Part shown: positions 1 through 63,736 of the stretch, in pieces
How positions within the stretch are numbered: position 1 is the first letter of the stretch
Layout of the letters: every line of letters begins with the position of its first letter
Source: Bacilli bacterium
GTDB taxonomy: Bacteria; Bacillota_I; Bacilli_A; RF39; UBA660
DNA length: 63,736 bases
Assembly: GCA_017936845.1 (NCBI GenBank)
Contig: JAGBES010000025.1
Coordinates: forward strand, 1 to 63,736
Direction of reading: 5' to 3'
Position numbers and translations under genes: made by a program
Notes under the pieces: model-generated
Databases searched by the model: none
What the model saw: the letters and a program-made list of their open reading frames with translations, nothing else
What the model was told of the DNA's origin: nothing

Positions 1-105
1 GAATTTATTGATGATATTATTTGGGATAATAACAATTATCGACCAAGTTATGCATTAAATTATAAAACCCCAATTGAATATAGAACTCAATTAGGGTTTC
101 AATAA
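1..105 (+). CDS. IS3-family transposase, C-terminal fragment (cut by window edge)
   Basis: The first 34 codons read in frame to TAA and end in the residues YALNYKTPIEYRTQLGF. This is the usual C-terminal tail of the rve-type integrase (OrfB) of IS3/IS150-family elements, where a R/P-x-x-ALN-x-KTP-x-E(Y/F) pattern follows the last catalytic Glu. The catalytic DDE residues lie upstream of the window, so intactness cannot be judged. It acts as a cut-and-paste or copy-out DNA transposase in intact elements. The call rests on a short tail but the motif is distinctive. Confidence 0.8.
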   Translation, partial: EFIDDIIWDNNNYRPSYALNYKTPIEYRTQLGFQ

Positions 106-141
106 TACTTTTTTAGTGTCTACTTTTTGTTGACAACTTCA
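106..141 (+). mobile_element. Probable right end of the IS3-family element
   Basis: Directly after the transposase stop comes AGTGTCTACTTTTTGTTGAC, which resembles the terminal inverted repeat at the right end of IS150-like elements. The left end and target duplication are outside the window, so the exact boundary near 136-141 is a guess. Confidence 0.5.
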
Positions 142-177
142 GAAAAATTCTTAACTTTTTTTTAATGATATATTTTA

Positions 178-993
178 TTATAAGAATATAAGAATTAAAA
201 TACCTACTATTAAGCAGTAATAAACAAAATAAATAAGTTTTCCGTTTTTTACTAAGTTTTTAAACCATTTAGTTCCAATATAAGTAAAGATAAAGGCAAA
301 TATCATACTAATAATATATAAACAAATTGTATTTAAATTTAGATTGGCATCAAACAAATCTTTAAATCCTAATAAAGTAGTTGCTACACTAATAGGAATA
401 TATAAAAGAAATGAAAAATTAAATGCAGTTTCTCTTTTAAAATTTCTAAACATACCACCTACTATAGTAGAACCACTTCTACTTATTCCAGGAATTAATG
501 CTACAACTTGAAATAATCCAACAATTAAAGCATCTTTTAAAGTTATATTTTTTTTATCTTTCTTACCTTTAAAGTCTTTAATTAAGAATAAGAAAAATCC
601 TGTAACTAATAAAGTAATACCAACAAATTTAACATTTTCTTCTAAGAAATCAAAAATTCCTAATTTAGTAACAATAAGTCCCATAATACCTGCTGGTATA
701 GTTGCAAATATTATATACCAAGAATATTTATAATTAGAATAATATTTTTTATCTTTTGTTTTTAAATATTTAAAGAAAGAATTAATTAAACTAAATATTT
801 CATCTTTAAATATTAAACATATAGCAATAAAACTACCAAAATTAGTTATAGTTGCTAATATACCATAATCAATATTATCAATACCACCAACTAATTTTTG
901 AAAAATAAGTAAATGTCCACTAGATGAAACTGGTATTGGTTCAGTTATACCTTGTATAAATCCTAAAAAAATAAAAATAATCAAATTTATCAT
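178..993 (-). CDS. uppP: Undecaprenyl-diphosphatase (UppP/BacA)
   Basis: This membrane enzyme removes a phosphate from undecaprenyl diphosphate, recycling the lipid carrier for peptidoglycan and other wall polymers; loss or excess changes bacitracin sensitivity. The 271-residue length is normal. The N-terminus carries the family motif with the catalytic Glu and Ser (QGITEPIPVSSSGHL, about residues 14-28), and the second motif PGISRSGSTI is near residue 170. Several hydrophobic segments follow the UppP topology. The start ATG has a GGTGAT ribosome site. It is transcribed away from the next gene and stands alone after the IS end. Confidence 0.95.
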   Translation of the reverse strand: MINLIIFIFLGFIQGITEPIPVSSSGHLLIFQKLVGGIDNIDYGILATITNFGSFIAICLIFKDEIFSLINSFFKYLKTKDKKYYSNYKYSWYIIFATIPAGIMGLIVTKLGIFDFLEENVKFVGITLLVTGFFLFLIKDFKGKKDKKNITLKDALIVGLFQVVALIPGISRSGSTIVGGMFRNFKRETAFNFSFLLYIPISVATTLLGFKDLFDANLNLNTICLYIISMIFAFIFTYIGTKWFKNLVKNGKLIYFVYYCLIVGILILIFL

Positions 994-1074
994 AAAATCA
1001 CCTTAATACATTATACACTAAAAAAATAATTTAATAAATATAAAAATAATAAATATTATTAAGTAGGTGATATA

Positions 1075-1299
1075 ATGTATCAAAAAATACTTTTATTTCT
1101 ATTAGGATTTGGATTATCAATAATAGGATTTATATTTATAATAAGTTACTTAAATTTACTTACAATAGGGTATAATTTTTTATATTATGTCAATTTTATT
1201 ATTAGAAGAATAGAATGTTTATATGCACCAATTGGTTTGATTTTAATTTTTATTTCAATAAATATAGATAAAGGAGAAAAATATGAATTACATATATGA
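1075..1299 (+). CDS. Small membrane protein, unknown
   Basis: A 74-residue protein with two or three hydrophobic segments (about residues 4-30, 32-42 and 50-62) and no recognised family. The start is supported by AGGTGAT just upstream of the ATG. Its last codons overlap the start of the next gene by 17 bases, so the two are probably co-transcribed and translationally coupled. Function unknown. Confidence 0.7.
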   Translation: MYQKILLFLLGFGLSIIGFIFIISYLNLLTIGYNFLYYVNFIIRRIECLYAPIGLILIFISINIDKGEKYELHI

Positions 1300-1906
1300 T
1301 ATTTTACTAAATTTTAAAGAAGAATATTATGATTTTTATGACTGGAATAAAAATGATAATATAGTTCATATAAGAAAAATACCTATACTAAAAATAGATA
1401 CAATAGATTTATATAATATAAAAAATAATAAAATAAAAATAGAATTAAAATTTTTAGAAAAAATTAGAAATAAAACAGAAATATTTACATCAAAAACAGT
1501 AAAAAATATAGAATATGCTTTTTTATTAAGTGATGGTAAAAAGGTATTAGCAATTTTAAAACAAGATAAAAAAATAAAAAAGAGTTCCTTATTAATAGAT
1601 GAAGAAATGGATGTTTTAGAAGAAATTGAAAGAGAAGAAATGACAAAAATAGAATATAAAATAGTAGATAAAGAAGAAACAAAAGAACTAAAAACAAGAA
1701 AGCAAAATGAAATAGAAAAATTTGTTAAAAAAGAATTAGAAAAAATAAAAAATCAAGATGAAAAATTAAAGTATATATATTATGAATGTTTTAATAAAAA
1801 AGAAAAATCAAAAGAAAAAATATTAATAGAACTAAATAATATAAATAATCATATAATAAATGAAAAATTATATAAATTTTTCAAATTAATAGAAGTAAAA
1901 AAATAA
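1283..1906 (+). CDS. DUF3603-family protein
   Basis: A 207-residue soluble, lysine- and glutamate-rich protein. The N-terminal part, with the pattern YDWNKNDNIVHIRKIPILKID and later YAFLLSDGKKVLAI, matches what I recall of the DUF3603 family found in Bacillus and relatives, whose members usually start with a similar aromatic-acidic segment. The C-terminal half (about residues 120-180) is highly charged and likely helical or coiled coil. AAAGGAG sits 6 bases before the ATG. No biochemical role is known for the family. The family assignment is from memory and moderately sure. Confidence 0.7.
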   Translation: MNYIYDILLNFKEEYYDFYDWNKNDNIVHIRKIPILKIDTIDLYNIKNNKIKIELKFLEKIRNKTEIFTSKTVKNIEYAFLLSDGKKVLAILKQDKKIKKSSLLIDEEMDVLEEIEREEMTKIEYKIVDKEETKELKTRKQNEIEKFVKKELEKIKNQDEKLKYIYYECFNKKEKSKEKILIELNNINNHIINEKLYKFFKLIEVKK

Positions 1907-1956
1907 TATGAATAAAAAAGATAGAAATGATAATAATAGTAATAAGGAGGAATTTT

Positions 1957-2511
1957 ATGAAAAGATTAGCAATTTTTTTATTAGCACTTATAACTGTAAC
2001 AGGATGCTCTTGTGGTAATACTAAGCTTACACAAGATACACCAAAGAAAAAGGTAGAAACATTTTTTTCAAACTATCAAACACTCAATGATGATGTATTA
2101 ACACAATTAGATGACGTTGTAAATAAACAAACAGATTTTACAGAAGATCAAAAAAATGAATATAGAGAATTGATGAAAAAGCATTACAAAAATTTAACTT
2201 ATGAAATAAAAGATGAGGTAATAGATGGCGATAATGCTACTGTTACAGTAGAAATAGAAGTTACTGATTATTCAAAAATAATGACAGATGCTGATACTTA
2301 TCTTTCTGAACATCCAGAACAATTTAATAATGAAGAAGGAGTATATGATGTAAGTTTATTTACAAAATATCGTTTAGAAAAATTAAAAGATGCAAAAGAT
2401 AAAGTTAAATATACACTTAATTTAACGCTTACAAAAGTAAATGATGAATGGGTAATGGATACAATAAGTGATACAGATGAAAGTAAAATTCATGGAATGT
2501 ATGTATATTAA
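1957..2511 (+). CDS. Lipoprotein, NTF2/DUF4878-like
   Basis: A 184-residue predicted lipoprotein. The signal peptide MKRLAIFLLALITVTGCSC ends in a lipobox (VTGC), so Cys18 would be acylated after LspA cleavage. The mature part has a KKKVETFFSNY segment followed by a repeated pattern of acidic strands, as in small NTF2-like DUF4878 lipoproteins; this fold is a guess. I chose the ATG at 1957 rather than an in-frame ATG at 1927, because AAGGAGG lies 7 bases before it and it starts a clean signal peptide. A terminator follows at once. Confidence 0.75.
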   Translation: MKRLAIFLLALITVTGCSCGNTKLTQDTPKKKVETFFSNYQTLNDDVLTQLDDVVNKQTDFTEDQKNEYRELMKKHYKNLTYEIKDEVIDGDNATVTVEIEVTDYSKIMTDADTYLSEHPEQFNNEEGVYDVSLFTKYRLEKLKDAKDKVKYTLNLTLTKVNDEWVMDTISDTDESKIHGMYVY

Positions 2512-2533
2512 AGACTATAAAGTCTTTTTTTCT
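2511..2533 (+). terminator. Intrinsic terminator
   Basis: AGACT/AGTCT stem with a 4-base loop followed by seven T, right after the lipoprotein stop. Confidence 0.8.
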
Positions 2534-2579
2534 ATGCAATAATATTGTATAATATTAATAATAGTGGGATGGTGATTTT

Positions 2580-3863
2580 ATGAAAATAAAAGTATTTTTG
2601 TTAAGTATTTTCTTTTTATTATTCATAGTTCTACTAAATTTAAAATTAGAAAATATAAGTTTTAAGATAATTAATAAAGAAAAATTAACAACCAATGAAG
2701 AACAAAAAATTTTAGATAAATATAACTATACAAATAAATATAGTTGTAATAAAGTAAAAGTAATAGATGAAAAAGGAAAAATCCTAGGGAATTATGATTT
2801 AGAAACATATGTTGCAGGTGTAGTATCGGGAGAAACTCATATAATAGATGATTCTGAAACTTTTAAAGCTATGTCAGTAGCAATTAGAACATATACATTA
2901 TATGTTACAGATAATTGTAAATATTCAATTATAAATAGCGAAGCAAATCAAGTAATGGATAATCCTAATATAGTATCTAAAAAAATAAAAGAAGCTGTAA
3001 AAAGTACAGAAGGTGAAATATTAACATTAGATGATAAATTAGTAAAAGCTGAATATGATTCATTCTATAAAGGTGGCAATTTTTATTGTGATTACAAATA
3101 TTGTTACAATACATATTATAAAGTTGGAAATAATAATATAAAACCAACAACACATAAAATAAAAGTTCCAAAAAGTTATTATAATGATTTAGCTGGAGGA
3201 CATGGTAATGGATTAAGTCAATATGGAGCAAAATATTTATCAAGTATAGGTTATAATTATAAAGATATACTTAAATATTTTTATGCAGTTGGCATAAAAA
3301 TAAGTACAATAATAAAACCAAATATAGATGGACTTGAAATAGATGAAGATAATTTTCTAACTAGAAGAACAAAACCAAATAGAAAAAATAAATTTTATTA
3401 TACAAATGAAAAAGCAAATAGTTTAGAAGGAGACTCTACTTGGTATGTAACATCTAGAGCAAATGAAATACTTAATGAACAAAAAATAAGTTATTTGAAA
3501 AATCCAAATGATTATTGTAATATAAATGCTTTTAATAAATCATATGAATACAATAAACCAAAAAAAGGAGCAATAATTAGTTGGGGAAAACATTTAGCTA
3601 TAGTAGAAAATGTATACGAAGATAACAAAATAGATATAACTGAATCATATATAGGTTTAGGATATTATGGAATACAGATGGCTAATGAATATTTAAATCC
3701 TACAGGAAAATTTTATAATGAGAAAACAAATATAGAAGATAGAAAATATAATTGTGAAAATAATAATTCTGGTTGCTTTAAAAGAACAGATAATATAAGT
3801 TTAGAACAAATAAAAAATAGATGGGGATATGATTTTAAATGTTACATATATTTAATAGATTAA
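2580..3863 (+). CDS. SpoIID/LytB-domain protein fused to a CHAP-like domain
   Basis: A 427-residue membrane-anchored wall enzyme. Residues 5-22 form the membrane anchor. Residues about 60-245 are a SpoIID/LytB domain: YVAGVVSGE carries the conserved catalytic Glu (Glu85), and GHGNGLSQYGA is the typical C-terminal signature. SpoIID is a lytic transglycosylase that trims stem-peptide-free glycan during engulfment. Residues about 280-370 look like a CHAP amidase/endopeptidase domain (STWYVTSRANEIL, then PKKGAIISWGKHLAIVE). The usual catalytic Cys of the G-x-C-T-W-Y motif is Ser286 here (codon TCT at 3435-3437), while the His (His338) is kept. It may be a sporulation SpoIID or a general lytic enzyme. 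Confidence 0.85.
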   Translation: MKIKVFLLSIFFLLFIVLLNLKLENISFKIINKEKLTTNEEQKILDKYNYTNKYSCNKVKVIDEKGKILGNYDLETYVAGVVSGETHIIDDSETFKAMSVAIRTYTLYVTDNCKYSIINSEANQVMDNPNIVSKKIKEAVKSTEGEILTLDDKLVKAEYDSFYKGGNFYCDYKYCYNTYYKVGNNNIKPTTHKIKVPKSYYNDLAGGHGNGLSQYGAKYLSSIGYNYKDILKYFYAVGIKISTIIKPNIDGLEIDEDNFLTRRTKPNRKNKFYYTNEKANSLEGDSTWYVTSRANEILNEQKISYLKNPNDYCNINAFNKSYEYNKPKKGAIISWGKHLAIVENVYEDNKIDITESYIGLGYYGIQMANEYLNPTGKFYNEKTNIEDRKYNCENNNSGCFKRTDNISLEQIKNRWGYDFKCYIYLID

Positions 3864-4576
3864 AAAAAATATCAATAATATTTATAATTCTTATATTAAC
3901 AGGTTGTAAAGCAACATATAACTTAAATATAGATAATACAGCTAATATAAAAGAAATAACAGAAATAATAGAAGAAAAAAAAGAAGTATTTGATAAAAAA
4001 AATGAAAATTTGTATGATGTAACTCCAAGCGATTATTTAAAAACAGATTTAAAGTGGCCTACTCCTGTACTAAAAGATGTTGAAATAAATCCATATGAAC
4101 CAATAAAAATAAATAATACAAACTATTATACTAAAAGTGATTTATCAAGCTATAATAGAATAGGAATAAGATATTCATATAATTTTAAAAAAAGTGAATA
4201 TAAAAAATCAAATATTTTAAATACATGTTATGATTATAAGATAATAATTAAAGATGATAAAATTTATTTTAAAACAAATAGTAGTTTTAAATGTTTTGAT
4301 AAATATAAATTATTAGAAGAAGTAACATTTAACTTAAATACAACATGCAAAGTAAAAAATAATAATGCTGATAAAAAAGAAGAAAAATATATATGGAATA
4401 TAACAAAAAATAATTATCAAAATAAAACTATAGAATTTGAACTGGATTGTCAAAAAAAACAGACTAAAAAAATAAATTATTATTATATAATTATTGTAGT
4501 AACAATTTATATATTATTAATAGTATTGATTTACATATTAGCAAAAAGAAAAAGAGAAAAAAATAATAAAATATAA
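3839..4576 (+). CDS. Lipoprotein with C-terminal membrane anchor, unknown
   Basis: A 245-residue protein. The N-terminal signal ends with ILTGC, a good lipobox, so it is likely lipidated at Cys23. A second hydrophobic segment near residues 213-235 is followed by the basic tail KRKREKNNK, so the protein may be held at both ends. The extracellular middle has four further cysteines. It overlaps the end of the SpoIID-CHAP gene by 25 bases, which suggests coupled translation and a shared envelope role. No family recognised. Confidence 0.7.
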   Translation: MLHIFNRLKKISIIFIILILTGCKATYNLNIDNTANIKEITEIIEEKKEVFDKKNENLYDVTPSDYLKTDLKWPTPVLKDVEINPYEPIKINNTNYYTKSDLSSYNRIGIRYSYNFKKSEYKKSNILNTCYDYKIIIKDDKIYFKTNSSFKCFDKYKLLEEVTFNLNTTCKVKNNNADKKEEKYIWNITKNNYQNKTIEFELDCQKKQTKKINYYYIIIVVTIYILLIVLIYILAKRKREKNNKI

Positions 4577-4596
4577 GGACGTAATTGTCCTTTTTA
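4575..4596 (+). terminator. Intrinsic terminator
   Basis: AAGGAC/GTCCTT stem with T5, just after the lipoprotein stop. Its stem resembles that of the terminator at 5877. Confidence 0.75.
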
Positions 4597-4694
4597 AATT
4601 TATTTATAAGAATAGTATTAAACAAAAAATATTGTAAATAAATATAAAATATATTATAATATAAAAAAAATTAGAAATTTGAATGGAGAAAAAT

Positions 4695-5861
4695 ATGAAA
4701 ATAGCAGTAGCAGGAACAGGATATGTAGGGTTATCACTTGCAACCTTACTTAGCCAAAAATATGAAGTATATGCACTTGATATAATAGAAGAGAAAGTTA
4801 ATATGATTAACAATAGGATTTCTCCTATTAAAGATGAATATATAGAAAAGTTTTTTAAAGAAAAAAAATTAAATTTAACAGCAACTTTAGAATATAAAGA
4901 AGCATTTACGAATGCTAATTTTGTAATAATTAGTACACCAACTAATTATGATGCTGTTAATGGGTATTTTGATACTTCAAGTGTAGAAGATATTATAAAA
5001 AAAGTAATTGATATGAATATTGATACTACTATAGTAATAAAAAGTACTATACCAATTGGTTTTGTTGATAATATGAAGAAAAAATATAATATTAATAATA
5101 TTATGTTTTCACCAGAATTTTTAAGAGAAGGAAAGGCTTTATATGATAATCTATATCCATCTAGGATTATAATTGGAGAAAAGAGCAAAAAAGCTTTAGA
5201 ATTTGCTGATTTATTAAAATCAACTGCACTTAAAGAAGATATACCGGTTAAATTTATGGATTCTAAAGAAGCAGAATCAGTAAAATTATTTTCAAATACT
5301 TTTTTAGCAATTAGAGTTTCATATTTTAATGAATTAGATACATATGCAGAACTTAAAGGATTAAATACTAAGGATATAATAGAAGGTGTTTGTTTAGATC
5401 CTAGAATTGGAAATTATTATAATAATCCATCATTTGGATATGGAGGATATTGTTTACCAAAAGATACAAAACAGTTATTAGCAAACTATAAAGATGTTCC
5501 TCAAAACCTAATAGAGGCTATAGTTAAATCTAATGATACTAGAAAAAGTCATATAGCTGAAATGGTGTTAAAAAGAAAACCTAAAATAGTTGGTATATAT
5601 AGATTAACTATGAAAAGTAATTCAGATAATTTTAGAGATAGTGCTATTCAAGGAGTAATAGAACATCTAATATCAAAAAATATAAAAATAATTATATATG
5701 AACCTACATTACAAGAAAAAGAATTTAACGGTTTAGAAGTAATAAATAATCTATCACTATTCAAACAAAAAAGTAATATAATTTTAGCAAATAGAATAGA
5801 TGATGATATAAATGATGTGAAAGAAAAAATTTATACAAGAGATATCTTTTTAACAAATTAA
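4695..5861 (+). CDS. ugd: UDP-glucose 6-dehydrogenase
   Basis: Oxidises UDP-glucose to UDP-glucuronate with two NAD+, supplying acidic sugars for surface polymers. The 388-residue length equals that of E. coli Ugd, and long stretches match it (for example [15 protein letters not shown] and [11 protein letters not shown]). The Rossmann motif is GTGYVGLS at residues 7-14, and the catalytic Cys lies in [17 protein letters not shown] chose the ATG at 4695 over 4683, since GGAG is placed correctly for it and it gives the standard [12 protein letters not shown] start. It stands alone between two terminators with near-identical stems, with no other sugar-nucleotide gene nearby. Confidence 0.93.
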
Positions 5862-5876
5862 ATTATATAAAAATAT

Positions 5877-5900
5877 AAGGACATAGTTGTCCTTTTTTTT
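5877..5900 (+). terminator. Intrinsic terminator
   Basis: AAGGACA/TGTCCTT stem followed by eight T, downstream of ugd. Confidence 0.85.
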
Positions 5901-5908
5901 CATATTAT
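5881..5908 (+). promoter_or_regulatory. Possible SigE-like promoter for dacB-spmA-spmB
   Basis: ACATAGT, 13 bases, then CATATTAT. This resembles the Bacillus mother-cell SigE consensus (ATA core at -35, CATAnnnT at -10). It overlaps the ugd terminator. dacB-spm is SigE-dependent in B. subtilis. It is the weakest of four such sites in the window. Confidence 0.3.
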
Positions 5909-5923
5909 TAAATAGGTGATAAA

Positions 5924-7012
5924 GTGAAAAGAATAATTTTATTAATGATTACAATTTTTATGATAATACCTAGTAATGTTAAAGCAATAACAACTAGTGC
6001 TACAAGCTCTATTTTAATGGATATGGATTCAAATAGAATATTATATAGTGATGATATACATAATATAAGATCAGTAGCAAGTATTTCAAAAATAATGACA
6101 GCAATACTTGCAATTGAATCAGGAAAAATGAATAATAAAGTAATAATAGGAAATGAAATAAAAAAAGCATATGGATCAGGCATATATATAAAAGAAGGAG
6201 AAGAATTAACATTAAGAGATTTAGTATATGGTCTTATGCTTAGAAGTGGTAATGATGCAGCCCTTGCAATTGCTAATTATGTGAGTAAAGATACAGAAAC
6301 ATTTGTTAAATTAATGAATAAAAAGGCAGAAGAACTAGGTATGAATGACTCGACATTTAATAATCCAAGTGGTTTAGATAATGAAAAAGGAAATTATTCA
6401 AGCGCATATGATATGGCTATTTTAATGAGTTACGCCTCAAAAAATGAAGAATTTAAAAAAATAACTAAAACCAAGAAATATACTCTTAAAACTAATATGA
6501 ATACCTACATTTGGTATAATAAAAACAAACTACTGTCAAATTATAAATATGCTACAGGTGGAAAAACAGGATTTACGGAAATTGCACGTAGAACATTGGT
6601 AACAACAGCGTCCAAAAATGATTTAAATTTAGTAGTAGTAACACTTAATGATGGTAATGATTGGACAGATCATAAAAATCTATTTGAATATGGATTTGAA
6701 AAATATAAAAAATATAAAATACTTGATAAAAATAAATTTGAAGTAAAAGATGATACATATTATGATAAATATAAATTATATATAAAAAATGATTATAGTT
6801 ATCCTATATTAAATGGAGAGGAACAAAATATATTAGTTAAGATAGAATTAAAAAAAATAAGAAAATTAGAAGATAATCAAAAAGTTGGAGAAGCTAATAT
6901 ATATTTAAGTGATGAAAAAATACATACTGAAAATATATTTATTAAATTAAATAAAGAAAAAAAGATAAGTATCATTACTAAAATAAAGAAATGGATAAAA
7001 AATATATGGTAA
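5924..7012 (+). CDS. dacB: D-alanyl-D-alanine carboxypeptidase, DacB/DacF type (PBP5-like)
   Basis: Serine peptidase of family S11 that removes the terminal D-Ala from pentapeptides and so controls crosslinking; in B. subtilis DacB acts on spore cortex. A signal peptide covers residues 1-20. The three penicillin-binding motifs are present: SISK (S-x-x-K) in SVASISKIMTA, SGN in MLRSGNDAA, and KTG in GGKTGFT. The C-terminal KKIKKWIKNIW is an amphipathic membrane anchor. The start is GTG, set by AGGTGAT. The gene leads straight into spmA and spmB, the same order as the B. subtilis dacB operon, which supports a cortex role. Confidence 0.9.
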   Translation: MKRIILLMITIFMIIPSNVKAITTSATSSILMDMDSNRILYSDDIHNIRSVASISKIMTAILAIESGKMNNKVIIGNEIKKAYGSGIYIKEGEELTLRDLVYGLMLRSGNDAALAIANYVSKDTETFVKLMNKKAEELGMNDSTFNNPSGLDNEKGNYSSAYDMAILMSYASKNEEFKKITKTKKYTLKTNMNTYIWYNKNKLLSNYKYATGGKTGFTEIARRTLVTTASKNDLNLVVVTLNDGNDWTDHKNLFEYGFEKYKKYKILDKNKFEVKDDTYYDKYKLYIKNDYSYPILNGEEQNILVKIELKKIRKLEDNQKVGEANIYLSDEKIHTENIFIKLNKEKKISIITKIKKWIKNIW

Positions 7013-7590
7013 ATAAAATATGGTGTTTCTTTATAGTAAGTGGGATAATTATGTGTTTATTAAATGGAAAAGAAGAAATAATAAATAAAGAAATACTTAA
7101 TTCAACAACTACTTCATTAGATATGATTTTAAAATTATTACCAATAATGGCATTATGGTTAGGAATAATGAATATTGCTAAAAAATCAGGATTACTAGAT
7201 AAAATATCAAAAAAAATAAATCCTTTATTAAAAATTATATTTCCTGAAATTCCAAAAAATCATGAATCATTAAACTATATATCCTCTAATATAATAGCTA
7301 ATATGTGTGGTCTTGGAAATGCAGCAACACCATTTGGACTTAAGGCTATGAAGTCATTACAAGAACTTAATAATAAAAAAGATACTGCAACTAGAAGTAT
7401 GATAACTTTTTTAGTTATAAATACAAGTGGAGTAACAATTATTCCAACAACAATTATATCACTTAGAATGATGTATAAAAGTGCATCACCAACAGAAATA
7501 GTATTGCCTTGTATAATAGCGACTACTATAGCTACAATATCAGGAATAATAATGGATCGTATAATAGCAAGAAGGTGTAAAAATAAATAA
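7006..7590 (+). CDS. spmA: Spore maturation protein A
   Basis: Polytopic membrane protein needed with SpmB for full dehydration of the spore core in Bacillus. At 194 residues it has the family length. Diagnostic segments are WLGIMNIAKKSGLLDKI, MCGLGNAATPFGLKAM and RSMITFLVINTSGVTIIPTT, all of the nucleoside-recognition (Gate) fold. I prefer the ATG at 7006, which overlaps the dacB stop as ATGGTAA and gives the family start MVNKIW. An upstream in-frame ATG at 6991 would add five residues. Confidence 0.93.
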   Translation: MVNKIWCFFIVSGIIMCLLNGKEEIINKEILNSTTTSLDMILKLLPIMALWLGIMNIAKKSGLLDKISKKINPLLKIIFPEIPKNHESLNYISSNIIANMCGLGNAATPFGLKAMKSLQELNNKKDTATRSMITFLVINTSGVTIIPTTIISLRMMYKSASPTEIVLPCIIATTIATISGIIMDRIIARRCKNK

Positions 7591-8101
7591 CCTATCAAAT
7601 ATAATATTACCAATAATTATTCTATCTGTTATGATATATGGAATAAAAAAGAAGATTGATTTATATGATACTTTTATAGAAGGATCAAAAGAAAGCTTTG
7701 ACTTAGTTTTTTCAATGTTTCCATGTATGTTAGCAATGATATTTAGCTTGAATATATTTTTAAAAAGTGGGGTAATAAACTATATATTTGAATTATTAAA
7801 ACCAATAGTTAATATTTTAAAAATACCAGCAGAAGTATTTCCAATGATGATTTTAAGACCTATATCAGGAAGTGCATCTTTAGCATTTTTAAATAATATA
7901 TTTGAAACATATGGACCAGATTCAATAATAGGAATATTATCATCAGTAGTTCAAGGATCTACGGATACAACATTTTATGTTTTAACACTTTATTTTGGGA
8001 GTATAGGAATAAAAAAAATAAGATATTCATTATGGGTAGGATTATTTGCTGATTTAATAGGAATATTATCAGCAATCATAGTTGTAAAAATATTTTTTTA
8101 A
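7583..8101 (+). CDS. spmB: Spore maturation protein B, apparently starting at ATA
   Basis: Partner of SpmA in spore core dehydration. Recognisable segments are FIEGSKESFDLVFSMFP, ILRPISGSASLAFL and STDTTFYVLTLYFGS. The first ATG, at 7631, would cut off the conserved N-terminal membrane segment. The reading frame is open upstream and encodes NNLSNIILPIIILSVMIYG, which matches the normal SpmB N-terminus. No ATG, GTG or TTG begins it. The only position that fits is ATA at 7583, five bases after AAGGTG and overlapping the spmA stop. If ATA is not used, the protein is 156 residues from 7631. The product is sure, the start is inferred. Confidence 0.88.
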   Translation: MNNLSNIILPIIILSVMIYGIKKKIDLYDTFIEGSKESFDLVFSMFPCMLAMIFSLNIFLKSGVINYIFELLKPIVNILKIPAEVFPMMILRPISGSASLAFLNNIFETYGPDSIIGILSSVVQGSTDTTFYVLTLYFGSIGIKKIRYSLWVGLFADLIGILSAIIVVKIFF

Positions 8102-8127
8102 AAATACAATTTTTTGTATTTTTTTTA
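8101..8127 (+). terminator. Intrinsic terminator
   Basis: AATACAA/TTGTATT stem followed by T6, directly after spmB. Confidence 0.8.
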
Positions 8128-8142
8128 TATATGAAATTTAGA

Positions 8143-8171
8143 TTGAAAAAAATTTATAAATATATTATAAT
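8143..8171 (+). promoter_or_regulatory. SigA-type promoter
   Basis: TTGAAA, 17 bases, TATAAT, lying 20 bases before the start of the next gene. Confidence 0.65.
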
Positions 8172-8191
8172 GAACTAGTTAAGGTGATAAG

Positions 8192-9379
8192 ATGAAGTAT
8201 GATTTTAGAAAAATATTTGTGCTAATAAGTATTATATTTATAAGTTTTATGATAGGTTTTTATGGTACTAGACTTATTTATTATTATAAACAAGAAAATA
8301 GAAAAGATAATAAAAGTTATACACTTATAAAATATATAACAAAAGAAGAAAATCTATTAAATAGTACAATAGTAAAAGATAAAAATAACTACTATTTTCA
8401 TAAAAAAACAGAAAATAATTATTTATACTATAGCGGATTAATGTATAGAATACTATATTTAAATGATAAAAGTATTTATGCTATAACAGAAGAAGTAGTA
8501 ACAAATTTAAAATATGGTCAAGATGAAAATTATGATTCTTCAGATATAAAAGAATGGTTAAATAATGTATATAAGAAAAATTTAAATCAAGAATATATAA
8601 AAAATATAACATTGCTAGATAAAGATACATTTTATAAAATAGGAGAAGAAAAAAGCTATGTTATAGGTAATGATTTTTGGGTATTAGATAAAAATAAAGC
8701 TTTAGTAGTAGATGAAAATGGTAATTTAACAAAAACTAATAATTATAGTGATTTTTTAGGAGTAAAACCAGTAGTAGAAATAGATGGAACAAAAGATTAT
8801 ATAACTGGTGATGGAACAAAAGAAAATCCATATTTATTAGAGAACAAAAGTAATAATACTCTAAATGATATTTATGTAGGAGAATATATAAAATATAAAA
8901 ATATAGATTTAAGAGTAATAGAAAAGAATAATGATGGAATTAAAGTATTAAGTTTAAATAAATTAGATGAAAAATGTAGTTTTTCTAATTATACAAATAA
9001 ATATCAATTAAAATATAAAAGTGATCTAGGATATTACTTAAATAATACATATATTAAAAAATTAAATAAAAAGGATTTAATTCAAACAAATTGGTATATA
9101 GGTGAATATAAAACAACTTATAAAGAAACAGAAGATAAATATATAAATACATATATAGGCTTATTAAAAATAGGAGATTATTTTATAAATAGTATTCCAA
9201 ATAGTTATTTAATAACACCAAATAATAAAGATATCTATATAATAAATGATAAAAAAACATTATATACAAATAAAACAAATGAAAAACTTGATATATATCC
9301 TGTATTTACTTTAAATAAAAATTTAATTATAAAAAGTGGATCTGGATATAAAAATAATCCTTATATAGTAGGTGATTAA
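8192..9379 (+). CDS. Membrane-anchored surface protein with two related modules, unknown
   Basis: A 395-residue protein with one N-terminal membrane segment (residues 9-31) and a large outside part. The outside part seems to hold two related modules (about 60-215 and 225-395). Each ends in a similar strand: KPVVEIDGTKDYITGDGTKENPYLL and YPVFTLNKNLIIKSGSGYKNNPYIV, split here at the G-S/D-G-x-K-x-NPY motif. Similar endings occur in DUF6273-like surface proteins of gut Firmicutes, but I am not sure of the family. It is followed without a gap by the phosphodiester glycosidase gene, whose ATG abuts its TAA, so the two form an operon. Confidence 0.7.
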   Translation: MKYDFRKIFVLISIIFISFMIGFYGTRLIYYYKQENRKDNKSYTLIKYITKEENLLNSTIVKDKNNYYFHKKTENNYLYYSGLMYRILYLNDKSIYAITEEVVTNLKYGQDENYDSSDIKEWLNNVYKKNLNQEYIKNITLLDKDTFYKIGEEKSYVIGNDFWVLDKNKALVVDENGNLTKTNNYSDFLGVKPVVEIDGTKDYITGDGTKENPYLLENKSNNTLNDIYVGEYIKYKNIDLRVIEKNNDGIKVLSLNKLDEKCSFSNYTNKYQLKYKSDLGYYLNNTYIKKLNKKDLIQTNWYIGEYKTTYKETEDKYINTYIGLLKIGDYFINSIPNSYLITPNNKDIYIINDKKTLYTNKTNEKLDIYPVFTLNKNLIIKSGSGYKNNPYIVGD

Positions 9380-10411
9380 ATGAAAACAAGAATAAAAACA
9401 TGGGTTATATTAATATTTATAATACTAGATATAGGAGCTATATCTTGTCTTATTTTAGCTTATGGTCCAAATAAAAAATTTAAAAACTTTTTAGTAACAA
9501 CAGCTATGGCTACAATGAATCATAAATATTTAGCAAAAACAATATATAGTGAAAAAACTATAAATCAAGTATTAAAAGAAAATACAATAATAGAGTTAGA
9601 TGAATCAACCAATACAAATGCTATAAAAATAGGTACTTATGAAACAAAAAATTATGAATCAAAATACGAAGAGGAAATATTAAAAAAAGATGAAAATAAT
9701 AGTTTATATAAAATAATCAAACATAAAGAAAATGGAAAAACATTTTATATAACGGTAATATATGATCCATCAAAAATAAGTTTAGCTTTATCATCAAATC
9801 CAGGAGTAATAGGTGATACAATAAAAACAATAGCTAAAGATAATAATGCGATAATTGCTATAAATGCTAGCGGATTTGAAGATTATGGAGGAAATGGTAG
9901 TGGTGCTAGAGCAACAGGAGCAGTTATAAAAAATGGAAAATTAGTATGGAATGGTAAACCAAATAAATGGGGTGGAGGTTTAATAGGATTTAATAAAGAA
10001 CATAAATTAGTTTTAACAAAAGAAAGTCCTACCATAGCTATAAAAACAGGAATGGTAGATGCTGTAACATTTGGCCCATTTTTAATAGTTAATGGAAAAG
10101 AAGCAACTGTTTTAGGTAATGGTGGAACAGGTGTTCATCCAAGGACAATAATAGCTCAAAGACAAGATGGAATAGTATTATTTATAGTAATAGATGGAAA
10201 TGGTAATAAAACAGGATACCGTGGAGGCGTAAATTATAAAGAAATGATTGAATTACTAAATAACTATAAAGCATATAATGCCGCTAATTTAGATGGAGGA
10301 GCATCTAGTATATTAGTAGAAAATAATGAAATAATAAATAACCCAGTAGGATATTCTAATACAGGAGAAAGAAGACATCCTAATGCATGGATAGTAAAAA
10401 ATGAAGAATAA
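9380..10411 (+). CDS. Phosphodiester glycosidase family protein (NAGPA/DUF2233)
   Basis: A 343-residue protein with an N-terminal membrane anchor (about residues 7-30). The NAGPA domain spans about 125-340: INASGFEDYGG, GAVIKNGKLVWNG, FGPFLIVNGK, GTGVHPRTIIAQ and NLDGGASSILV are the family signatures. Family members remove sugar 1-phosphodiesters, such as GlcNAc from wall teichoic or exopolysaccharide links, at the outer face. The substrate cannot be read from sequence. It is co-transcribed with the surface protein before it, and a terminator follows. Confidence 0.88.
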   Translation: MKTRIKTWVILIFIILDIGAISCLILAYGPNKKFKNFLVTTAMATMNHKYLAKTIYSEKTINQVLKENTIIELDESTNTNAIKIGTYETKNYESKYEEEILKKDENNSLYKIIKHKENGKTFYITVIYDPSKISLALSSNPGVIGDTIKTIAKDNNAIIAINASGFEDYGGNGSGARATGAVIKNGKLVWNGKPNKWGGGLIGFNKEHKLVLTKESPTIAIKTGMVDAVTFGPFLIVNGKEATVLGNGGTGVHPRTIIAQRQDGIVLFIVIDGNGNKTGYRGGVNYKEMIELLNNYKAYNAANLDGGASSILVENNEIINNPVGYSNTGERRHPNAWIVKNEE

Positions 10412-10423
10412 TCTTCTTTTTTT
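10403..10423 (+). terminator. Intrinsic terminator
   Basis: GAAGA/TCTTC stem with T-run, overlapping the stop of the glycosidase gene. Confidence 0.75.
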
Positions 10424-10470
10424 GTTTAAAAAAAATATATATAAACATAATAACAAAGAAAGGAGAAAAT

Positions 10471-10692
10471 ATGGAAGAAAAATATAGGGAAGTACCAAAT
10501 ATAATATCAGGAAAAGATTTAGATTATTTAAGTGATATGTTTGAATGGAATTATGGATTATTAAAAAATACAAATGAAGCAGTAAATAAAGTTAATAATG
10601 AAGAAATTAAAAATATATTAATAAGAGCAATGGATATGTTCATAAATAATATAAATAATATATTAGGAATTTTAGGAGGTAAAAATGAATAA
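10471..10692 (+). CDS. Small protein paired with a CotF-like coat protein
   Basis: A 73-residue soluble protein, mostly helical, with KDLDYLSDMFEWNYGLLKNTNEA at its centre (about 15-37). AAAGGAG lies 6 bases before the ATG. It overlaps the following CotF-like gene by 8 bases. In Clostridia and Bacilli, coat_F proteins often come as such short-plus-long pairs, so a spore-coat role is likely but rests on context. I see no own diagnostic motif. Confidence 0.65.
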   Translation: MEEKYREVPNIISGKDLDYLSDMFEWNYGLLKNTNEAVNKVNNEEIKNILIRAMDMFINNINNILGILGGKNE

Positions 10693-10999
10693 TAAAATAA
10701 GTAATCCCAAAATAGAAGTTCCAAAAGGTATAATGTTAAATGATAAAGATTATATAACTTCATTATTGACAGGTCTAAAAAATTTAGAAAAGAACTATGT
10801 AGTAGCAATGACTGAAGCAAGTAACGAAAATTTATATCAAAAGTATAAAGAAATTTTCGACAATATAACTTCATTTCAAAGAACGGTATATGAATTAATG
10901 TTTCAGTTTGGATGGTATCAATTAGAAAAAGCTGAATCAAATAAAATAGAACAAAAATACCAAACGTTGTTAAAAGAATATCAAGATTTACAAATGTAA
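10685..10999 (+). CDS. CotF-like spore coat protein (Coat_F family)
   Basis: A 104-residue helical protein. The segment LNDKDYITSLLTGLKNLEKN, then YVVAMTEASNENLYQKYKEI and FDNITSFQRTVYELMFQFGWY, follows the Coat_F pattern of a DKD start, a helical pair and a final (M/Q)-x-x-(K/F)-GWY. Coat_F proteins are structural parts of the spore coat; some relatives also bind in vegetative cells. TTTTAGGAGG precedes the ATG inside the upstream gene. Confidence 0.8.
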   Translation: MNNKISNPKIEVPKGIMLNDKDYITSLLTGLKNLEKNYVVAMTEASNENLYQKYKEIFDNITSFQRTVYELMFQFGWYQLEKAESNKIEQKYQTLLKEYQDLQM

Positions 11000-11017
11000 A
11001 GACACTATGTCTTTTTT
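10998..11017 (+). terminator. Intrinsic terminator
   Basis: AAGACA/TGTCTT stem with a 3-base loop and T-run, after the coat gene pair. Confidence 0.8.
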
Positions 11018-11084
11018 ATTTTATAGAAATATTGTAAAAATAAGATTTAATATGTTATAATATTAGTATTAATGGAGTGATAAA

Positions 11085-11900
11085 ATGAAAAAAATAAAAT
11101 TTTTATTAGTAACATTATTTATAATGCTTACATGCTTTACTAGTATTAACTACGTAAAAGCAGATACGAATTCTACAGGAAATTATATAGGTAGCATTGA
11201 AAACTCTGATAAAAGTACTACAACAGATATTGTAGTATGTGGTAATTTAGGAGAGCCAGGTATACCAGCAGGTATTCCTAAATTAACAAGAGGATTATAT
11301 AATCTAGTAAAATATATTGTTCCAGTTGCAATAATCTTATTAGGAATGTTAGATTTTGTAAAAGCAGTAATGGCATCAAAAGAGCAAGATATGAAGGAAT
11401 ATCAAAATAAATTTATAAGAAGATTAATAGCTGGAGTAGCTATATTTCTTGTTTTAGCTATAGTGAATTTTGTATTAAGACAAGCAAAATTTTCAGATAG
11501 TGAAAGTATGCTAGGATGTTTAAGCTGTTTATCAACTACAGAATCAGCATGTTCTAAATATACATTAAGTGATGATGGAACATATATAGAAGTAGAAAAA
11601 ACATATGAAGAAAAACAATGTATGAGCATATTAAAAGAGAATGAATGTAATATGACATCTAAATGTACTTGGAATAGTAAATCAATTTCATGTGAATATA
11701 GTCCAAATAAACCAAGCTGCTCAGTTTTAGGCGTTGGTTCATGCAGTGAAAGATCAGATTGTAAATGGACTGGTTCAATTTGTGAGTATGATTATAGTAA
11801 AGTACCATGTTCTACTTTAAGTGTTAGTTCATGTAGTGAAAGATCAGATTGTAAATGGACAGGTTCACAATCTGGTGGAATTTGTATTTCAAAGGAGTAA
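11085..11900 (+). CDS. Secreted two-TM protein with cysteine-rich repeats (VirB2/TrbC-like core)
   Basis: A 271-residue exported protein. A signal peptide (1-26, ending VKADTN) is followed by two membrane segments (about 68-90 and 108-130) around a short basic loop, the layout of TrbC/VirB2 pilin-like proteins. From residue 145 on it becomes cysteine-rich. Three units repeat the spacing C-x7-C-x5-C-x-W; the last two share SCSERSDCKWTGS almost exactly. No secretion genes are nearby, so the pilin resemblance may only be topological. Cysteine repeats of this kind suggest a disulfide-bonded surface module. Function unknown. engB follows with its ribosome site overlapping the stop. Confidence 0.7.
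   Translation: MKKIKFLLVTLFIMLTCFTSINYVKADTNSTGNYIGSIENSDKSTTTDIVVCGNLGEPGIPAGIPKLTRGLYNLVKYIVPVAIILLGMLDFVKAVMASKEQDMKEYQNKFIRRLIAGVAIFLVLAIVNFVLRQAKFSDSESMLGCLSCLSTTESACSKYTLSDDGTYIEVEKTYEEKQCMSILKENECNMTSKCTWNSKSISCEYSPNKPSCSVLGVGSCSERSDCKWTGSICEYDYSKVPCSTLSVSSCSERSDCKWTGSQSGGICISKE
11733..11867 (+). repeat. Two direct repeats of about 45 bp inside the Cys-rich gene
   Basis: Units at 11733-11777 and 11823-11867 are 90 bases apart and share nearly all bases, including AGTGAAAGATCAGATTGTAA. They encode the SCSERSDCKWTGS repeat, so the last two modules arose by recent duplication. Confidence 0.85.
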
Positions 11901-11904
11901 AAAG

Positions 11905-12486
11905 ATGAAAATAACAAGTGTTGATTTAACAATTAGTGCTGTAAGAAGAAGCCAATACCCAACAGATAACAAACCAGAATTTTTATTAGTAGGAAGATCA
12001 AATGTAGGGAAAAGTAGCTTTATAAATACATTAATTAATAGAAAAAATTATGCAAGAACATCAGCTAATCCTGGAAAAACACAAACGATAAATTTTTATT
12101 TAGTAAATAATAGTTTTTATCTAGTAGATGCTCCAGGATATGGATTTGCAAATTTAAATAAAAGTAAAAAAAGAAAATTTGGATTAATGATGGAAGATTA
12201 TTTAACAAATAGAGAAAACTTAAAACAGGTATTTATGTTAATTGATTTTAGACATAAGCCATCAAGTGATGATATTATGATGTATGAATTTTTAAAATAT
12301 TATAAGATACCTGTTACAATAGTTGCAACTAAATCTGATAAAATAGGTATAACAAAACATCAAACTCAAAGAAATATGATATTAAATGATTTAGAATTAG
12401 TAGTAGGAGATGATTTTGTTGTATTTTCAAATGTAAATAAAGAAGGAAAAACAGAAATATATGACAAAATAGAAAGAATAATTTAA
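11905..12486 (+). CDS. engB: Ribosome biogenesis GTPase EngB/YsxC
   Basis: Essential GTPase that assists late assembly of the 50S subunit. It is 193 residues, the usual length. The G1 loop is GRSNVGKSSFIN (about 30-41), G3 is DAPGYGFA, and G4 is ATKSDKI. The N-terminal ISAVRRSQYP motif is typical. The ATG at 11905 is set by AAAGGAG overlapping the previous stop; an upstream in-frame start at 11821 lies inside the Cys-rich gene and would add 28 non-homologous residues. Confidence 0.95.
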   Translation: MKITSVDLTISAVRRSQYPTDNKPEFLLVGRSNVGKSSFINTLINRKNYARTSANPGKTQTINFYLVNNSFYLVDAPGYGFANLNKSKKRKFGLMMEDYLTNRENLKQVFMLIDFRHKPSSDDIMMYEFLKYYKIPVTIVATKSDKIGITKHQTQRNMILNDLELVVGDDFVVFSNVNKEGKTEIYDKIERII

Positions 12487-12514
12487 AAGAATTTATAACA
12501 AATTCTTTTTTTTT
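12487..12514 (+). terminator. Intrinsic terminator
   Basis: AAGAATTT/AAATTCTT stem with a long T-run after engB. Confidence 0.85.
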
Positions 12515-12537
12515 CATACAATAAATTAGGTGGTAAA

Positions 12538-13029
12538 ATGAAACTGATTCTTGAAAATGAAGATAATATAATACTAGCTATAAATAATGAAAATTTAGAT
12601 AATATAGATTTTAAGAATAATGAAGAAATAAAAGAATACTTTAGAAAAATATTTTTCAAAATAAAAGAAAGATATAAGATTTTATTAAATGGATTTTATT
12701 ATGTAAGAATATATAAAGATAAGTATTATGGAATATTTATAGAAATAGAAAAAAGTGAAATGGATTTTTATGACTATTATATTGATGAAATAGATATGCA
12801 TATAGAAATAGAGCAAAGTATATTTTTATATCAAATAAACGATATATATATTCCAAAAGAATTAAAGAAAAAAAATGATATTATTTTATACCAAAATAAT
12901 ATATATTTAAAAGTAAATAGAGAATTAAGTAATATAGAAAAAGGAAAATTAACAGAAATAAGCAATATTTTATACAAAAATGTAGATAAAATTTTAAAAT
13001 ATGGTAGAATATTAACAGTTAATAATTAA
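12538..13029 (+). CDS. Hypothetical protein, 163 residues
   Basis: A soluble acidic protein with no membrane segment or signal. Aromatic-rich central strands (GFYYVRIYKDKYYGIFIEIE) and a helical C-terminus are visible, but no motif I recognise. AGGTGG precedes the ATG. It sits between engB and der, two ribosome GTPases, after a terminator, so it may have its own promoter. Some low-GC Firmicutes carry a short YlmH- or YabA-like helper in such places, but nothing here supports that. Confidence 0.65.
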   Translation: MKLILENEDNIILAINNENLDNIDFKNNEEIKEYFRKIFFKIKERYKILLNGFYYVRIYKDKYYGIFIEIEKSEMDFYDYYIDEIDMHIEIEQSIFLYQINDIYIPKELKKKNDIILYQNNIYLKVNRELSNIEKGKLTEISNILYKNVDKILKYGRILTVNN

Positions 13030-13076
13030 CTTTTAAATCAAAATTTAATTTGGTATAATTAAAAAGAGGTGACTTT

Positions 13077-14399
13077 ATGAAAAAACCAGTAGTAGCACTA
13101 GTAGGAAGACCAAATGTAGGAAAAAGTACAATATTTAATAAAATAATAGGTCAAAAAATATCAATAATAGAAGATACTCCAGGTGTAACAAGAGATAGAA
13201 TTTATGGAAATGCAACATATAAAAACTATAAATTTCATTTAGTAGATACTGGAGGAATAGATTTAGAAGACAATAGTTTTAATGAAGAAATAAAAATGCA
13301 AGCTGAAATAGCTATAAATGAGTCAGATATTATTGTTTTTGTAGTAGATGGAAAAGAAGGAATAACAAGTAATGATTTAGTTGTAAAAGAAATGCTTCAA
13401 AAAACTAATAAAAAAGTAATAGTAGCCATTAATAAAATAGATAGTAAAGAATCAAAAGAACATTTATATGATTTCTATGAATTAGGTTTTAATGAATATG
13501 TAAATATAAGTGGAGAACAAAATATAGGAATAAGTGATTTGTTAGATAAAATATGCATTGATTTTAAAGAGATAGAAGATGATGATTATGATTCAAATAT
13601 AATCAAATTTTCTATTATTGGAAGACCAAACGTAGGAAAAAGTAGCTTAGTAAATGCTTTATTAAATGAGGACAGAGTAATAGTATCAAATGTAGCTGGA
13701 ACAACAAGGGATTCAGTAGATTTACCTTTAACATATCATAATCAAGAATTTGTTGTAATAGATACAGCAGGTATGAGAAAAAAAGGAAAAATATATGAAA
13801 ATATAGAAAGGTATAGTCTACTTCGTTCAATGAAAGCTATAGATAGGTCAGATGTTTGTGTAATAGTAATAAATGCAGAAGAAGGAATAATAGAACACGA
13901 CAAACATATAGCAGGATATGCTGTAGAATCAGGAAAAGCTGTAGTAATAGTAGTTAATAAATGGGATACAATAGAAAATAAAGATCAAGAAATGAAAAAA
14001 TGGAAACAATTAATAAAAGTAGAATTTGCTTTCTTAGATTATGCCCCAATAGTATTTTTATCAGCACTTACAAAAAAAAGAATTCATACATTAATGCCTG
14101 AAATAATTAAAGTTTATGAAAATAGTAAAAAAGAAATAAAAACAAGTGTTTTAAATGATGTAATAGAAGATGCATATCAATTAAATATTCCACCATCATA
14201 TAAAGGAAAAAGATTAAAAATTTATTTTTGTACACAAGTTGATACAAAACCACCAAAATTCAATATACAAGTAAATAGTAAAGGATTAGTTCATTTTTCA
14301 TATAAAAGATATTTAGAAAATAAAATAAGAGAATCATTCGATTTTGAAGGAACACCAATAATATTACAATTTAAAAATAAAGGTGAACAAGAATTATAG
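13077..14399 (+). CDS. der: Ribosome assembly GTPase Der (EngA)
   Basis: Double GTPase for 50S subunit maturation. At 440 residues it has the usual length and layout: GTPase 1 ([11 protein letters not shown] at 10-20, DTGGI, NKID), GTPase 2 ([11 protein letters not shown] near 182, DTAGM, NKWD), and a C-terminal KH-like domain ending in STP-like [21 protein letters not shown] sets the ATG. An upstream TATAAT near 13055 could be its -10 box. Confidence 0.97.
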
Positions 14400-14428
14400 A
14401 AGTAGCTTGAAGAATAAAATATATTAAA

Positions 14429-14463
14429 AACAAAAGGTTATTTTTTTAATCTTTTGTTTTTTT
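14429..14463. terminator. Bidirectional terminator between der and divIC
   Basis: ACAAAAG/CTTTTGT stem with a T-run on the plus strand and an A-run on the other side, serving the two converging genes. Confidence 0.7.
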
Positions 14464-14902
14464 TCTTCTTTTCTTTTTTACTTTTTTTGCTTTTAATTAA
14501 TATATATATAAGAATTATAACTATTATTCCTATGCATATTACTATTATAGATAAGTCTTTTTTACTAAAAATAAATTTTTTTTCTTCTTCTACCTCTTTA
14601 TCTTTTTCATATTTTTGGATTATTATCTCATCATCTTTTGAATAGCTGTAGGTTTCTCTAGCATATTTTGCTAAATATTCTGGATCTTTTAATTTTTCCA
14701 TATCTGTTGATAAATTTTTTTCTTCTTTTTGTAATTCATATAGTTTATTTGATAATTGTTTTTCTTCATGTTTTAATGAATATATTTTATATATATAATA
14801 TCCTGAACTGAATATAAAATAAAAAATTATTATTATTGAAATCGTTCCAAAGAAAGCAAGTCTTCTTTTTGAAGTTTTACTTATTCTTTTCTTTTTAGAC
14901 AT
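14438..14902 (-). CDS. divIC: Septum formation initiator DivIC/FtsB family
   Basis: Bitopic division protein that works with FtsL and DivIB to recruit septal wall synthesis. The basic N-terminus (KKKRISKTSKRRLAF) is followed by a membrane segment (about 18-38) and a coiled coil (40-70) ending in KDPEYLAKYARETY, the FtsB/DivIC signature. Unlike the usual about 100-residue form, it has an extra acidic linker, a second membrane segment (about 115-136) and a Lys-rich tail. It is last in the yabP-yabQ-divIC order known from Bacillus. Confidence 0.85.
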   Translation of the reverse strand: MSKKKRISKTSKRRLAFFGTISIIIIFYFIFSSGYYIYKIYSLKHEEKQLSNKLYELQKEEKNLSTDMEKLKDPEYLAKYARETYSYSKDDEIIIQKYEKDKEVEEEKKFIFSKKDLSIIVICIGIIVIILIYILIKSKKSKKEKKKKNKRLKK

Positions 14903-14930
14903 ATAATCACCTACTATTAAGGTGATTATA

Positions 14931-15227
14931 TCATTTTTTAATTTTTAATGCAATCTTCTTAATTTTTTTATTTATGACAAAGTTTTCCATTATATAACCA
15001 GTTATTATCGAAAAAATACAATAAATGTGTACTATTCCATTATTTATTTTTAAAAGTATATAAAAATATAGTAAGGAGTTAAATATTATAAATAAAAAAG
15101 TTCCTATTATCTTTTTAAATTTATTTTCATTATAAATTATTTTATAATTAATATTTAATAAAAAAGAAAAGAATATTCCATATAAAAAAGAAACTATTAA
15201 AGATATTATTTGTAATTTTAGTGTCAT
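14931..15227 (-). CDS. yabQ: Spore cortex biosynthesis protein YabQ
   Basis: A 98-residue protein with three or four hydrophobic segments. The N-terminal MTLKLQIISLIVSFLYGIFFS and the YFYILLKINNGIVHIYCI stretch match YabQ, a mother-cell membrane protein required for cortex formation. Its start overlaps the yabP stop as ATGA, giving coupled translation. Slightly short compared with Bacillus YabQ. Confidence 0.85.
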   Translation of the reverse strand: MTLKLQIISLIVSFLYGIFFSFLLNINYKIIYNENKFKKIIGTFLFIIFNSLLYFYILLKINNGIVHIYCIFSIITGYIMENFVINKKIKKIALKIKK

Positions 15228-15511
15228 TTAAATAATTTACCTATGAAAGAATCTTCTTTTTCTTTTTTACCTGTATTTTCCATATAATTTAAACTATTTA
15301 TTCTTCCTTTTATAGATACATTTCCTTGATATGTATCTAGTTTAATTATTTCTAATTCATTTCCTTTAATTACTATATATCCCATGTTAGTTTCTAATAA
15401 AAATTCTTCATCATCAAAACTATCTATTTTTTTTACTCCAGTTATAACAATATTTTTTCTTTCATTTATTGTAATATTATGATTTCCTACATTTATTATA
15501 TCCTTGTCCAT
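15224..15511 (-). CDS. yabP: Sporulation protein YabP
   Basis: A 95-residue soluble protein with NITINERKNIVITGVKKIDSF and the later LLETNMGYIVIKGNELEI pattern of the YabP/YqfC family, which is made in the mother cell. It stops at TGA, overlapping yabQ. A SigE-like promoter lies 16 bases upstream of the start. Confidence 0.9.
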   Translation of the reverse strand: MDKDIINVGNHNITINERKNIVITGVKKIDSFDDEEFLLETNMGYIVIKGNELEIIKLDTYQGNVSIKGRINSLNYMENTGKKEKEDSFIGKLFK

Positions 15512-15526
15512 ATTATCACCTAATAG

Positions 15527-15554
15527 ATTATATGCTTGAATTTAAATTTTATAC
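15527..15554 (-). promoter_or_regulatory. Probable SigE-like promoter of yabP-yabQ
   Basis: On the minus strand GTATAAA, 13 bases, CATATAAT. This fits the Bacillus SigE pattern, and yabP is SigE-controlled in B. subtilis. The site lies between the spoVG terminator and yabP. Confidence 0.45.
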
Positions 15555-15575
15555 AAAAAAAACGCTTAAGCGTTT
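15553..15575 (-). terminator. Terminator of spoVG
   Basis: Palindrome AAACGCTTAAGCGTTT followed on the minus strand by T7; it includes the spoVG stop codon. Confidence 0.9.
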
Positions 15576-15829
15576 AATTCTTTATTATATGCTTCTAATA
15601 TAGCATCTTCAAACATTTTTCTACATTCTGGTGTAATAGGATGTGCTATATCACGATATTCACCACTAGCTGTTTTACGACTTGGCATAGCAATAAATAA
15701 TCCTTTATCTCCTTCAATAATTCTAATATCATGGATTGCAAAACAATCATCTAATAATATTGAAGCAATTCCTTTCATTCTTGAATCTTCTTTTTCAGTT
15801 ATACGAACGTTTACAGATGTTATTTTCAT
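15566..15829 (-). CDS. spoVG: Septation regulator and RNA/DNA-binding protein SpoVG
   Basis: An 87-residue protein that is highly conserved in Firmicutes and affects asymmetric septation and gene expression. Diagnostic segments are MKITSVNVRI at the start, FAIHDIRIIEG, GLFIAMPSRK and ITPECRKMFEDAI. GGAGGG lies before the ATG. A TTGATT-17-TAAAAT promoter is upstream. Confidence 0.97.
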   Translation of the reverse strand: MKITSVNVRITEKEDSRMKGIASILLDDCFAIHDIRIIEGDKGLFIAMPSRKTASGEYRDIAHPITPECRKMFEDAILEAYNKELNA

Positions 15830-15859
15830 ATTTTTCCCTCCAGTACTGTTAACAATTTT

Positions 15860-15888
15860 ATTTTAACCTATATTTTCAATAAAATCAA
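15860..15888 (-). promoter_or_regulatory. Promoter of spoVG
   Basis: On the minus strand TTGATT, 17 bases, TAAAAT, ending about 30 bases before the start codon. It reads as SigA-type; B. subtilis uses SigH for this gene, which I could not recognise here. Confidence 0.5.
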
Positions 15889-15902
15889 TATTTTTAATAA
15901 AT

Positions 15903-16115
15903 TTAGTAGTTAATTTTAATTGTTTTTGTTATTATATCTGAATAAGAAAAAGATTTTAATTCATTATTATTAAGTTTTACTATAAATACATGTTTATATA
16001 GTTCTTTTATAGTTACATCATATTCTTCAAATTTATTTCTACCTAAATTACATTTAATAATAGCTGTACTTCCTATATGTTTATTTAAATCTTGTTTTAT
16101 TTTTTCGATAGTCAT
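15903..16115 (-). CDS. veg: Veg protein
   Basis: A 70-residue protein of the Veg (DUF1021) family. The start MTIEKIKQDLNKHIGSTAII and the ending LKSFSYSDIITKTIKI are typical. In B. subtilis Veg is abundant and stimulates biofilm formation. It lies 11 bases after yabG, as in Bacillus. Confidence 0.92.
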   Translation of the reverse strand: MTIEKIKQDLNKHIGSTAIIKCNLGRNKFEEYDVTIKELYKHVFIVKLNNNELKSFSYSDIITKTIKINY

Positions 16116-16126
16116 TAAATTCCCCC

Positions 16127-16903
16127 TTATCTTGGATAGCCTATATGCATAGTTCCTTTAGTAATTATTCCACCTATTCCTTCTGAACCATATTTAGTAT
16201 TTTCAAGTATATCCTTAATATCTATATCATATGCTATATCTGATAAACTCATTTTTGTTGCAACTATAGCAGGATCTAATGCATGAATATTAACCCTTTT
16301 AGGACTAGATGCAAAATTTGCTCCTGCTTTTATTAATTCTTCATAATCAGACTGACAACCACCAGCTATTATAACTAGTTTTTCATGGCTTTTTTCAAAT
16401 TTTCTGGCTTCCAATACAGCTTGTTTAAAATATTTACTGTTTTTATAACAATTTATATTTCTTTCATCTTTTCTTTTTTTATAATAAGCATCATGACCAG
16501 TTATTACTATAATATCTGGATTATATTCATTAAGAAGATCAATTATTCTATTAGGCATATTTTCCTCTTTTTCAAGTATACCAGCTGCCCATATGTTTGA
16601 ATTTTCATAATATTTTAAGCATCGATTTAAATATTCTTCATCAGCATCTATATGTAGTATTTTTCCTGGTAAATAAAAATAATCATTTCTATCTAATTTA
16701 TTAGGCTTTATTTTTCCTAAAAATTCTTCATCTCGATCTATATCTTCATCTTGTAATTTTAAATCGTTTTTTAAACTATCTGCACATAATCTTATATTAA
16801 GACCTTGTAAATAACATGTATCATTTTCTATTTTAACTATTTTAAATAATGTATCATTATTATAAGAATTTCTTGTTACAATATCACCAATTTTAAAATC
16901 CAT
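16127..16903 (-). CDS. yabG: Sporulation-specific protease YabG
   Basis: A 258-residue cysteine-type protease that processes coat proteins (and the germinant receptor precursors CspBA in C. difficile). The N-terminus has the KOW-like barrel (FKIGDIVTRNSY), and the core has VLHIDADEEYLNRCLKYY, PDIIVITGHDAY and the region GGCQSDYEELIKAGANFASSP with the conserved Cys. Family members are about 290 residues, so this is a little short. A SigE/SigK-like promoter is visible upstream. Confidence 0.95.
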   Translation of the reverse strand: MDFKIGDIVTRNSYNNDTLFKIVKIENDTCYLQGLNIRLCADSLKNDLKLQDEDIDRDEEFLGKIKPNKLDRNDYFYLPGKILHIDADEEYLNRCLKYYENSNIWAAGILEKEENMPNRIIDLLNEYNPDIIVITGHDAYYKKRKDERNINCYKNSKYFKQAVLEARKFEKSHEKLVIIAGGCQSDYEELIKAGANFASSPKRVNIHALDPAIVATKMSLSDIAYDIDIKDILENTKYGSEGIGGIITKGTMHIGYPR

Positions 16904-16917
16904 AATATCACCATTTA

Positions 16918-16946
16918 AGTATATGATTTTAAAAAAATAGATATGA
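16918..16946 (-). promoter_or_regulatory. Possible SigE/SigK-like promoter of yabG
   Basis: On the minus strand TCATATC, 14 bases, CATATACT, placed 15 bases before the start codon. It resembles the mother-cell sigma consensus; yabG is a mother-cell gene in Bacillus. Confidence 0.4.
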
Positions 16947-16968
16947 AAAAAATCTACAATTGTAGATT
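16945..16968 (-). terminator. Terminator of lemA
   Basis: A perfect 18-base palindrome AATCTACAATTGTAGATT flanked by A- and T-runs, three bases after the lemA stop. Confidence 0.85.
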
Positions 16969-16970
16969 TT

Positions 16971-17516
16971 TTATATTTTTAAAGTTTCTTTTTTTTCACT
17001 GTCTAAGTTTTTGCCATCATAGTATGTTTTTTTCTGATATTTACATATTCTTGCAACTAAATTGGCTGGGAAAGTAGTGGTAAGTTTATTATAATCAGTA
17101 ATGATATCATTGTAATATTTTCTAGCTGCTACTATTTCTGATTCTGATTCAAATAAAGCAAGATCTATTTTTAAAAAACTTTCATTATTACTTAATTCTT
17201 CATTTTCTTCTTTATATTTATTAAACTCATTAATAGATTCATATAACTTTCTATCTAATTCAAAATTTGATAGTTTTTTAGATTTCATTTCATCAACACT
17301 TTCTAAAACATTATCTTTCTTTTTTGTATGAGCTTTAATAATGTTTATAGATTTATTTAAAAGATCATATCTTTTTCTTAATGTAGTATCAATAAAATTT
17401 TCAGCCTCATTAATTCTTATTATATATGATTGAAAATGATTATATGTATTAATAAACCATATAAGTAGAAAACAAATTAATATAAATAGTATAATTAATA
17501 TATAAAACATACTCAT
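16971..17516 (-). CDS. lemA: LemA family protein
   Basis: A 181-residue protein with a short outside N-terminus, one membrane segment (about 5-24) and a helical bundle. INEAENFIDTTLRKRYDLL and the end TTFPANLVARICKYQKKTYY are LemA signatures. The role of LemA in bacteria is unclear; it often accompanies wall or stress genes. I chose the ATG at 17516, five bases after AGGTGA; a GTG at 17525 is also in frame. Confidence 0.9.
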   Translation of the reverse strand: MSMFYILIILFILICFLLIWFINTYNHFQSYIIRINEAENFIDTTLRKRYDLLNKSINIIKAHTKKKDNVLESVDEMKSKKLSNFELDRKLYESINEFNKYKEENEELSNNESFLKIDLALFESESEIVAARKYYNDIITDYNKLTTTFPANLVARICKYQKKTYYDGKNLDSEKKETLKI

Positions 17517-17559
17517 TATTATCACCTAAATTAATTATAGCAAAAAAGCTTAAAAATAT

Positions 17560-17925
17560 CTAGGTATTTGGTACAAATTCTTCACTATAATTAATTGGTT
17601 CATCAAATGATATAAAATCAACATAAATCATAAGCAAAAGTTCCCATGTTCCGGTATTAGGTTCACTAAGAATTATATGATCACGACCAGATTGTTCAAT
17701 GATACCTTTAAATTCTCTATCACGATATTCATTTGAATCTGGGAATGTCATATGTACTCTTACTTGTTTTCCTTTATTCAATCTTAGAATATTTTCAATA
17801 TAAGATTGTTCACTAGGTAAGGCCATTGGTTCATAATTAGAAGTATAGTTTTGATTGCTAGGTGGTGTATTATTTACGTTGAAATTTTGGCTTGGAAAAA
17901 TTGGTTTTCCATAATAATTATTCAT
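17560..17925 (-). CDS. gerQ: Spore coat protein GerQ
   Basis: A 121-residue coat protein that is crosslinked by transglutaminase in Bacillus and is needed to place the cortex hydrolase CwlJ. The conserved C-terminal domain is clear: SYIENILRLNKGKQVRVHMT, then FKGIIEQSGRDHIILSEPNTG and LLLMIYVDFISFDE. The N-terminal 40 residues are Asn/Pro/Tyr-rich low complexity, as in the family. The ATG at 17925 is eight bases after GAGGAG. Confidence 0.95.
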   Translation of the reverse strand: MNNYYGKPIFPSQNFNVNNTPPSNQNYTSNYEPMALPSEQSYIENILRLNKGKQVRVHMTFPDSNEYRDREFKGIIEQSGRDHIILSEPNTGTWELLLMIYVDFISFDEPINYSEEFVPNT

Positions 17926-17994
17926 AAAATCATCTCCTCTCATAAATTATATTACAATAAAAATAATTTATGATATAATAGATTAGGTGATAGT

Positions 17995-18567
17995 ATGGAA
18001 GTAACAATAGGAGTATCAAATAGACATGTTCATTTAACAGAAGAAGATTATAAAAATTTATTTGGTAATGAAGAAATACATGAAATAAAAAAAATAAATC
18101 AACCTGGACAATTCGCATCTGATAAATTTGTTAAATTACAAAATGGAGATAACGTTATTGAAAATGTAAGAGTATTAGGACCTTTTAGAAAATATACTCA
18201 AGTAGAAATTTCAAAGACAGATGCATATCATTTAAAATTAAATCCACCGATTAGAAAATCTGGAAATTTAAAAAATAGTAGCCCAATAACTATAATAGGG
18301 CCAAATGGTAAAATTGATTTAAAAGAAGGATGTATAATTGCTGATAGACATATACATATTTTACCTAAACAAGTAGAATTATATGGATTACAAGGTATAG
18401 AAAAAGTATCAATTCTATTACCAGGAGAAAAAGGTGGAATAATTAATAACGTACATTTAAGAGTATCAGAACAATCTTATTTTGAACTTCATATAGATAC
18501 AGATGATGCTAATGCACATTTAATAAAAAATGGTGACATAGGAATAATATTAAATAATATAAAATAG
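17995..18567 (+). CDS. pduL: Phosphate acyltransferase, PduL type
   Basis: Transfers an acyl group between CoA and phosphate (acetyl-CoA to acetyl-phosphate), replacing Pta. The 190-residue protein has the zinc-binding histidines in SNRHVHLT at the start, ADRHIHI in the middle and NVHLRVSE near the end, and the two-barrel pattern GPFRKYTQVEISKTDA. No microcompartment gene or targeting peptide is seen, so it is likely the free housekeeping form feeding the acetate kinases at 45520-47980. Confidence 0.93.
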   Translation: MEVTIGVSNRHVHLTEEDYKNLFGNEEIHEIKKINQPGQFASDKFVKLQNGDNVIENVRVLGPFRKYTQVEISKTDAYHLKLNPPIRKSGNLKNSSPITIIGPNGKIDLKEGCIIADRHIHILPKQVELYGLQGIEKVSILLPGEKGGIINNVHLRVSEQSYFELHIDTDDANAHLIKNGDIGIILNNIK

Positions 18568-18645
18568 CTTGAAAAAGTTATTTTTTTTTACATATTTCGA
18601 CAAAATTTGACAAACAATCATAATATAATGAAAATCGGTGATTAA

Positions 18646-18813
18646 ATGAAAGTAAAGATATTTGATGAAAATCATGAAAAAGATTTAGAAAACGCTATTA
18701 ATGATTTTTTAGATGATGATATAGAATTAATTGATATAAAATATGAAGTATCAGTAAGTATTTTTTCTGATGAACAAGTATTTTGTTTTTCAGCTATGAT
18801 TATATATAGATAG
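18646..18813 (+). CDS. cse60: Cse60-family sporulation protein
   Basis: A 55-residue protein. MKVKIFDENHEKDLENAIND at the start and the end QVFCFSAMIIYR match the Cse60 family, made under SigE in the mother cell of B. subtilis. The middle DDDIELIDIKYEVSVS also fits. CGGTGATTAA precedes the ATG. A strong promoter for the next gene begins right at its stop. Confidence 0.85.
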   Translation: MKVKIFDENHEKDLENAINDFLDDDIELIDIKYEVSVSIFSDEQVFCFSAMIIYR

Positions 18814-18842
18814 TTGACAACTAAAAAAAAAGATGATATTAT
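18814..18842 (+). promoter_or_regulatory. SigA-type promoter
   Basis: TTGACA, 17 bases, TATTAT, beginning directly after the cse60 stop. It would give a leader of about 75 bases for the gene at 18924. Confidence 0.7.
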
Positions 18843-18923
18843 TTTGAACTATGTGGGAAAAAATAGTAATAAATAACACCAAAATAAATATAATGAATAT
18901 TGTAATATAGAAAGAGTGATATA

Positions 18924-19280
18924 GTGAAAGATGTAATGAGAGAAAAAATAGAATTCATTCATGATAATAAAGATGATATACTTGAAAATTTGGGAATGGT
19001 AGGATATGATTTATTTACAATACTTAGTAATGATGACTCTTTATTAGAATTAAATGAATATAAAAAAATAAAGGAATTTTTAAATAATAGTAAAGCTAAA
19101 ACAATATATACATTAAAAGATGAATTATATATTTTGTATTATTTATTGAGTGTTTTAGATAAAATTAGTATGAATTTAGAAGAAAAAGAGAAAAATAAAT
19201 CTAAGATATCCAAATATATAGAATATATAAACAAAGATAATAATGATGTATATGTAAAAACAATAAAAAGAACAGCATAG
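18924..19280 (+). CDS. Hypothetical helical protein, 118 residues
   Basis: A soluble, mostly helical, Lys/Glu/Asn-rich protein (DDILENLGMVGYDLFTILSN near the start). No family recognised. The start is taken as GTG, after AGAGTGA; an in-frame ATG at 18936 is the alternative. It has its own good promoter and a terminator, so it is a separate transcription unit just before parC, where parE would often sit; it is unrelated to ParE. Confidence 0.65.
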   Translation: MKDVMREKIEFIHDNKDDILENLGMVGYDLFTILSNDDSLLELNEYKKIKEFLNNSKAKTIYTLKDELYILYYLLSVLDKISMNLEEKEKNKSKISKYIEYINKDNNDVYVKTIKRTA

Positions 19281-19302
19281 TTTTTGCTATTTTCTTTTTT
19301 TT
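19268..19302 (+). terminator. Probable intrinsic terminator
   Basis: AGCA/TGCT stem with outer AAAAGAA/TTTTCTTTT pairing and a long T-run, overlapping the end of the hypothetical gene. Confidence 0.5.
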
Positions 19303-19329
19303 TTGCTATAATTTTAAAAGGTGATAAAA

Positions 19330-21834
19330 TTGGATACTATAATAAATAAGATACATAATTACGCTTTAGAAGAAATAATGGGAAAAAGATATGGAGATTA
19401 CGCTAAAACTATAATTCAAGATAGAGCACTTCCAGATGTAAGAGATGGGTTAAAACCTGTTCAAAGAAGAATATTATACGCAATGTTTAGAGATAGAAAT
19501 ACTTTTGATAAACCACATAAAAAATCAGCAACAGCAGTTGGAAATGTAATGGGTCATTATCATCCACATGGAGATTCATCAATATATGAAGCATTAATAA
19601 GAATGAGTCAATGGTGGAAGACTAATACACCATATATAGATGTTCATGGTAATAATGGATCAATGGATGGAGATGGACCAGCTGCTTATCGTTATACAGA
19701 AGCAAGATTATCTAAAATAAGTAATGAATTATTAAAAGATATAGATAAAGATACAGTAGAAATGGTGTGGAATTTTGATGATACACTAAAAGAACCAACT
19801 GTTTTACCCGCAAAATATCCTAATTTACTTGTAAATGGTGCAAATGGTATAAGTGCAGGATATGCAACTAATATTCCAACTCATAATTTAGGTGAAGTAG
19901 TAGATGCTACAATAAAAAGAATTGAATCTCCTAACTGTAGATTAGAAACAATACTTGAAATAGTAAAAGGACCAGATTTTCCAACAGGAGGAGTAGTAGA
20001 AGGAAAAAAAGGAATTATAGATGCATATACAACTGGACTTGGAAAAATAATAATAAAAAGTAAATATGAAATAATAAAAGAAAAAGGTAAAGAACAAATT
20101 GTAATTCATGAAATTCCTTTTGAAGTTAATAAAGCATTATTAGTAAAAAAAATAGATGATATAAGATTAGATAAAAAAGTAGACGGAATTCAGGAAGTAA
20201 GAGATGAATCAGACCAAAATGAACCAATGCGTATAGTAATAGATTTAAAAAAAGGTGCAGATAAAGAATTAATAATCAATTACCTATTAAAAAATACAGA
20301 AATGCAAGTTCCATATAGTTTTAATATGGTTGCTATTGTAAATAGAAAACCAATGACAATAGGTATACTTCCAATGTTAGATGCTTATATTGCTCATCAA
20401 AAAGATGTAATTTTAAGAAGAACTAATTTTGATTTAGCAACCGCAAAAAAAGAAGTACACATAGTAGAAGGTTTAATAAAAGCACTTAGCATATTAGATG
20501 AAGTAATAAAAACGATAAGACAAAGTAAAAATAAAAGTGATGCTAAAAATAACTTAGTAAAAGAATATCAGTTTACAGAAGTACAAGCAGAGGCTATAGT
20601 CATGTTACAATTATACAAATTAACAAATACTGATGTAACAGAACTAGAAGAAAGAAATAAAACTTTAAATTTAATCATAAAAGGTTTAGAAGCAATATTA
20701 AATGATGAAGAAAAACTAAAAAGTGTTATGAAAGAAGAACTTAGAAGAGTAAAAAAAGATTATGCAACAGAAAGAAAAACAGAAATAAAAGATGAAATAA
20801 CAGAAATAAAAATAGATACAACTAAAATGATACCTAAAGAAGATGTTATTGTTGTTGTAACAAGTGAAGGATATATAAAAAGAGTATCACTTAGAAGTTA
20901 TGATGAAAATATTGAAACAGGATTAAAAGAAGGAGATTATTTAATAGGTAAATATAAAATGTCGACTTTAGATACATTAATAATGTTTACAGATTTAGGA
21001 AATTATTTATATATACCAGTATATGAAATACCAGATTTAAAATGGAAAGAAATAGGTAAACATGTAAGTAATATAATATCTATTAAACCAGAAGAAAATA
21101 TTGTTTATAGTATGCCAGTTTATGATTTTGATATAGATAAAAATATAACAATGTTTACTTTAAATGGTATGATAAAAAGAAGCAAAATAAATGATTTTAA
21201 AGCAACAAGATATACTAAACCATTAACTGCAATCAAACTAAAAGAAAATGATAAATTAATTAGCGTTGTTGATAGTAATGATCCATATGTATTTATATCA
21301 ACAAATAATGGTTATGGACTTACATATGATGTAGAAGAGGTACCAATTACAGGGTTAAAAGCTAGTGGTGTAAAATCAATATCATTAAAAAATGATACTG
21401 TAGTAAGTGGTCATTTATATAGTGATGATTATGAATACCTAACGGTTATTACTAATAAAAATACAGGAAAAAGAATAAGATTAACTGAATTTGAAAAATC
21501 AACAAGGGGAAGAAAAGGTGTTCAAATAATAAAAGAAGTAAAAACTAATCCATATTATATTTTAAAAACATTTATTTTAGACTATAAAAATGAATTAGGA
21601 TTAAAAACAGGAACAGAAATAAATGAAATAAAATTAACAGAACTTCCTATAAGTGATAGATATAAAACAGGATCAACTATATCAAAAACAGATATAATAG
21701 ATGTATTTGATATAAAAAAAATAATATCAAAAGAAGACAATATAAAAATAGAAAAAGAAAACTTAAACTTAGATGAAGTTGATAAAAAAATATTAACAAT
21801 AGATGACTTTTTAGACGAAGTTGAAAAAAGTTAG
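19330..21834 (+). CDS. parC: DNA topoisomerase IV subunit A (ParC)
   Basis: Cleaves and rejoins DNA to unlink daughter chromosomes. The catalytic Tyr is Tyr122 in AAYRYTEARLS, and the quinolone region HPHGDSSIYEAL keeps the Ser and Glu of sensitive enzymes. The C-terminal beta-pinwheel lacks the GyrA box (it reads STRGRKGVQ), so ParC fits better than GyrA. AGGTGAT points to a TTG start at 19330, giving 834 residues; a GTG at 19321 lies inside that ribosome site. No parE gene is adjacent, which is unusual. Confidence 0.92.
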   Translation: MDTIINKIHNYALEEIMGKRYGDYAKTIIQDRALPDVRDGLKPVQRRILYAMFRDRNTFDKPHKKSATAVGNVMGHYHPHGDSSIYEALIRMSQWWKTNTPYIDVHGNNGSMDGDGPAAYRYTEARLSKISNELLKDIDKDTVEMVWNFDDTLKEPTVLPAKYPNLLVNGANGISAGYATNIPTHNLGEVVDATIKRIESPNCRLETILEIVKGPDFPTGGVVEGKKGIIDAYTTGLGKIIIKSKYEIIKEKGKEQIVIHEIPFEVNKALLVKKIDDIRLDKKVDGIQEVRDESDQNEPMRIVIDLKKGADKELIINYLLKNTEMQVPYSFNMVAIVNRKPMTIGILPMLDAYIAHQKDVILRRTNFDLATAKKEVHIVEGLIKALSILDEVIKTIRQSKNKSDAKNNLVKEYQFTEVQAEAIVMLQLYKLTNTDVTELEERNKTLNLIIKGLEAILNDEEKLKSVMKEELRRVKKDYATERKTEIKDEITEIKIDTTKMIPKEDVIVVVTSEGYIKRVSLRSYDENIETGLKEGDYLIGKYKMSTLDTLIMFTDLGNYLYIPVYEIPDLKWKEIGKHVSNIISIKPEENIVYSMPVYDFDIDKNITMFTLNGMIKRSKINDFKATRYTKPLTAIKLKENDKLISVVDSNDPYVFISTNNGYGLTYDVEEVPITGLKASGVKSISLKNDTVVSGHLYSDDYEYLTVITNKNTGKRIRLTEFEKSTRGRKGVQIIKEVKTNPYYILKTFILDYKNELGLKTGTEINEIKLTELPISDRYKTGSTISKTDIIDVFDIKKIISKEDNIKIEKENLNLDEVDKKILTIDDFLDEVEKS

Positions 21835-21886
21835 TTGTAAAAAATAATATAATTTAGTATAATTATACTGTTGAAAGGATGATATT

Positions 21887-22099
21887 ATGTTAGCAGACAT
21901 TTTATTAGTATTATTAGGTGTAGTAATAGGAGCAATTGTAGGTTTTTTGCTTGCAAGAACTTATATGAAAAAATATATGAAAAAAAATCCACCAATTAAT
22001 GAACAAATGGTTAAAGCAATGATGAGTGGAATGGGTAGAACACCAAGCCAAAAACAAGTAAATCAAGTTATGAAACAAATGACTAAATATATGGATTAA
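21887..22099 (+). CDS. UPF0154 (YneF) small membrane protein
   Basis: A 70-residue protein with one N-terminal membrane helix (LADILLVLLGVVIGAIVGFLL) and the conserved tail NPPINEQMVKAMMSGMGRTP, then SQKQVNQVMKQM. This is the YneF family, common in Firmicutes and Mollicutes; the function is unknown. Confidence 0.93.
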   Translation: MLADILLVLLGVVIGAIVGFLLARTYMKKYMKKNPPINEQMVKAMMSGMGRTPSQKQVNQVMKQMTKYMD

Positions 22100-22129
22100 A
22101 AAAAGCTTTAAATTTCTAAAGCTTTTTTG
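22100..22129. terminator. Bidirectional terminator
   Basis: AAAGCTTTA/TAAAGCTTT stem with A- and T-runs on both sides, between the converging yneF and sortase genes; it includes the sortase stop region. Confidence 0.85.
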
Positions 22130-23726
22130 CATGCACTACTAAACGCATGCTAGAATCTTTGTAACAAGTAGATAATGTTAAAATATTACTATTACTTGTT
22201 ACATCAATATTGAAATTATAAATACTTCTACTTTTAATTTTATCTAAAAAGTTTTTATATTCTTCATCACTAGAAAAATTAGTATAAAGATAATCATTAG
22301 TATTTTTTATAGTATAAATAGAAAATATTTGCCATTTCATATTATTATTTTCTGTATTAAAAGTTATAATTTGATTAGTTTTATTAGTATACCAATTTTT
22401 ATTTAAAACTTTATAAAGAGAACCAAACATAACATAATAATTACCTGAATGACCATAAATAATAGTATTTTTATCTAAATTAATAGGATTGTTTCTATAA
22501 TCCATAAATATCCATCCATTAGGATTTTTAGTTTTATCAAAACTATAATTTAAATATTTTTCATTATTATCAGTTTTAACAACAGGATAACTTATTGTTG
22601 AATTATTAATACTTAACCATCCAACTGTATCACTATTAATTTTTTTTAAATCACTAATAGTTTTAGAATAATTTTTAAAATAAGCACTTTTCTCTTTAGG
22701 TTTTTCCGTTTTAATATCATCTTTTACTTCTTCTTTTTCTGTTAGACTAACTTCTTCATCAACAGTAAAATTATTAGTAACAATTTCATTTATTTTATCT
22801 TGTGTTTCTAAAGTTTTTTTATCATTTTGTTTTTTTAAATAGTATGACATTCCAGTTAGTAATATAGATATTATTATAATATTTAATAAAGTGTTTTTTA
22901 GAATGTTAATATTAAATTCCTTTATTATATTATTTTTGATATATTTATCTTCATATTTTATTTTAAGAGCAATATTATTCTTTTTAATAAATCTTTTATT
23001 ATTATTTTTAATTTTAGAAAAATTATTTAATATATTATTAATATTACAATCGTTTTCAATTATTTCTATTTTAATATTTTTCTTTTTATTTTTTTTAATT
23101 ATTTTTAATATTTCATTTATAACATTTTGATCAAAATATTTAAGATAAATATTTTTCAAATATTTATTTATTTTTAAAAATTGTTCAAAAGAATTTAAAT
23201 CTTTCTTTGTAAGATTTTTATCTATAATAATACTATTTTTATAATAAATATCAGAATAAGTGTTCATATTATTAATTCTAAATAAGTAACTATCATTACA
23301 ATATTTTTTTCTAGTTATAATTTTTAACTTTCTAGATAAATTTAATCTTTCAAAAGTTATTTCATTAATATCATAACAATCAATAATTTTAATATTTTTA
23401 TTATTTAAAATATAATTAAAATCATTAATATCTATTTTCTTCTTTTCATTGATAAATAAATAATTTAGTTCACCTATATTATTTATTAACTTAAAAACAT
23501 TAGTATTAATTTCAGCTTTATCTAAATAGACTTTATGTATATTTTTTTTTAAAATATTTGATTTTATAAAATTAAATATAAAATTATAATTTTCATTAAT
23601 AAAATCTTCACTAAGTGCTAATTCATTTAAATCTAACACATTAGTTTTAGATAATTCATCAATTTTATATTCATCATAATTATAAAAGCAAATATAATCA
23701 TCTTTAAACTTTATTAGTATTTTCAT
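22116..23726 (-). CDS. srtB: Class B sortase with a large N-terminal cytoplasmic domain
   Basis: Transpeptidase that cuts a sorting motif and links proteins to peptidoglycan. The sortase domain (about 350-536) has all catalytic residues: His426 in IYGHSG, Cys521 in TLSTCYKD and Arg528 in MRLVVHAK; GWLSINNSTISYPVV and GWIFMDYRNN are class B marks. A membrane segment lies near 275-295, with a linker to 350. The first 270 residues are predicted cytoplasmic, Ile/Asn/Lys-rich, with a leucine-rich-like alternation of strands, and match no family I know. Normal SrtB is about 240 residues. The divergent neighbour carries a fitting NPKTG signal. Confidence 0.88.
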   Translation of the reverse strand: MKILIKFKDDYICFYNYDEYKIDELSKTNVLDLNELALSEDFINENYNFIFNFIKSNILKKNIHKVYLDKAEINTNVFKLINNIGELNYLFINEKKKIDINDFNYILNNKNIKIIDCYDINEITFERLNLSRKLKIITRKKYCNDSYLFRINNMNTYSDIYYKNSIIIDKNLTKKDLNSFEQFLKINKYLKNIYLKYFDQNVINEILKIIKKNKKKNIKIEIIENDCNINNILNNFSKIKNNNKRFIKKNNIALKIKYEDKYIKNNIIKEFNINILKNTLLNIIIISILLTGMSYYLKKQNDKKTLETQDKINEIVTNNFTVDEEVSLTEKEEVKDDIKTEKPKEKSAYFKNYSKTISDLKKINSDTVGWLSINNSTISYPVVKTDNNEKYLNYSFDKTKNPNGWIFMDYRNNPINLDKNTIIYGHSGNYYVMFGSLYKVLNKNWYTNKTNQIITFNTENNNMKWQIFSIYTIKNTNDYLYTNFSSDEEYKNFLDKIKSRSIYNFNIDVTSNSNILTLSTCYKDSSMRLVVHAKKL

Positions 23727-23814
23727 ATTAACACCCTATTATAATAATAACATATAAAATAAAAAAAATAAATGAAATGTTAGTGTAAAGTAATAAAAAT
23801 TATATAAATACAAA

Positions 23815-23843
23815 TTGACAAAATAAGACAAATGAATTATACT
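23815..23843 (+). promoter_or_regulatory. Promoter of the NPKTG surface protein
   Basis: TTGACA, 17 bases, TATACT, followed by a short leader to the start at 23869. Confidence 0.8.
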
Positions 23844-23868
23844 TATACTGAAGATAGGAGAGTATAAT

Positions 23869-24789
23869 ATGAAAAAAATAACTTATTTATTAACAGCTAC
23901 TATATTTATGTTTTATGGAATTATTTCTACATTAGCATTTGATAATAGTATAGAATTATCAGAAAATATAAAATTTAATACATTTACAACAACAAGCAAT
24001 AATTATGTTAGTTTGTATAATGATTTAAAAAATGATAACACTAAAGTTTATTCGGAAAATATTGAAATTACTCAAGAACAATTTAATACAATAAAAGATA
24101 AAAAGAATGGTCTTAATAATTATGTAAAAGAACAAAGTAAAATAATAAAAGAAAAAGCATATGCTTTAGCAAAAGAAGCAGAACAAATAAATGCTATGAA
24201 TAAACCTGCAGGATATGAATCTATAGATGTTATCAAAATATTAGAAAATGATAACAGTGATAATACTATAACATCAGAACAATATGAATCTTTAAAACAA
24301 ACAGAATATGCAAAAGCATATTTAGCTTACTTACAACATAAAAAAGAATATAACCAATATGTGACAACATTTAATTCAAATGTAGAACAAAAAGAAAAAG
24401 AATTAAAAAGTGTTATTCCATCATTTGATAATACAAAGTGGGAACAACTTAAATTACTAGAAACTTCAGAATTAGCTAACAGATACACTTTAAATATGCC
24501 AAAAACAAGTTATGCTGTAGTATGGATAAAAGCAAGTTTAAATAATAATGATTACTATAATGTAGGAATTTATTGTGCAAAAGAAGCTGAGACTATAGAA
24601 GAACCTAAAATTCCAGAAGAACCTAAAACTCCAGAAGAACCTAAAACTCCAGAAGAACCTAAAACTCCAGAAAATCCTAAAAATCCAAAAACAGGAATAA
24701 AAGAATATAGTATTTATACTGTACTTATATCTTTAGTAGCTGCAAGTGGATACGTAGTTGCAAGAAAAATGAGAAAATTTAGTAAGTAA
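23869..24789 (+). CDS. Sortase-anchored surface protein (NPKTG)
   Basis: A 306-residue secreted protein. Residues 1-24 are a signal peptide. Residues about 60-200 are helical and likely coiled coil. A Pro/Glu/Lys wall-spanning stretch made of EEPKTP repeats (245-270) leads to NPKTG at residues 272-276, a membrane segment (about 280-297) and the basic tail ARKMRKFSK, the classic cell-wall sorting signal. The Asn-Pro form suits a class B sortase, and one is encoded divergently next door. A substrate-sortase pair is therefore likely. The role of the helical domain is unknown. Confidence 0.88.
   Translation: MKKITYLLTATIFMFYGIISTLAFDNSIELSENIKFNTFTTTSNNYVSLYNDLKNDNTKVYSENIEITQEQFNTIKDKKNGLNNYVKEQSKIIKEKAYALAKEAEQINAMNKPAGYESIDVIKILENDNSDNTITSEQYESLKQTEYAKAYLAYLQHKKEYNQYVTTFNSNVEQKEKELKSVIPSFDNTKWEQLKLLETSELANRYTLNMPKTSYAVVWIKASLNNNDYYNVGIYCAKEAETIEEPKIPEEPKTPEEPKTPEEPKTPENPKNPKTGIKEYSIYTVLISLVAASGYVVARKMRKFSK
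24601..24690 (+). repeat. 18-bp tandem repeat encoding EEPKTP
   Basis: Four units of GAACCTAAAACTCCAGAA (first with one change) at 24601-24672 plus one degenerate unit to 24690. The copy number is likely to vary between strains. Confidence 0.9.
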
Positions 24790-24790
24790 A

Positions 24791-24814
24791 AAAATCACTA
24801 TGTGATTTTTTTTT
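24791..24814 (+). terminator. Intrinsic terminator
   Basis: AAATCAC/GTGATTT stem and T-run after the surface protein. Confidence 0.85.
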
Positions 24815-24876
24815 ATAAATACTAGATTTTTTTTTGAATATTATTGATTTAATGGTATAATTAATATGGTGATGAT

Positions 24877-25605
24877 ATGTTTAACTATCAAGATATAAAA
24901 ATTAATTATATTAACTATGGAAAGAAAAATTCTGATTCATTAGTTTTTCTACATGGATGGGGTCAGAATATAGAAATGATGAAAATGTTAGCTGATCCAT
25001 TTGAAGATGATTTTAATATAGTAATAATTGATTTGCCAGGACATGGAAAAAGTGAAGAACCAAAAAGAGTATATACTCTTTATGATTATGTAGATTGTAT
25101 AAATGAATTGTTAAAAAGTTTAAAAATTAAAAATCCTATTTTAATTGGTCATTCTTTTGGTGGAAAATTATCACTATTATATGCATCAAAATATGATGTT
25201 AAAAAATTAGTTCTTCTAGCAAGTCCATATAAAAAAGAAATAAAAAAATTATCATTAAAAACAAAAATACTTAAGACGGCTAAAAAAATTCCAATATTAA
25301 ATAAATTTGAAGACTTTGCAAAAAAACATATAGGATCAACAGATTATAAAAATGCAAGCCCTATAATGAGACAAATATTAGTAGAACATGTTAATTTAGA
25401 TATAACAGAAGAGGTAAAAAAAATAAAATGTTCTACTCTTATTATTTGGGGAACAAATGATTTAGAAGTGCCAGTAGAAGAAGCGTATGAACTTGAAAAG
25501 CTAATTAAAGATTCAGGTGTTGTTATATATGAAGGATGTACACACTATGCATATTTAGAAAGACTTGGACAAACTATTAATGTTTTAAAAAGTTTTTTAA
25601 ATTAA
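24877..25605 (+). CDS. Alpha/beta hydrolase
   Basis: A 242-residue soluble hydrolase. HGWGQN forms the oxyanion region, the nucleophile Ser is in GHSFGGK, the acid is probably Asp in WGTNDLEVP, and the His is in GCTHYAYLE. This is the layout of small esterases or lipases such as MenH or YtxM; the substrate is not clear. It is followed 9 bases later by murF, with AAGGAGG overlapping the gap, so it is co-transcribed with wall synthesis genes. Confidence 0.88.
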   Translation: MFNYQDIKINYINYGKKNSDSLVFLHGWGQNIEMMKMLADPFEDDFNIVIIDLPGHGKSEEPKRVYTLYDYVDCINELLKSLKIKNPILIGHSFGGKLSLLYASKYDVKKLVLLASPYKKEIKKLSLKTKILKTAKKIPILNKFEDFAKKHIGSTDYKNASPIMRQILVEHVNLDITEEVKKIKCSTLIIWGTNDLEVPVEEAYELEKLIKDSGVVIYEGCTHYAYLERLGQTINVLKSFLN

Positions 25606-25614
25606 GGAGGATTT

Positions 25615-27198
25615 ATGTTAATAAAATTTATAGTTTCAATAATACCAGTTATACCATATATATTTTTAAAATCAAAAAAATCATTACATATGTTACAACA
25701 AAATTGGTATAATGATGGGAATAGATATTTAAAATGGATAAATAATAATAAGAAAAAAGTTTTTAATAATATAGATATATTATTTATAGTATTCATTTTT
25801 GGACTTTTTATAAATAAATTATTATTAATGACTTTATTTATCATTTTTTACTGTGTTATTTCTTTATTATATTTAAAGAAAATAAAAAATGAAAAACAAG
25901 TAAAACCATTAGTATTTACTAAAAGAGTAAAAAGACTTGTTATAACAACTTATTTAATATATATACTATTAATATTAATATCATCATTAACATTTAATGA
26001 AGAATATTTAACATATTATTATTTAATATTTGGATTAGCTATATACTTAAATTATTTTGTTGTTTATCTTGCTAATATATTAAATAAACCAATAGAAAAA
26101 ATGATAAATAATAATTTTAAAAGAAAAGCAATTAAAAAGTTAAATAATATGAGTAATATGAAAGTTATAGGAATAACTGGAAGTTATGGAAAAACAAGTA
26201 GTAAAAATATATTAAACGATATATTAAATGTAAAATATAATTCATTTCCAACACCAAAGAATTTTAATACACCACTTGGATTAATAATAACCATAAATAA
26301 TTATTTAGATAAATTTAATGATCTTTTTATAGCTGAAATGGGAGCTTTTAAAAAAGGAGAAATAAAAGAGTTATGTGATTTAGTTCATCCAACATATGGA
26401 ATTTTAACAAAAATAGGTGTTGCTCATTTAGAAAGTTTTGGATCACAAGAAAATATTCAACAAGGAAAATTTGAGTTAATAGAATCCCTTCCAAGTGATG
26501 GAATAGGTATTTTAAACTTTGATGATCCATTACAAGTAAATTATAAATTAAAAAATAATTGTAAAATTGTAACAATAGGTATTGATAATAAAGATGTAGA
26601 TGTAAGAGCTACCGACATTAAGTTAACAAATTCAGGAACAACATTTAATGTTCTATTTAAAGGTGATAAAACTAAATACAAATTTGAAACGAAACTACTT
26701 GGGAAAGCTAATGTTTACAATATCTTAGCAGGAATTGCTTTAGGATATAATTTAAATATTAGTATTGAACAATTAATGATTGGTGTAAAAAAAGTAAAAC
26801 CAGTAGAACATAGATTAGAATTAAAGAAAATGGGGAATATTAATATAATAGATGATGCATATAATGCAAATCCTGATGGAACAAAAATGGCATTAGATGT
26901 ATTAAATAGTATGCCAGGTAAAAAAATAGTAATATCTTCAGGAATGATAGAACTTGGAAGTAAAGAATATGAACTTAATGAAGAATTAGGGGAATATATG
27001 AAAGATAGAGCTGATCAAGTAATATTATTAGGAAAAGAGTTAACTAAACCAATTTATGATGGGTTAATAAAAACAAAATTTAAAAAAGAAAATATCTTTG
27101 TATTAAATGATATAAAAGAAGCAATTGAATTAATAAAAAATGAAAAAGAAGACACATATGTTTTAATTCAAAGTGATCTTCCAGATATATTTAATTAG
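25615..27198 (+). CDS. murF: MurF-like ligase with an N-terminal membrane domain
   Basis: Adds D-Ala-D-Ala to UDP-MurNAc-tripeptide using ATP. Residues 1-165 hold about four hydrophobic segments not present in standard MurF. The ligase follows: ATP loop GITGSYGKTSSKN near 186, AEMGAFKKGEI, VAHLESFGS, and DDAYNANPDGTKMAL, all MurF marks. It ends in IQSDLPDIFN rather than the usual KGSR-type end. The next gene is ddl, which makes its D-Ala-D-Ala substrate, so the two steps are operon-coupled. A related amide ligase role is possible but less likely. Confidence 0.88.
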   Translation: MLIKFIVSIIPVIPYIFLKSKKSLHMLQQNWYNDGNRYLKWINNNKKKVFNNIDILFIVFIFGLFINKLLLMTLFIIFYCVISLLYLKKIKNEKQVKPLVFTKRVKRLVITTYLIYILLILISSLTFNEEYLTYYYLIFGLAIYLNYFVVYLANILNKPIEKMINNNFKRKAIKKLNNMSNMKVIGITGSYGKTSSKNILNDILNVKYNSFPTPKNFNTPLGLIITINNYLDKFNDLFIAEMGAFKKGEIKELCDLVHPTYGILTKIGVAHLESFGSQENIQQGKFELIESLPSDGIGILNFDDPLQVNYKLKNNCKIVTIGIDNKDVDVRATDIKLTNSGTTFNVLFKGDKTKYKFETKLLGKANVYNILAGIALGYNLNISIEQLMIGVKKVKPVEHRLELKKMGNINIIDDAYNANPDGTKMALDVLNSMPGKKIVISSGMIELGSKEYELNEELGEYMKDRADQVILLGKELTKPIYDGLIKTKFKKENIFVLNDIKEAIELIKNEKEDTYVLIQSDLPDIFN

Positions 27199-27217
27199 TA
27201 GTAGAAAGAGTGATAAT

Positions 27218-28411
27218 ATGAAAATAAAAGTTGGAGTAATATTTGGAGGTAATTCAGTAGAACATGAAGTAAGTATTATAACTGCTGTTCAAGCAATGAG
27301 TTTTATGGACACTGAAAAATATGATATAATTCCTATTTACATAACAAAAGATAGACAGTGGTATACAGGAAAAATGTTATTAGAAATGGATGTATATAAA
27401 GATTTTGATTCATTAAAAAAATATGCAAAACAAGTATGCTTAACAAATATAAATGGAGAATTTTGTTTACAAAATACAAAAGGATTATTTAGAAAAACAA
27501 TAGAAAAAATAGATATAGCATTTCCAATTGTACATGGAAAAGGTGTAGAAGATGGATCTTTAGAAGGGTATTTAGAAAGTATAGGTATACCAACAGTTGG
27601 TCCATCAATATTAGGTGCTGCTTTAGGACAAGATAAAATTGTTATGAAGCAAGTGCTTGATAGCTATAAAATAGCAAACCCAGAATATACTTGGTTTTAT
27701 GATTTTGAATATTTAGAAAATAAAGAAGAAATAACAAAAAGAATCGAAAAATTAAAATATCCTGTTATTGTAAAACCTGCAAGATTAGGAAGTAGTGTAG
27801 GAATTAAAATAGCAAAAGATAAACAATCATTAGATATAGCTATAGAAGAAGCTATAAAATATGATTCAAAAATATTAGTAGAAAAAGTAATAGAAGATTT
27901 AAAAGAAGTAAACTGTGCAGTACTTGGAAATTCTGAATATCAAGAAACTAGTTTAATAGCTTTAATGAAAACAAAAAATGATTTTTTAACTTATGAAGAT
28001 AAATATTTAAGTGGTGGTAAAAAGAAAACTGGTTTAAAAGGGTTAAAATCAGGAAATATGTCAACAAGCGAATTTGATATACCGGCTAAAATTGATAAAG
28101 ACTTAGAAGAAGAAATAAAAGATTTAGCTAAGAAAACATTTAAAGCATTAGATTTAAGTGGTGTAGCACGTATTGACTTTTTAATAGATAACAAAAATAA
28201 AAAGGTATATGTAAATGAACCAAATACAATACCAGGAAGTTTATCATTCTATCTATTTAAACCAGCTGGAAAAGATTATAAAACATTACTAGATGAGATG
28301 ATAACAACAGCAATAAAAAAATATAAAGAAGAAAGTAAAAAAGTTTCATCATTTGAATCAAATATACTAAGTACATATAATGGTTCAAAAGGTATGAAAG
28401 GAAAAATATAG
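27218..28411 (+). CDS. ddl: D-alanine--D-alanine ligase
   Basis: ATP-grasp enzyme that joins two D-Ala for lipid II. GGNSVEHEVSI at the start, HGKGVEDGSLEGYLE, KPARLGSSVGI, and the C-terminal NEPNTIPGSLSFYLF are the family motifs. The Tyr in the SLSFYLF region places it with the D-Ala (not D-Lac) ligases only tentatively. The ATG at 27218 is set by AGAGTGAT; an upstream in-frame start at 27173 lies within murF. 397 residues, slightly longer than usual because of an insertion. Confidence 0.95.
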   Translation: MKIKVGVIFGGNSVEHEVSIITAVQAMSFMDTEKYDIIPIYITKDRQWYTGKMLLEMDVYKDFDSLKKYAKQVCLTNINGEFCLQNTKGLFRKTIEKIDIAFPIVHGKGVEDGSLEGYLESIGIPTVGPSILGAALGQDKIVMKQVLDSYKIANPEYTWFYDFEYLENKEEITKRIEKLKYPVIVKPARLGSSVGIKIAKDKQSLDIAIEEAIKYDSKILVEKVIEDLKEVNCAVLGNSEYQETSLIALMKTKNDFLTYEDKYLSGGKKKTGLKGLKSGNMSTSEFDIPAKIDKDLEEEIKDLAKKTFKALDLSGVARIDFLIDNKNKKVYVNEPNTIPGSLSFYLFKPAGKDYKTLLDEMITTAIKKYKEESKKVSSFESNILSTYNGSKGMKGKI

Positions 28412-28434
28412 TTTTTAAACTATATTTTATTTTG
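28403..28434 (+). terminator. Intrinsic terminator
   Basis: AAATATAGTTT/AAACTATATTT stem and T-rich tail after ddl. Confidence 0.85.
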
Positions 28435-28480
28435 ATAAAAATAAAAATTATGATATAATACATTTTATTCGGGTGATATT

Positions 28481-29230
28481 ATGAATAAAAGTTATATGTA
28501 TGCTAATGGAAATATACATGTTTTTGATGAAAAATACAATAAAAAAGTTATAGAATACACAGATAATTTTTTAAATAAATTAATAATTCAAAATAATTTA
28601 GAATCAATAGAAAGTACAATGATAACAAACAATGAAACAATAGAAAATTTAATTGATTATAGTTTTCAACTTTTAAAAGAGAGAACAATTGATATTCTCT
28701 TTATAACTATGGGTGGAGCATTTTCTGGTTTTTTTCTAAAAATATTTTGTAATTTAACAATAGAAAATTTACCAATTGTAATTGCAATTTTAGGATTAAT
28801 ACTTGGAATAGTAATAACAAATGATAAAACTAGAATATTAAAAAATATAAATTTAGAAATAGAAGGTTATCAAAGATTAAGAGAAATATTAAATTTTGAA
28901 TATAATAAAAATAAAAAAGAATTAAATTTTTTAGAGTGGGATAAACAAAAAGAGAAAGAAGATTATTATAAACAAGATGGTATAAGATTTGAAACATTTG
29001 AAATAGATGATTTAAAAGAACAAAAAAGATTACAAGCATTAATAAATGCCTCATTTCTTTATGAAATAAATAAAGAATATTATAAAAATCTTTATTTAAG
29101 AGGAATTTTAAATGAAGAAATAGTAGATTTATTACCATTAGAAATAGAAATTATTAAAGAATTTATAAAAAAAGATATAGAATTAGAAGAAACAAAGAAA
29201 TGTTTAAATAAGATTAAGATTAAATATTAA
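28481..29230 (+). CDS. Membrane protein, unknown
   Basis: A 249-residue protein with two adjacent membrane segments (about 70-90 and 96-112) inside two charged soluble parts. The N-terminal part has MYANGNIHVFDEKYNKKVIE and the C-terminal 130 residues are Lys/Glu-rich helices. No family recognised. GGTGAT before the ATG supports the start. The GNAT gene follows 22 bases later and is probably co-transcribed. Confidence 0.7.
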   Translation: MNKSYMYANGNIHVFDEKYNKKVIEYTDNFLNKLIIQNNLESIESTMITNNETIENLIDYSFQLLKERTIDILFITMGGAFSGFFLKIFCNLTIENLPIVIAILGLILGIVITNDKTRILKNINLEIEGYQRLREILNFEYNKNKKELNFLEWDKQKEKEDYYKQDGIRFETFEIDDLKEQKRLQALINASFLYEINKEYYKNLYLRGILNEEIVDLLPLEIEIIKEFIKKDIELEETKKCLNKIKIKY

Positions 29231-29252
29231 AAATATCAAAAGGAGTTATAAA

Positions 29253-29717
29253 ATGATAAAATTAATCAAATTTGATGTTACTAAAGTAGAACACATAACT
29301 TTAAAAGATAAAATAAATGATGATTTATCTATAAAAAACAATGTTTTAACACTTGGATATATAGATAATAATGCATATGTTATAAATATAGATAATCTAA
29401 ATATAGGGTTAATAAAAATAAACGAAGAACAAAAAGATAGCTATTCAATAGATATGGGAATATTAAAAGAATATCAAAACAAACATTATGGAACAAAATC
29501 ATTAATAGAAACATTAAAAATAATAGAAAAAAATAATTGGAATAAAATAATATTAAGAACATCAAGTAGCAATGAAAAAGCTATAAAAAGTGCTTTCAAT
29601 GCAAATTTTTATTTTGATATAGATGAAGTAGAAAAATGTATTGATGAAGGTAATGATTATATAGTATTATCTAGAACAAACCCTAATTATAAAAATAAGG
29701 TAAAAATAAAAACATAA
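29253..29717 (+). CDS. GNAT-family N-acetyltransferase
   Basis: A 154-residue protein with the GNAT order: a strand with GLIKINEEQ, then IDMGILKEYQNKHYGTKSLIE (acetyl-CoA loop Q-x-x-x-YG-T), and a late NEKAIKSAFNANF segment. It transfers an acetyl group from acetyl-CoA; the acceptor is unknown. AAAGGAG precedes the ATG. Confidence 0.75.
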   Translation: MIKLIKFDVTKVEHITLKDKINDDLSIKNNVLTLGYIDNNAYVINIDNLNIGLIKINEEQKDSYSIDMGILKEYQNKHYGTKSLIETLKIIEKNNWNKIILRTSSSNEKAIKSAFNANFYFDIDEVEKCIDEGNDYIVLSRTNPNYKNKVKIKT

Positions 29718-29734
29718 TTTATGTTTTTTATTTT
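29708..29734 (+). terminator. Intrinsic terminator
   Basis: AAAACATAA/TTATGTTTT stem followed by a T-rich tail. Confidence 0.8.
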
Positions 29735-29761
29735 GTATGTTATAATAATTAAGGTGATAAA

Positions 29762-30235
29762 ATGAAAAAAATTACAATAGTTAGTATTATAACAATATTA
29801 ATAGACCAAATAATAAAATATTTAATTATAACTAATTTAAAATTTACAGATAGTATAAATGTTATAAAAAATTTCTTTAGAATAACATATTTACAAAATA
29901 CAGGAGCAGCTTGGAGTATTTTATCAGGAAATATAATATTATTAATATTAATAACATTAATTGCTTTAGTATTTATATTTATGATATTAAAAAAGAAAAA
30001 AGAATATTTAAAAATAGAATATCTATGCTATGGATTATTAATAGGAGGAATAATAGGTAATCTAATTGATAGAATAAGATATGGTTTTGTAATAGATTAT
30101 TTAGATTTCAATTTTGGTGAGTTTAATTATCCTGTATTCAATTTGGCGGACATTTGTATTGTAGTAAGTGCTATAATACTAATTATAATAAGTATGAAGG
30201 AAGATAAAAATGGAAATAAAAGTAGAAGAAAGTAA
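29762..30235 (+). CDS. lspA: Lipoprotein signal peptidase LspA
   Basis: Membrane aspartyl protease that cleaves prolipoproteins; it would process the five or so lipoproteins in this window. It has four hydrophobic segments, LQNTGAAWSIL, and both catalytic aspartates, in GNLIDRI and FNLADI. 157 residues is normal. The downstream rluD starts 26 bases inside its end, a pairing also common in Bacillus and E. coli-like orders. Confidence 0.97.
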   Translation: MKKITIVSIITILIDQIIKYLIITNLKFTDSINVIKNFFRITYLQNTGAAWSILSGNIILLILITLIALVFIFMILKKKKEYLKIEYLCYGLLIGGIIGNLIDRIRYGFVIDYLDFNFGEFNYPVFNLADICIVVSAIILIIISMKEDKNGNKSRRK

Positions 30236-31097
30236 TGTAAGATTAGATCAATATTTAACAAAAAAATTAGATTATAGTAGAAGTAAAGTAGAAAAATTAA
30301 TAAAAGAAAATAATATATTAGTTAATAACAAAGAAACAAAAAAAAGTTATATTTTAAAAGAAAATGATATTATTAATATAAAAGAGATAGATGAAGAAGA
30401 AATATATATAGAACCAGAAAAAATGGATTTAGATATAGTTTATGAAGATGATGATGTAATAGTTGTAAATAAAGAAAATGGAGTAGTAGTTCATCCAGCA
30501 CCAGGAAATTATAAACATACACTAGTAAATGGACTTATGTATCATTCAAAATTAAGTAGTATAAATGGAGAATTTAGACCAGGTATAGTACATAGAATAG
30601 ATGCATATACAACAGGACTTTTAATGGTTGCTAAAAATGATAAAGCACATATTGATTTAGCTAAACAATTAGAAGAAAAAACAACACATAGAAAATATAT
30701 TGCTTTAGTATGGGGAGTTATAAATACAGATACAGGTACAATAGATGCTCCAATAGGAAGAGATATTAATGATAGAAAAAAAATGGCTGTAACAGATATC
30801 AATTCAAAAGATGCTATCACGCATTTTAAAGTACTAGAAAGATATAGTAATGCAACATTAATTGAACTTGAACTTGAAACAGGAAGAACACATCAAATAA
30901 GAGTACATATGAATTATATAGGATACCCAATTGTAAATGACCCTGTTTATGGAAAAAGAAAAATAATAGACAATACTGGACAATGTTTACACGCTAAAGA
31001 ATTAGGCTTTGTACATCCAACAACTAAAAAGTATATGGAATTTACAAGTGAATTACCAGAATGTTTTTTAAATATATTAAGAGAATTTAAAGATTAA
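30210..31097 (+). CDS. rluD: 23S rRNA pseudouridine synthase RluD
   Basis: RluA-family enzyme with an N-terminal S4 domain (about 5-70: VRLDQYLTKKLDYSRSKVEKL) and a catalytic domain. The catalytic Asp is in VHRIDAYTTGLLMVAKN; the usual D-x-x-T-S-G reads A-Y-T-T-G here, which is acceptable. GRTHQIRVHM is present. In E. coli RluD modifies positions 1911-1917 of 23S rRNA. The gene is coupled to lspA. Confidence 0.9.
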   Translation: MEIKVEESNVRLDQYLTKKLDYSRSKVEKLIKENNILVNNKETKKSYILKENDIINIKEIDEEEIYIEPEKMDLDIVYEDDDVIVVNKENGVVVHPAPGNYKHTLVNGLMYHSKLSSINGEFRPGIVHRIDAYTTGLLMVAKNDKAHIDLAKQLEEKTTHRKYIALVWGVINTDTGTIDAPIGRDINDRKKMAVTDINSKDAITHFKVLERYSNATLIELELETGRTHQIRVHMNYIGYPIVNDPVYGKRKIIDNTGQCLHAKELGFVHPTTKKYMEFTSELPECFLNILREFKD

Positions 31098-31539
31098 TAA
31101 AGTAAATAGAAATACTTAAAATTAAAGCATAAATTAAGAAAATAATATAAAAAATTAAATAAATACTAGCTTTTTTATTAATTTCTTTTGTTTCATAATA
31201 TAGGAATAAGGCAGTAAGTAAAGTTAATAAAACATCAATAAAAGCCAAAAAATTATTTTTTAAATAAAAAAATATAATAGTATATAATTGATTAAAAATA
31301 TAATTATAAATTAAATCTTTTTTATATTCTTTAAGATTAAAATAGTTACTATTACTTACTTTAAAAACACTAATAGTTATTAAAATATATAAAATAGGCC
31401 ATATAATACTAAATAAAAATTTAGGAATAGTAAAAAATGGTAAATTTATTGAATCGAAATAACTATAGTCATTAAATACTATACTAGTTAAAAACCAAGG
31501 AGCTAATAATAGAATAAATTTTAATATTTTTTTAAACAT
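31087..31539 (-). CDS. TspO/MBR family protein
   Basis: A 150-residue protein with five hydrophobic segments. IPKFLFSIIWPILYILITIS matches the TspO motif (P-x-W-x-F-x-x-x-W-x-x-LY), and the later NYIFNQLYTIIFFYLKNNF with LFLYYETKEINKKASIYL fits too. TspO binds tetrapyrroles or sterols and is linked to stress. Its end overlaps rluD tail-to-tail by 11 bases. Confidence 0.8.
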   Translation of the reverse strand: MFKKILKFILLLAPWFLTSIVFNDYSYFDSINLPFFTIPKFLFSIIWPILYILITISVFKVSNSNYFNLKEYKKDLIYNYIFNQLYTIIFFYLKNNFLAFIDVLLTLLTALFLYYETKEINKKASIYLIFYIIFLIYALILSISIYFINL

Positions 31540-31595
31540 ATAATCACCTTTACATATTATATTAAAAGTATTAAAATAATATTACAGGAGGAAAT

Positions 31596-32747
31596 ATGGA
31601 AGAATTTGTAATAGATAAAAATGATGAAATAGTAATGAAATTACTACATTATTTTATAACTGAAAAAAACTATAATCCAATAGTTTTACATGGAGCTAAA
31701 AATGAAATTTGGCTTGAAAATATGAATAATGAATCATATGAAATAGTTAGAATAGTTACTAATTATATTCATAATAATGAACAATTAAACTTTGATTTAT
31801 TTAAAACAAAACAAATAACAAAACAAATAAAAAGAAAAACATTATCTTTTAACATGGATGTATTAAGTATATTTGTGAATTTAAATGATAATGTTGATAT
31901 AAATTCAATGAATTATCATCATATAGATTGTGCTGGAATAAAAAATATAAATGATTTAAATAAATATGATTTTGTTATAAAAAATTATCCTGAAATAACT
32001 AAAGATACAAGTTTTAAAGAAAAAGGAATGAATTTATTTATGAAAATAACAGGTGATATAAGTAAAAAGAATGAAGAAGAAAATTATAAAGCAAATGATA
32101 TATTTAGAAAAAAAAGACCAATCATTACATATATTCTTATAGCATTAAATATATTAGTATTTTTAGCAATGTACTTAATAGGAAATGGTAGTTATGATAT
32201 AGATACATTATTAGCTTTTGGAGCTAATTATGCAGAATATGTAAAAGCTGGAGAGTATTATAGATTATTAACAAGTAGTTTTCTTCATATAGGATTACTT
32301 CATTTAATTTTCAATATGTATGCTTTAAAAATAATAGGACCACAAATAGAAAGTTTTTATGGCAAAACAAAATATTTAATAATATATCTATTTAGTGCTA
32401 TTATGGGTAGTTTATTTTCATGTCTTTTTACAAGAAGTATATCAGCAGGAGCAAGTGGAGCAATATTTGGTTTGTTTGGTGCACTAATATATTTTGGATA
32501 TCATTATCGCGTATATTTAGGAAATGTTATAAGATCACAAATAATACCATTATTATTAATTAATTTTTCTTTAGGATTTTTATTATCAGGAATTGATGTA
32601 TCAGCACATATAGGAGGATTTATTGGTGGATTACTTATTTCATCAGTACTAGGTATAAAATATAAATCAACAAAATCAGAAAAAATTAATGGTATAATAA
32701 TAACGACTATTTTTACAATTTTTATTATATTTTTATTGTTTAAATAA
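31596..32747 (+). CDS. Rhomboid intramembrane serine protease (GluP-like)
   Basis: A 383-residue protein. The first 170 residues are soluble, as in B. subtilis GluP/YqgP. Six to seven membrane segments follow. The catalytic Ser287 is in AGASGAIFGLFG and His338 in SAHIGGFIGG; the HxxxN motif reads HLIFN in HIGLLHLIFNMYAL. It cuts membrane proteins within the bilayer; GluP is linked to Mg2+ transporter quality control. Confidence 0.93.
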   Translation: MEEFVIDKNDEIVMKLLHYFITEKNYNPIVLHGAKNEIWLENMNNESYEIVRIVTNYIHNNEQLNFDLFKTKQITKQIKRKTLSFNMDVLSIFVNLNDNVDINSMNYHHIDCAGIKNINDLNKYDFVIKNYPEITKDTSFKEKGMNLFMKITGDISKKNEEENYKANDIFRKKRPIITYILIALNILVFLAMYLIGNGSYDIDTLLAFGANYAEYVKAGEYYRLLTSSFLHIGLLHLIFNMYALKIIGPQIESFYGKTKYLIIYLFSAIMGSLFSCLFTRSISAGASGAIFGLFGALIYFGYHYRVYLGNVIRSQIIPLLLINFSLGFLLSGIDVSAHIGGFIGGLLISSVLGIKYKSTKSEKINGIIITTIFTIFIIFLLFK

Positions 32748-32751
32748 TCAT

Positions 32752-32778
32752 TAAATATAGTTTAACTATATTTTTTTA
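32752..32778 (+). terminator. Intrinsic terminator
   Basis: AAATATAGTT/AACTATATTT stem with T7 after the rhomboid gene. Confidence 0.85.
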
Positions 32779-32841
32779 TATTGTTTCTTTACATTAAATA
32801 TAATAATTGCTATACTAAATATAGTTTCGAGGAAGATTAGT

Positions 32842-34482
32842 ATGAGAAAGAAAATATTTATAACAATATTAAGTATATTATTTACATTGTTTATTTTAAT
32901 AGGTAATTCATTTTTAATAAGTAATAGCTTTAAATTTATAACTAAAAATATACTTGTTAATTTAATAATAATAATAGTCGCATTTATAATATTTTATTTA
33001 CTATTTAATTTATTATTTAGATTATTAGATGAAAAAAAAATAAAACAATATAAAATAATAAAAAAAATAGAAAAAACAAGAATATATAAACTTTTCATAA
33101 AACATCCATTTATATTTAGTTTAATATTTATTTTAATATGCTGGATACCATATATCATTGCGTTTTATCCAACTATATTATCACCTGATCCAAGCTTCCA
33201 AATAAAACAATATTTTGGAATAGAAAATAAATATTCAACCTATGTAATAATGAGAGATCCCAAAATATTAATAACAAATCATCATCCTGTAATACATACA
33301 TTATTACTTGGAACATGTGTAAAAATAGGAAAAATAATTAATAATGTAAATTTAGGATTATTTATTTATAGTTTAATTCAAATTTTAATATTGTCATCAA
33401 CATTAGCGTATACAATAAAATTTATGTCTAAATTAAAATTAGATAAAAACTATTTATTAATATCACTTATGGTATACTCATTAATACCAATATTTCCGTT
33501 TTATTCAATGAGTGCAGTAAAAGATGTAATATTTGGATCACTTATAATTTTATATATAATAACAATATATAAATTAGTTAAATGTGAAAATATAAAAATA
33601 GTTGATATAATAAAAATAATTGTCTTAATGATTTTGGTAATTTTATTTAGAAATAATGGTATTCATGTTATAATATTATCATTTCCATTCTTATTTTTTA
33701 TAGATAAAAATATAAGAAAGAAAATAAAATTAATTTTAATTTTTATGATAATATTAGTTTTTAATTATTCGTACAATAATGTAATACTTCCTTATTTTAA
33801 AATAAGCCCAACAAGTGTTAGGGAAATACTTTCAATACCATTTCAACAAACAGCAAGATATGTAAAAGAACATGAAAAAGAAGTAACAAAAGAAGAAAAA
33901 GAAGTAATTGATAAATTGCTTAATTATGATACAATCGCTTCTAGATATAAACCAGATATAGCAGATCCTGTAAAAAATGAATTTAATAGATACTATAAAA
34001 AAGAAGATTTAACTAGGTATTTTAGAGTATGGTTTAAAGAGTTTACAAATCATCCAGTAACTTATATCGAAGCGACTATAAATAATACATATGGATATTT
34101 TTATCCATTAAAAACAAGATGGTTTATTTATTATAAATATGATGATAGAATAGTCGAAGATGGATTTGATTATCATTATAATTCTTTAAAAACAAGTAGA
34201 AAATTATTGTCGGATTATGGTAGAACATTTCCATACATTCCAATAATAGGATTAATAATTAATATAGCATTTAATGTATGGATATTAATATTTATGTTTA
34301 CATATTTAATATATAAGAAAAAGTATAAAAGTGTTATATATTTAATACCATCATTTATATTAATATTAGTTTGTATAGCATCACCAGTAAATGCATATTT
34401 TAGATATGCACTTCCATATGTATTTGCCCTTATGTTAAATTTAGGAATTTTTATAAAAGAAGGTGTTTTAGATGAAAGATAA
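32842..34482 (+). CDS. DUF6020-family membrane protein (GT-C-like)
   Basis: A 546-residue protein with about a dozen hydrophobic segments and a large outside loop (about 325-445). LSPDPSFQIKQYFG, NHHPVIHTLLLG and MSAVKDVIFG are typical of this family, which looks like lipid-linked GT-C glycosyltransferases with an acidic motif (here SPDPS) in the first loop. The following GT2 and GtrA genes overlap and form one operon, so it probably adds sugars from polyprenyl-phosphate to a surface acceptor. The enzyme role is inferred. Confidence 0.8.
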   Translation: MRKKIFITILSILFTLFILIGNSFLISNSFKFITKNILVNLIIIIVAFIIFYLLFNLLFRLLDEKKIKQYKIIKKIEKTRIYKLFIKHPFIFSLIFILICWIPYIIAFYPTILSPDPSFQIKQYFGIENKYSTYVIMRDPKILITNHHPVIHTLLLGTCVKIGKIINNVNLGLFIYSLIQILILSSTLAYTIKFMSKLKLDKNYLLISLMVYSLIPIFPFYSMSAVKDVIFGSLIILYIITIYKLVKCENIKIVDIIKIIVLMILVILFRNNGIHVIILSFPFLFFIDKNIRKKIKLILIFMIILVFNYSYNNVILPYFKISPTSVREILSIPFQQTARYVKEHEKEVTKEEKEVIDKLLNYDTIASRYKPDIADPVKNEFNRYYKKEDLTRYFRVWFKEFTNHPVTYIEATINNTYGYFYPLKTRWFIYYKYDDRIVEDGFDYHYNSLKTSRKLLSDYGRTFPYIPIIGLIINIAFNVWILIFMFTYLIYKKKYKSVIYLIPSFILILVCIASPVNAYFRYALPYVFALMLNLGIFIKEGVLDER

Positions 34483-35404
34483 AATAGCAGTTTTAATTCC
34501 ATGTTATAATGAATCAATAACAATAGAAAAAGTAGTAAAAGACTATAAGAAAGAATTACCAGAAGCAACAATTTATGTATATGATAATAATTCAAATGAT
34601 AATACAGATGAGATAGCAAAAAAAGCTGGAGCCATTGTTAGATATGAATATCGCCAAGGAAAAGGAAATGTTATTAGAACAATGTTTAAAGACATAGAAG
34701 CTGATTGTTATTTAATGATAGATGGAGATGATACATATCCTGCAAATAGTGCTAGAGAAATGTGTAATTTAATATTGGAAAAAAAAGCTGATATGGTAAT
34801 AGGTGATAGATTATCAAGTACATATTTTAAAGAAAATAAACGACCATTTCATAATTTTGGAAATAGATTAGTAAGATGGTTAATAAATTTCTTATTTAAA
34901 AGTAACATAAGGGATATAATGACTGGTTATAGAGCTTTTAGTTATGAATTTGTAAAAACATTTCCAATATTATCAAAGGGTTTTGAAATTGAAACAGAAA
35001 TGACAATACATGCACTAGATAAAAACTTTTTACTTAAAGAAATACCAGTTGATTATAAAGATAGACCAAGTGGTAGTGTATCAAAATTAAATACATATAA
35101 AGATGGATTTAGAGTATTGAAAACAATTGAAAGACTATTTAGAGAATATAGACCATTTTTATTCTTTAGTATATCAAGTTTAATATTTTTAATATTATCT
35201 ATTATATTTGGGGTACCTGTATTTAAAGAATATTTTGAAACAGGTCTAGTTCCAAGATTTCCTACGTTTATATTTAGTGGATTTTTACTACTTATTTCAT
35301 TACTTTTATTCATTTGTGGAGTTATATTGGATGTAGTCGTAAAAAAACATAGGCAGTTATTTGAACTTATACTAGTAAGGACAAAAAATGAAAGAAATAA
35401 TTAA
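34472..35404 (+). CDS. Polyprenyl-phosphate glycosyltransferase, family 2 (DPM1/GtrB-like)
   Basis: A 310-residue GT2 enzyme. VLIPCYNESITIEKVV at the start, DNNSNDNTDEIA, and the metal motif DGDDTYP near 85-91 are clear, with TGYRAFSYEF after. Two C-terminal membrane segments (about 230-250 and 266-290) place it with the GtrB/DPM type that makes undecaprenyl-phosphate sugars. It overlaps DUF6020 by 11 bases and GtrA by 17, so the three work together. Confidence 0.92.
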   Translation: MKDKIAVLIPCYNESITIEKVVKDYKKELPEATIYVYDNNSNDNTDEIAKKAGAIVRYEYRQGKGNVIRTMFKDIEADCYLMIDGDDTYPANSAREMCNLILEKKADMVIGDRLSSTYFKENKRPFHNFGNRLVRWLINFLFKSNIRDIMTGYRAFSYEFVKTFPILSKGFEIETEMTIHALDKNFLLKEIPVDYKDRPSGSVSKLNTYKDGFRVLKTIERLFREYRPFLFFSISSLIFLILSIIFGVPVFKEYFETGLVPRFPTFIFSGFLLLISLLLFICGVILDVVVKKHRQLFELILVRTKNERNN

Positions 35405-35771
35405 ACAATTATTTAAATTTGGTATAGTAGGGGCTATTTGTTTTCTAATAGATTACTTAATATTATATGTAAGTACAGATATATTTCATATTTATTATTT
35501 AATATCATCAATCATATCTTTTTCAATTTCAACTATATTTAATTATATATTAAGTGTTAAATGGGTGTTTGATGTAAAAAATAAAAATGATAAGAAAAGA
35601 AATTTTATTACATTTGTTATATTTAGTATTATTGGTTTAATTTTAAATCAAATAATTATGTGGTTTGGTACAGATATATTAGGTATTTATTATATGATAA
35701 CTAAGGTAATTTCAACAATTGTAGTAATGGTATTTAATTTCATAACAAGAAAAATATTCTTAGAAAAATAG
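35388..35771 (+). CDS. GtrA family membrane protein
   Basis: A 127-residue protein with four membrane segments and the marks FGIVGAICFLIDYLILY near the start and FNYILSVKWVF in the middle. GtrA proteins are thought to flip polyprenyl-phosphate sugars; here it follows the enzyme that would make one. Confidence 0.92.
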   Translation: MKEIIKQLFKFGIVGAICFLIDYLILYVSTDIFHIYYLISSIISFSISTIFNYILSVKWVFDVKNKNDKKRNFITFVIFSIIGLILNQIIMWFGTDILGIYYMITKVISTIVVMVFNFITRKIFLEK

Positions 35772-35782
35772 AATATTTTTTT
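35751..35782 (+). terminator. Intrinsic terminator
   Basis: AAATATTCT/AGAATATTT stem and T7, overlapping the end of gtrA. Confidence 0.8.
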
Positions 35783-35854
35783 GATTTTTAAACAAAAATA
35801 ATGTTAAAATTCATATTATTGTGATATAATGTAGTAGTGTTTGAGGTGACTTAA

Positions 35855-36349
35855 ATGAAAACAAACAATGAATATACTTCTATTGTTAATGATATATTAG
35901 ATAATGAAAAATTTGATAAAATAAGATACATAGAGCATCATGGAATAACAAGATATGAACATTCTATACATGTATCATATATTTCATATAAAATAGCAAA
36001 AAAATTAGGACTTGATTATAGACAAGTAGCACGTGCAGGATTATTACATGATTTTTTTATGAGTGAAGAAAGAAGAACTATAAAAGAAAAATTAATATCT
36101 ACATTTACACATCCTAAAAAAGCATTAGAAAACGCTGAAAAGAATTTTGAATTATCTAAAAGAGAAAAAAATATAATAGAATCACATATGTTTCCTATAT
36201 ATAAATGTTTACCAAAATATAAGGAAAGTATATTAGTAAGTTTTGTAGATAAACTAGTAGCAACTTATGAATTTTCTTTTAAATTTCGTTTAAAATTTAG
36301 ATATGTAACTAATTTATCAATATTAGTATTATTTGGAATATTAAAATAA
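35855..36349 (+). CDS. HD-domain phosphohydrolase
   Basis: A 164-residue metal-dependent phosphohydrolase. The metal ligands follow the H...HD...H...D order: the N-terminal His in TRYEHSIHVSYISY, HD in AGLLHDFFM, the His in IESHMFP and the Asp in VSFVDKLVATYE. The YfbR/YedJ-like small HD type is closest. The substrate is unknown. GAGGTGAC precedes the ATG. Confidence 0.85.
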   Translation: MKTNNEYTSIVNDILDNEKFDKIRYIEHHGITRYEHSIHVSYISYKIAKKLGLDYRQVARAGLLHDFFMSEERRTIKEKLISTFTHPKKALENAEKNFELSKREKNIIESHMFPIYKCLPKYKESILVSFVDKLVATYEFSFKFRLKFRYVTNLSILVLFGILK

Positions 36350-36366
36350 AATATTCTTTTTTTTTT
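36336..36366 (+). terminator. Intrinsic terminator
   Basis: GAATATT/AATATTC stem and a T-run of ten, overlapping the HD gene stop. Confidence 0.75.
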
Positions 36367-36389
36367 ATTTTGTGATATAATTTTTATAT

Positions 36390-36466
36390 GTCCTCGTAGC
36401 ATAATCGGATAATGCAATCGCCTCCTAAGCGATAGACTGGAGGTTCAATTCCTCTCGGGGACGCCA
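36390..36466 (+). tRNA. tRNA-Arg (CCT), CCA encoded
   Basis: The acceptor stem GTCCTCG pairs with CGGGGAC; the D stem is GCAT/ATGC, the anticodon stem ATCGC/GCGAT encloses CTCCTAA, and the T arm is GGAGG-TTCAATT-CCTCT. The anticodon CCT (36424-36426) reads AGG. The discriminator G is followed by a genomic CCA at 36464-36466. Confidence 0.97.
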
Positions 36467-36480
36467 TTATATAATATCTA

Positions 36481-36508
36481 TGAACTTTTAATAGAGTTCA
36501 TTTTTTTT
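36481..36508 (+). terminator. Intrinsic terminator after the tRNA
   Basis: TGAACT/AGTTCA stem followed by T8, fifteen bases after the CCA end. Confidence 0.8.
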
Positions 36509-36562
36509 ATAAATTTTTCTTGTATTATATGTTATAATAATTAGGTATTAAGTAGGTGAATT

Positions 36563-38653
36563 ATGAAAGTTATAATTGCAGAAAAACCTAGTCTTGCTCG
36601 TAATATAGTAGATGCGATAGGTAATATGAAAAAAAATAATGGATATTTTTCTAATAATGATTATATAGTAACATGGGCATTTGGGCATTTGTTTAGTTTA
36701 TATGATATAGAAGATTATGAAAAAAATCCTGATAAGAAGTGGAAAATGGATAATTTACCTTGCTTTCCAGAAAAATTTAAATTTAAATTAAAAGAAGATA
36801 ATAATAAAAAAGTAGATAGCGGAGTATTAAAACAATTTAATATTATTAAAGAATTAATAAATAAGAATGAAGTGGATGCAATTATAAATGCAGGAGATGC
36901 TGATAGAGAAGGAGAAATAATCGTAAGATTATGTATAATTAATGCTTTAAAAAGTAATAAGAAATTACTTAGATTATGGCTTCCTGATCAAACAAAAGAG
37001 ACAATAAATAAAGAATTAACAGAAATGAAAGAAGAAGTAGAATATAATAATTTAGCTAATGAAGGTTTTGCTAGAACATATATTGATTGGTTATATGGCG
37101 TTAATTTAACAAGATATGCAACTTTAAAAACAGGTACTCTAGAAAGAGTTGGTAGAGTAATTATTCCAATTGTAAAAGCTATATATGATAGAGATTTAAG
37201 TATAAGAAACTTTGTCCCAGATATATATTATGGAATATCTAGTAAAGAAGAAACTAATGGCGAAGTAGTAGAATTAAATAGTAAATTAAAATTTGATAAA
37301 AATGATTTAAAAAAAGCACAAGAACAATGTGATAAATATAATAGTTTAAAAGCAGAAGTTATAGATAAAAAGATAAAAAAAGATAAAATGGAACCAGGTA
37401 AATTATATTCTTTATCAAAATTACAAAATGTGCTTGGTAAAAAATATAAAATGTCTATGGATAAATCCCTTTCAATTATCCAAAAATTATATGAAGATGG
37501 ATATTTAACTTATCCACGTACTAATTCAGAGTATTTAGCAACTCCAGAAAAAGATAAAATTAAAACAATTATAAATAATTTAGCTAAATTAAATTATCCA
37601 GTTATTTTTAAAGATAAAAAAACAATATTTGATGATTCTAAAATAGAATCACACTCTGCTTTAACACCTACCTATAAAATACCTGATATAAAAAAACTAA
37701 CAGAAGATGAAAAAATTGTATATAAAACAGTACTTAAAAGATTTATTGCTGTCTTTTGTGATAGAGAATGCTTAGTAGAAAAAACAGAAATAAAAATTAA
37801 ATTAGATGATGAAGAATTTAATTTAAAAGGAACAGTTATCTTGGAACCAGGTTGGACAAAATATGATGATTATAATTCTAAAGATAAAATACTTCCTAAT
37901 TTAAATAAAGGAGATATAATAAATATTGATTTTAAACCTATAGAAAAGAAAACTACAGCTCCTAAACATTATACAATAGAAACACTAAATAATTATTTAA
38001 AAAATCCCTTTAAAGAAGATAAAGCTAAAATAAACCAGGATGAATATGATGATACTGAAGATTATAAAGCAATATTTGAAGGTTTAGAATTAGGAACAGA
38101 AGCAACTCGTACAGGTATAATTGATAATGCAATTAGAAGTGAATATATAAGTTTAAAAAAAGATGTCTATTATATATTACCTAAAGGTGAATATTTAATT
38201 GAATCACTACTTCAAATGGGAATTTCTATGGATAAATATAAAACTAGTGAAATGGGTAAAGCTTTAAAAAAAGTATTTAGAAATGAAATAAAAGTAGAAG
38301 ATTCCGTAGAAATAGCTAAGAAAGAAATAAAAGAAGTATTTAATAAAAAAGAAGTTCCTATTGAAAAAGATACAGATAATGGTTTTTATGGCGATTATAT
38401 TGGAAAGTGTCCTAAATGTGGAAAAGATGTATTAAAAAATAGATATGGTTATGGATGTATAGGTTATAAAGATGGTTGTGATTTTAAAATTAATGGTGTT
38501 ATATGTAAAAGAGTTATTTCTAAAAGTAACGCTGTTAAATTATTAAATGAAGGTAAAACTTCTAAAATAGAAGATTTTATATCAAAAAAAGATACTAAAT
38601 TCAATGCATATTTAGTACTTAAAGATAATAAAATTGAATTTAGTTTTGAGTAA
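36563..38653 (+). CDS. topB: DNA topoisomerase III (type IA)
   Basis: Relaxes and decatenates DNA through a single-strand break. The Toprim domain has Glu7 in IIAEKPSLAR and DADRE at 112-116; the catalytic Tyr is Tyr317 in GYLTYPRTNSEYL. The C-terminus carries one zinc-ribbon-like unit (CPKCGKDVLKNRYGYGC, then a Cys in KDGCDF). The usual GRVQTPTL motif after the first domain reads GRVIIPIVK at 197-205. The 696 residues match the Firmicute TopB size. TopB is frequent on mobile elements, but nothing else here suggests one. Confidence 0.92.
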   Translation: MKVIIAEKPSLARNIVDAIGNMKKNNGYFSNNDYIVTWAFGHLFSLYDIEDYEKNPDKKWKMDNLPCFPEKFKFKLKEDNNKKVDSGVLKQFNIIKELINKNEVDAIINAGDADREGEIIVRLCIINALKSNKKLLRLWLPDQTKETINKELTEMKEEVEYNNLANEGFARTYIDWLYGVNLTRYATLKTGTLERVGRVIIPIVKAIYDRDLSIRNFVPDIYYGISSKEETNGEVVELNSKLKFDKNDLKKAQEQCDKYNSLKAEVIDKKIKKDKMEPGKLYSLSKLQNVLGKKYKMSMDKSLSIIQKLYEDGYLTYPRTNSEYLATPEKDKIKTIINNLAKLNYPVIFKDKKTIFDDSKIESHSALTPTYKIPDIKKLTEDEKIVYKTVLKRFIAVFCDRECLVEKTEIKIKLDDEEFNLKGTVILEPGWTKYDDYNSKDKILPNLNKGDIINIDFKPIEKKTTAPKHYTIETLNNYLKNPFKEDKAKINQDEYDDTEDYKAIFEGLELGTEATRTGIIDNAIRSEYISLKKDVYYILPKGEYLIESLLQMGISMDKYKTSEMGKALKKVFRNEIKVEDSVEIAKKEIKEVFNKKEVPIEKDTDNGFYGDYIGKCPKCGKDVLKNRYGYGCIGYKDGCDFKINGVICKRVISKSNAVKLLNEGKTSKIEDFISKKDTKFNAYLVLKDNKIEFSFE

Positions 38654-38681
38654 TTGACATTTATAAAATAAATAGTATAAT
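38654..38681 (+). promoter_or_regulatory. SigA-type promoter
   Basis: TTGACA, 16 bases, TATAAT, starting just after the topB stop and serving the gene at 38707. Confidence 0.75.
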
Positions 38682-38706
38682 AAAATAAAATTTAGGGGGA
38701 CTAGTT

Positions 38707-39609
38707 ATGTTTAAAGTATTAAAGGAAAAAATAAAAGATTTGTTAATTAAATCTCAAAGAAAATTAATATTTGAAGAAGCTGCTAATGGCTATATTGGTG
38801 ATTATAAAATACAAGATGATAAAGTAATATGTTATGTAGATAATAAATTGTTAAAAAAATATATGGAAAAAAATCATTATAAATTAGAATTATGTGGTTC
38901 TTATACAATGGAAGAAAAATTAAAAAAAATATGTGATGATTGTGGGATTTTAAAACCAATTTATTATATTATAGATGGAATGGAATTTGCTTCTTATGTA
39001 TATATTTTTTCTGTTAGGGATGCACATATAATTTTTAAAAATTGTACTTTCAAAAATGCTATTAAAATATATTTTGCTAATGATATAATATTTGAAAATA
39101 ATAAATATGAATATCCTTATCCATCAAAAGACTATGCATTTTTAACAAGTAATGGGCCTACCTATAATATAAAATTTATTAATGATAATTTTATAAATAG
39201 TAATAAAAAACATCCAGTAAAATTTGGAATGGAGATTAAAGCTAATAATGTAGAAATAAGTGATACAAATATTAGTGGTGATGATAATTCATTAGTACAA
39301 ATTGAATGTGATAATTTAGTAATTGGAAATTCTAATATAAATTGTGATGAAATAGTTATAAGTTCAAAAAAAATAAATTTTTACGATGCATCAACAAATG
39401 CAAATAAAGGCTTTATAATGAATAAAGATACAATGTATATAGATTTTGATCAAGAAAATAGAAAAGAAAAAGAATTAGAAAATTCAAGAATTAATTTAAT
39501 TAATTCATTAAGAAATTTAAGAGATAAATGTAATCAAGATATAGAAAATAAATTAGAAAATAAAGAAAATAAATTGAAAAATAAGAAAATAAAGAAGTAT
39601 TTTAAATAA
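38707..39609 (+). CDS. Hypothetical protein with a beta-helix-like middle
   Basis: A 300-residue cytoplasmic protein, without signal or membrane segment. From about residue 95 to 240 it shows short strands in steps of about 20-22 residues (IIFKNCTFKNAIKI, IKFINDNFINSN, VEISDTNISGD, LVIGNSNINC), as in right-handed parallel beta-helices such as pectin-lyase-like folds. The C-terminal 50 residues are a charged helix rich in Lys/Asn/Glu. No catalytic motif seen. TTTAGGGGGA precedes the start. It sits beside the first peptide locus. Confidence 0.65.
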   Translation: MFKVLKEKIKDLLIKSQRKLIFEEAANGYIGDYKIQDDKVICYVDNKLLKKYMEKNHYKLELCGSYTMEEKLKKICDDCGILKPIYYIIDGMEFASYVYIFSVRDAHIIFKNCTFKNAIKIYFANDIIFENNKYEYPYPSKDYAFLTSNGPTYNIKFINDNFINSNKKHPVKFGMEIKANNVEISDTNISGDDNSLVQIECDNLVIGNSNINCDEIVISSKKINFYDASTNANKGFIMNKDTMYIDFDQENRKEKELENSRINLINSLRNLRDKCNQDIENKLENKENKLKNKKIKKYFK

Positions 39610-39626
39610 CATTAAATAATATTATA

Positions 39627-39655
39627 TTGATAAAATAAGTTAAATATGATATTAT
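39627..39655 (+). promoter_or_regulatory. Plus-strand promoter of locus A RNA
   Basis: TTGATA, 17 bases, TATTAT. The box sequences, spacing and following GTATATAGATGAAG are repeated at 40681-40709. Confidence 0.8.
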
Positions 39656-39661
39656 GTATAT

Positions 39662-39778
39662 AGATGAAGTTATCTTCATAAAATAAAAAGAGGATATACT
39701 TAACTTTCGTGTGGTTAGGTACACTCCTGATTTGGTGTGCACACTAATACTCCAGCTCGAGCGTTAGTGTGCTTTTTC
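39662..39778 (+). ncRNA. Candidate antisense (antitoxin) RNA, locus A
   Basis: A short RNA of about 117 bases is predicted between the promoter at 39627 and an intrinsic terminator. It begins with the hairpin ATGAAG-TTAT-CTTCAT, continues through the left inverted-repeat arm, and ends in the stem GCACACTAA/TTAGTGTGC (39739-39772) with a T5 run. Its end touches the stop codon of the opposing 25-residue peptide gene, so it is complementary to that mRNA's 3' part. No peptide of note lies on it. The start is estimated from the -10 box. Its role as antitoxin is inference from the layout. Confidence 0.65.
39739..39778 (+). terminator. Terminator of locus A plus-strand RNA
   Basis: Nine-pair stem GCACACTAA/TTAGTGTGC followed by TTTTT. 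On the minus strand no T-run follows the stem, so the peptide mRNA should read through. Confidence 0.9.
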
Positions 39779-39855
39779 TATTTAAATATTATTACAAATA
39801 CTAATATAAATAGGAGGATAATTATAATAAATTGAGAATTTTCTCTTTTTGTCAT
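39778..39855 (-). CDS. 25-residue hydrophobic peptide A (toxin-like)
   Basis: A very short gene with a near-perfect ribosome site: AAAGGAGGTGAT lies four bases before the ATG. The peptide begins MTKRENSQ, then an unbroken hydrophobic run FIIIILLFILVFVIIF, ending in Lys. The paralogue at 40830-40907 has the same length, KRE and QFIIIILLF. The amphipathic start plus a single membrane helix is the form of type I toxins and of some small membrane regulators. Upstream TTGTGT-17-TATAAT gives an mRNA starting near 39915. It is too short for most gene finders. The conserved length, start and layout argue that it is real; toxicity is inference. Confidence 0.8.
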   Translation of the reverse strand: MTKRENSQFIIIILLFILVFVIIFK

Positions 39856-39921
39856 AAATATCACCTCCTTTATTTTTTTATAAAGGAGTGCACCTAACGC
39901 AGGTTATGTATATCCACTAAT

Positions 39922-39950
39922 ATTATAAAAAACAAATGTTTGATACACAA
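39922..39950 (-). promoter_or_regulatory. Minus-strand promoter of peptide A
   Basis: On the minus strand TTGTGT, 17 bases, TATAAT. The expected start, about seven bases later, falls on the first base of the inverted-repeat arm (39915). Confidence 0.65.
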
Positions 39951-39967
39951 CAGTTTAGGAGTAATTT

Positions 39968-40678
39968 ATGGAAAAAATAGATAAATTAAAAGAAATAATA
40001 AAAAGTAGTAATAATATAGTTTTCTTTGGAGGAGCTGGTGTTTCTACAGAAAGTGGTATACCAGATTTTAGAAGTAAAGATGGTCTTTATAATCAAAAAT
40101 ATGATTATCCTCCAGAAGAAATATTAAGTCATACTTTCTTTTATTATAATACAGAATACTTTTATAAATTTTATAAAGATAAAATGAATAGTCTAAGTAT
40201 TAAACCTAATATAACACATTTAAAATTAAAAGAATTAGAAAAAAATGGTAAATTAAGATGCATTATAACTCAAAATATAGATGGATTAGATATAAAAGCA
40301 GGTAGTAAAAATGTACTTGAAATACATGGTTCAATTTATAGAAACTATTGTACTAAATGTAATAAATTTTATGATGCAGAATATGTTTTTAAAAGTAATG
40401 GAATACCTTTATGTGAATGTGGTGGAATAATAAAACCAGATGTAGTTTTATATGAAGAGCCATTAAATAATACATTTGATGAAGCTATAAATTATATTAG
40501 AAAATGTGATACATTAATAGTTGCTGGTACATCTTTAACAGTTTATCCAGCTGCTTCTTTAATAAGATATTTTAATGGAAAAAATTTAATTTTAATAAAT
40601 AAAGATAAAACTAAATATGATGATTTTGCTACATTGGTGTTTAATCAAAATATGAGTGAAATATTTAAAGAATTATAG
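39968..40678 (+). CDS. cobB: NAD-dependent deacylase, sirtuin family
   Basis: Removes acyl groups from lysine using NAD+. GAGVSTESGIPDFRSKDGLY (residues 20-39) is the NAD motif, TQNIDGLD the second, and the catalytic His is in LEIHGSIYRNYC. Zinc Cys pairs are C-x2-C (CTKC) and C-x-C (CEC). The 236-residue size is that of bacterial SIR2. TTTAGGAG precedes the ATG. It is flanked on both sides by the two peptide loci; the second begins two bases after its stop. Sirtuin (SIR2) domains also occur in defence systems, but those are larger fusions. Confidence 0.93.
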   Translation: MEKIDKLKEIIKSSNNIVFFGGAGVSTESGIPDFRSKDGLYNQKYDYPPEEILSHTFFYYNTEYFYKFYKDKMNSLSIKPNITHLKLKELEKNGKLRCIITQNIDGLDIKAGSKNVLEIHGSIYRNYCTKCNKFYDAEYVFKSNGIPLCECGGIIKPDVVLYEEPLNNTFDEAINYIRKCDTLIVAGTSLTVYPAASLIRYFNGKNLILINKDKTKYDDFATLVFNQNMSEIFKEL

Positions 40679-40680
40679 TG

Positions 40681-40709
40681 TTGATAAAATATTTAAAATA
40701 TGATATTAT
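40681..40709 (+). promoter_or_regulatory. Plus-strand promoter of locus B RNA
   Basis: TTGATA, 17 bases, TATTAT, the same boxes and context as at 39627. Confidence 0.8.
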
Positions 40710-40715
40710 GTATAT

Positions 40716-40829
40716 AGATGAAGCCTTCTTCATAAAATAAAAAAGGATACATTTGACTCTCTGAATCAGATGTTATCCCTTATTGGATTGGCATCTGAAA
40801 TCACAAAGTTGTGAAATCAGATGTTTTTA
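40716..40829 (+). ncRNA. Candidate antisense (antitoxin) RNA, locus B
   Basis: Predicted RNA of about 114 bases with the same plan as locus A: the 5' hairpin ATGAAG-CCTT-CTTCAT (same stem, other loop), the left repeat arm, and a terminator that stops at the peptide gene's stop codon. The middle differs strongly from locus A, so any antisense pairing should be specific to its own locus. CATCTGA at 40792 can also pair with TCAGATG at 40766, an alternative to the terminator stem. Confidence 0.65.
40792..40829 (+). terminator. Terminator of locus B plus-strand RNA
   Basis: CATCTGA/TCAGATG outer stem with an inner TCACAA/TTGTGA stem, then T5. Confidence 0.9.
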
Positions 40830-40907
40830 TTATCTATATAGTAAGGTGATTACTATAAAAAATAATAGTATAATTATGATAAATTGAGTTAATTCTCTTT
40901 TTATCAT
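40830..40907 (-). CDS. 25-residue hydrophobic peptide B (toxin-like)
   Basis: Paralogue of peptide A with identical length and gene position. It starts MIKRELTQ, runs through FIIIILLFFIVITLL and ends YR. The ribosome site is GATGGTGATATTT before the ATG, weaker than in A. Shared residues are K3, R4, E5, Q8 and the FIIIILLF core; changes elsewhere keep the hydrophobic character, and the codons differ, which suggests selection on the peptide. Upstream TTGTTT-17-TAAATA is a weaker promoter than in A. Confidence 0.78.
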   Translation of the reverse strand: MIKRELTQFIIIILLFFIVITLLYR

Positions 40908-40971
40908 AAATATCACCATCTTTCTTTTTCAAGAAAAGGAAAACTTCTGATATTTCAAATGTATCCATTAA

Positions 40972-41000
40972 TATTTATCAAACAAAAATTCGTAAAACAA
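40972..41000 (-). promoter_or_regulatory. Minus-strand promoter of peptide B
   Basis: On the minus strand TTGTTT, 17 bases, TAAATA, at the same distance from the repeat arm as in locus A. The -10 box is poor. Confidence 0.45.
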
Positions 41001-41042
41001 TATTTTGATATTAATTTATTAAAAATTTAAAGGAGTAAAAAT

Positions 41043-41867
41043 ATGAATTTTATTGTAAAAGAAGAAATAGAATTATTAGATTTTTTATACAAAAATATTA
41101 ATAAATCTAAAAATAGTATTAAAAACATATTAAAAGATAATACTTATGTAAATGATAAAAAAATTAGTAAATTTAATTATTTATTAAAAGAAAATGATAT
41201 TGTTTCTATTAAAAATAAAATAGATGATATTGAAATAATATATGAAGATAAAGACTTTATAGTTGTTAATAAACCATCTAATTTACTTACAATCGCAACT
41301 AATAAAGAAAAAGAAAAAACTTTATATCATATGGTATCAAATTATATAAAAATAAATAATAAAAATAATAAGATCTTTGTAGTGCATAGATTAGATAAAG
41401 AAACTTCTGGCATAGTAGTATTTTCTAAAAGTGAAGAATTAAAAGAAAAATTACAAAAAGATTGGAATACACTTGTTAAATTAAGAGGATATGTCGCTAT
41501 TGTAGAAGGAAATACTAAAGATGCAGGAACAATAAAATCATATTTAAAAGAGAAAGATATGTATACATATTCTACTAATAGTAAAGATGGGAAACTTGCT
41601 ATTACACATTATAAAAAAATAAAGAGTAATGATAGATATACGATGCTTGATATTAATATAGAAACAGGTAGAAAAAATCAAATAAGAGTTCATTTAAAAG
41701 AAATGGGCAATTTAATTGTTGGTGATAAAAAATATGGTTCAAAAGATAATTCAATTAAAAGAATGGCATTACATGCTAATAAATTAGAATTTTTTAATCC
41801 AAAACAAAAGAAAATGATGAGATTTGAAATAGATATACCAAATAGTTTTAAAAAATTGATAAAGTAA
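41043..41867 (+). CDS. RluA-family pseudouridine synthase
   Basis: A 274-residue enzyme with a short S4-like N-terminus (about 10-60) and the catalytic domain. The catalytic Asp is in VVHRLDKETSGIVVFSKS; GRKNQIRVHLKEMGN is the substrate loop. It is closer to RluA/RluC types than the RluD at 30210. The exact rRNA or tRNA target is unknown. AAAGGAG precedes the ATG. Confidence 0.88.
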   Translation: MNFIVKEEIELLDFLYKNINKSKNSIKNILKDNTYVNDKKISKFNYLLKENDIVSIKNKIDDIEIIYEDKDFIVVNKPSNLLTIATNKEKEKTLYHMVSNYIKINNKNNKIFVVHRLDKETSGIVVFSKSEELKEKLQKDWNTLVKLRGYVAIVEGNTKDAGTIKSYLKEKDMYTYSTNSKDGKLAITHYKKIKSNDRYTMLDINIETGRKNQIRVHLKEMGNLIVGDKKYGSKDNSIKRMALHANKLEFFNPKQKKMMRFEIDIPNSFKKLIK

Positions 41868-41889
41868 AAGACAAAATGTCTTTTTTTTG
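41867..41889 (+). terminator. Intrinsic terminator
   Basis: AAAGACA/TGTCTTT stem with T8 just after the pseudouridine synthase stop. Confidence 0.85.
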
Positions 41890-41913
41890 TTATAATTTTA
41901 AGTAGGTGATTTG

Positions 41914-42886
41914 ATGTTTAAAATTGGAAATATCGAAATAAAAAATAATGTTGTTTTAGCACCTATGGCAGGTATTTGTAATCATGCCTATAGAACTATT
42001 ATAAAGGAAATGAAAGCAGGACTTATATATGCAGAGATGGTTAGTGATAAAGCTATAAGTTATGGTTCAAAAAAAACAATAGATATGCTTTATATGACAG
42101 ATAATGAACGACCAATTGCTCAACAAATATTTGGTAGCGATAAAGAATCGTTTGTAAAAGCAGCTAAATATATAGAGTCAAATATGCATCCAGATATTAT
42201 AGATATTAATATGGGTTGTCCAGTACCTAAAGTAGCTTTAAAGTCACAAGCAGGTAGTGCATTACTTAAAAATCCAGAAAAAGTTTATGAAATAGTTTCT
42301 GCTGTTGTAGAAAGTGTAAATTTACCAGTAACAGTTAAGATTAGAAGCGGATGGGACTCAGGTAGTATTAATGCAGTAGAAATAGCTAAGATAGTAGAAA
42401 AAGCTGGAGCAAGTGCGATTACAGTTCATCCAAGAACTAGATCACAAGGATATAGTGGTAAAGCCGATTGGAATATTATAAAAGATGTAAAAGAAAATGT
42501 AAGTATTCCAGTAATTGGAAATGGAGATATAAAAAGTTGTTATGATGCTAAAAGAATGTTAGATGAAACAGGTTGTGATGCCATTATGATAGGTAGAGGA
42601 GCACTTGGTAATCCTTGGCTTATTAAAGAATGTGTTGAATACTTAGAAGATGGTATCATACCTAAAACAATATCAAATGAAGAAAAATTAAAAATGATAT
42701 TACATCATTTAGACTTACTTAAAGATTTAAAAAATAGCAAAGTTGCTTTACTTGAAATGAGAAGTCATGCAGCTTGGTATTTAAAAGGAATACCTAATAC
42801 AGCAAAACTAAAAGAAGATATTTTTAAAACAAAAACAGTAGAAGAATTTAAAGAATTAATTAGTAATTTCTTAAAGGAGGGGTCTT

Positions 42887-42897
<11 letters not shown>
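41914..42897 (+). CDS. dusB: tRNA-dihydrouridine synthase
   Basis: FMN enzyme that reduces uridine in the tRNA D-loop. The 327-residue barrel has APMAGICNHAYR at the start, DINMGCPVPKV with the catalytic Cys, KIRSGWD, ITVHPRTRSQGYSG and GRGALGNPWL. The DusB subtype is the usual one in Firmicutes. The ATG at 41914 follows AGGTGAT; a TTG three bases earlier is less likely. It begins a cluster with the RDD gene, lysS and a phosphatase, as dusB-lysS order is seen in Bacillus. Confidence 0.95.
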
Positions 42898-44970
<2,073 letters not shown>

Positions 44971-44971
44971 A

Positions 44972-45505
44972 ATGATATTATATTTAGTAAGACACGGGCA
45001 AACAGAAAAAAACAAATATGGATTAGTACAAGGACAGACGGAGACAGATTTAAGTGTTGAAGGAATAGAAGATGCAAAAAAATTACAAGAGTTAGTCTCT
45101 TCATTAAATATAGATGTAGTAATATCGTCACCACTTAGAAGAGCTCGTCAAACAGCAAAAATTATTACAAATAATAAGTATCCAATTAATATTGATGATA
45201 GAATTATAGAAAGAGATTGGGGTTTTTGTGAAGGTGCTAATATAAATGATGTCGATACAGTAAAATGTTGGAATTTTTATATAAATACAAGTGAAAATAA
45301 AATTGAATGTGTTCAAGACTTTATGAAGAGAATAAATGAATTTATAGAAGAAATAAGAATAAAATATAAAGACAAGAAAGTTTTGGTAGTAACTCATAGT
45401 GCAGTACTTAGAGCAATACATTATGCTATTAATGGAATTCCAGAGGATGGAGATATGAGTAAGATAGATATTCCAAATTTAAGAATAGTGGAATATAAAA
45501 TTTAG
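44972..45505 (+). CDS. Histidine phosphatase (phosphoglycerate mutase-like)
   Basis: A 177-residue branch-1 histidine phosphatase: LVRHGQTEKN with the catalytic His, SSPLRRARQTA, ERDWGFCEG, and the second His in VVTHSAVLRAIHY. It is shorter than the dPGM glycolytic enzyme, so a CobC/PhoE-like phosphatase is more likely. I chose the ATG at 44972; an in-frame TTG at 44957 lies inside lysS. Confidence 0.88.
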   Translation: MILYLVRHGQTEKNKYGLVQGQTETDLSVEGIEDAKKLQELVSSLNIDVVISSPLRRARQTAKIITNNKYPINIDDRIIERDWGFCEGANINDVDTVKCWNFYINTSENKIECVQDFMKRINEFIEEIRIKYKDKKVLVVTHSAVLRAIHYAINGIPEDGDMSKIDIPNLRIVEYKI

Positions 45506-45519
45506 AAAGGTTTGATAAA

Positions 45520-46713
45520 ATGAAATTATTATCAGTAAATGCAGGGAGTTCTACATTAAAATTCCGTTTATACGAAATGCCAGAAGAAGAAGTATTAATG
45601 AAAGGTACTTTTGATAGAATAGGATTAGAGGGTAGTAACTATAGTATTCGTGTAAAAGAAGAAAAAATAGGAAAAGATATAGTAATAAATAATCATGAAG
45701 AAGCAGTAAAACTATTATTAAATGAATTATTAGAACAAAAAATGATAAAAAGTTTAGATGAAATAGCAGCGGTAGGACATAGAATAGTTCATGGAGGAAA
45801 TAAATATTCAAGAAGTGTTGTAATAGATGACAGAGTAATTCAAGAAATAGAATCAATTTCTGATTTAGCACCACTTCATAATCCTGCTAATTTAGTAGGA
45901 GTAAAAGTTTTTAGAAATGCTATACCAACTGCTGTACAAGTGGCTTGCTTTGATACTGCATTTCATCAAACAATGAAAGAAAAAAACTACTTGTATTCAG
46001 TACCATATGAATGGTATGTAAAATATCATGTTCGTAAATATGGATTTCATGGATTAAGTCATAGATTCATAACAGAAAAAATGAAACAAATATTAAATAA
46101 AGAAAATCCTAACTTAATAATTTGTCATATAGGTAATGGAGCAAGTATAGCAGCTATAGAAGAAGGAAAGAGTATAGATACTTCAATGGGATTTACACCA
46201 AATGCTGGTATAATGATGGGAACTCGTAGTGGAAATATTGACTACAGTATGTTAAATTATGTAAGTAAAAAAACAGGATTTAATTTTGATAGAATAGATA
46301 GTTTATTAAACAAAGAAAGTGGCTTAGAAGGAATTGCAGGAATGAGCGATTTGAGAGATTTAGATAGAGCATTCTATGCAAATGAAGAAAAAGTAATTTT
46401 AGCATTTGATATGTATACAGATAAAATAGTAGAATATATAGCAAAATACTATGTTAAACTAAATGGAAAAATAGATGCTATATGCTTTACAGCTGGTGGA
46501 GGAGAAAATGACTCAATTATAAGAGGAGAAACATTAAAAAAATTAACTTCTTTAGGAATTGTTTTAGATGAAGAAAAGAATAATGAAACGATAGTAAGAA
46601 AAGGAAAAGAAGGTATAATTACAAAAGAAGAATCAAAAATACCTGTATATGTAGTAGCAACAGATGAAGAATTGATGATAGCAAGAGATACATATACACT
46701 ATCAAAAAATTAA
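45520..46713 (+). CDS. ackA: Acetate kinase, copy 1
   Basis: Converts acetyl-phosphate and ADP to acetate and ATP, completing the route begun by PduL. The 397-residue protein has VNAGSSTLKF, the Arg in GHRIVHGG, LAPLHNPAN, the Asp in FDTAFHQTM, YGFHGLSHR and the Glu in ATDEELMIARDT, so all known active-site residues are present. After MGTRSG the usual DIDP reads NIDY, unlike copy 2; this may shift substrate preference. 85 bases separate the two copies. Confidence 0.93.
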   Translation: MKLLSVNAGSSTLKFRLYEMPEEEVLMKGTFDRIGLEGSNYSIRVKEEKIGKDIVINNHEEAVKLLLNELLEQKMIKSLDEIAAVGHRIVHGGNKYSRSVVIDDRVIQEIESISDLAPLHNPANLVGVKVFRNAIPTAVQVACFDTAFHQTMKEKNYLYSVPYEWYVKYHVRKYGFHGLSHRFITEKMKQILNKENPNLIICHIGNGASIAAIEEGKSIDTSMGFTPNAGIMMGTRSGNIDYSMLNYVSKKTGFNFDRIDSLLNKESGLEGIAGMSDLRDLDRAFYANEEKVILAFDMYTDKIVEYIAKYYVKLNGKIDAICFTAGGGENDSIIRGETLKKLTSLGIVLDEEKNNETIVRKGKEGIITKEESKIPVYVVATDEELMIARDTYTLSKN

Positions 46714-46725
46714 TTTATATAAAAT

Positions 46726-46752
46726 GGGAATAAAAATTTTTATTCCTTTTAT
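46726..46752 (+). terminator. Intrinsic terminator between the two acetate kinases
   Basis: GGAATAAAA/TTTTATTCC stem with TTTTATT after it. The two kinases are thus likely separate transcripts. Confidence 0.75.
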
Positions 46753-46798
46753 TATTGCTAAATTTATAGTATAATAATATAGTAGAAAGAAGGTTTAT

Positions 46799-47980
46799 AT
46801 GAAAATAATATCAATTAATGCAGGAAGTAGTTCTTTAAAATTTAGTCTATTTGATATGACTAATAAAAATTGTATAGCAAGTGGTTATTTTGAAAGAGTT
46901 ACTTTACCAAATAGTTTTTATACAATAAAATATAATGGTGAAAAAATAAAAGAAGAAATTGAAATGCCAAATCATACTGTAGCTGTAGAAATATTATTAG
47001 ATAGGTTAATATCATTAAATATAATATCTTCATTAGATGAAATAGATGGAATAGGTCATAGATTAGTTCATGGAGCAGATAAATATAATAGATCAGTTAT
47101 TATTACTGATGAAGTAATAGAAGATTTAAAAAAATATATTCCTCTAGCACCACTTCATAATCCAGCTAATATCCTAGGAATTGAAGCTGTAAAAAAAGTT
47201 TTACCTAATGTAAAAATGGTAGGGGTATTTGATACAGCATTCCATCAAACAATGAATGAAGTAAATTATCTATATCCAGTACCATATGAGTGGTACACAG
47301 ATTATAAAGTTCGTAAATATGGATTTCATGGAACAAGTCATTGTTATATAAGTAAACAAATTCCAAGATTATTAAATAAAGATCAATATAAAGCAATTAT
47401 ATGTCATCTAGGTAGTGGAGGATCATTATCTTTAGTAGAAAATGGTAAATGTTTAGATACAACAATGGGATTTACACCATTAGCTGGTATAATGATGGGA
47501 ACTCGTAGTGGTGATATAGATCCATCAATTATTCCATATATTATTTCAAATACTGGAAAATCATTAGATGAAGTAATGAATGATTTAAATAAAAAATCTG
47601 GATTTTTAGGATTAAGTGGAGAATATAGTGATTTTAGAGATATTTATGCAGGAGTAAAAGCAAATGATAAAAGATGTATTTTAGCCTTCAATAAATATGT
47701 AGATACAGTAGTAAAATATATAGCTGAATATTTTGTAGAAGCAAATGGTGTAGATGCAATTATATTTACTGCAGGATTAGGAGAAAATGCTAAAGAAGCA
47801 CGTGAAGCAATAATTAATAAATTAAATTGTTTAGGAATATATATAGATAAAGAAGCAAATGAAATAAGAGGAGAAGAAATAAAAATAAGTAGTAAGGATT
47901 CAAAAGTATTAGTGTATGTTATACCTACAAATGAGGAATTAATGATAGCAGAAGATACAGCTGAATTAATTGGAGAATAA
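46799..47980 (+). CDS. ackA: Acetate kinase, copy 2
   Basis: A 393-residue paralogue of the kinase just upstream. It keeps INAGSSSLKF, GHRLVHGA, LAPLHNPAN, FDTAFHQTM, YGFHGTSH, the standard MGTRSGDIDPS and PTNEELMIAEDT. It is closer to the canonical family than copy 1. The DHH gene starts one base after its stop region with GGAG inside its last codons, so copy 2 and the DHH gene form an operon. Confidence 0.94.
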   Translation: MKIISINAGSSSLKFSLFDMTNKNCIASGYFERVTLPNSFYTIKYNGEKIKEEIEMPNHTVAVEILLDRLISLNIISSLDEIDGIGHRLVHGADKYNRSVIITDEVIEDLKKYIPLAPLHNPANILGIEAVKKVLPNVKMVGVFDTAFHQTMNEVNYLYPVPYEWYTDYKVRKYGFHGTSHCYISKQIPRLLNKDQYKAIICHLGSGGSLSLVENGKCLDTTMGFTPLAGIMMGTRSGDIDPSIIPYIISNTGKSLDEVMNDLNKKSGFLGLSGEYSDFRDIYAGVKANDKRCILAFNKYVDTVVKYIAEYFVEANGVDAIIFTAGLGENAKEAREAIINKLNCLGIYIDKEANEIRGEEIKISSKDSKVLVYVIPTNEELMIAEDTAELIGE

Positions 47981-47981
47981 T

Positions 47982-48950
47982 ATGTCAAATAAGATGTTAA
48001 AAAAAATATATAATCTAATAAAAAAATATGATAATATTGTAATTGCTAGACATGTTGGACCAGATCCAGATGCATTAGGAAGTAGTATAGGATTAAAGCA
48101 AATAATAAAAAATACGTTTCCAAATAAAAATGTATATGTAGTAGGATGTTCTGCATCAAAATTTAAATATTTAGGAAATTTAGATAAAGCACCAGAAGAT
48201 ACATCAAATATGCTACTTATAGTAACGGATACACCAGATATGTCTAGAATAGATTCAGCTATACCTAGTGAATTTGCATATTCAATTAAAATAGATCATC
48301 ATCCTTTTATTGAAAAAACTTGTATGCTTGAATGGATAGATGAAACATCAAGCAGTGCATCACAAATGATTATAGAATTAGCTTTCAATACGAAATTAAA
48401 AATGAGTAAAGGTGCTGCTGAAAATCTATTTATAGGTCTAGTAGCAGATACAGATAGGTTTCTATTTTCATATACTACACCAAAGACATTTGATTTAGTA
48501 TCAAGATTAATAAAAGAAACAAAAATTGATTTTACCAATTTATATAAAAATTTATATATGAGACCACTTAAAGAAATTAGATTTCATGGTTATTTACAAG
48601 ATAATATTAAAGTAACAGAAAATGGTTTTGCATATATAAAAATAGATGATAAAACGCTAGAAGATTATAGTGTAGATGCAGCAACTGCAGGAAATATGGT
48701 AAATGATTTTAATTATATTGAAAATATAAATGCATGGGCAGTATTTTCTTTAGATAAAAATAATAATTATATAAGAGGTTCAATAAGATCAAGAGGACCT
48801 ATTATAAATGAAGTTGCTAGTAAATATAATGGTGGTGGCCATAAATTTGCTAGTGGAGTAAGAGTTAAAGATTTTGATGAAGTAGATAAATTAATTAGAG
48901 ATTTAGATTTAATTTGCAAAGAATATAATGAAACAATAGATGAAAAATAG
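47982..48950 (+). CDS. nrnA: DHH-family phosphoesterase (NrnA-like)
   Basis: A 322-residue enzyme with a DHH domain (ARHVGPDPDALGSS, then IKIDHHPF) and a DHHA1 domain (RGSIRSRG, GGGHKFASGVRV). NrnA/MgpA proteins degrade short RNA oligos and pAp, or cyclic-dinucleotide products. The ATG at 47982 is set by GGAG at the end of ackA. Confidence 0.9.
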   Translation: MSNKMLKKIYNLIKKYDNIVIARHVGPDPDALGSSIGLKQIIKNTFPNKNVYVVGCSASKFKYLGNLDKAPEDTSNMLLIVTDTPDMSRIDSAIPSEFAYSIKIDHHPFIEKTCMLEWIDETSSSASQMIIELAFNTKLKMSKGAAENLFIGLVADTDRFLFSYTTPKTFDLVSRLIKETKIDFTNLYKNLYMRPLKEIRFHGYLQDNIKVTENGFAYIKIDDKTLEDYSVDAATAGNMVNDFNYIENINAWAVFSLDKNNNYIRGSIRSRGPIINEVASKYNGGGHKFASGVRVKDFDEVDKLIRDLDLICKEYNETIDEK

Positions 48951-48970
48951 ACAATGACGTCTATTTTTTT
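48943..48970. terminator. Bidirectional terminator
   Basis: AAATAGAC/GTCTATTT stem with A- and T-runs between nrnA and the converging small membrane gene, covering both stop regions. Confidence 0.85.
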
Positions 48971-49358
48971 ATAAATTAGGATTTCCACTCCCTGCAATTA
49001 TTGAGTAATTTTCACCGTAAGATTTTATTACTACATATAAAACTATTAATGTTGATAAAAGTGATATTTCTGAAGCCATTACTTGTAAGTTAAATAGATT
49101 TGTTTTTTGCCCTTTTTCAGTAGCTATTTTTCTATTGTTATAACTTATATATAGATAGCTTAATGATAAAATAACTACTAATGTACGATTAAAAACAGAA
49201 ATTTTAGAAGTATCTGGGTAATTTATATTAGGATTAAGAGTTGATTTTTTATCAATATATGTAATATAAATAGATATTAATAAACTTATTATAAATATAC
49301 CTGTAGTTAAATTTTGTAAATCTAATAATTTAATTTCTTTTTCTTTTAAATTATTCAT
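48969..49358 (-). CDS. Small membrane protein, unknown
   Basis: A 129-residue protein with three hydrophobic segments (about 18-36, 57-74 and 94-112). KEKEIKLLDLQNLTTGIFI and the NLFNLQVMASEISLL stretch hint at two helical hairpins with related Asn/Leu/Gln starts. No family recognised. Its ATG overlaps the pdaC-like stop by eight bases, so it is coupled to that gene. Confidence 0.65.
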   Translation of the reverse strand: MNNLKEKEIKLLDLQNLTTGIFIISLLISIYITYIDKKSTLNPNINYPDTSKISVFNRTLVVILSLSYLYISYNNRKIATEKGQKTNLFNLQVMASEISLLSTLIVLYVVIKSYGENYSIIAGSGNPNL

Positions 49359-50613
49359 TGATTTTTCTTAATTTTTTTATTTCCTGTAATTCAGATACAG
49401 TAACAAATTCAAAACCTTTTTCTTTTAAAATAGGTATTATTTTTTTTACAGCATCTACGGTTCTTTTTTTAGTATCATGCATTAATATAATATCTAAATC
49501 CTTAGTATTCTTAGTAGCTCTTGATACAATTTTATCAACGCTTTTATATTTCCAATCCATGGTATCAACATTCCATAAAACAATATTTAAACTAATATTA
49601 TTTCGCATATTATTGTTGATAGAACCATAAGTTGGTCTAAAATTAGTAGGCATGTAATTTAAATTTTTAAATATAATATTTTGTGTTTTATTAATTTGAT
49701 CTTGGAGTTCATTATTATCAACTTTAGTTAACCATTTATGATTGTAAGAATGATTTCCTATTTCATTTCCATTATTTATAACTTTAATTAAAGTATCAGA
49801 ATAAATTTCAACTTTATTTCCTAATATAAAGAAAGTACCAACAACATCATTTTCTTTTAAAATATTAATTAAATCATCAGTATATTTACTAGGACCATCA
49901 TCAAAAGTAAGTGCAACTACTTTTTTATTAACATCTACAATCTTATTAGCAGGTATACTTGCTTTATTCAAGTTCTTCTTTTTACTTAATTTAATGTTTA
50001 AATTTTTTAAAGGAATCATTACTTCCATAATATCATTATAATTACTATTAGGATTAAAATAAATATATAAATATTCCTCATCAAAACTAAAATTATCATA
50101 TTGATTTTGAATATTGTTTAATGTATTAATATCAATGAAATTTTTATAATGTTTTATGATATAAGATTTTGTTAAAGAATTAACAGTTTTAAATTTATCT
50201 TCAGATAAAATATCACTTAGGCTAATCATACTTTTTTTATTAATATCGTAATTATAAGTTTTAATATAATTTATTTTATCACTTAATTTTGAACTGTTTA
50301 TATATATGTTTAAAATTATAGTTATATAAGTATCATTTAATATATTATAAGTATAATCAATATTTAATTCAGATTTATCAGTTAAATTAGAAAAACTTTC
50401 ATATTCATCTTTAAAATCATTATATATAACTTCAATATCATTGCTTATTAAATTATCAATTTTTTTATAGCCAGTAGTAGGATAATTTATACCTACAATT
50501 ATATTTTTGTTTTCTTCAATAACAGTGTTAATATTTTCATTAAATTTTTTATTATTACAACCTGTACAACAAATAAAAAGAATAAAATAGATAATGAATA
50601 ATTTTTTAAACAT
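49351..50613 (-). CDS. Polysaccharide deacetylase lipoprotein (PdaC-like)
   Basis: A 420-residue lipoprotein (LFICCTGC lipobox). Residues about 35-210 look like the DUF4163/DUF3298 pair found in B. subtilis PdaC. The NodB deacetylase domain follows: VVALTFDDGPSKYTDDL holds the catalytic and metal Asp, GNHSYNH the metal His pair, RPTYGSINN motif 3, and ILMHDTK the late His. It removes acetyl groups from wall GlcNAc or MurNAc, giving lysozyme resistance. Confidence 0.9.
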   Translation of the reverse strand: MFKKLFIIYFILFICCTGCNNKKFNENINTVIEENKNIIVGINYPTTGYKKIDNLISNDIEVIYNDFKDEYESFSNLTDKSELNIDYTYNILNDTYITIILNIYINSSKLSDKINYIKTYNYDINKKSMISLSDILSEDKFKTVNSLTKSYIIKHYKNFIDINTLNNIQNQYDNFSFDEEYLYIYFNPNSNYNDIMEVMIPLKNLNIKLSKKKNLNKASIPANKIVDVNKKVVALTFDDGPSKYTDDLINILKENDVVGTFFILGNKVEIYSDTLIKVINNGNEIGNHSYNHKWLTKVDNNELQDQINKTQNIIFKNLNYMPTNFRPTYGSINNNMRNNISLNIVLWNVDTMDWKYKSVDKIVSRATKNTKDLDIILMHDTKKRTVDAVKKIIPILKEKGFEFVTVSELQEIKKLRKINE

Positions 50614-50686
50614 ATAATCACCTAGAAAATTATATTCAATAAAGCAAAATAATTGTTAAAAAATAAGCTTTTTTTACTCAAAAGTG

Positions 50687-50715
50687 TTGCTTTTATTAAT
50701 AAAAAATGGTATTCT
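50687..50715 (+). promoter_or_regulatory. Promoter of the HU gene
   Basis: TTGCTT, 17 bases, TATTCT, upstream of the HU gene. Confidence 0.6.
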
Positions 50716-50761
50716 TAGAATGTAAGCAAGATAGCTTAGAAATTATGGGAGGTAATTAGAA

Positions 50762-51034
50762 ATGTCAAAGACTGAATTAGTAAGTTTTATTGCTGAAGAA
50801 GCAGGATTAACAAAAGCAGATGCTACTAAAGCATATGATGCAATGGTAAAAGGAATTGAAAAAGGATTAAAAGAAGAAGGAAAAGTAACATTAACAGGAT
50901 TTGTTACTTTCACAGCTAAAGAAAAAGCTGCTACAACTGCTCGTAATCCAAGAACTGGTGAAAGTGTACCAGTACCTGCAAGAACTGCTGTTGTTATCAA
51001 AGCTGGTTCTAAATTAAAAGAAGCATTAAACTAA
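50762..51034 (+). CDS. hup: HU-family DNA-binding protein
   Basis: A 90-residue nucleoid protein that bends DNA as a dimer. MSKTELVSFIAEEAGLTKAD at the start, GFVTFTAKEKAATTARNPRT with the DNA arm, and the end VVIKAGSKLKEALN are clear HU marks. GGGAGG precedes the ATG. Codon use is richer in G+C than its neighbours, as expected for a highly expressed gene. Confidence 0.97.
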   Translation: MSKTELVSFIAEEAGLTKADATKAYDAMVKGIEKGLKEEGKVTLTGFVTFTAKEKAATTARNPRTGESVPVPARTAVVIKAGSKLKEALN

Positions 51035-51054
51035 AAAGCCAATGGCTTTTTTTT
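51033..51054 (+). terminator. Intrinsic terminator
   Basis: AAAAGCC/GGCTTTT stem with T-run after hup. Confidence 0.9.
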
Positions 51055-51055
51055 A

Positions 51056-51084
51056 TTGACATTTAAGCTAACAAATGTTAATAT
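51056..51084 (+). promoter_or_regulatory. Promoter of the leucine-rich-repeat gene
   Basis: TTGACA, 17 bases, TAATAT. Confidence 0.75.
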
Positions 51085-51112
51085 ATGCGATAAAAAAGGG
51101 GGCACTATAAAT

Positions 51113-52873
51113 ATGGATAATGAAGAATTAAAAAAAATAAAGAAAAACTATGGAGAAGAAATGATGCATCTATGTAGAGAATTATTCCCAAGTTTATTAG
51201 AACAACCTAACTTAGTTTATAATATATTAAAAGAAAATATAGCTTTTACAAAAAACTTAGCTAGTGAAATAATAGAAAATAACTTAGAAGAAAAATTTAA
51301 AAACTATATATATAGTTTTGTTGATGTAGAAAAAGAAATTATTACAACAAATAAAAGCCCAGAAGAATTATTAAAAGAAAAAGGTTATATATTATATGAA
51401 TGTAAAAGTGAAGAAGATATTCAAAAATTTAAAAGATATTATTCTAAAGGTGAAGAACTATGTACTTTTAGAAATAAAAGATTAAAAAGTTGTTATGTAT
51501 TCTTTGCCGTAAAAGAAAATGTAGAAGAAATAAAAAGAGAAGGCTTTAAAAATCCCAAAAGAGAAGATTTATATGGAACATCAGTAATAAGTATCCAATT
51601 TACAAGAGGTGATAATAATACATTATCAATAAAGAATAGATATAATCATACAGTAAAAAATCCAGACGCAACGTATGGAAATAACTTAGAAAATATAATA
51701 CCAGGCTTAACAACAAGTTTTGAAAAATATTATAATTTAAATATCAATCAAAATATGAATATTTATTCTTCCTTTTTAACAGATGAGTTATGTTATGTAA
51801 AAGGAAATGATAAAAAATATTATAGATATAATTGTGAACTAAGCAATATTTATTATTGTGAAAATAATATCATAATAGATAATGGAATTGTTATAGATAG
51901 ATATAATAAAGAAAAAGAACGATATATTTTAATAGATTACTTTATAATAGATAGAAAAGATAAAATAATAGAAACATATGACAAGAGAATTAATGATAGT
52001 CTTATAGATTCTATAAAAGAAATAGGAAAGATAAAAGATATAGAAGTAACCAAAGATAAAAAAATAACGATTAAATATGAAGATTTGAAAGAAATAAATA
52101 TAGAATTAGATAAAACTAATAATATAATTAGTTATAAAAATAATTATATACAAAATATTAAAGATAGATTTTTATTGTTTAATGAATATGCAAAAAATAT
52201 AGAATTACCAAATGCTAAAATTATAGGAAATTACTTCTTATATTATAATAAAAAAATAACAAATATAGAATTACCAAATGCTAAAACTATAGGAAATAAT
52301 TTTTTATATTATAATAAAAATATAGTAAGTATATCAATTTCAAATGTTCAAAATATAGGTTTAAATTTCTTATATTATAATGAAAAATTAACAAATATAG
52401 AATTATCAAAAATAGAAAATATAAGAGATAATTTTTTATATAATAATAGAAGCATAAAAAGAATAGAACTACCAAAAGTAAAAAATATAGGTGATTCTTT
52501 CCTATGCTATAATCAAAATTTAGCTTCAATAGAAATGCCAGAAGTGGAAAATATAGGAAATTTTTTCTTATATTATAATGAAAAAATAGTTAGGTTAGAA
52601 ATGACAAAAATTAAAAATATAAAAGATAATTTTCTATATTATAATGAAAAATTAAAAACTATAGAAATACTAAATGTTCAAACTATAGGAGATAATTTTT
52701 TATATAGCAATGAAAAATTAGAAATTATAAAATTACCAAAAGTAGAAAGTATAGGAAATTTTTTCTTATATTGTAATGGTGAATTAAAAAATATAAATTT
52801 ATTAGATGTAAAAAAAATTGGAATTGGTTTCTTAAATAATAATAAAAATATAAAAAAATATAAAGTTAGATAA
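51113..52873 (+). CDS. Leucine-rich-repeat (BspA-type) protein with an unknown N-terminal domain
   Basis: A 586-residue protein with no signal peptide or sorting signal. The N-terminal 350 residues form an unknown domain; notable are ELLKEKGYILYECKSEEDIQ, KSCYVFFAVKENVEEIKREG and NRYNHTVKNPDATYGNNLEN. From about 365 to the end there are ten or so 23-residue repeats of the form IELPNAKxIGNNFLYYNxxL, a BspA-like LRR_5 solenoid. AAGGGGGGC before the ATG at 51113 fixes the start. BspA repeats usually sit on the surface; a cytoplasmic or non-classically exported form is odd. Confidence 0.8.
   Translation: MDNEELKKIKKNYGEEMMHLCRELFPSLLEQPNLVYNILKENIAFTKNLASEIIENNLEEKFKNYIYSFVDVEKEIITTNKSPEELLKEKGYILYECKSEEDIQKFKRYYSKGEELCTFRNKRLKSCYVFFAVKENVEEIKREGFKNPKREDLYGTSVISIQFTRGDNNTLSIKNRYNHTVKNPDATYGNNLENIIPGLTTSFEKYYNLNINQNMNIYSSFLTDELCYVKGNDKKYYRYNCELSNIYYCENNIIIDNGIVIDRYNKEKERYILIDYFIIDRKDKIIETYDKRINDSLIDSIKEIGKIKDIEVTKDKKITIKYEDLKEINIELDKTNNIISYKNNYIQNIKDRFLLFNEYAKNIELPNAKIIGNYFLYYNKKITNIELPNAKTIGNNFLYYNKNIVSISISNVQNIGLNFLYYNEKLTNIELSKIENIRDNFLYNNRSIKRIELPKVKNIGDSFLCYNQNLASIEMPEVENIGNFFLYYNEKIVRLEMTKIKNIKDNFLYYNEKLKTIEILNVQTIGDNFLYSNEKLEIIKLPKVESIGNFFLYCNGELKNINLLDVKKIGIGFLNNNKNIKKYKVR
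52206..52835 (+). repeat. 69-bp repeats of the LRR region
   Basis: About nine or ten imperfect repeats of 69 bases, each coding a 23-residue unit with IGNxFLYYN; for example around 52226, 52295, 52364 and 52433. Confidence 0.85.
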
Positions 52874-52916
52874 CTATTATTAATAAATATTTGATAATTT
52901 ATAGTAAATATTAAAC

Positions 52917-52947
52917 AAAAAGTCATTGGCTTTTTGTTATTTTTTTG
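52917..52947 (+). terminator. Possible intrinsic terminator
   Basis: AAAAAG/CTTTTT with an inner C-G pair and a T-rich tail; weak stem. Confidence 0.5.
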
Positions 52948-52970
52948 TTATTATTTAATTGGTGATATAT

Positions 52971-53645
52971 ATGTATGAAGTGGCTTTAAGTATTTTAAAT
53001 AACTTAGAAGAAAATGGATTTAAGGCATACATAGTTGGAGGATATCCTAGAGATAAATATATGAATAGAAATTCTTCTGATATTGATATATGTACGAGTG
53101 CTAAAGTAGATGATATAGAAAAAATATTTAGTAACATAGATAAAAAATATAGTAAATATGGTAATGTAATCATAATTGAAAATAACTATAAATTTGAAGT
53201 AACAACATTTAGAAATGATATTTATTTAAAAAATAGAAATGATATATTAATTAATTATGTTGAAACATTAAAAGAAGATTTAAAAAGAAGAGATTTTATT
53301 ATAAATACATTGTGTATAGATAAAGATGGTAATTATGTTGATTTAATGAATGCTAGAAATGATATAGATAATAAAACAATAAGATTAGTAAGAAATGATG
53401 AGGAATTAAAAGAAGATCCTTTAAGAATACTTAGAGCTATAAGATTTGCTACTATATTAAATTTTAAATTAGATAAAGAATTAGAAAAAGGAATAATTAA
53501 ATATGGATATTTAATTGATGATTTATCAATTAATAAGAAAAAAATAGAAATTGATAAGATTATTAATAGTTATAATAAAGAATATGGATTAAAATTAATA
53601 AAAAAATATAAATTAGATAAATTTATCAATAAAAATAATGTATAA
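52971..53645 (+). CDS. cca: CCA-transferase-like nucleotidyltransferase, short form
   Basis: A 224-residue class II nucleotidyltransferase. It has the head and neck only: AYIVGGYPRDKYMNRNSSDIDI (GG-x-x-RD and DxD), RRDFIINTLC, and DPLRILRAIRFATI. Standard Firmicute Cca is about 400 residues with body and tail domains that hold the tRNA; these are missing and the next gene begins 17 bases later. It may still add CCA, act as a poly(A) polymerase or repair enzyme, or be a partial gene. The tRNA here encodes its own CCA. The ATG at 52971 follows GGTGAT. Confidence 0.8.
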   Translation: MYEVALSILNNLEENGFKAYIVGGYPRDKYMNRNSSDIDICTSAKVDDIEKIFSNIDKKYSKYGNVIIIENNYKFEVTTFRNDIYLKNRNDILINYVETLKEDLKRRDFIINTLCIDKDGNYVDLMNARNDIDNKTIRLVRNDEELKEDPLRILRAIRFATILNFKLDKELEKGIIKYGYLIDDLSINKKKIEIDKIINSYNKEYGLKLIKKYKLDKFINKNNV

Positions 53646-53662
53646 TAAAGTAGGTGATTAAT

Positions 53663-54313
53663 ATGATGGATAAGTTTATAAATATATTAAAAGATGGAAC
53701 TATAAGTATACCTAAAATATTGTTATTAAAATATAAAGAATTAAAATTAAAAGAAAAAGATTTAGTAGTATTAATATATATAATAAATGAAAAAAAAGAA
53801 ACATTTAATCCAGAAAAAATAGGTAGAGATTTAAATTTGAAAATACCAGAAGTGTTAGAAATAATAGAAAACTTAAATAATGCAGATTTAATATCAATTG
53901 TAACAAGAAAAAGTAACAATGTTATAGAAGAAATAATAGATATGTCTAGTTTGTATAAGAAATTAGCATATTTAGTTATAAATGAAGAAAAAAAAGAAAA
54001 AGAAAAATCAAATATATATGATAATTTTGAAAAAGAATTTGGAAGAACTTTGTCACCAATAGAATATGAGCTTATAAGTGGATGGTTAGATAATTATAAT
54101 GAAGAAATCATTAAATGTGCTTTAAAAGAAGCTGTATGGAATGGTGTATCAAATTTAAGATATATAGATAAAATATTATATGAATGGAAGAAGAAAGGGA
54201 TAAATAGTAAAGATGATGTAGAAAAAGATAGAAAACAATTTAAAAAAAATAATACAAAAAAAACAGAAATGTTTGATTATGATTGGTTAAATGATGATAC
54301 AGAAAATAATTGA
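53663..54313 (+). CDS. dnaD: DnaD-domain replication initiation protein
   Basis: A 216-residue protein. The N-terminal winged helix (about 20-100) is followed by the DnaD/DnaB-like domain: FEKEFGRTLSPIEYELISGW and EIIKCALKEAVWNGVSNLRYI, then YIDKILYEWKKKGI with the YxxxI-x-x-W signature. DnaD helps load the replicative helicase. It stops in TGA and overlaps nth by about 20 bases; dnaD-nth is a conserved Firmicute pair. The ATG at 53663 follows AGGTGAT. Confidence 0.92.
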   Translation: MMDKFINILKDGTISIPKILLLKYKELKLKEKDLVVLIYIINEKKETFNPEKIGRDLNLKIPEVLEIIENLNNADLISIVTRKSNNVIEEIIDMSSLYKKLAYLVINEEKKEKEKSNIYDNFEKEFGRTLSPIEYELISGWLDNYNEEIIKCALKEAVWNGVSNLRYIDKILYEWKKKGINSKDDVEKDRKQFKKNNTKKTEMFDYDWLNDDTENN

Positions 54314-54917
54314 TTATTTAGATGAAATAATTATAAATCCTAGATGTGAATTAAATTATACTAAGGATTATGAACTTTTAATAGCAGTTATGCTTAGTGC
54401 ACAAACAACAGATAAAAGAGTAAATGAAGTAAACAAGATATTGTTTTCTAGATATAAAAGTTTAAAGGAATTAAAAGACGCTAATATAGAAGATATTATA
54501 ATTATTATCAAAAGTATTGGAACATTTAATAAGAAAGCAAAAAATATTAAAATAATAGCTAATTCATTGCTTAAAGATTACAATGGTATAGTACCAAATA
54601 ATAGAGAATATTTAGAATCATTACCAGGCGTAGGTAGAAAAACAGCTAATGTTGTCCTTAGTGAATTATATAATGAGCAATTTATAGCAGTAGATACTCA
54701 TATAAAAAGAGTAAGTATAAGACTTGGACTTGCTAATGAAAACGATGATGTTTTAATAATAGAAAAAAAGTTAACTAAAAAATTTAAAAACTATAATGCT
54801 AAAAGAATACATCATCAATTATTGTTATTTGGAAGATACTATTGCAAAGCAAGAAATCCTTTATGTGATAATTGTAAATTAAAAGATATATGTAAAGAAA
54901 AAAGAATTTCAAGTTAA
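54291..54917 (+). CDS. nth: Endonuclease III
   Basis: Base-excision glycosylase/AP lyase for oxidised pyrimidines. It has the HhH motif LPGVGRKTANVVLSE with the catalytic Lys, the catalytic Asp in VDTHIKRVSIRLG, and the Fe-S cluster cysteines C-x6-C-x2-C-x5-C (CKARNPLCDNCKLKDIC). At 208 residues it is the normal size. The start is ATG at 54291 or 54294. Confidence 0.95.
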   Translation: MMIQKIIDYLDEIIINPRCELNYTKDYELLIAVMLSAQTTDKRVNEVNKILFSRYKSLKELKDANIEDIIIIIKSIGTFNKKAKNIKIIANSLLKDYNGIVPNNREYLESLPGVGRKTANVVLSELYNEQFIAVDTHIKRVSIRLGLANENDDVLIIEKKLTKKFKNYNAKRIHHQLLLFGRYYCKARNPLCDNCKLKDICKEKRISS

Positions 54918-54935
54918 TTTGAAATTCTTTTTATT
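54901..54935. terminator. Bidirectional terminator
   Basis: AAAGAATTTCAA/TTGAAATTCTTT stem between the converging nth and ponA genes. Confidence 0.9.
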
Positions 54936-57819
54936 GTATCGTTACATTTCTTGATATTGATTTTGATTCGTAATTATAAGTAACAGTATATATTCCAGGC
55001 ATAGAATTCATTAATTCAAATGTTGAAGGAGTATTTGTAGTATTATTATAATATGTAATAGAAGTTGGTGTTAAAACTGTTTCTTCTCCATTTTTAATTA
55101 TTATAATACCTTGTTCACTATATGAACCCTTTGGAACAGTTATTTGGCTTTCTCCTTTAAGTTTAAGTGTTATTTCATCAGTAACACCTGCTAATGAAAC
55201 TGTTGTAGAAACACCATCACTCATATTTGAAGTAAATATTGTATAAGAAGATTTTACAACATAACTTGTAGGAGAAGAAGAATTAACAGTAATAGTAATA
55301 GAATTAGATGAAGTTGATTCAATTAAGTTTAAATTACCGTTATCATCTTTACTATATATTTTGTATACTAAGCTACCTATATTTTTGTTATTATAAGATT
55401 TTCTAGATGAAACAAATTTATTTTGAAATCCATTTGTTTCAAATAATGATTTAGCTAATTCTTTTATTTTTTCTTCATTTAAAGCATCTGGTGTTCCAAT
55501 AGGATCCCAACTAAGAGTTAATTGATTACCAGATACGGAACTTTTTAGATTAGTAACATCAGCTAATTTACTAAATCTTGTAGAAGTTTCAGTAGGTTCA
55601 GTACCTGCTTTAAACAATTCAGTAACAATTAGATTTTTTGGAGTATATTCACTAGGAAGTTTAGCTGGATATGTTTCAGTTTCAACAGCAACTTTAGAAA
55701 CACCGCCAGGGTTTTTAAAAGAGCTTCCTTTTTTAAATATACCTTTTCCTACCTTTTGAAACAATCTTTCATGATAAGTTGTACCAAAAATATTGTGATA
55801 TTCTTTATTTGGCTTTTCATAACCATACCAAACAGAAATAGCATAATCAGGTGAGGTACCAGATACCCAGTAATCATTAATTGCATTATCTGGAAGATTT
55901 CTAGCTTTTTTAGTTTTATCATCAAAATTTGATGTACCAGTTTTTGCTCCATAAACAGTACCATTTATATTTGCATGATTCAATAATCCTCTTTTAGCTG
56001 ATGATTGTAATAAATCTGTCATGATATAAGCTGTTTGAGGACTAAATACTTTTGTTGTAGTTACTTCTTTTTTAGTTTCTTCACCTGTATTTTTATCAAC
56101 AACTCTTATATAACTATGTGGAGAATTATAGACACCTCCATTAGCAAAAGTAGCATAAGCAGCAGCCATAGTTACTGGACATTCACCAGTATAACCACCA
56201 ATTGCATGTGCCTGATGTAAATTTTCTTCAGGATGTAATCCTAATTTTGTAACAGTTTCTTTGATGTTACCATTTTTATTTTTTTTGAATGCTTTAACAG
56301 CAGATGTATTTCTTGATTCAGCTAGTGCTTTTCTTAAAGTTAAGAATCCCATATAAGAACCGTCCCAATTACTAAGACTAGTACCATCTGAATAAGTAAT
56401 GTTTTCATCTGTAAAAGGTTCATAAGTTGACCAATTTTCATATTCGATACCTACGGAATAATCGTAAAGAGGTTTTGCGGTAGAACCAATTTGATTTTTT
56501 AATTGTGTTGCAGTATTAAATGTTCTTTCTTTAGTTTTATCTCTACCAGCACCAACGGCTAATAAATTACCATTTTTAACATCAATAACAGCTATACCAG
56601 CAGTTGCTTTTTCATCTTTCCAATCCCAAGTTTTACCAGTCATTATATCATTTATATATTCTTGTTTTTCTCTATCCATTGTTGTATATATTTCAAGAGC
56701 TGTTTTATTATCATAAGGATTAATTCCATCATCTATTAATTCTTCAATAACAGTATCTATAAATCCTTGATATTGGTTATTAGAAGTTTCTGATTCACTA
56801 TTTACCAAAAGTTTATCTACAGTTAATTTTTCAGCAGCTTGTCTTTCTTGTTTTGTAATATATCCATGTCTTTCCATTAACTTTAAAACTATTTTTCTTC
56901 TTGCTTCTGCTTTTTCTGGATATCTAAGAGGATCATCACTACCAGGTGATTGGAATAAACCAGCTATTAAAGCAGCTTCAGCTAAATTTATATCTTTAGC
57001 AGATTTCCCAAAATAAGTTTTACAAGCTTGTTCAACCCCATATGATTTTCCACCTAGATAAGGAGCATTAATATAAAATTCTAAAATTTCTTCTTTAGTA
57101 TAATGTTTTTCTACTTCATATATAGCCATATATATATCAGTGAATTTTCTTGTTAAACTTTTTTGAGTTGAAGTATAGTGGTTTTTAACAAGTTGCATTG
57201 TTAATGTAGAAGCACCACCAGCACTACTACTACCCAATAAAGTTTGAAGACTTGCTTTAGTAAATCTAGGAAGATCAAAACCATTATGTTGATAAAATCT
57301 TGAATCTTCAGTTGCTACTATAGCATTTATTAATACTTCTGGTAAATCATCATATTTAATTATTTCTCTATTTTCAGCACCAAGTTTTCCAAATTCTTTA
57401 CCATCTATATCATAGAAAGTTGAGGCTTCCTGATGATATAATTCATTTGGATCAAATTTAGGAGCATTCATAACAATATACCCTATAAAAGCACAAATTG
57501 CTAACACACCTATAATACATAGAATTAAGAAAATAAAGATTAATTTTTTAATTAAATTTTTTCCATTTTTTCTAGAATTCTTTTTCTTTTCGTGTTTTTT
57601 CTTAGGTTTAACTTGTTTTTTTATAGTAGCTGCATGTCTACTAGTTTCAATTTTTTTTCTATTTTTTAATAAATTTGGAATAAATAAGACTAAATCAGCA
57701 ATACCTATAACAATTAGTGAAATCCATATATTAATTGCTAAACATCCAACTATAAATGCTATTAAGCTAACTATGATAATTATCACATAATCTTTATTAT
57801 TTTTAAAAAAATCTTTCAT
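54931..57819 (-). CDS. ponA: Penicillin-binding protein 1A
   Basis: Bifunctional peptidoglycan polymerase. After two or more N-terminal membrane segments (about 12-50 and 92-112) comes the GT51 domain (EDSRFYQHNGFD, with the catalytic Glu; LTMQLVKNHY) and the transpeptidase: STAK in IGSTAKPLYDY, SRN in ESRNTSAVKA, KTG in GAKTGTSN. The C-terminal 260 residues hold fibronectin-III/Big-like strands, longer than in many class A PBPs. The N-terminus with an additional pair of membrane segments before residue 60 is unusual. It follows recU in one operon, as in Bacillus. Confidence 0.95.
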   Translation of the reverse strand: MKDFFKNNKDYVIIIIVSLIAFIVGCLAINIWISLIVIGIADLVLFIPNLLKNRKKIETSRHAATIKKQVKPKKKHEKKKNSRKNGKNLIKKLIFIFLILCIIGVLAICAFIGYIVMNAPKFDPNELYHQEASTFYDIDGKEFGKLGAENREIIKYDDLPEVLINAIVATEDSRFYQHNGFDLPRFTKASLQTLLGSSSAGGASTLTMQLVKNHYTSTQKSLTRKFTDIYMAIYEVEKHYTKEEILEFYINAPYLGGKSYGVEQACKTYFGKSAKDINLAEAALIAGLFQSPGSDDPLRYPEKAEARRKIVLKLMERHGYITKQERQAAEKLTVDKLLVNSESETSNNQYQGFIDTVIEELIDDGINPYDNKTALEIYTTMDREKQEYINDIMTGKTWDWKDEKATAGIAVIDVKNGNLLAVGAGRDKTKERTFNTATQLKNQIGSTAKPLYDYSVGIEYENWSTYEPFTDENITYSDGTSLSNWDGSYMGFLTLRKALAESRNTSAVKAFKKNKNGNIKETVTKLGLHPEENLHQAHAIGGYTGECPVTMAAAYATFANGGVYNSPHSYIRVVDKNTGEETKKEVTTTKVFSPQTAYIMTDLLQSSAKRGLLNHANINGTVYGAKTGTSNFDDKTKKARNLPDNAINDYWVSGTSPDYAISVWYGYEKPNKEYHNIFGTTYHERLFQKVGKGIFKKGSSFKNPGGVSKVAVETETYPAKLPSEYTPKNLIVTELFKAGTEPTETSTRFSKLADVTNLKSSVSGNQLTLSWDPIGTPDALNEEKIKELAKSLFETNGFQNKFVSSRKSYNNKNIGSLVYKIYSKDDNGNLNLIESTSSNSITITVNSSSPTSYVVKSSYTIFTSNMSDGVSTTVSLAGVTDEITLKLKGESQITVPKGSYSEQGIIIIKNGEETVLTPTSITYYNNTTNTPSTFELMNSMPGIYTVTYNYESKSISRNVTIQ

Positions 57820-57833
57820 TTTACCTCTCCTTT

Positions 57834-58394
57834 TTAATCTTTATAGATATAATTATCGATAATTTCTAAATAATCTATTCTTGGATTAAACTTATCTTTA
57901 ATTAAATAACCATAATTTTCAAAATAATTTAATGGAATTGATTTTCGTGTACTTTCTTTTATAAATTTAACTAAATTTTTAGTTTCAAGTAGAAAAGTTT
58001 TATTTTTTAATGTAAATCTAACAATTAAGAAGCTTATACCACCGTGTTCAGCTATTTTTTTTAAATGTTCTATCTGATGAACGTGTATATTTGATAAAGG
58101 AAAATTATTATTTTTAGTCTCTTTAGCTTCAAAATCAATATATTTACCTTTATATATTCCATTATAATCTGTAGTTGATGGAATTTTAAAATATGCTTCT
58201 TTAATAACTGCATCCTTACGATTTGGAAAATCAACTTTAGTTATAGTAATAGGTGTTGGTTTTTTATAGATGATAGCTTTATTGTTAATTAAATAAAAGT
58301 TATTTGTTTCATTTAAATCATTTTCTAAAGACATACCTCTATTTCCATATGAAATACTCCTTTTATTATTTTTTAATTTTGTTGGATATTTCAT
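57834..58394 (-). CDS. recU: Holliday junction resolvase RecU
   Basis: Resolves recombination junctions with RuvAB. It starts with MKYPTKLKNNKRSISYGNRG, and has the catalytic patch STTDYNGIYKGKYIDFEAKET and HQIEHLKKIAEHGGISFLIV. The 186 residues fit. I use the ATG at 58394, five bases after GGTGAT; a GTG at 58403 is the alternative. recU-ponA is a conserved pair. Confidence 0.95.
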   Translation of the reverse strand: MKYPTKLKNNKRSISYGNRGMSLENDLNETNNFYLINNKAIIYKKPTPITITKVDFPNRKDAVIKEAYFKIPSTTDYNGIYKGKYIDFEAKETKNNNFPLSNIHVHQIEHLKKIAEHGGISFLIVRFTLKNKTFLLETKNLVKFIKESTRKSIPLNYFENYGYLIKDKFNPRIDYLEIIDNYIYKD

Positions 58395-58540
58395 TATTAT
58401 CACCTTTTTTAATTATACAATAAAAAAATATTTTTTACTATAGAAATTTATGAAAAAATATAAGTTCTAAAAATAGCTAGTTTTGTCGAATTTAATGTTT
58501 TAATAAAATATGTATGATAAATTTATTTTGAGGTGAAAAT

Positions 58541-58645
58541 ATGAGTAGATATAAACACATGAATATAAATCTTTTATTTGATGAAATGATTGAAGATGTA
58601 AAGTTTTTGAAAAAATCTACAGTATTTATAGAAACAAAAAAATAA
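58541..58645 (+). CDS. Small ORF, 34 residues
   Basis: A short gene with GAGGTGA five bases before the ATG. The peptide MSRYKHMNINLLFDEM is followed by a charged helix IEDVKFLKKS. No family known. It occupies the only gap between recU and the DUF378 gene. The ribosome site is good and the frame reads to TAA, but there is no comparative support. Confidence 0.45.
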   Translation: MSRYKHMNINLLFDEMIEDVKFLKKSTVFIETKK

Positions 58646-58654
58646 TCATGAAGA

Positions 58655-58864
58655 TTATTTTGATTCAATGTGATTAAAAAGAATACCTATATTGATAATT
58701 CCACATATACCAACAATAATATATATTAGATTGGCTAAAAATTTGATATTAAGTAGTTCAACAAAAAGGTAATCAACAATATTGAAATTAAAAATTCCAA
58801 TAATTCCCCATACAATAGCTCCTATAATTGTAAAAATAAGAGCTGTTTTTTGTAAACTTTCCAT
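58655..58864 (-). CDS. DUF378 membrane protein
   Basis: A 69-residue protein with two membrane segments. LIFTIIGAIVWGIIGIFNFNIVD and LIYIIVGICGI follow the DUF378 pattern (GA-x-x-WGL-GLFN, then Y-x-x-VG-x-x-G). GAAAGGAG precedes the ATG. The function is unknown. Confidence 0.85.
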   Translation of the reverse strand: MESLQKTALIFTIIGAIVWGIIGIFNFNIVDYLFVELLNIKFLANLIYIIVGICGIINIGILFNHIESK

Positions 58865-58913
58865 GATATGCTCCTTTCTTTATTAATAGAATGTCCTAAA
58901 TAATTTAAAATAT

Positions 58914-58941
58914 TCATATAAAGAAAATAAATCCATATAAT
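58914..58941 (+). promoter_or_regulatory. Possible SigE-like promoter
   Basis: TCATATA, 13 bases, CATATAAT, upstream of the YdcC/GerS-like gene. It has the same -10 as the yabP site. ydcC is SigE-dependent in B. subtilis. Confidence 0.45.
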
Positions 58942-58970
58942 TAAATGAAAATAATTTATGGGGTGAAAGA

Positions 58971-59954
58971 ATGAAAAAGAAAATATTGTTGATTCTTATG
59001 TTAGGATGTTTTTTCTTTACAGGATGTTTTAAAAATAATGATGAATCAAAAAAATTTATAAAAAAAGTAGAAAAAACAAAAAGTTATTATTTAAGTGGTG
59101 AACTGGAAATTATAAATAATGAAGATACATATTATTATGATGTAAATGTATCATATAAAGATAAAGATTATTATAAAGTAAGTTTAAAAAATAAGATAAA
59201 TGATCATGAACAGATTATATTAAAAAATGATGATGGAGTCTATGTTCTTACACCATCACTTAATAAAAGTTTTAAATTTCAAAGTGAATGGCCATATAAT
59301 AATTCACAAAGCTATTTATTACAAAGTTTAGTAACAGATATTGAAAAAGATAAAACAAAGAAAATAGAAAAAAATAAATCCACAACTATTATTACTACTA
59401 AGGTAAATTATTCTAATAATAAAAAATTAAATAGTCAAAAAATATATTTAAATAAATCATCTATGGTAGAAAAAGTAGAAGTTTATGATGAAGATAATAA
59501 TATAAAAATTAAAATGAATTTTGATAATATAGATTTAAAATCTAAATATGATAAAGATTACTTTGATATAAAAAGTAATATGAGTATAAAAGAAGTAAAA
59601 GAAACATCTAAAAGTTTAAATGATATAGTATATCCAATGTATATGCCGGAAAATACTTATTTAGCAAGTGAAGATAAAATATCTGTTACTAATGGAGAAA
59701 GAGTAATACTTACATTCTTAGGAGATAGTCCATTTACAATTATAGAAGAAACTGTAAATGTAAGTAAAGAAATGGAAACAATAAATATGTATGGAGAACC
59801 AACATTATTAGTAGATACAGTTGGATCGTTAAGTGATAATGAAGTTACTTGGATAAGTAATGGAATAGAGTATTATGCTACATCAGAAGTAATGAATGAA
59901 ACAGAACTTTTAGAAGTTGTGAAATCAATAAGTGCTATGCCAGTTTCAAAATAA
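58971..59954 (+). CDS. LolA-like sporulation lipoprotein (YdcC/GerS-like)
   Basis: A 327-residue lipoprotein (signal ending in FFFTGCF; Cys19). The LolA-like beta-barrel half (about 30-200: YYLSGELEIINNEDTYYYDV, NDDGVYVLTPSLNKSFKF, IYLNKSSMVEKVEVYD) is followed by a DUF4367-like end with YPMYMPENTYLASED. B. subtilis YdcC and C. difficile GerS share this layout and act in sporulation or cortex/germination. Context (SigE-like promoter) agrees. A general LolA-fold lipoprotein is the alternative. Confidence 0.8.
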   Translation: MKKKILLILMLGCFFFTGCFKNNDESKKFIKKVEKTKSYYLSGELEIINNEDTYYYDVNVSYKDKDYYKVSLKNKINDHEQIILKNDDGVYVLTPSLNKSFKFQSEWPYNNSQSYLLQSLVTDIEKDKTKKIEKNKSTTIITTKVNYSNNKKLNSQKIYLNKSSMVEKVEVYDEDNNIKIKMNFDNIDLKSKYDKDYFDIKSNMSIKEVKETSKSLNDIVYPMYMPENTYLASEDKISVTNGERVILTFLGDSPFTIIEETVNVSKEMETINMYGEPTLLVDTVGSLSDNEVTWISNGIEYYATSEVMNETELLEVVKSISAMPVSK

Positions 59955-59961
59955 TGATAGA

Positions 59962-59990
59962 AAATAGAAAAAAAGTTTCTATTTTTTTTT
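59962..59990 (+). terminator. Intrinsic terminator
   Basis: AATAGAAA/TTTCTATT stem with T8. Confidence 0.8.
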
Positions 59991-60019
59991 AAATATGTTA
60001 TAATGCTTTTGGTGATATA

Positions 60020-60535
60020 ATGAGTAAAAAAAACAAACAAGTAATTTTAAAAAACAATTCATCAGTAGAAAGCAATGAATATAAAAAATTAATAACTATA
60101 ATTATTATAGTAGCTACTATATTTTTAATATTTTATGTAATAACATTATTTTTTACTAAAAGTGATAAAGATAATATTTTTAAAAATGATTTAAACGCAT
60201 CAGAAATACAATATGATGAAATAATCATAGGAGAAATGTTTAATAAAGATGGAGAATATTATGTATTATTATTAGAAGGTGAAGATCCTTACAAAAGTAT
60301 ATTTGATAGTTATGTGACAATGATAAGAAGCGGAAAGACTAAAATATATACGGTTGACTTAAATAGTGCATTTAATAAAAGTTATAAAGATGAAGAAAAT
60401 AATTATGAAAAAGATAATTTTAAAGTAAAAGGAACACTATTGTTAAAACTTGATGATGGAAATATAAAAGATCATTATGAAAATAAAGAAGAAATATTAA
60501 ATATTTTAAAAGAACTATCAAATACCCTTGAATAG
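60020..60535 (+). CDS. Membrane-anchored protein, unknown
   Basis: A 171-residue protein with one membrane segment (about 24-45) and an outside domain. GEYYVLLLEGEDPYKSIFDS, KIYTVDLNSAFNKSY and GTLLLKLDDGNI give a strand-helix-strand order reminiscent of a thioredoxin-like fold, but there is no CxxC. Unrecognised. It is monocistronic between two terminators. Confidence 0.7.
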   Translation: MSKKNKQVILKNNSSVESNEYKKLITIIIIVATIFLIFYVITLFFTKSDKDNIFKNDLNASEIQYDEIIIGEMFNKDGEYYVLLLEGEDPYKSIFDSYVTMIRSGKTKIYTVDLNSAFNKSYKDEENNYEKDNFKVKGTLLLKLDDGNIKDHYENKEEILNILKELSNTLE

Positions 60536-60550
60536 TTCTTTTATTTTTTT
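60508..60550 (+). terminator. Intrinsic terminator
   Basis: AAAAGAACTAT/ATAGTTCTTTT stem with a 13-base loop and T7 tail, including the stop of the upstream gene. Confidence 0.75.
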
Positions 60551-60553
60551 ATG

Positions 60554-60582
60554 TTGACATTTGTTATTTATAATAATATAAT
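60554..60582 (+). promoter_or_regulatory. SigA-type promoter
   Basis: TTGACA, 17 bases, TATAAT: a consensus promoter for the C26 gene. Confidence 0.85.
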
Positions 60583-60607
60583 ACATAACTATTGAGGGGA
60601 TGATTAG

Positions 60608-61306
60608 ATGAAACCAATAATAGGAATAGTAGAATGGCCATATACAGATAAAGATGGAGATTTAATATATGAAGTTATAAATCCTATTATAGAAAAAGTA
60701 TCACAATATGGAGGAATACCTATTGGAATATTTCCAACGCAAATAGAAAATTATCAAAATAAAAAAATAAATGAAATAAAAAAATTAACATTAGAAGAAA
60801 AAGATGATTTGAATCAGTCATTAAAAATATGCGATGCTATTATAAAACCAGGAGCACTAAGAATATATGGATATGAAAAATATATATATAATTATGCTTT
60901 TGAAAAAAATATGCCATATATAGGAATATGTGCAGGCATGCAACTTATGGCAGCACACCAAAAAGAAATGAAAAATGTAAGAAATTCTGAAAGTAATGTA
61001 ATACATCATTCAAAAGAAGAATATGCCCATAGCATAAAAATAATGAAAGATACATTATTATATAATATATTAAAAAAAGATGAAATAATGGTAAATAGTA
61101 GACATAATTATCATATAGAAAATCCAGGAATAAATAAAATAAGTGCATATTCAGAAGACTCTTTAATAGAAGCAATAGAAAATCCGACTAAAGATTTTCA
61201 GATAGGATTACAATGGCATCCAGAAATGTTAAATGATGAAAATACAGAACATATATTTGAAAGTTTTATATATGAGGCAAATAAATATAAGTTAAAAAGA
61301 AAATAA
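60608..61306 (+). CDS. Class I glutamine amidotransferase-like, peptidase C26
   Basis: A 232-residue hydrolase. The nucleophile is in PYIGICAGMQLMAA, and the His-Glu pair in GLQWHPEML. PIIGIVEWPY at the start and the NSRHNYHIENPG loop fit the gamma-glutamyl-gamma-aminobutyrate hydrolase (PuuD-like) family, which splits gamma-glutamyl amides. The partner pathway is not encoded here, so the substrate is open. GAGGGGAT precedes the ATG and the promoter is near consensus. Confidence 0.88.
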   Translation: MKPIIGIVEWPYTDKDGDLIYEVINPIIEKVSQYGGIPIGIFPTQIENYQNKKINEIKKLTLEEKDDLNQSLKICDAIIKPGALRIYGYEKYIYNYAFEKNMPYIGICAGMQLMAAHQKEMKNVRNSESNVIHHSKEEYAHSIKIMKDTLLYNILKKDEIMVNSRHNYHIENPGINKISAYSEDSLIEAIENPTKDFQIGLQWHPEMLNDENTEHIFESFIYEANKYKLKRK

Positions 61307-61367
61307 TTTTTAACTTTTTTATTTGCTATTAAATTAATAATATGCTAATATAATTATGGTGATAATA

Positions 61368-62717
61368 ATGAGAACAGTTGATGATAAGAACAATAATAAA
61401 AAAATAAAAGAAAATTTAAAAAGCAAAAAAATAATGACTGAAGATAAAAAAAATAAAGAAAAACAAATAAGCAAAAAAACAATAACTAAAAATCAAAACA
61501 TAGAAAAAGAAAAAGCAAAGAAAAATAAAATAAAAGAAAAAAATACATTCACAACAATAGAAGTTGTATCATTGATTATAATATCAGTCATAGTAAGTTT
61601 AGTTATGGGAGGATTAATATCATCTAATTTAAATAAAGGAAAAACAGTTAATAATGATAAAGATTTACAAGAATTTATTAAAAATTATAATTATATAATA
61701 GATAACTATTATGATGAAGTTGATAAAAAAGAATTATTAAATGATGCTTTAAAAGGAATGTTAGATTCACTTGAAGATGATTATTCTTATTTATTAGATG
61801 AATCAGATTCATCAAACTTTAATATTCAATTGGAAGGACAATATCAAGGAATAGGAATAGAAATAGTAAGCTTAACAAATGGAGATATAATTATATATAA
61901 TGTATTTGAAGATTCACCAGCAGATAAAGCAGGGTTAAAAGTAGAAGATATTATATTAAAAATAAATGATGAAGATTTTTCTAAAAAAACTCCATCAGAC
62001 ATTTCATCATATATAAGAGATAGCAAAGATAAAGAATTTGTTTTAGAAATAAAAAGAAATAATGAAATAAAAAAAATAACTGTTCAAAAACAATCAGTTA
62101 CAATAAAAGCTGTAAAATCTAAAATATATAATAAAGATAATAAAAAAATAGGATATATATATATAGATATATTTTCAAATGTAGCATATAAACAATTTAA
62201 AGAAGAATTACAAAAATTAGAAAAAGAAAAAATAGATTCACTTATAATAGATGTAAGAGATAATACAGGTGGACATTTAACAACAGCAACTAATATAATC
62301 TCATTATTTTTAGATTCTAGTCATGTTATATATCAAACAGAAACAAAAACAAATATAAAAAAATATTATTCGGTAGGAACAGTAACTAAAAAATATCCAA
62401 TTATTATATTACAAAACGAAAATTCAGCTTCAGCATCAGAAATGTTAAGCGCAGCATTAAAAGAGGAGTATGGGGCAACTATAATAGGAAAAATTAGTTA
62501 TGGAAAAGGAACTGTACAAGAGATGCTAGAATTAAGTAATGGTAGTGAATATAAGATAACTACAAAAAAATGGTTAACACCAAAAGGAAATTGGATAAAT
62601 AAAAAAGGTGTAGATGTTGATATAGATATTTCATTGGATGATAAATATAAAGATAATCCTACTGATGAGAATGATAATCAATTACAAAAAGCTATAGAGG
62701 AAGCAGCAAAGAAATAA
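61368..62717 (+). CDS. ctp: S41 family C-terminal processing peptidase
   Basis: A 449-residue secreted-membrane protease. A very basic N-terminus (1-65) precedes a membrane anchor (about 66-88), a PDZ domain (YQGIGIEIVSLTNGDIIIY to about 235) and the S41 core. The catalytic Ser is in ENSASASEMLSAAL and the Lys in GKISYGKGTVQEM. CtpA/CtpB of Bacillus; CtpB acts in SigK signalling during sporulation, but this could be a vegetative CtpA. I chose the ATG at 61368, after GGTGAT. Confidence 0.93.
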   Translation: MRTVDDKNNNKKIKENLKSKKIMTEDKKNKEKQISKKTITKNQNIEKEKAKKNKIKEKNTFTTIEVVSLIIISVIVSLVMGGLISSNLNKGKTVNNDKDLQEFIKNYNYIIDNYYDEVDKKELLNDALKGMLDSLEDDYSYLLDESDSSNFNIQLEGQYQGIGIEIVSLTNGDIIIYNVFEDSPADKAGLKVEDIILKINDEDFSKKTPSDISSYIRDSKDKEFVLEIKRNNEIKKITVQKQSVTIKAVKSKIYNKDNKKIGYIYIDIFSNVAYKQFKEELQKLEKEKIDSLIIDVRDNTGGHLTTATNIISLFLDSSHVIYQTETKTNIKKYYSVGTVTKKYPIIILQNENSASASEMLSAALKEEYGATIIGKISYGKGTVQEMLELSNGSEYKITTKKWLTPKGNWINKKGVDVDIDISLDDKYKDNPTDENDNQLQKAIEEAAKK

Positions 62718-62738
62718 AATTCTTTGCTTTTTAGTTTT
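62705..62738 (+). terminator. Intrinsic terminator
   Basis: GCAAAGAA/TTCTTTGC stem with a T-rich tail, overlapping the ctp stop. Confidence 0.8.
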
Positions 62739-62799
62739 TAAAAATTTTGCTTTTAATAAAAAAAATGTATATAATAGATATAAATGAAAGAGGTATAAT

Positions 62800-63351
62800 A
62801 TGAATAAAATATGTATAGGAGATAAATTTCAAATTCAGTGTTACAAGCATGATGGGAATGTCCATAGATGTTGGGAAGAAGCTGTTGTATTGGATATGAA
62901 TAAAGATTATATTGTATGTGGTAACAATAGAACATTAGTAACAAGATCAGAAGGTGTAACTTGGAGAACAAAGGAACCAGCCATAATGTATTTTTTTAAA
63001 AATGAATGGTACAATGTTATTGCACAATTAAAAAAAGATGGAATATATTATTATTGTAATATAGCAACTCCATATATTATAGAAGAAAATACAATCAAAT
63101 ATATTGATTATGATTTGGATTTAAGAATATTCCCAACAGGAGAATATAAGATATTAGATAGAATGGAATATAAATATCATAAAAAATTAATGAATTATTC
63201 TGATGATTTAGATATAGCAATAAAAAATGGATTAGATGATTTAATAAAGAAATATAAAAATGGATCACAGATATTTAATTCTAAAAAAAATTATGATTAT
63301 TATAAAATATATTGTGATGTAAAAAACTATAATGAAAAACACAATTTTTAG
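62800..63351 (+). CDS. DUF402 nucleoside di/triphosphatase (NtdP/YgaC-like)
   Basis: A 183-residue protein. GDKFQIQCYKHDGNVHRCWEEA at the start, YVCGNNRTLVTRSEGVTWRTKEPA and YYYCNIATPYIIEENTIKYIDYDLDLRI match the DUF402 (UPF0374) family; the Tyr/Asp core binds a divalent metal. In S. aureus the homologue NtdP hydrolyses nucleoside tri- and diphosphates. Standard size. Confidence 0.92.
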   Translation: MNKICIGDKFQIQCYKHDGNVHRCWEEAVVLDMNKDYIVCGNNRTLVTRSEGVTWRTKEPAIMYFFKNEWYNVIAQLKKDGIYYYCNIATPYIIEENTIKYIDYDLDLRIFPTGEYKILDRMEYKYHKKLMNYSDDLDIAIKNGLDDLIKKYKNGSQIFNSKKNYDYYKIYCDVKNYNEKHNF

Positions 63352-63454
63352 TAATATAAATTATAAAATATAATATAATGTAAATAGATATATCAGTAAG
63401 AAATATCAAATTTACATTTTTTTGTAAAAATAAAAAAATTTTTCAAAAAAAGTA

Positions 63455-63483
63455 TTGACTTAAATATTCTAATTTGATATATT
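63455..63483 (+). promoter_or_regulatory. rRNA promoter P1
   Basis: TTGACT, 17 bases, TATATT. The bases TAGT/AAGTATTGACTTAA around it recur at P2. Confidence 0.9.
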
Positions 63484-63571
63484 AATGTTGCTTTTCAAAA
63501 AGGAGTCAAAATATTACAAAAATGTCATATTTTGTCAAAAAAATATTTTTTTAAAAAATTTAAAAAAAGTA

Positions 63572-63600
63572 TTGACTTAATGAAAAGTATTTGATATATT
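63572..63600 (+). promoter_or_regulatory. rRNA promoter P2
   Basis: TTGACT, 17 bases, TATATT, 117 bases after P1 with near-identical boxes and A/T-rich upstream elements. About 100 bases of leader follow, including GATCTTTGAAAACTGA, a common feature of Firmicute rRNA leaders. Confidence 0.9.
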
Positions 63601-63706
63601 AGTAATGCTTCTTGAAAAGAAGACATGAATGATCTTTGAAAACTGAGCAAAAATGTCAATTCAATAAGTTAGGAAAAAAACAATTCAAACAAATTAAAAG
63701 TTATTT

Positions 63707-63736
63707 TTTTTTGGAGAGTTTGATCCTGGCTCAGGA
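63707..63736 (+). rRNA. rrs: 16S rRNA, first bases only
   Basis: TTGGAGAGTTTGATCCTGGC followed by TCAG is the universal 16S 5' end (the 27F primer region). The gene runs off the window. The exact 5' base is estimated. Confidence 0.97.

What the first reader, a model, noticed from the sequence alone, without database searches (positions are those of the whole stretch)
22116..24789. Sortase B with a 270-residue cytoplasmic domain, facing an NPKTG substrate
All sortase residues are present, but the protein is more than twice the normal size owing to an N-terminal part that precedes the membrane segment and so would be inside the cell. The divergent neighbour ends in NPKTG, a hydrophobic segment and a basic tail. 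A sensory or scaffold domain joined to a sortase would be unusual. The domain's own leucine/isoleucine periodicity suggests a repeat fold.
Basis: partly seen in the sequence, partly recalled or inferred. Interest (0 to 1): 0.55.

Follow-up and report, generated by a model that had tools for sequence, protein, structure and literature searches.

The report
Sortase carrying a cytosolic repeat domain
A bacterial enzyme that anchors proteins to the cell wall carries a large extra domain inside the cell, and its partner surface proteins share a matching short tail on that same inner side, which suggests that the enzyme selects its cargo from both sides of the membrane.

Summary
Window 22116-23726(-) is one intact 536-residue gene: about 270 residues with no signal peptide, one membrane helix, then a complete class B sortase (TIGR03064, above cut-off). 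The divergent neighbour ends in NPKTG, a hydrophobic segment and RKMRKFSK. It is no frameshift: the N-terminal domain was found in 134 of 386 genomes of the window's family (51 of 150 genera), with no clear case as a separate protein. It has no PDB sequence match, and the window member no Pfam match. AlphaFold2 (pLDDT 88) gives a beta-alpha repeat arc; the best, weak, fold matches are leucine-rich-repeat proteins. The new result is a matching class of sorting signal: 69 of 85 fused sortases have a neighbour with x-x-x-T-G, a hydrophobic segment and a conserved cytosolic tail, roughly K-[FYMIVL]-x-[KRQH]-[IVL]-COOH; 0 of 19 signals beside SrtBs without the domain have it. Strong matches to this signal occur in 95 of 134 genomes with the domain and 2 of 252 without. 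I propose that the repeat domain docks the substrate's cytosolic tail, so the enzyme reads its cargo on both membrane faces. Docking is inferred, not shown.

The parts
22116..23726 (-). Fused class B sortase gene, 536 aa
   Evidence: full-length relatives
22953..23726 (-). N-terminal cytosolic repeat domain, residues 1-258 (hairpin 2-16, then beta-alpha units with strands at 35, 65, 89, 114, 135, 165, 192, 219, 253)
   Evidence: AlphaFold2 (pLDDT 86.0 and 87.9); no Pfam hit for the window member, no PDB sequence hit; weak LRR fold matches
22773..22949 (-). Continuous helix, residues 260-318, holding the single membrane segment (about residues 275-297)
22683..22766 (-). Low-confidence linker, residues 321-348
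   Evidence: pLDDT under 50
22119..22670 (-). Extracellular class B sortase domain, residues 353-536; His426, Cys521, Arg528
23869..24789 (+). Divergent substrate gene, 306 aa surface protein
   Evidence: same arrangement in 65 of 85 fused loci with at least 700 nt upstream
24597..24687 (+). 18-bp tandem repeat, 5.1 copies, coding EEPKTP units in front of the sorting motif
24682..24696 (+). NPKTG sorting motif
24697..24786 (+). Hydrophobic segment and cytosolic tail; the last eight residues are RKMRKFSK (24763-24786)
23815..23843 (+). Promoter-like site TTGACA-17-TATACT before the substrate gene
   Evidence: 11 of 12 positions; 5 sites found in the region, 3.9 expected

Best explanation
This is a class B sortase with a leucine-rich-repeat-like cytosolic domain that works as a docking platform for the cytosolic tail of its substrates. 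The substrate is exported and stalls in the membrane through its C-terminal sorting signal. The conserved basic and hydrophobic tail that sticks into the cytosol (K-[FYMIVL]-x-[KRQH]-[IVL]-COOH in most members, RKFSK in the window's genus) is bound by the repeat domain. This places the xPxTG motif under the extracellular active site, where the sortase cuts between T and G and joins the protein to the cell wall. Shown: the intact fusion, its spread in one bacterial family, the predicted repeat fold and topology, the adjacent substrate, and the matched tail class. Inferred: that the domain binds the tail, and that the enzyme cleaves these proteins.
For: The fusion is old and real: domain in 134 of 386 family genomes, 51 of 150 genera. 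Adjacent sorting signal in 69 of 85 fused loci with room, 65 divergent, while the other flanking genes differ between groups. Tail pattern in 69 of 69 fused-sortase substrates against 0 of 19 next to sortases without the domain; Asp after T-G in 1 of 69 against 16 of 19. B. anthracis SrtB needs that P2' Asp for best activity (PMC11987632, passages), so the fused enzymes seem to have given up an outside determinant. Strong profile hits to the signal in 95 of 134 genomes with the domain and 2 of 252 without; 61 of the 145 strong hits lie away from the fused gene, in 44 genomes. Six genomes (G001, G004, G005, G016, G024, G027) hold both kinds of sortase, and the substrates beside their sortases without the domain lack the tail. 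Tail similarity follows the N-domain better than the sortase domain (partial rank correlation 0.54 against 0.24). G342 has two fused sortases whose neighbours have different tail types (KLYKI and KFPQI).
Against: No complex was modelled and no binding was measured. The tail pattern was written after seeing the tails. The genes are linked and the genomes related, so counts are not independent; the partial correlation may reflect only that the N-domain evolves faster. 16 of 85 fused loci have no adjacent signal and 7 of 134 genomes with the domain have no profile hit at all. At E <= 0.01 the profile also hits 104 of 252 genomes without the domain. The window member is a poor example: its N-domain has net charge +16 (median +3 of 53), it lacks the otherwise conserved Asp179, and its tail lacks the last hydrophobic residue.
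Confidence: 0.5

Rival explanations
1. The cytosolic domain is a scaffold or localisation domain that binds some other cytosolic partner (translocon, division or wall-synthesis proteins) and places the sortase; the substrate tail is conserved for another reason.
For: Repeat solenoids bind many kinds of partner; fold matches are generic LRR proteins. Other SrtBs of the same family carry unrelated long N-terminal extensions (L175, L178, L179, L180), so extensions as such are not tied to this tail.
Against: Does not predict that a distinct C-terminal tail occurs almost only with this domain. No other neighbour gene is as widely conserved as the substrate.
Confidence: 0.3
2. The tail is conserved simply because all these substrates descend from one ancestral sorting signal, or because a membrane insertase or protease reads it; it travels with the fused sortase by linkage.
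For: Substrate and sortase are neighbours and largely vertically inherited. The textbook role of the tail is retention only (PMC5569036, passages).
Against: 61 strong hits lie elsewhere in the genome, on proteins of very different length; tail types differ between paralogous fused sortases in one genome. The ectodomains have diverged while the last ten residues have not.
Confidence: 0.16
3. The N-terminal part is a sensor that switches sortase activity in response to a cytosolic ligand.
For: It is joined to the enzyme by one continuous helix through the membrane in the model.
Against: No known ligand-binding domain; the invariant positions of the domain (N152, N187, N266) are asparagines, which may be structural.
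Confidence: 0.04

Closest known systems
Class B sortase (SrtB; TIGR03064) with its single dedicated substrate, such as the B. anthracis SrtB-IsdC pair (NPKTG)
   Same: Same catalytic domain and residues, same NPKTG motif, one dedicated substrate in the window's genome as far as the scan shows.
   Different: A 258-residue cytosolic repeat domain stands before the membrane helix; the substrate lacks the P2' Asp and its class has a conserved cytosolic tail; the neighbour has no known domain above cut-off.
SrtBs of the same bacterial family without the domain (e.g. L185, L187, L188, L189, L222)
   Same: Homologous sortase domain (40-45% identity to the window's for these five), NPxT-type signals.
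   Different: No repeat domain; signals are mostly NPxT[S/A/G]-Asp with plain basic tails.
NF040525, class B sortase specific for LPKTxAVK
   Same: SrtB with a dedicated signal.
   Different: Scores 61.9 against a cut-off of 200; the motif is different.
Leucine-rich-repeat solenoids (SKP2, COI1, TIR1, NLRC4)
   Same: Beta-alpha repeat arc in the model; best though weak fold matches.
   Different: No Pfam LRR hit among the families listed; Foldseek E no better than 4.2e-3; VIA Z at most 7.4 over 98 residues.

Membership tests
Class B sortase (SrtB) | Score above the curated family cut-off | tested here: met
   TIGR03064 158.7 bits against 153.75; 53 of 53 members of A1 match the model at E <= 0.001
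Class B sortase (SrtB) | Catalytic His, Cys (TLSTC) and Arg | tested here: met
   H426, C521 and R528 are invariant in 53 sequences; catalytic roles recalled
Class B sortase (SrtB) | Long helix between strands 6 and 7 (recalled) | tested here: met
   Helix 487-499 lies between strands 462-474 and 515-522 in the model; strand numbering not checked against a solved structure
Class B sortase (SrtB) | Substrate with an NPxT-type motif | tested here: met
   NPKTG in the neighbour; variants in the first two residues in relatives. By sequence only
Class B sortase (SrtB) | Short N-terminal membrane anchor with almost no cytosolic part (usual, not defining; recalled) | tested here: not met
   About 270 residues precede the membrane segment
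Class B sortase (SrtB) | Transpeptidase activity | not testable with these tools
   needs an assay
Leucine-rich-repeat proteins | Beta-alpha repeats of about 20-30 residues stacked in an arc | tested here: inconclusive
   Strand spacing 21-34 in the model; Foldseek best E 4.2e-3, VIA Z up to 7.4; shortened variants L192 and L193
Leucine-rich-repeat proteins | Match to a curated LRR sequence model | tested here: inconclusive
   Window N-domain: 0 Pfam families. Across 53 members 28 families were matched at E <= 0.1, 25 of them shown, none of those an LRR model
NF040525 LPKTxAVK-specific SrtB | Score above cut-off | tested here: not met
   61.9 against 200

The most novel reading that the evidence does not exclude
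A sortase that recognises its substrates from both sides of the membrane: an intracellular repeat domain reads a specific C-terminal tail of the sorting signal while the extracellular domain cuts the xPxTG motif. The positively charged tail, held to be a mere retention device, would then be an address label, and paralogous fused sortases in one cell would sort different cargo by different tails.
Probability: 0.45. Interest if true: 0.75.

Novelty: new variant of a known kind. Interest (0 to 1): 0.6.

Why it matters
The charged tail of sorting signals is described as a retention element that delays secretion (PMC5569036, passages). A sortase with a cytosolic domain matched to a conserved tail would show that the tail can carry specificity, give a simple answer to how several sortases in one cell keep their cargo apart, and offer a modular way to direct proteins to a chosen sortase. 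It also names a surface-anchoring system in a lineage that these searches saw almost only as metagenome-assembled genomes. My ten literature searches listed no paper on a sortase with a cytosolic repeat domain; most subscription journals are not in that library.

Tried and rejected
Frameshift, wrong start or chimeric contig: rejected, since relatives of independent assemblies keep the same full-length frame. N-terminal part outside: rejected, since no signal peptide or earlier membrane segment is found in the window protein and the sortase domain must be outside. Domain as a mobile separate protein: no clear case; most short frames lie at contig ends or are shortened fused sortases (L192, L193, L194), and one is a fragment (G275:C1). 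Occurrence outside the family: a class-wide sample of 395 genomes gave 22 strong hits, all in the same family, and three weak ones (2.8e-4 to 7.8e-4), two of them with stops inside, that I take as chance. Known families for the substrates: ten relatives gave no Pfam hit at E <= 0.01. Sequence search of the N-domain in the PDB: none at E <= 10. PHROGs: one hit at E 0.031, taken as chance. Acidic docking residues: the E126/E141/D176/D179 positions change in the groups with aberrant tails (window genus, L062 group, L203/L209), but this is only two or three independent events, so I do not rely on it. The T-G count (69 of 69) is partly by construction because my scan prefers G at that position. The profile is unspecific at E <= 0.01. 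LRR matches rank among unrelated folds, so the LRR label stays tentative.

Full report
What is there. Window 22116-23726 on the minus strand is one open frame of 536 codons with an ATG start. Residues 331-535 are a class B sortase by curated models (TIGR03064 158.7 bits against a cut-off of 153.75; PF04203) and by similarity to solved SrtB chains. The residues that I recall as the catalytic triad, His426, Cys521 and Arg528, are invariant in 53 relatives. In front lie 258 residues without a signal peptide, then a helix of 59 residues that contains the only membrane segment. The neighbour 23869-24789 runs away from it, 142 bases apart, and has a signal sequence, an EEPKTP repeat region, NPKTG, a hydrophobic segment and the tail RKMRKFSK. 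In the held assembly of this genome (88% complete) this is the only credible x-P-x-T-G sorting signal; the other hits of the scan do not look like sorting signals, several resembling FtsW/RodA-type membrane proteins (recalled). The scan covered P-x-T-G only. The genome's one other sortase match (C27, 168 aa) sits behind a repeat protein that I read as a CnaB-type pilin and that ends in YPKTS.

Is the fusion real and general? A search of 60 related genomes and of the named genome collection gave many full-length relatives, 31-69% identical. In 58 distinct full-length proteins the strongest hydrophobic segment always starts at residue 266-320. A profile of the N-domain alone (53 sequences) matches 134 of 386 genomes of the window's family, 51 of 150 genera, nearly always inside a frame long enough for the whole fusion. 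In a class-wide sample of 395 genomes the 22 strong hits were all from the same family. The records behind the loci are mostly named Bacilli, Tenericutes or Firmicutes MAGs; I suspect the uncultured order RF39 but no tool named it.

What is the N-domain? It has no match in the PDB by sequence and the window member none in Pfam. AlphaFold2 gives a confident model (full length pLDDT 86.0, pTM 0.55; domain alone 87.9 and 0.81): a hairpin and then about nine beta-alpha units with strands 21-34 residues apart. Foldseek found nothing at E <= 1e-3; eight of its ten best rows are leucine-rich-repeat proteins by my reading of the entry titles (SKP2, COI1, CD14, TIR1, tropomodulin). VIA-align Z is at most 7.4 over 98 residues, with unrelated folds close behind. 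Two relatives have a shortened domain, one keeping the first half (L192) and one about the last 100 residues (L193), as expected if units can be lost. I call it LRR-like, tentatively.

The partner signal. In one search I took 94 distinct fused sortases; 85 had at least 700 bases upstream; 69 of these have a neighbour with a sorting signal, 65 of them divergent. Among 59 sortases without the domain, 53 had room, 19 had such a neighbour and 5 were divergent. The other flanking genes of the fused loci differ between groups. The signals differ in kind. Next to fused sortases, T-G is followed mostly by Ser, Asn, Val, Ile or Ala and by Asp in only 1 of 69, the distance from T-G to the end is 31 residues in 56 of 69, and the last residues fit [KDQE]-[FYMIVL]-x-[KRQHNTS]-[IVLMA] (or KFS[KR] in the window's genus) in 69 of 69. 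Next to the other sortases Asp follows in 16 of 19 and the tail pattern occurs in 0 of 19. The pattern was written after looking at the tails, so the contrast matters more than the 69 of 69. The Asp matters because B. anthracis SrtB needs a P2' Asp for best activity (PMC11987632, passages seen).

Co-occurrence. A 36-position profile of the signal (62 sequences) was run over the same 386 genomes. At E <= 1e-6 it hits 95 of 134 genomes with the N-domain and 2 of 252 without; the two, G208 and G298, belong to genera (g69, g65) in which other members have the domain. At 1e-4 the figures are 113 and 12, at 0.01 they are 127 and 104, so only the strong hits are specific. Of 145 strong hits, 82 lie within 4 kb of a fused sortase and 61 elsewhere in 44 genomes with the domain, so some genomes have several such substrates; a few of the 61 may be true neighbours cut off by contig ends. 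I read 39 stretches around strong hits, mostly not next to a fused sortase and two of them from G208 and G298; 38 gave a signal and 27 of 38 fit the strict tail pattern, the others mostly near-variants such as NFFPKI or NRVYKI. One of these signals (L263) is identical to one seen before (L074). Six genomes hold both a fused SrtB and a sortase without the domain that has its own neighbour signal (G001, G004, G005, G016, G024, G027), and the latter signals lack the tail, which speaks against a mere genome-wide habit.

Does the tail follow the N-domain? Over 69 pairs, tail distance correlates with N-domain distance (Spearman 0.73) more than with sortase-domain distance (0.62); the partial correlations are 0.54 and 0.24. 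Tails ending in KFPQ[AI] form one N-domain clade of three (L010, L208, L200); a fourth KFPQ tail (L079) groups elsewhere. The genome that holds L200 (G342) also has a second fused sortase with a KLYKI partner. A faster clock in the N-domain could produce part of this.

Mechanism. The accepted role of the hydrophobic segment and charged tail is to hold the precursor in the membrane (PMC5569036, passages seen). Here the tail is conserved up to its last residue while the ectodomains have diverged, and the conservation goes with a sortase that has a folded domain on the same membrane face. The simplest reading is that the domain binds the tail and presents the motif to the active site on the other side. 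Binding is inferred. Against it: the window's own domain is strongly basic (+16, median +3), it lacks the conserved Asp179, its tail is atypical, 16 of 85 fused loci lack an adjacent signal, though the genome of one of them (L066, G060) has a strong signal 63 kb away, and 7 of 134 genomes with the domain have no hit at all.

Novelty. It is a class B sortase by every defining feature tested, with an added domain and a matched signal class; hence a new variant of a known kind. The literature searches listed no description of such a protein; PMC10868615 (passages seen) reports srtA/B absent from RFN20 and ML615J-28, its wording implying presence in RF39, but no fused domain appears in the passages I saw.

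Noticed in passing
L066:1212-5846 (same place as L093, G060): The gene divergent from this fused sortase is a 1545-aa FtsK/EssC-like ATPase (my reading of the sequence; type VII secretion) in place of a substrate; the genome's strong sorting signal lies 63 kb away.
   Followed up: partly
L175, L178, L179, L180: Other SrtBs of the family carry long N-terminal extensions before the membrane segment that are unrelated to this domain; L180 (656 aa) seems to hold a duplicated domain that also resembles the one in L178.
   Followed up: no
G000:C27:6371-6712 (L001): Second sortase of the window's genome, 168 aa, behind a repeat protein ending in YPKTS: looks pilus-type, apparently a separate system.
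   Followed up: no
L033:7656-8762 and 8897-10030: Two tandem NPQTG surface proteins with the same tail (KNKKIFVK) face the 3' end of a fused sortase in the window's genus.
   Followed up: no
G275:C1:4328-4462: A 44-residue start of the N-domain in a 53-aa frame, about 600 bases from a strong sorting signal (3619-3726): perhaps a remnant of a fused gene.
   Followed up: no
G145 (contigs C36, C47, C64): One genome with nine sortase matches, three of them fused to the repeat domain.
   Followed up: no
window 24597-24687: 18-bp tandem repeat (5.1 copies) coding a Pro-rich, probably wall-spanning stretch; copy number may vary between strains.
   Followed up: no
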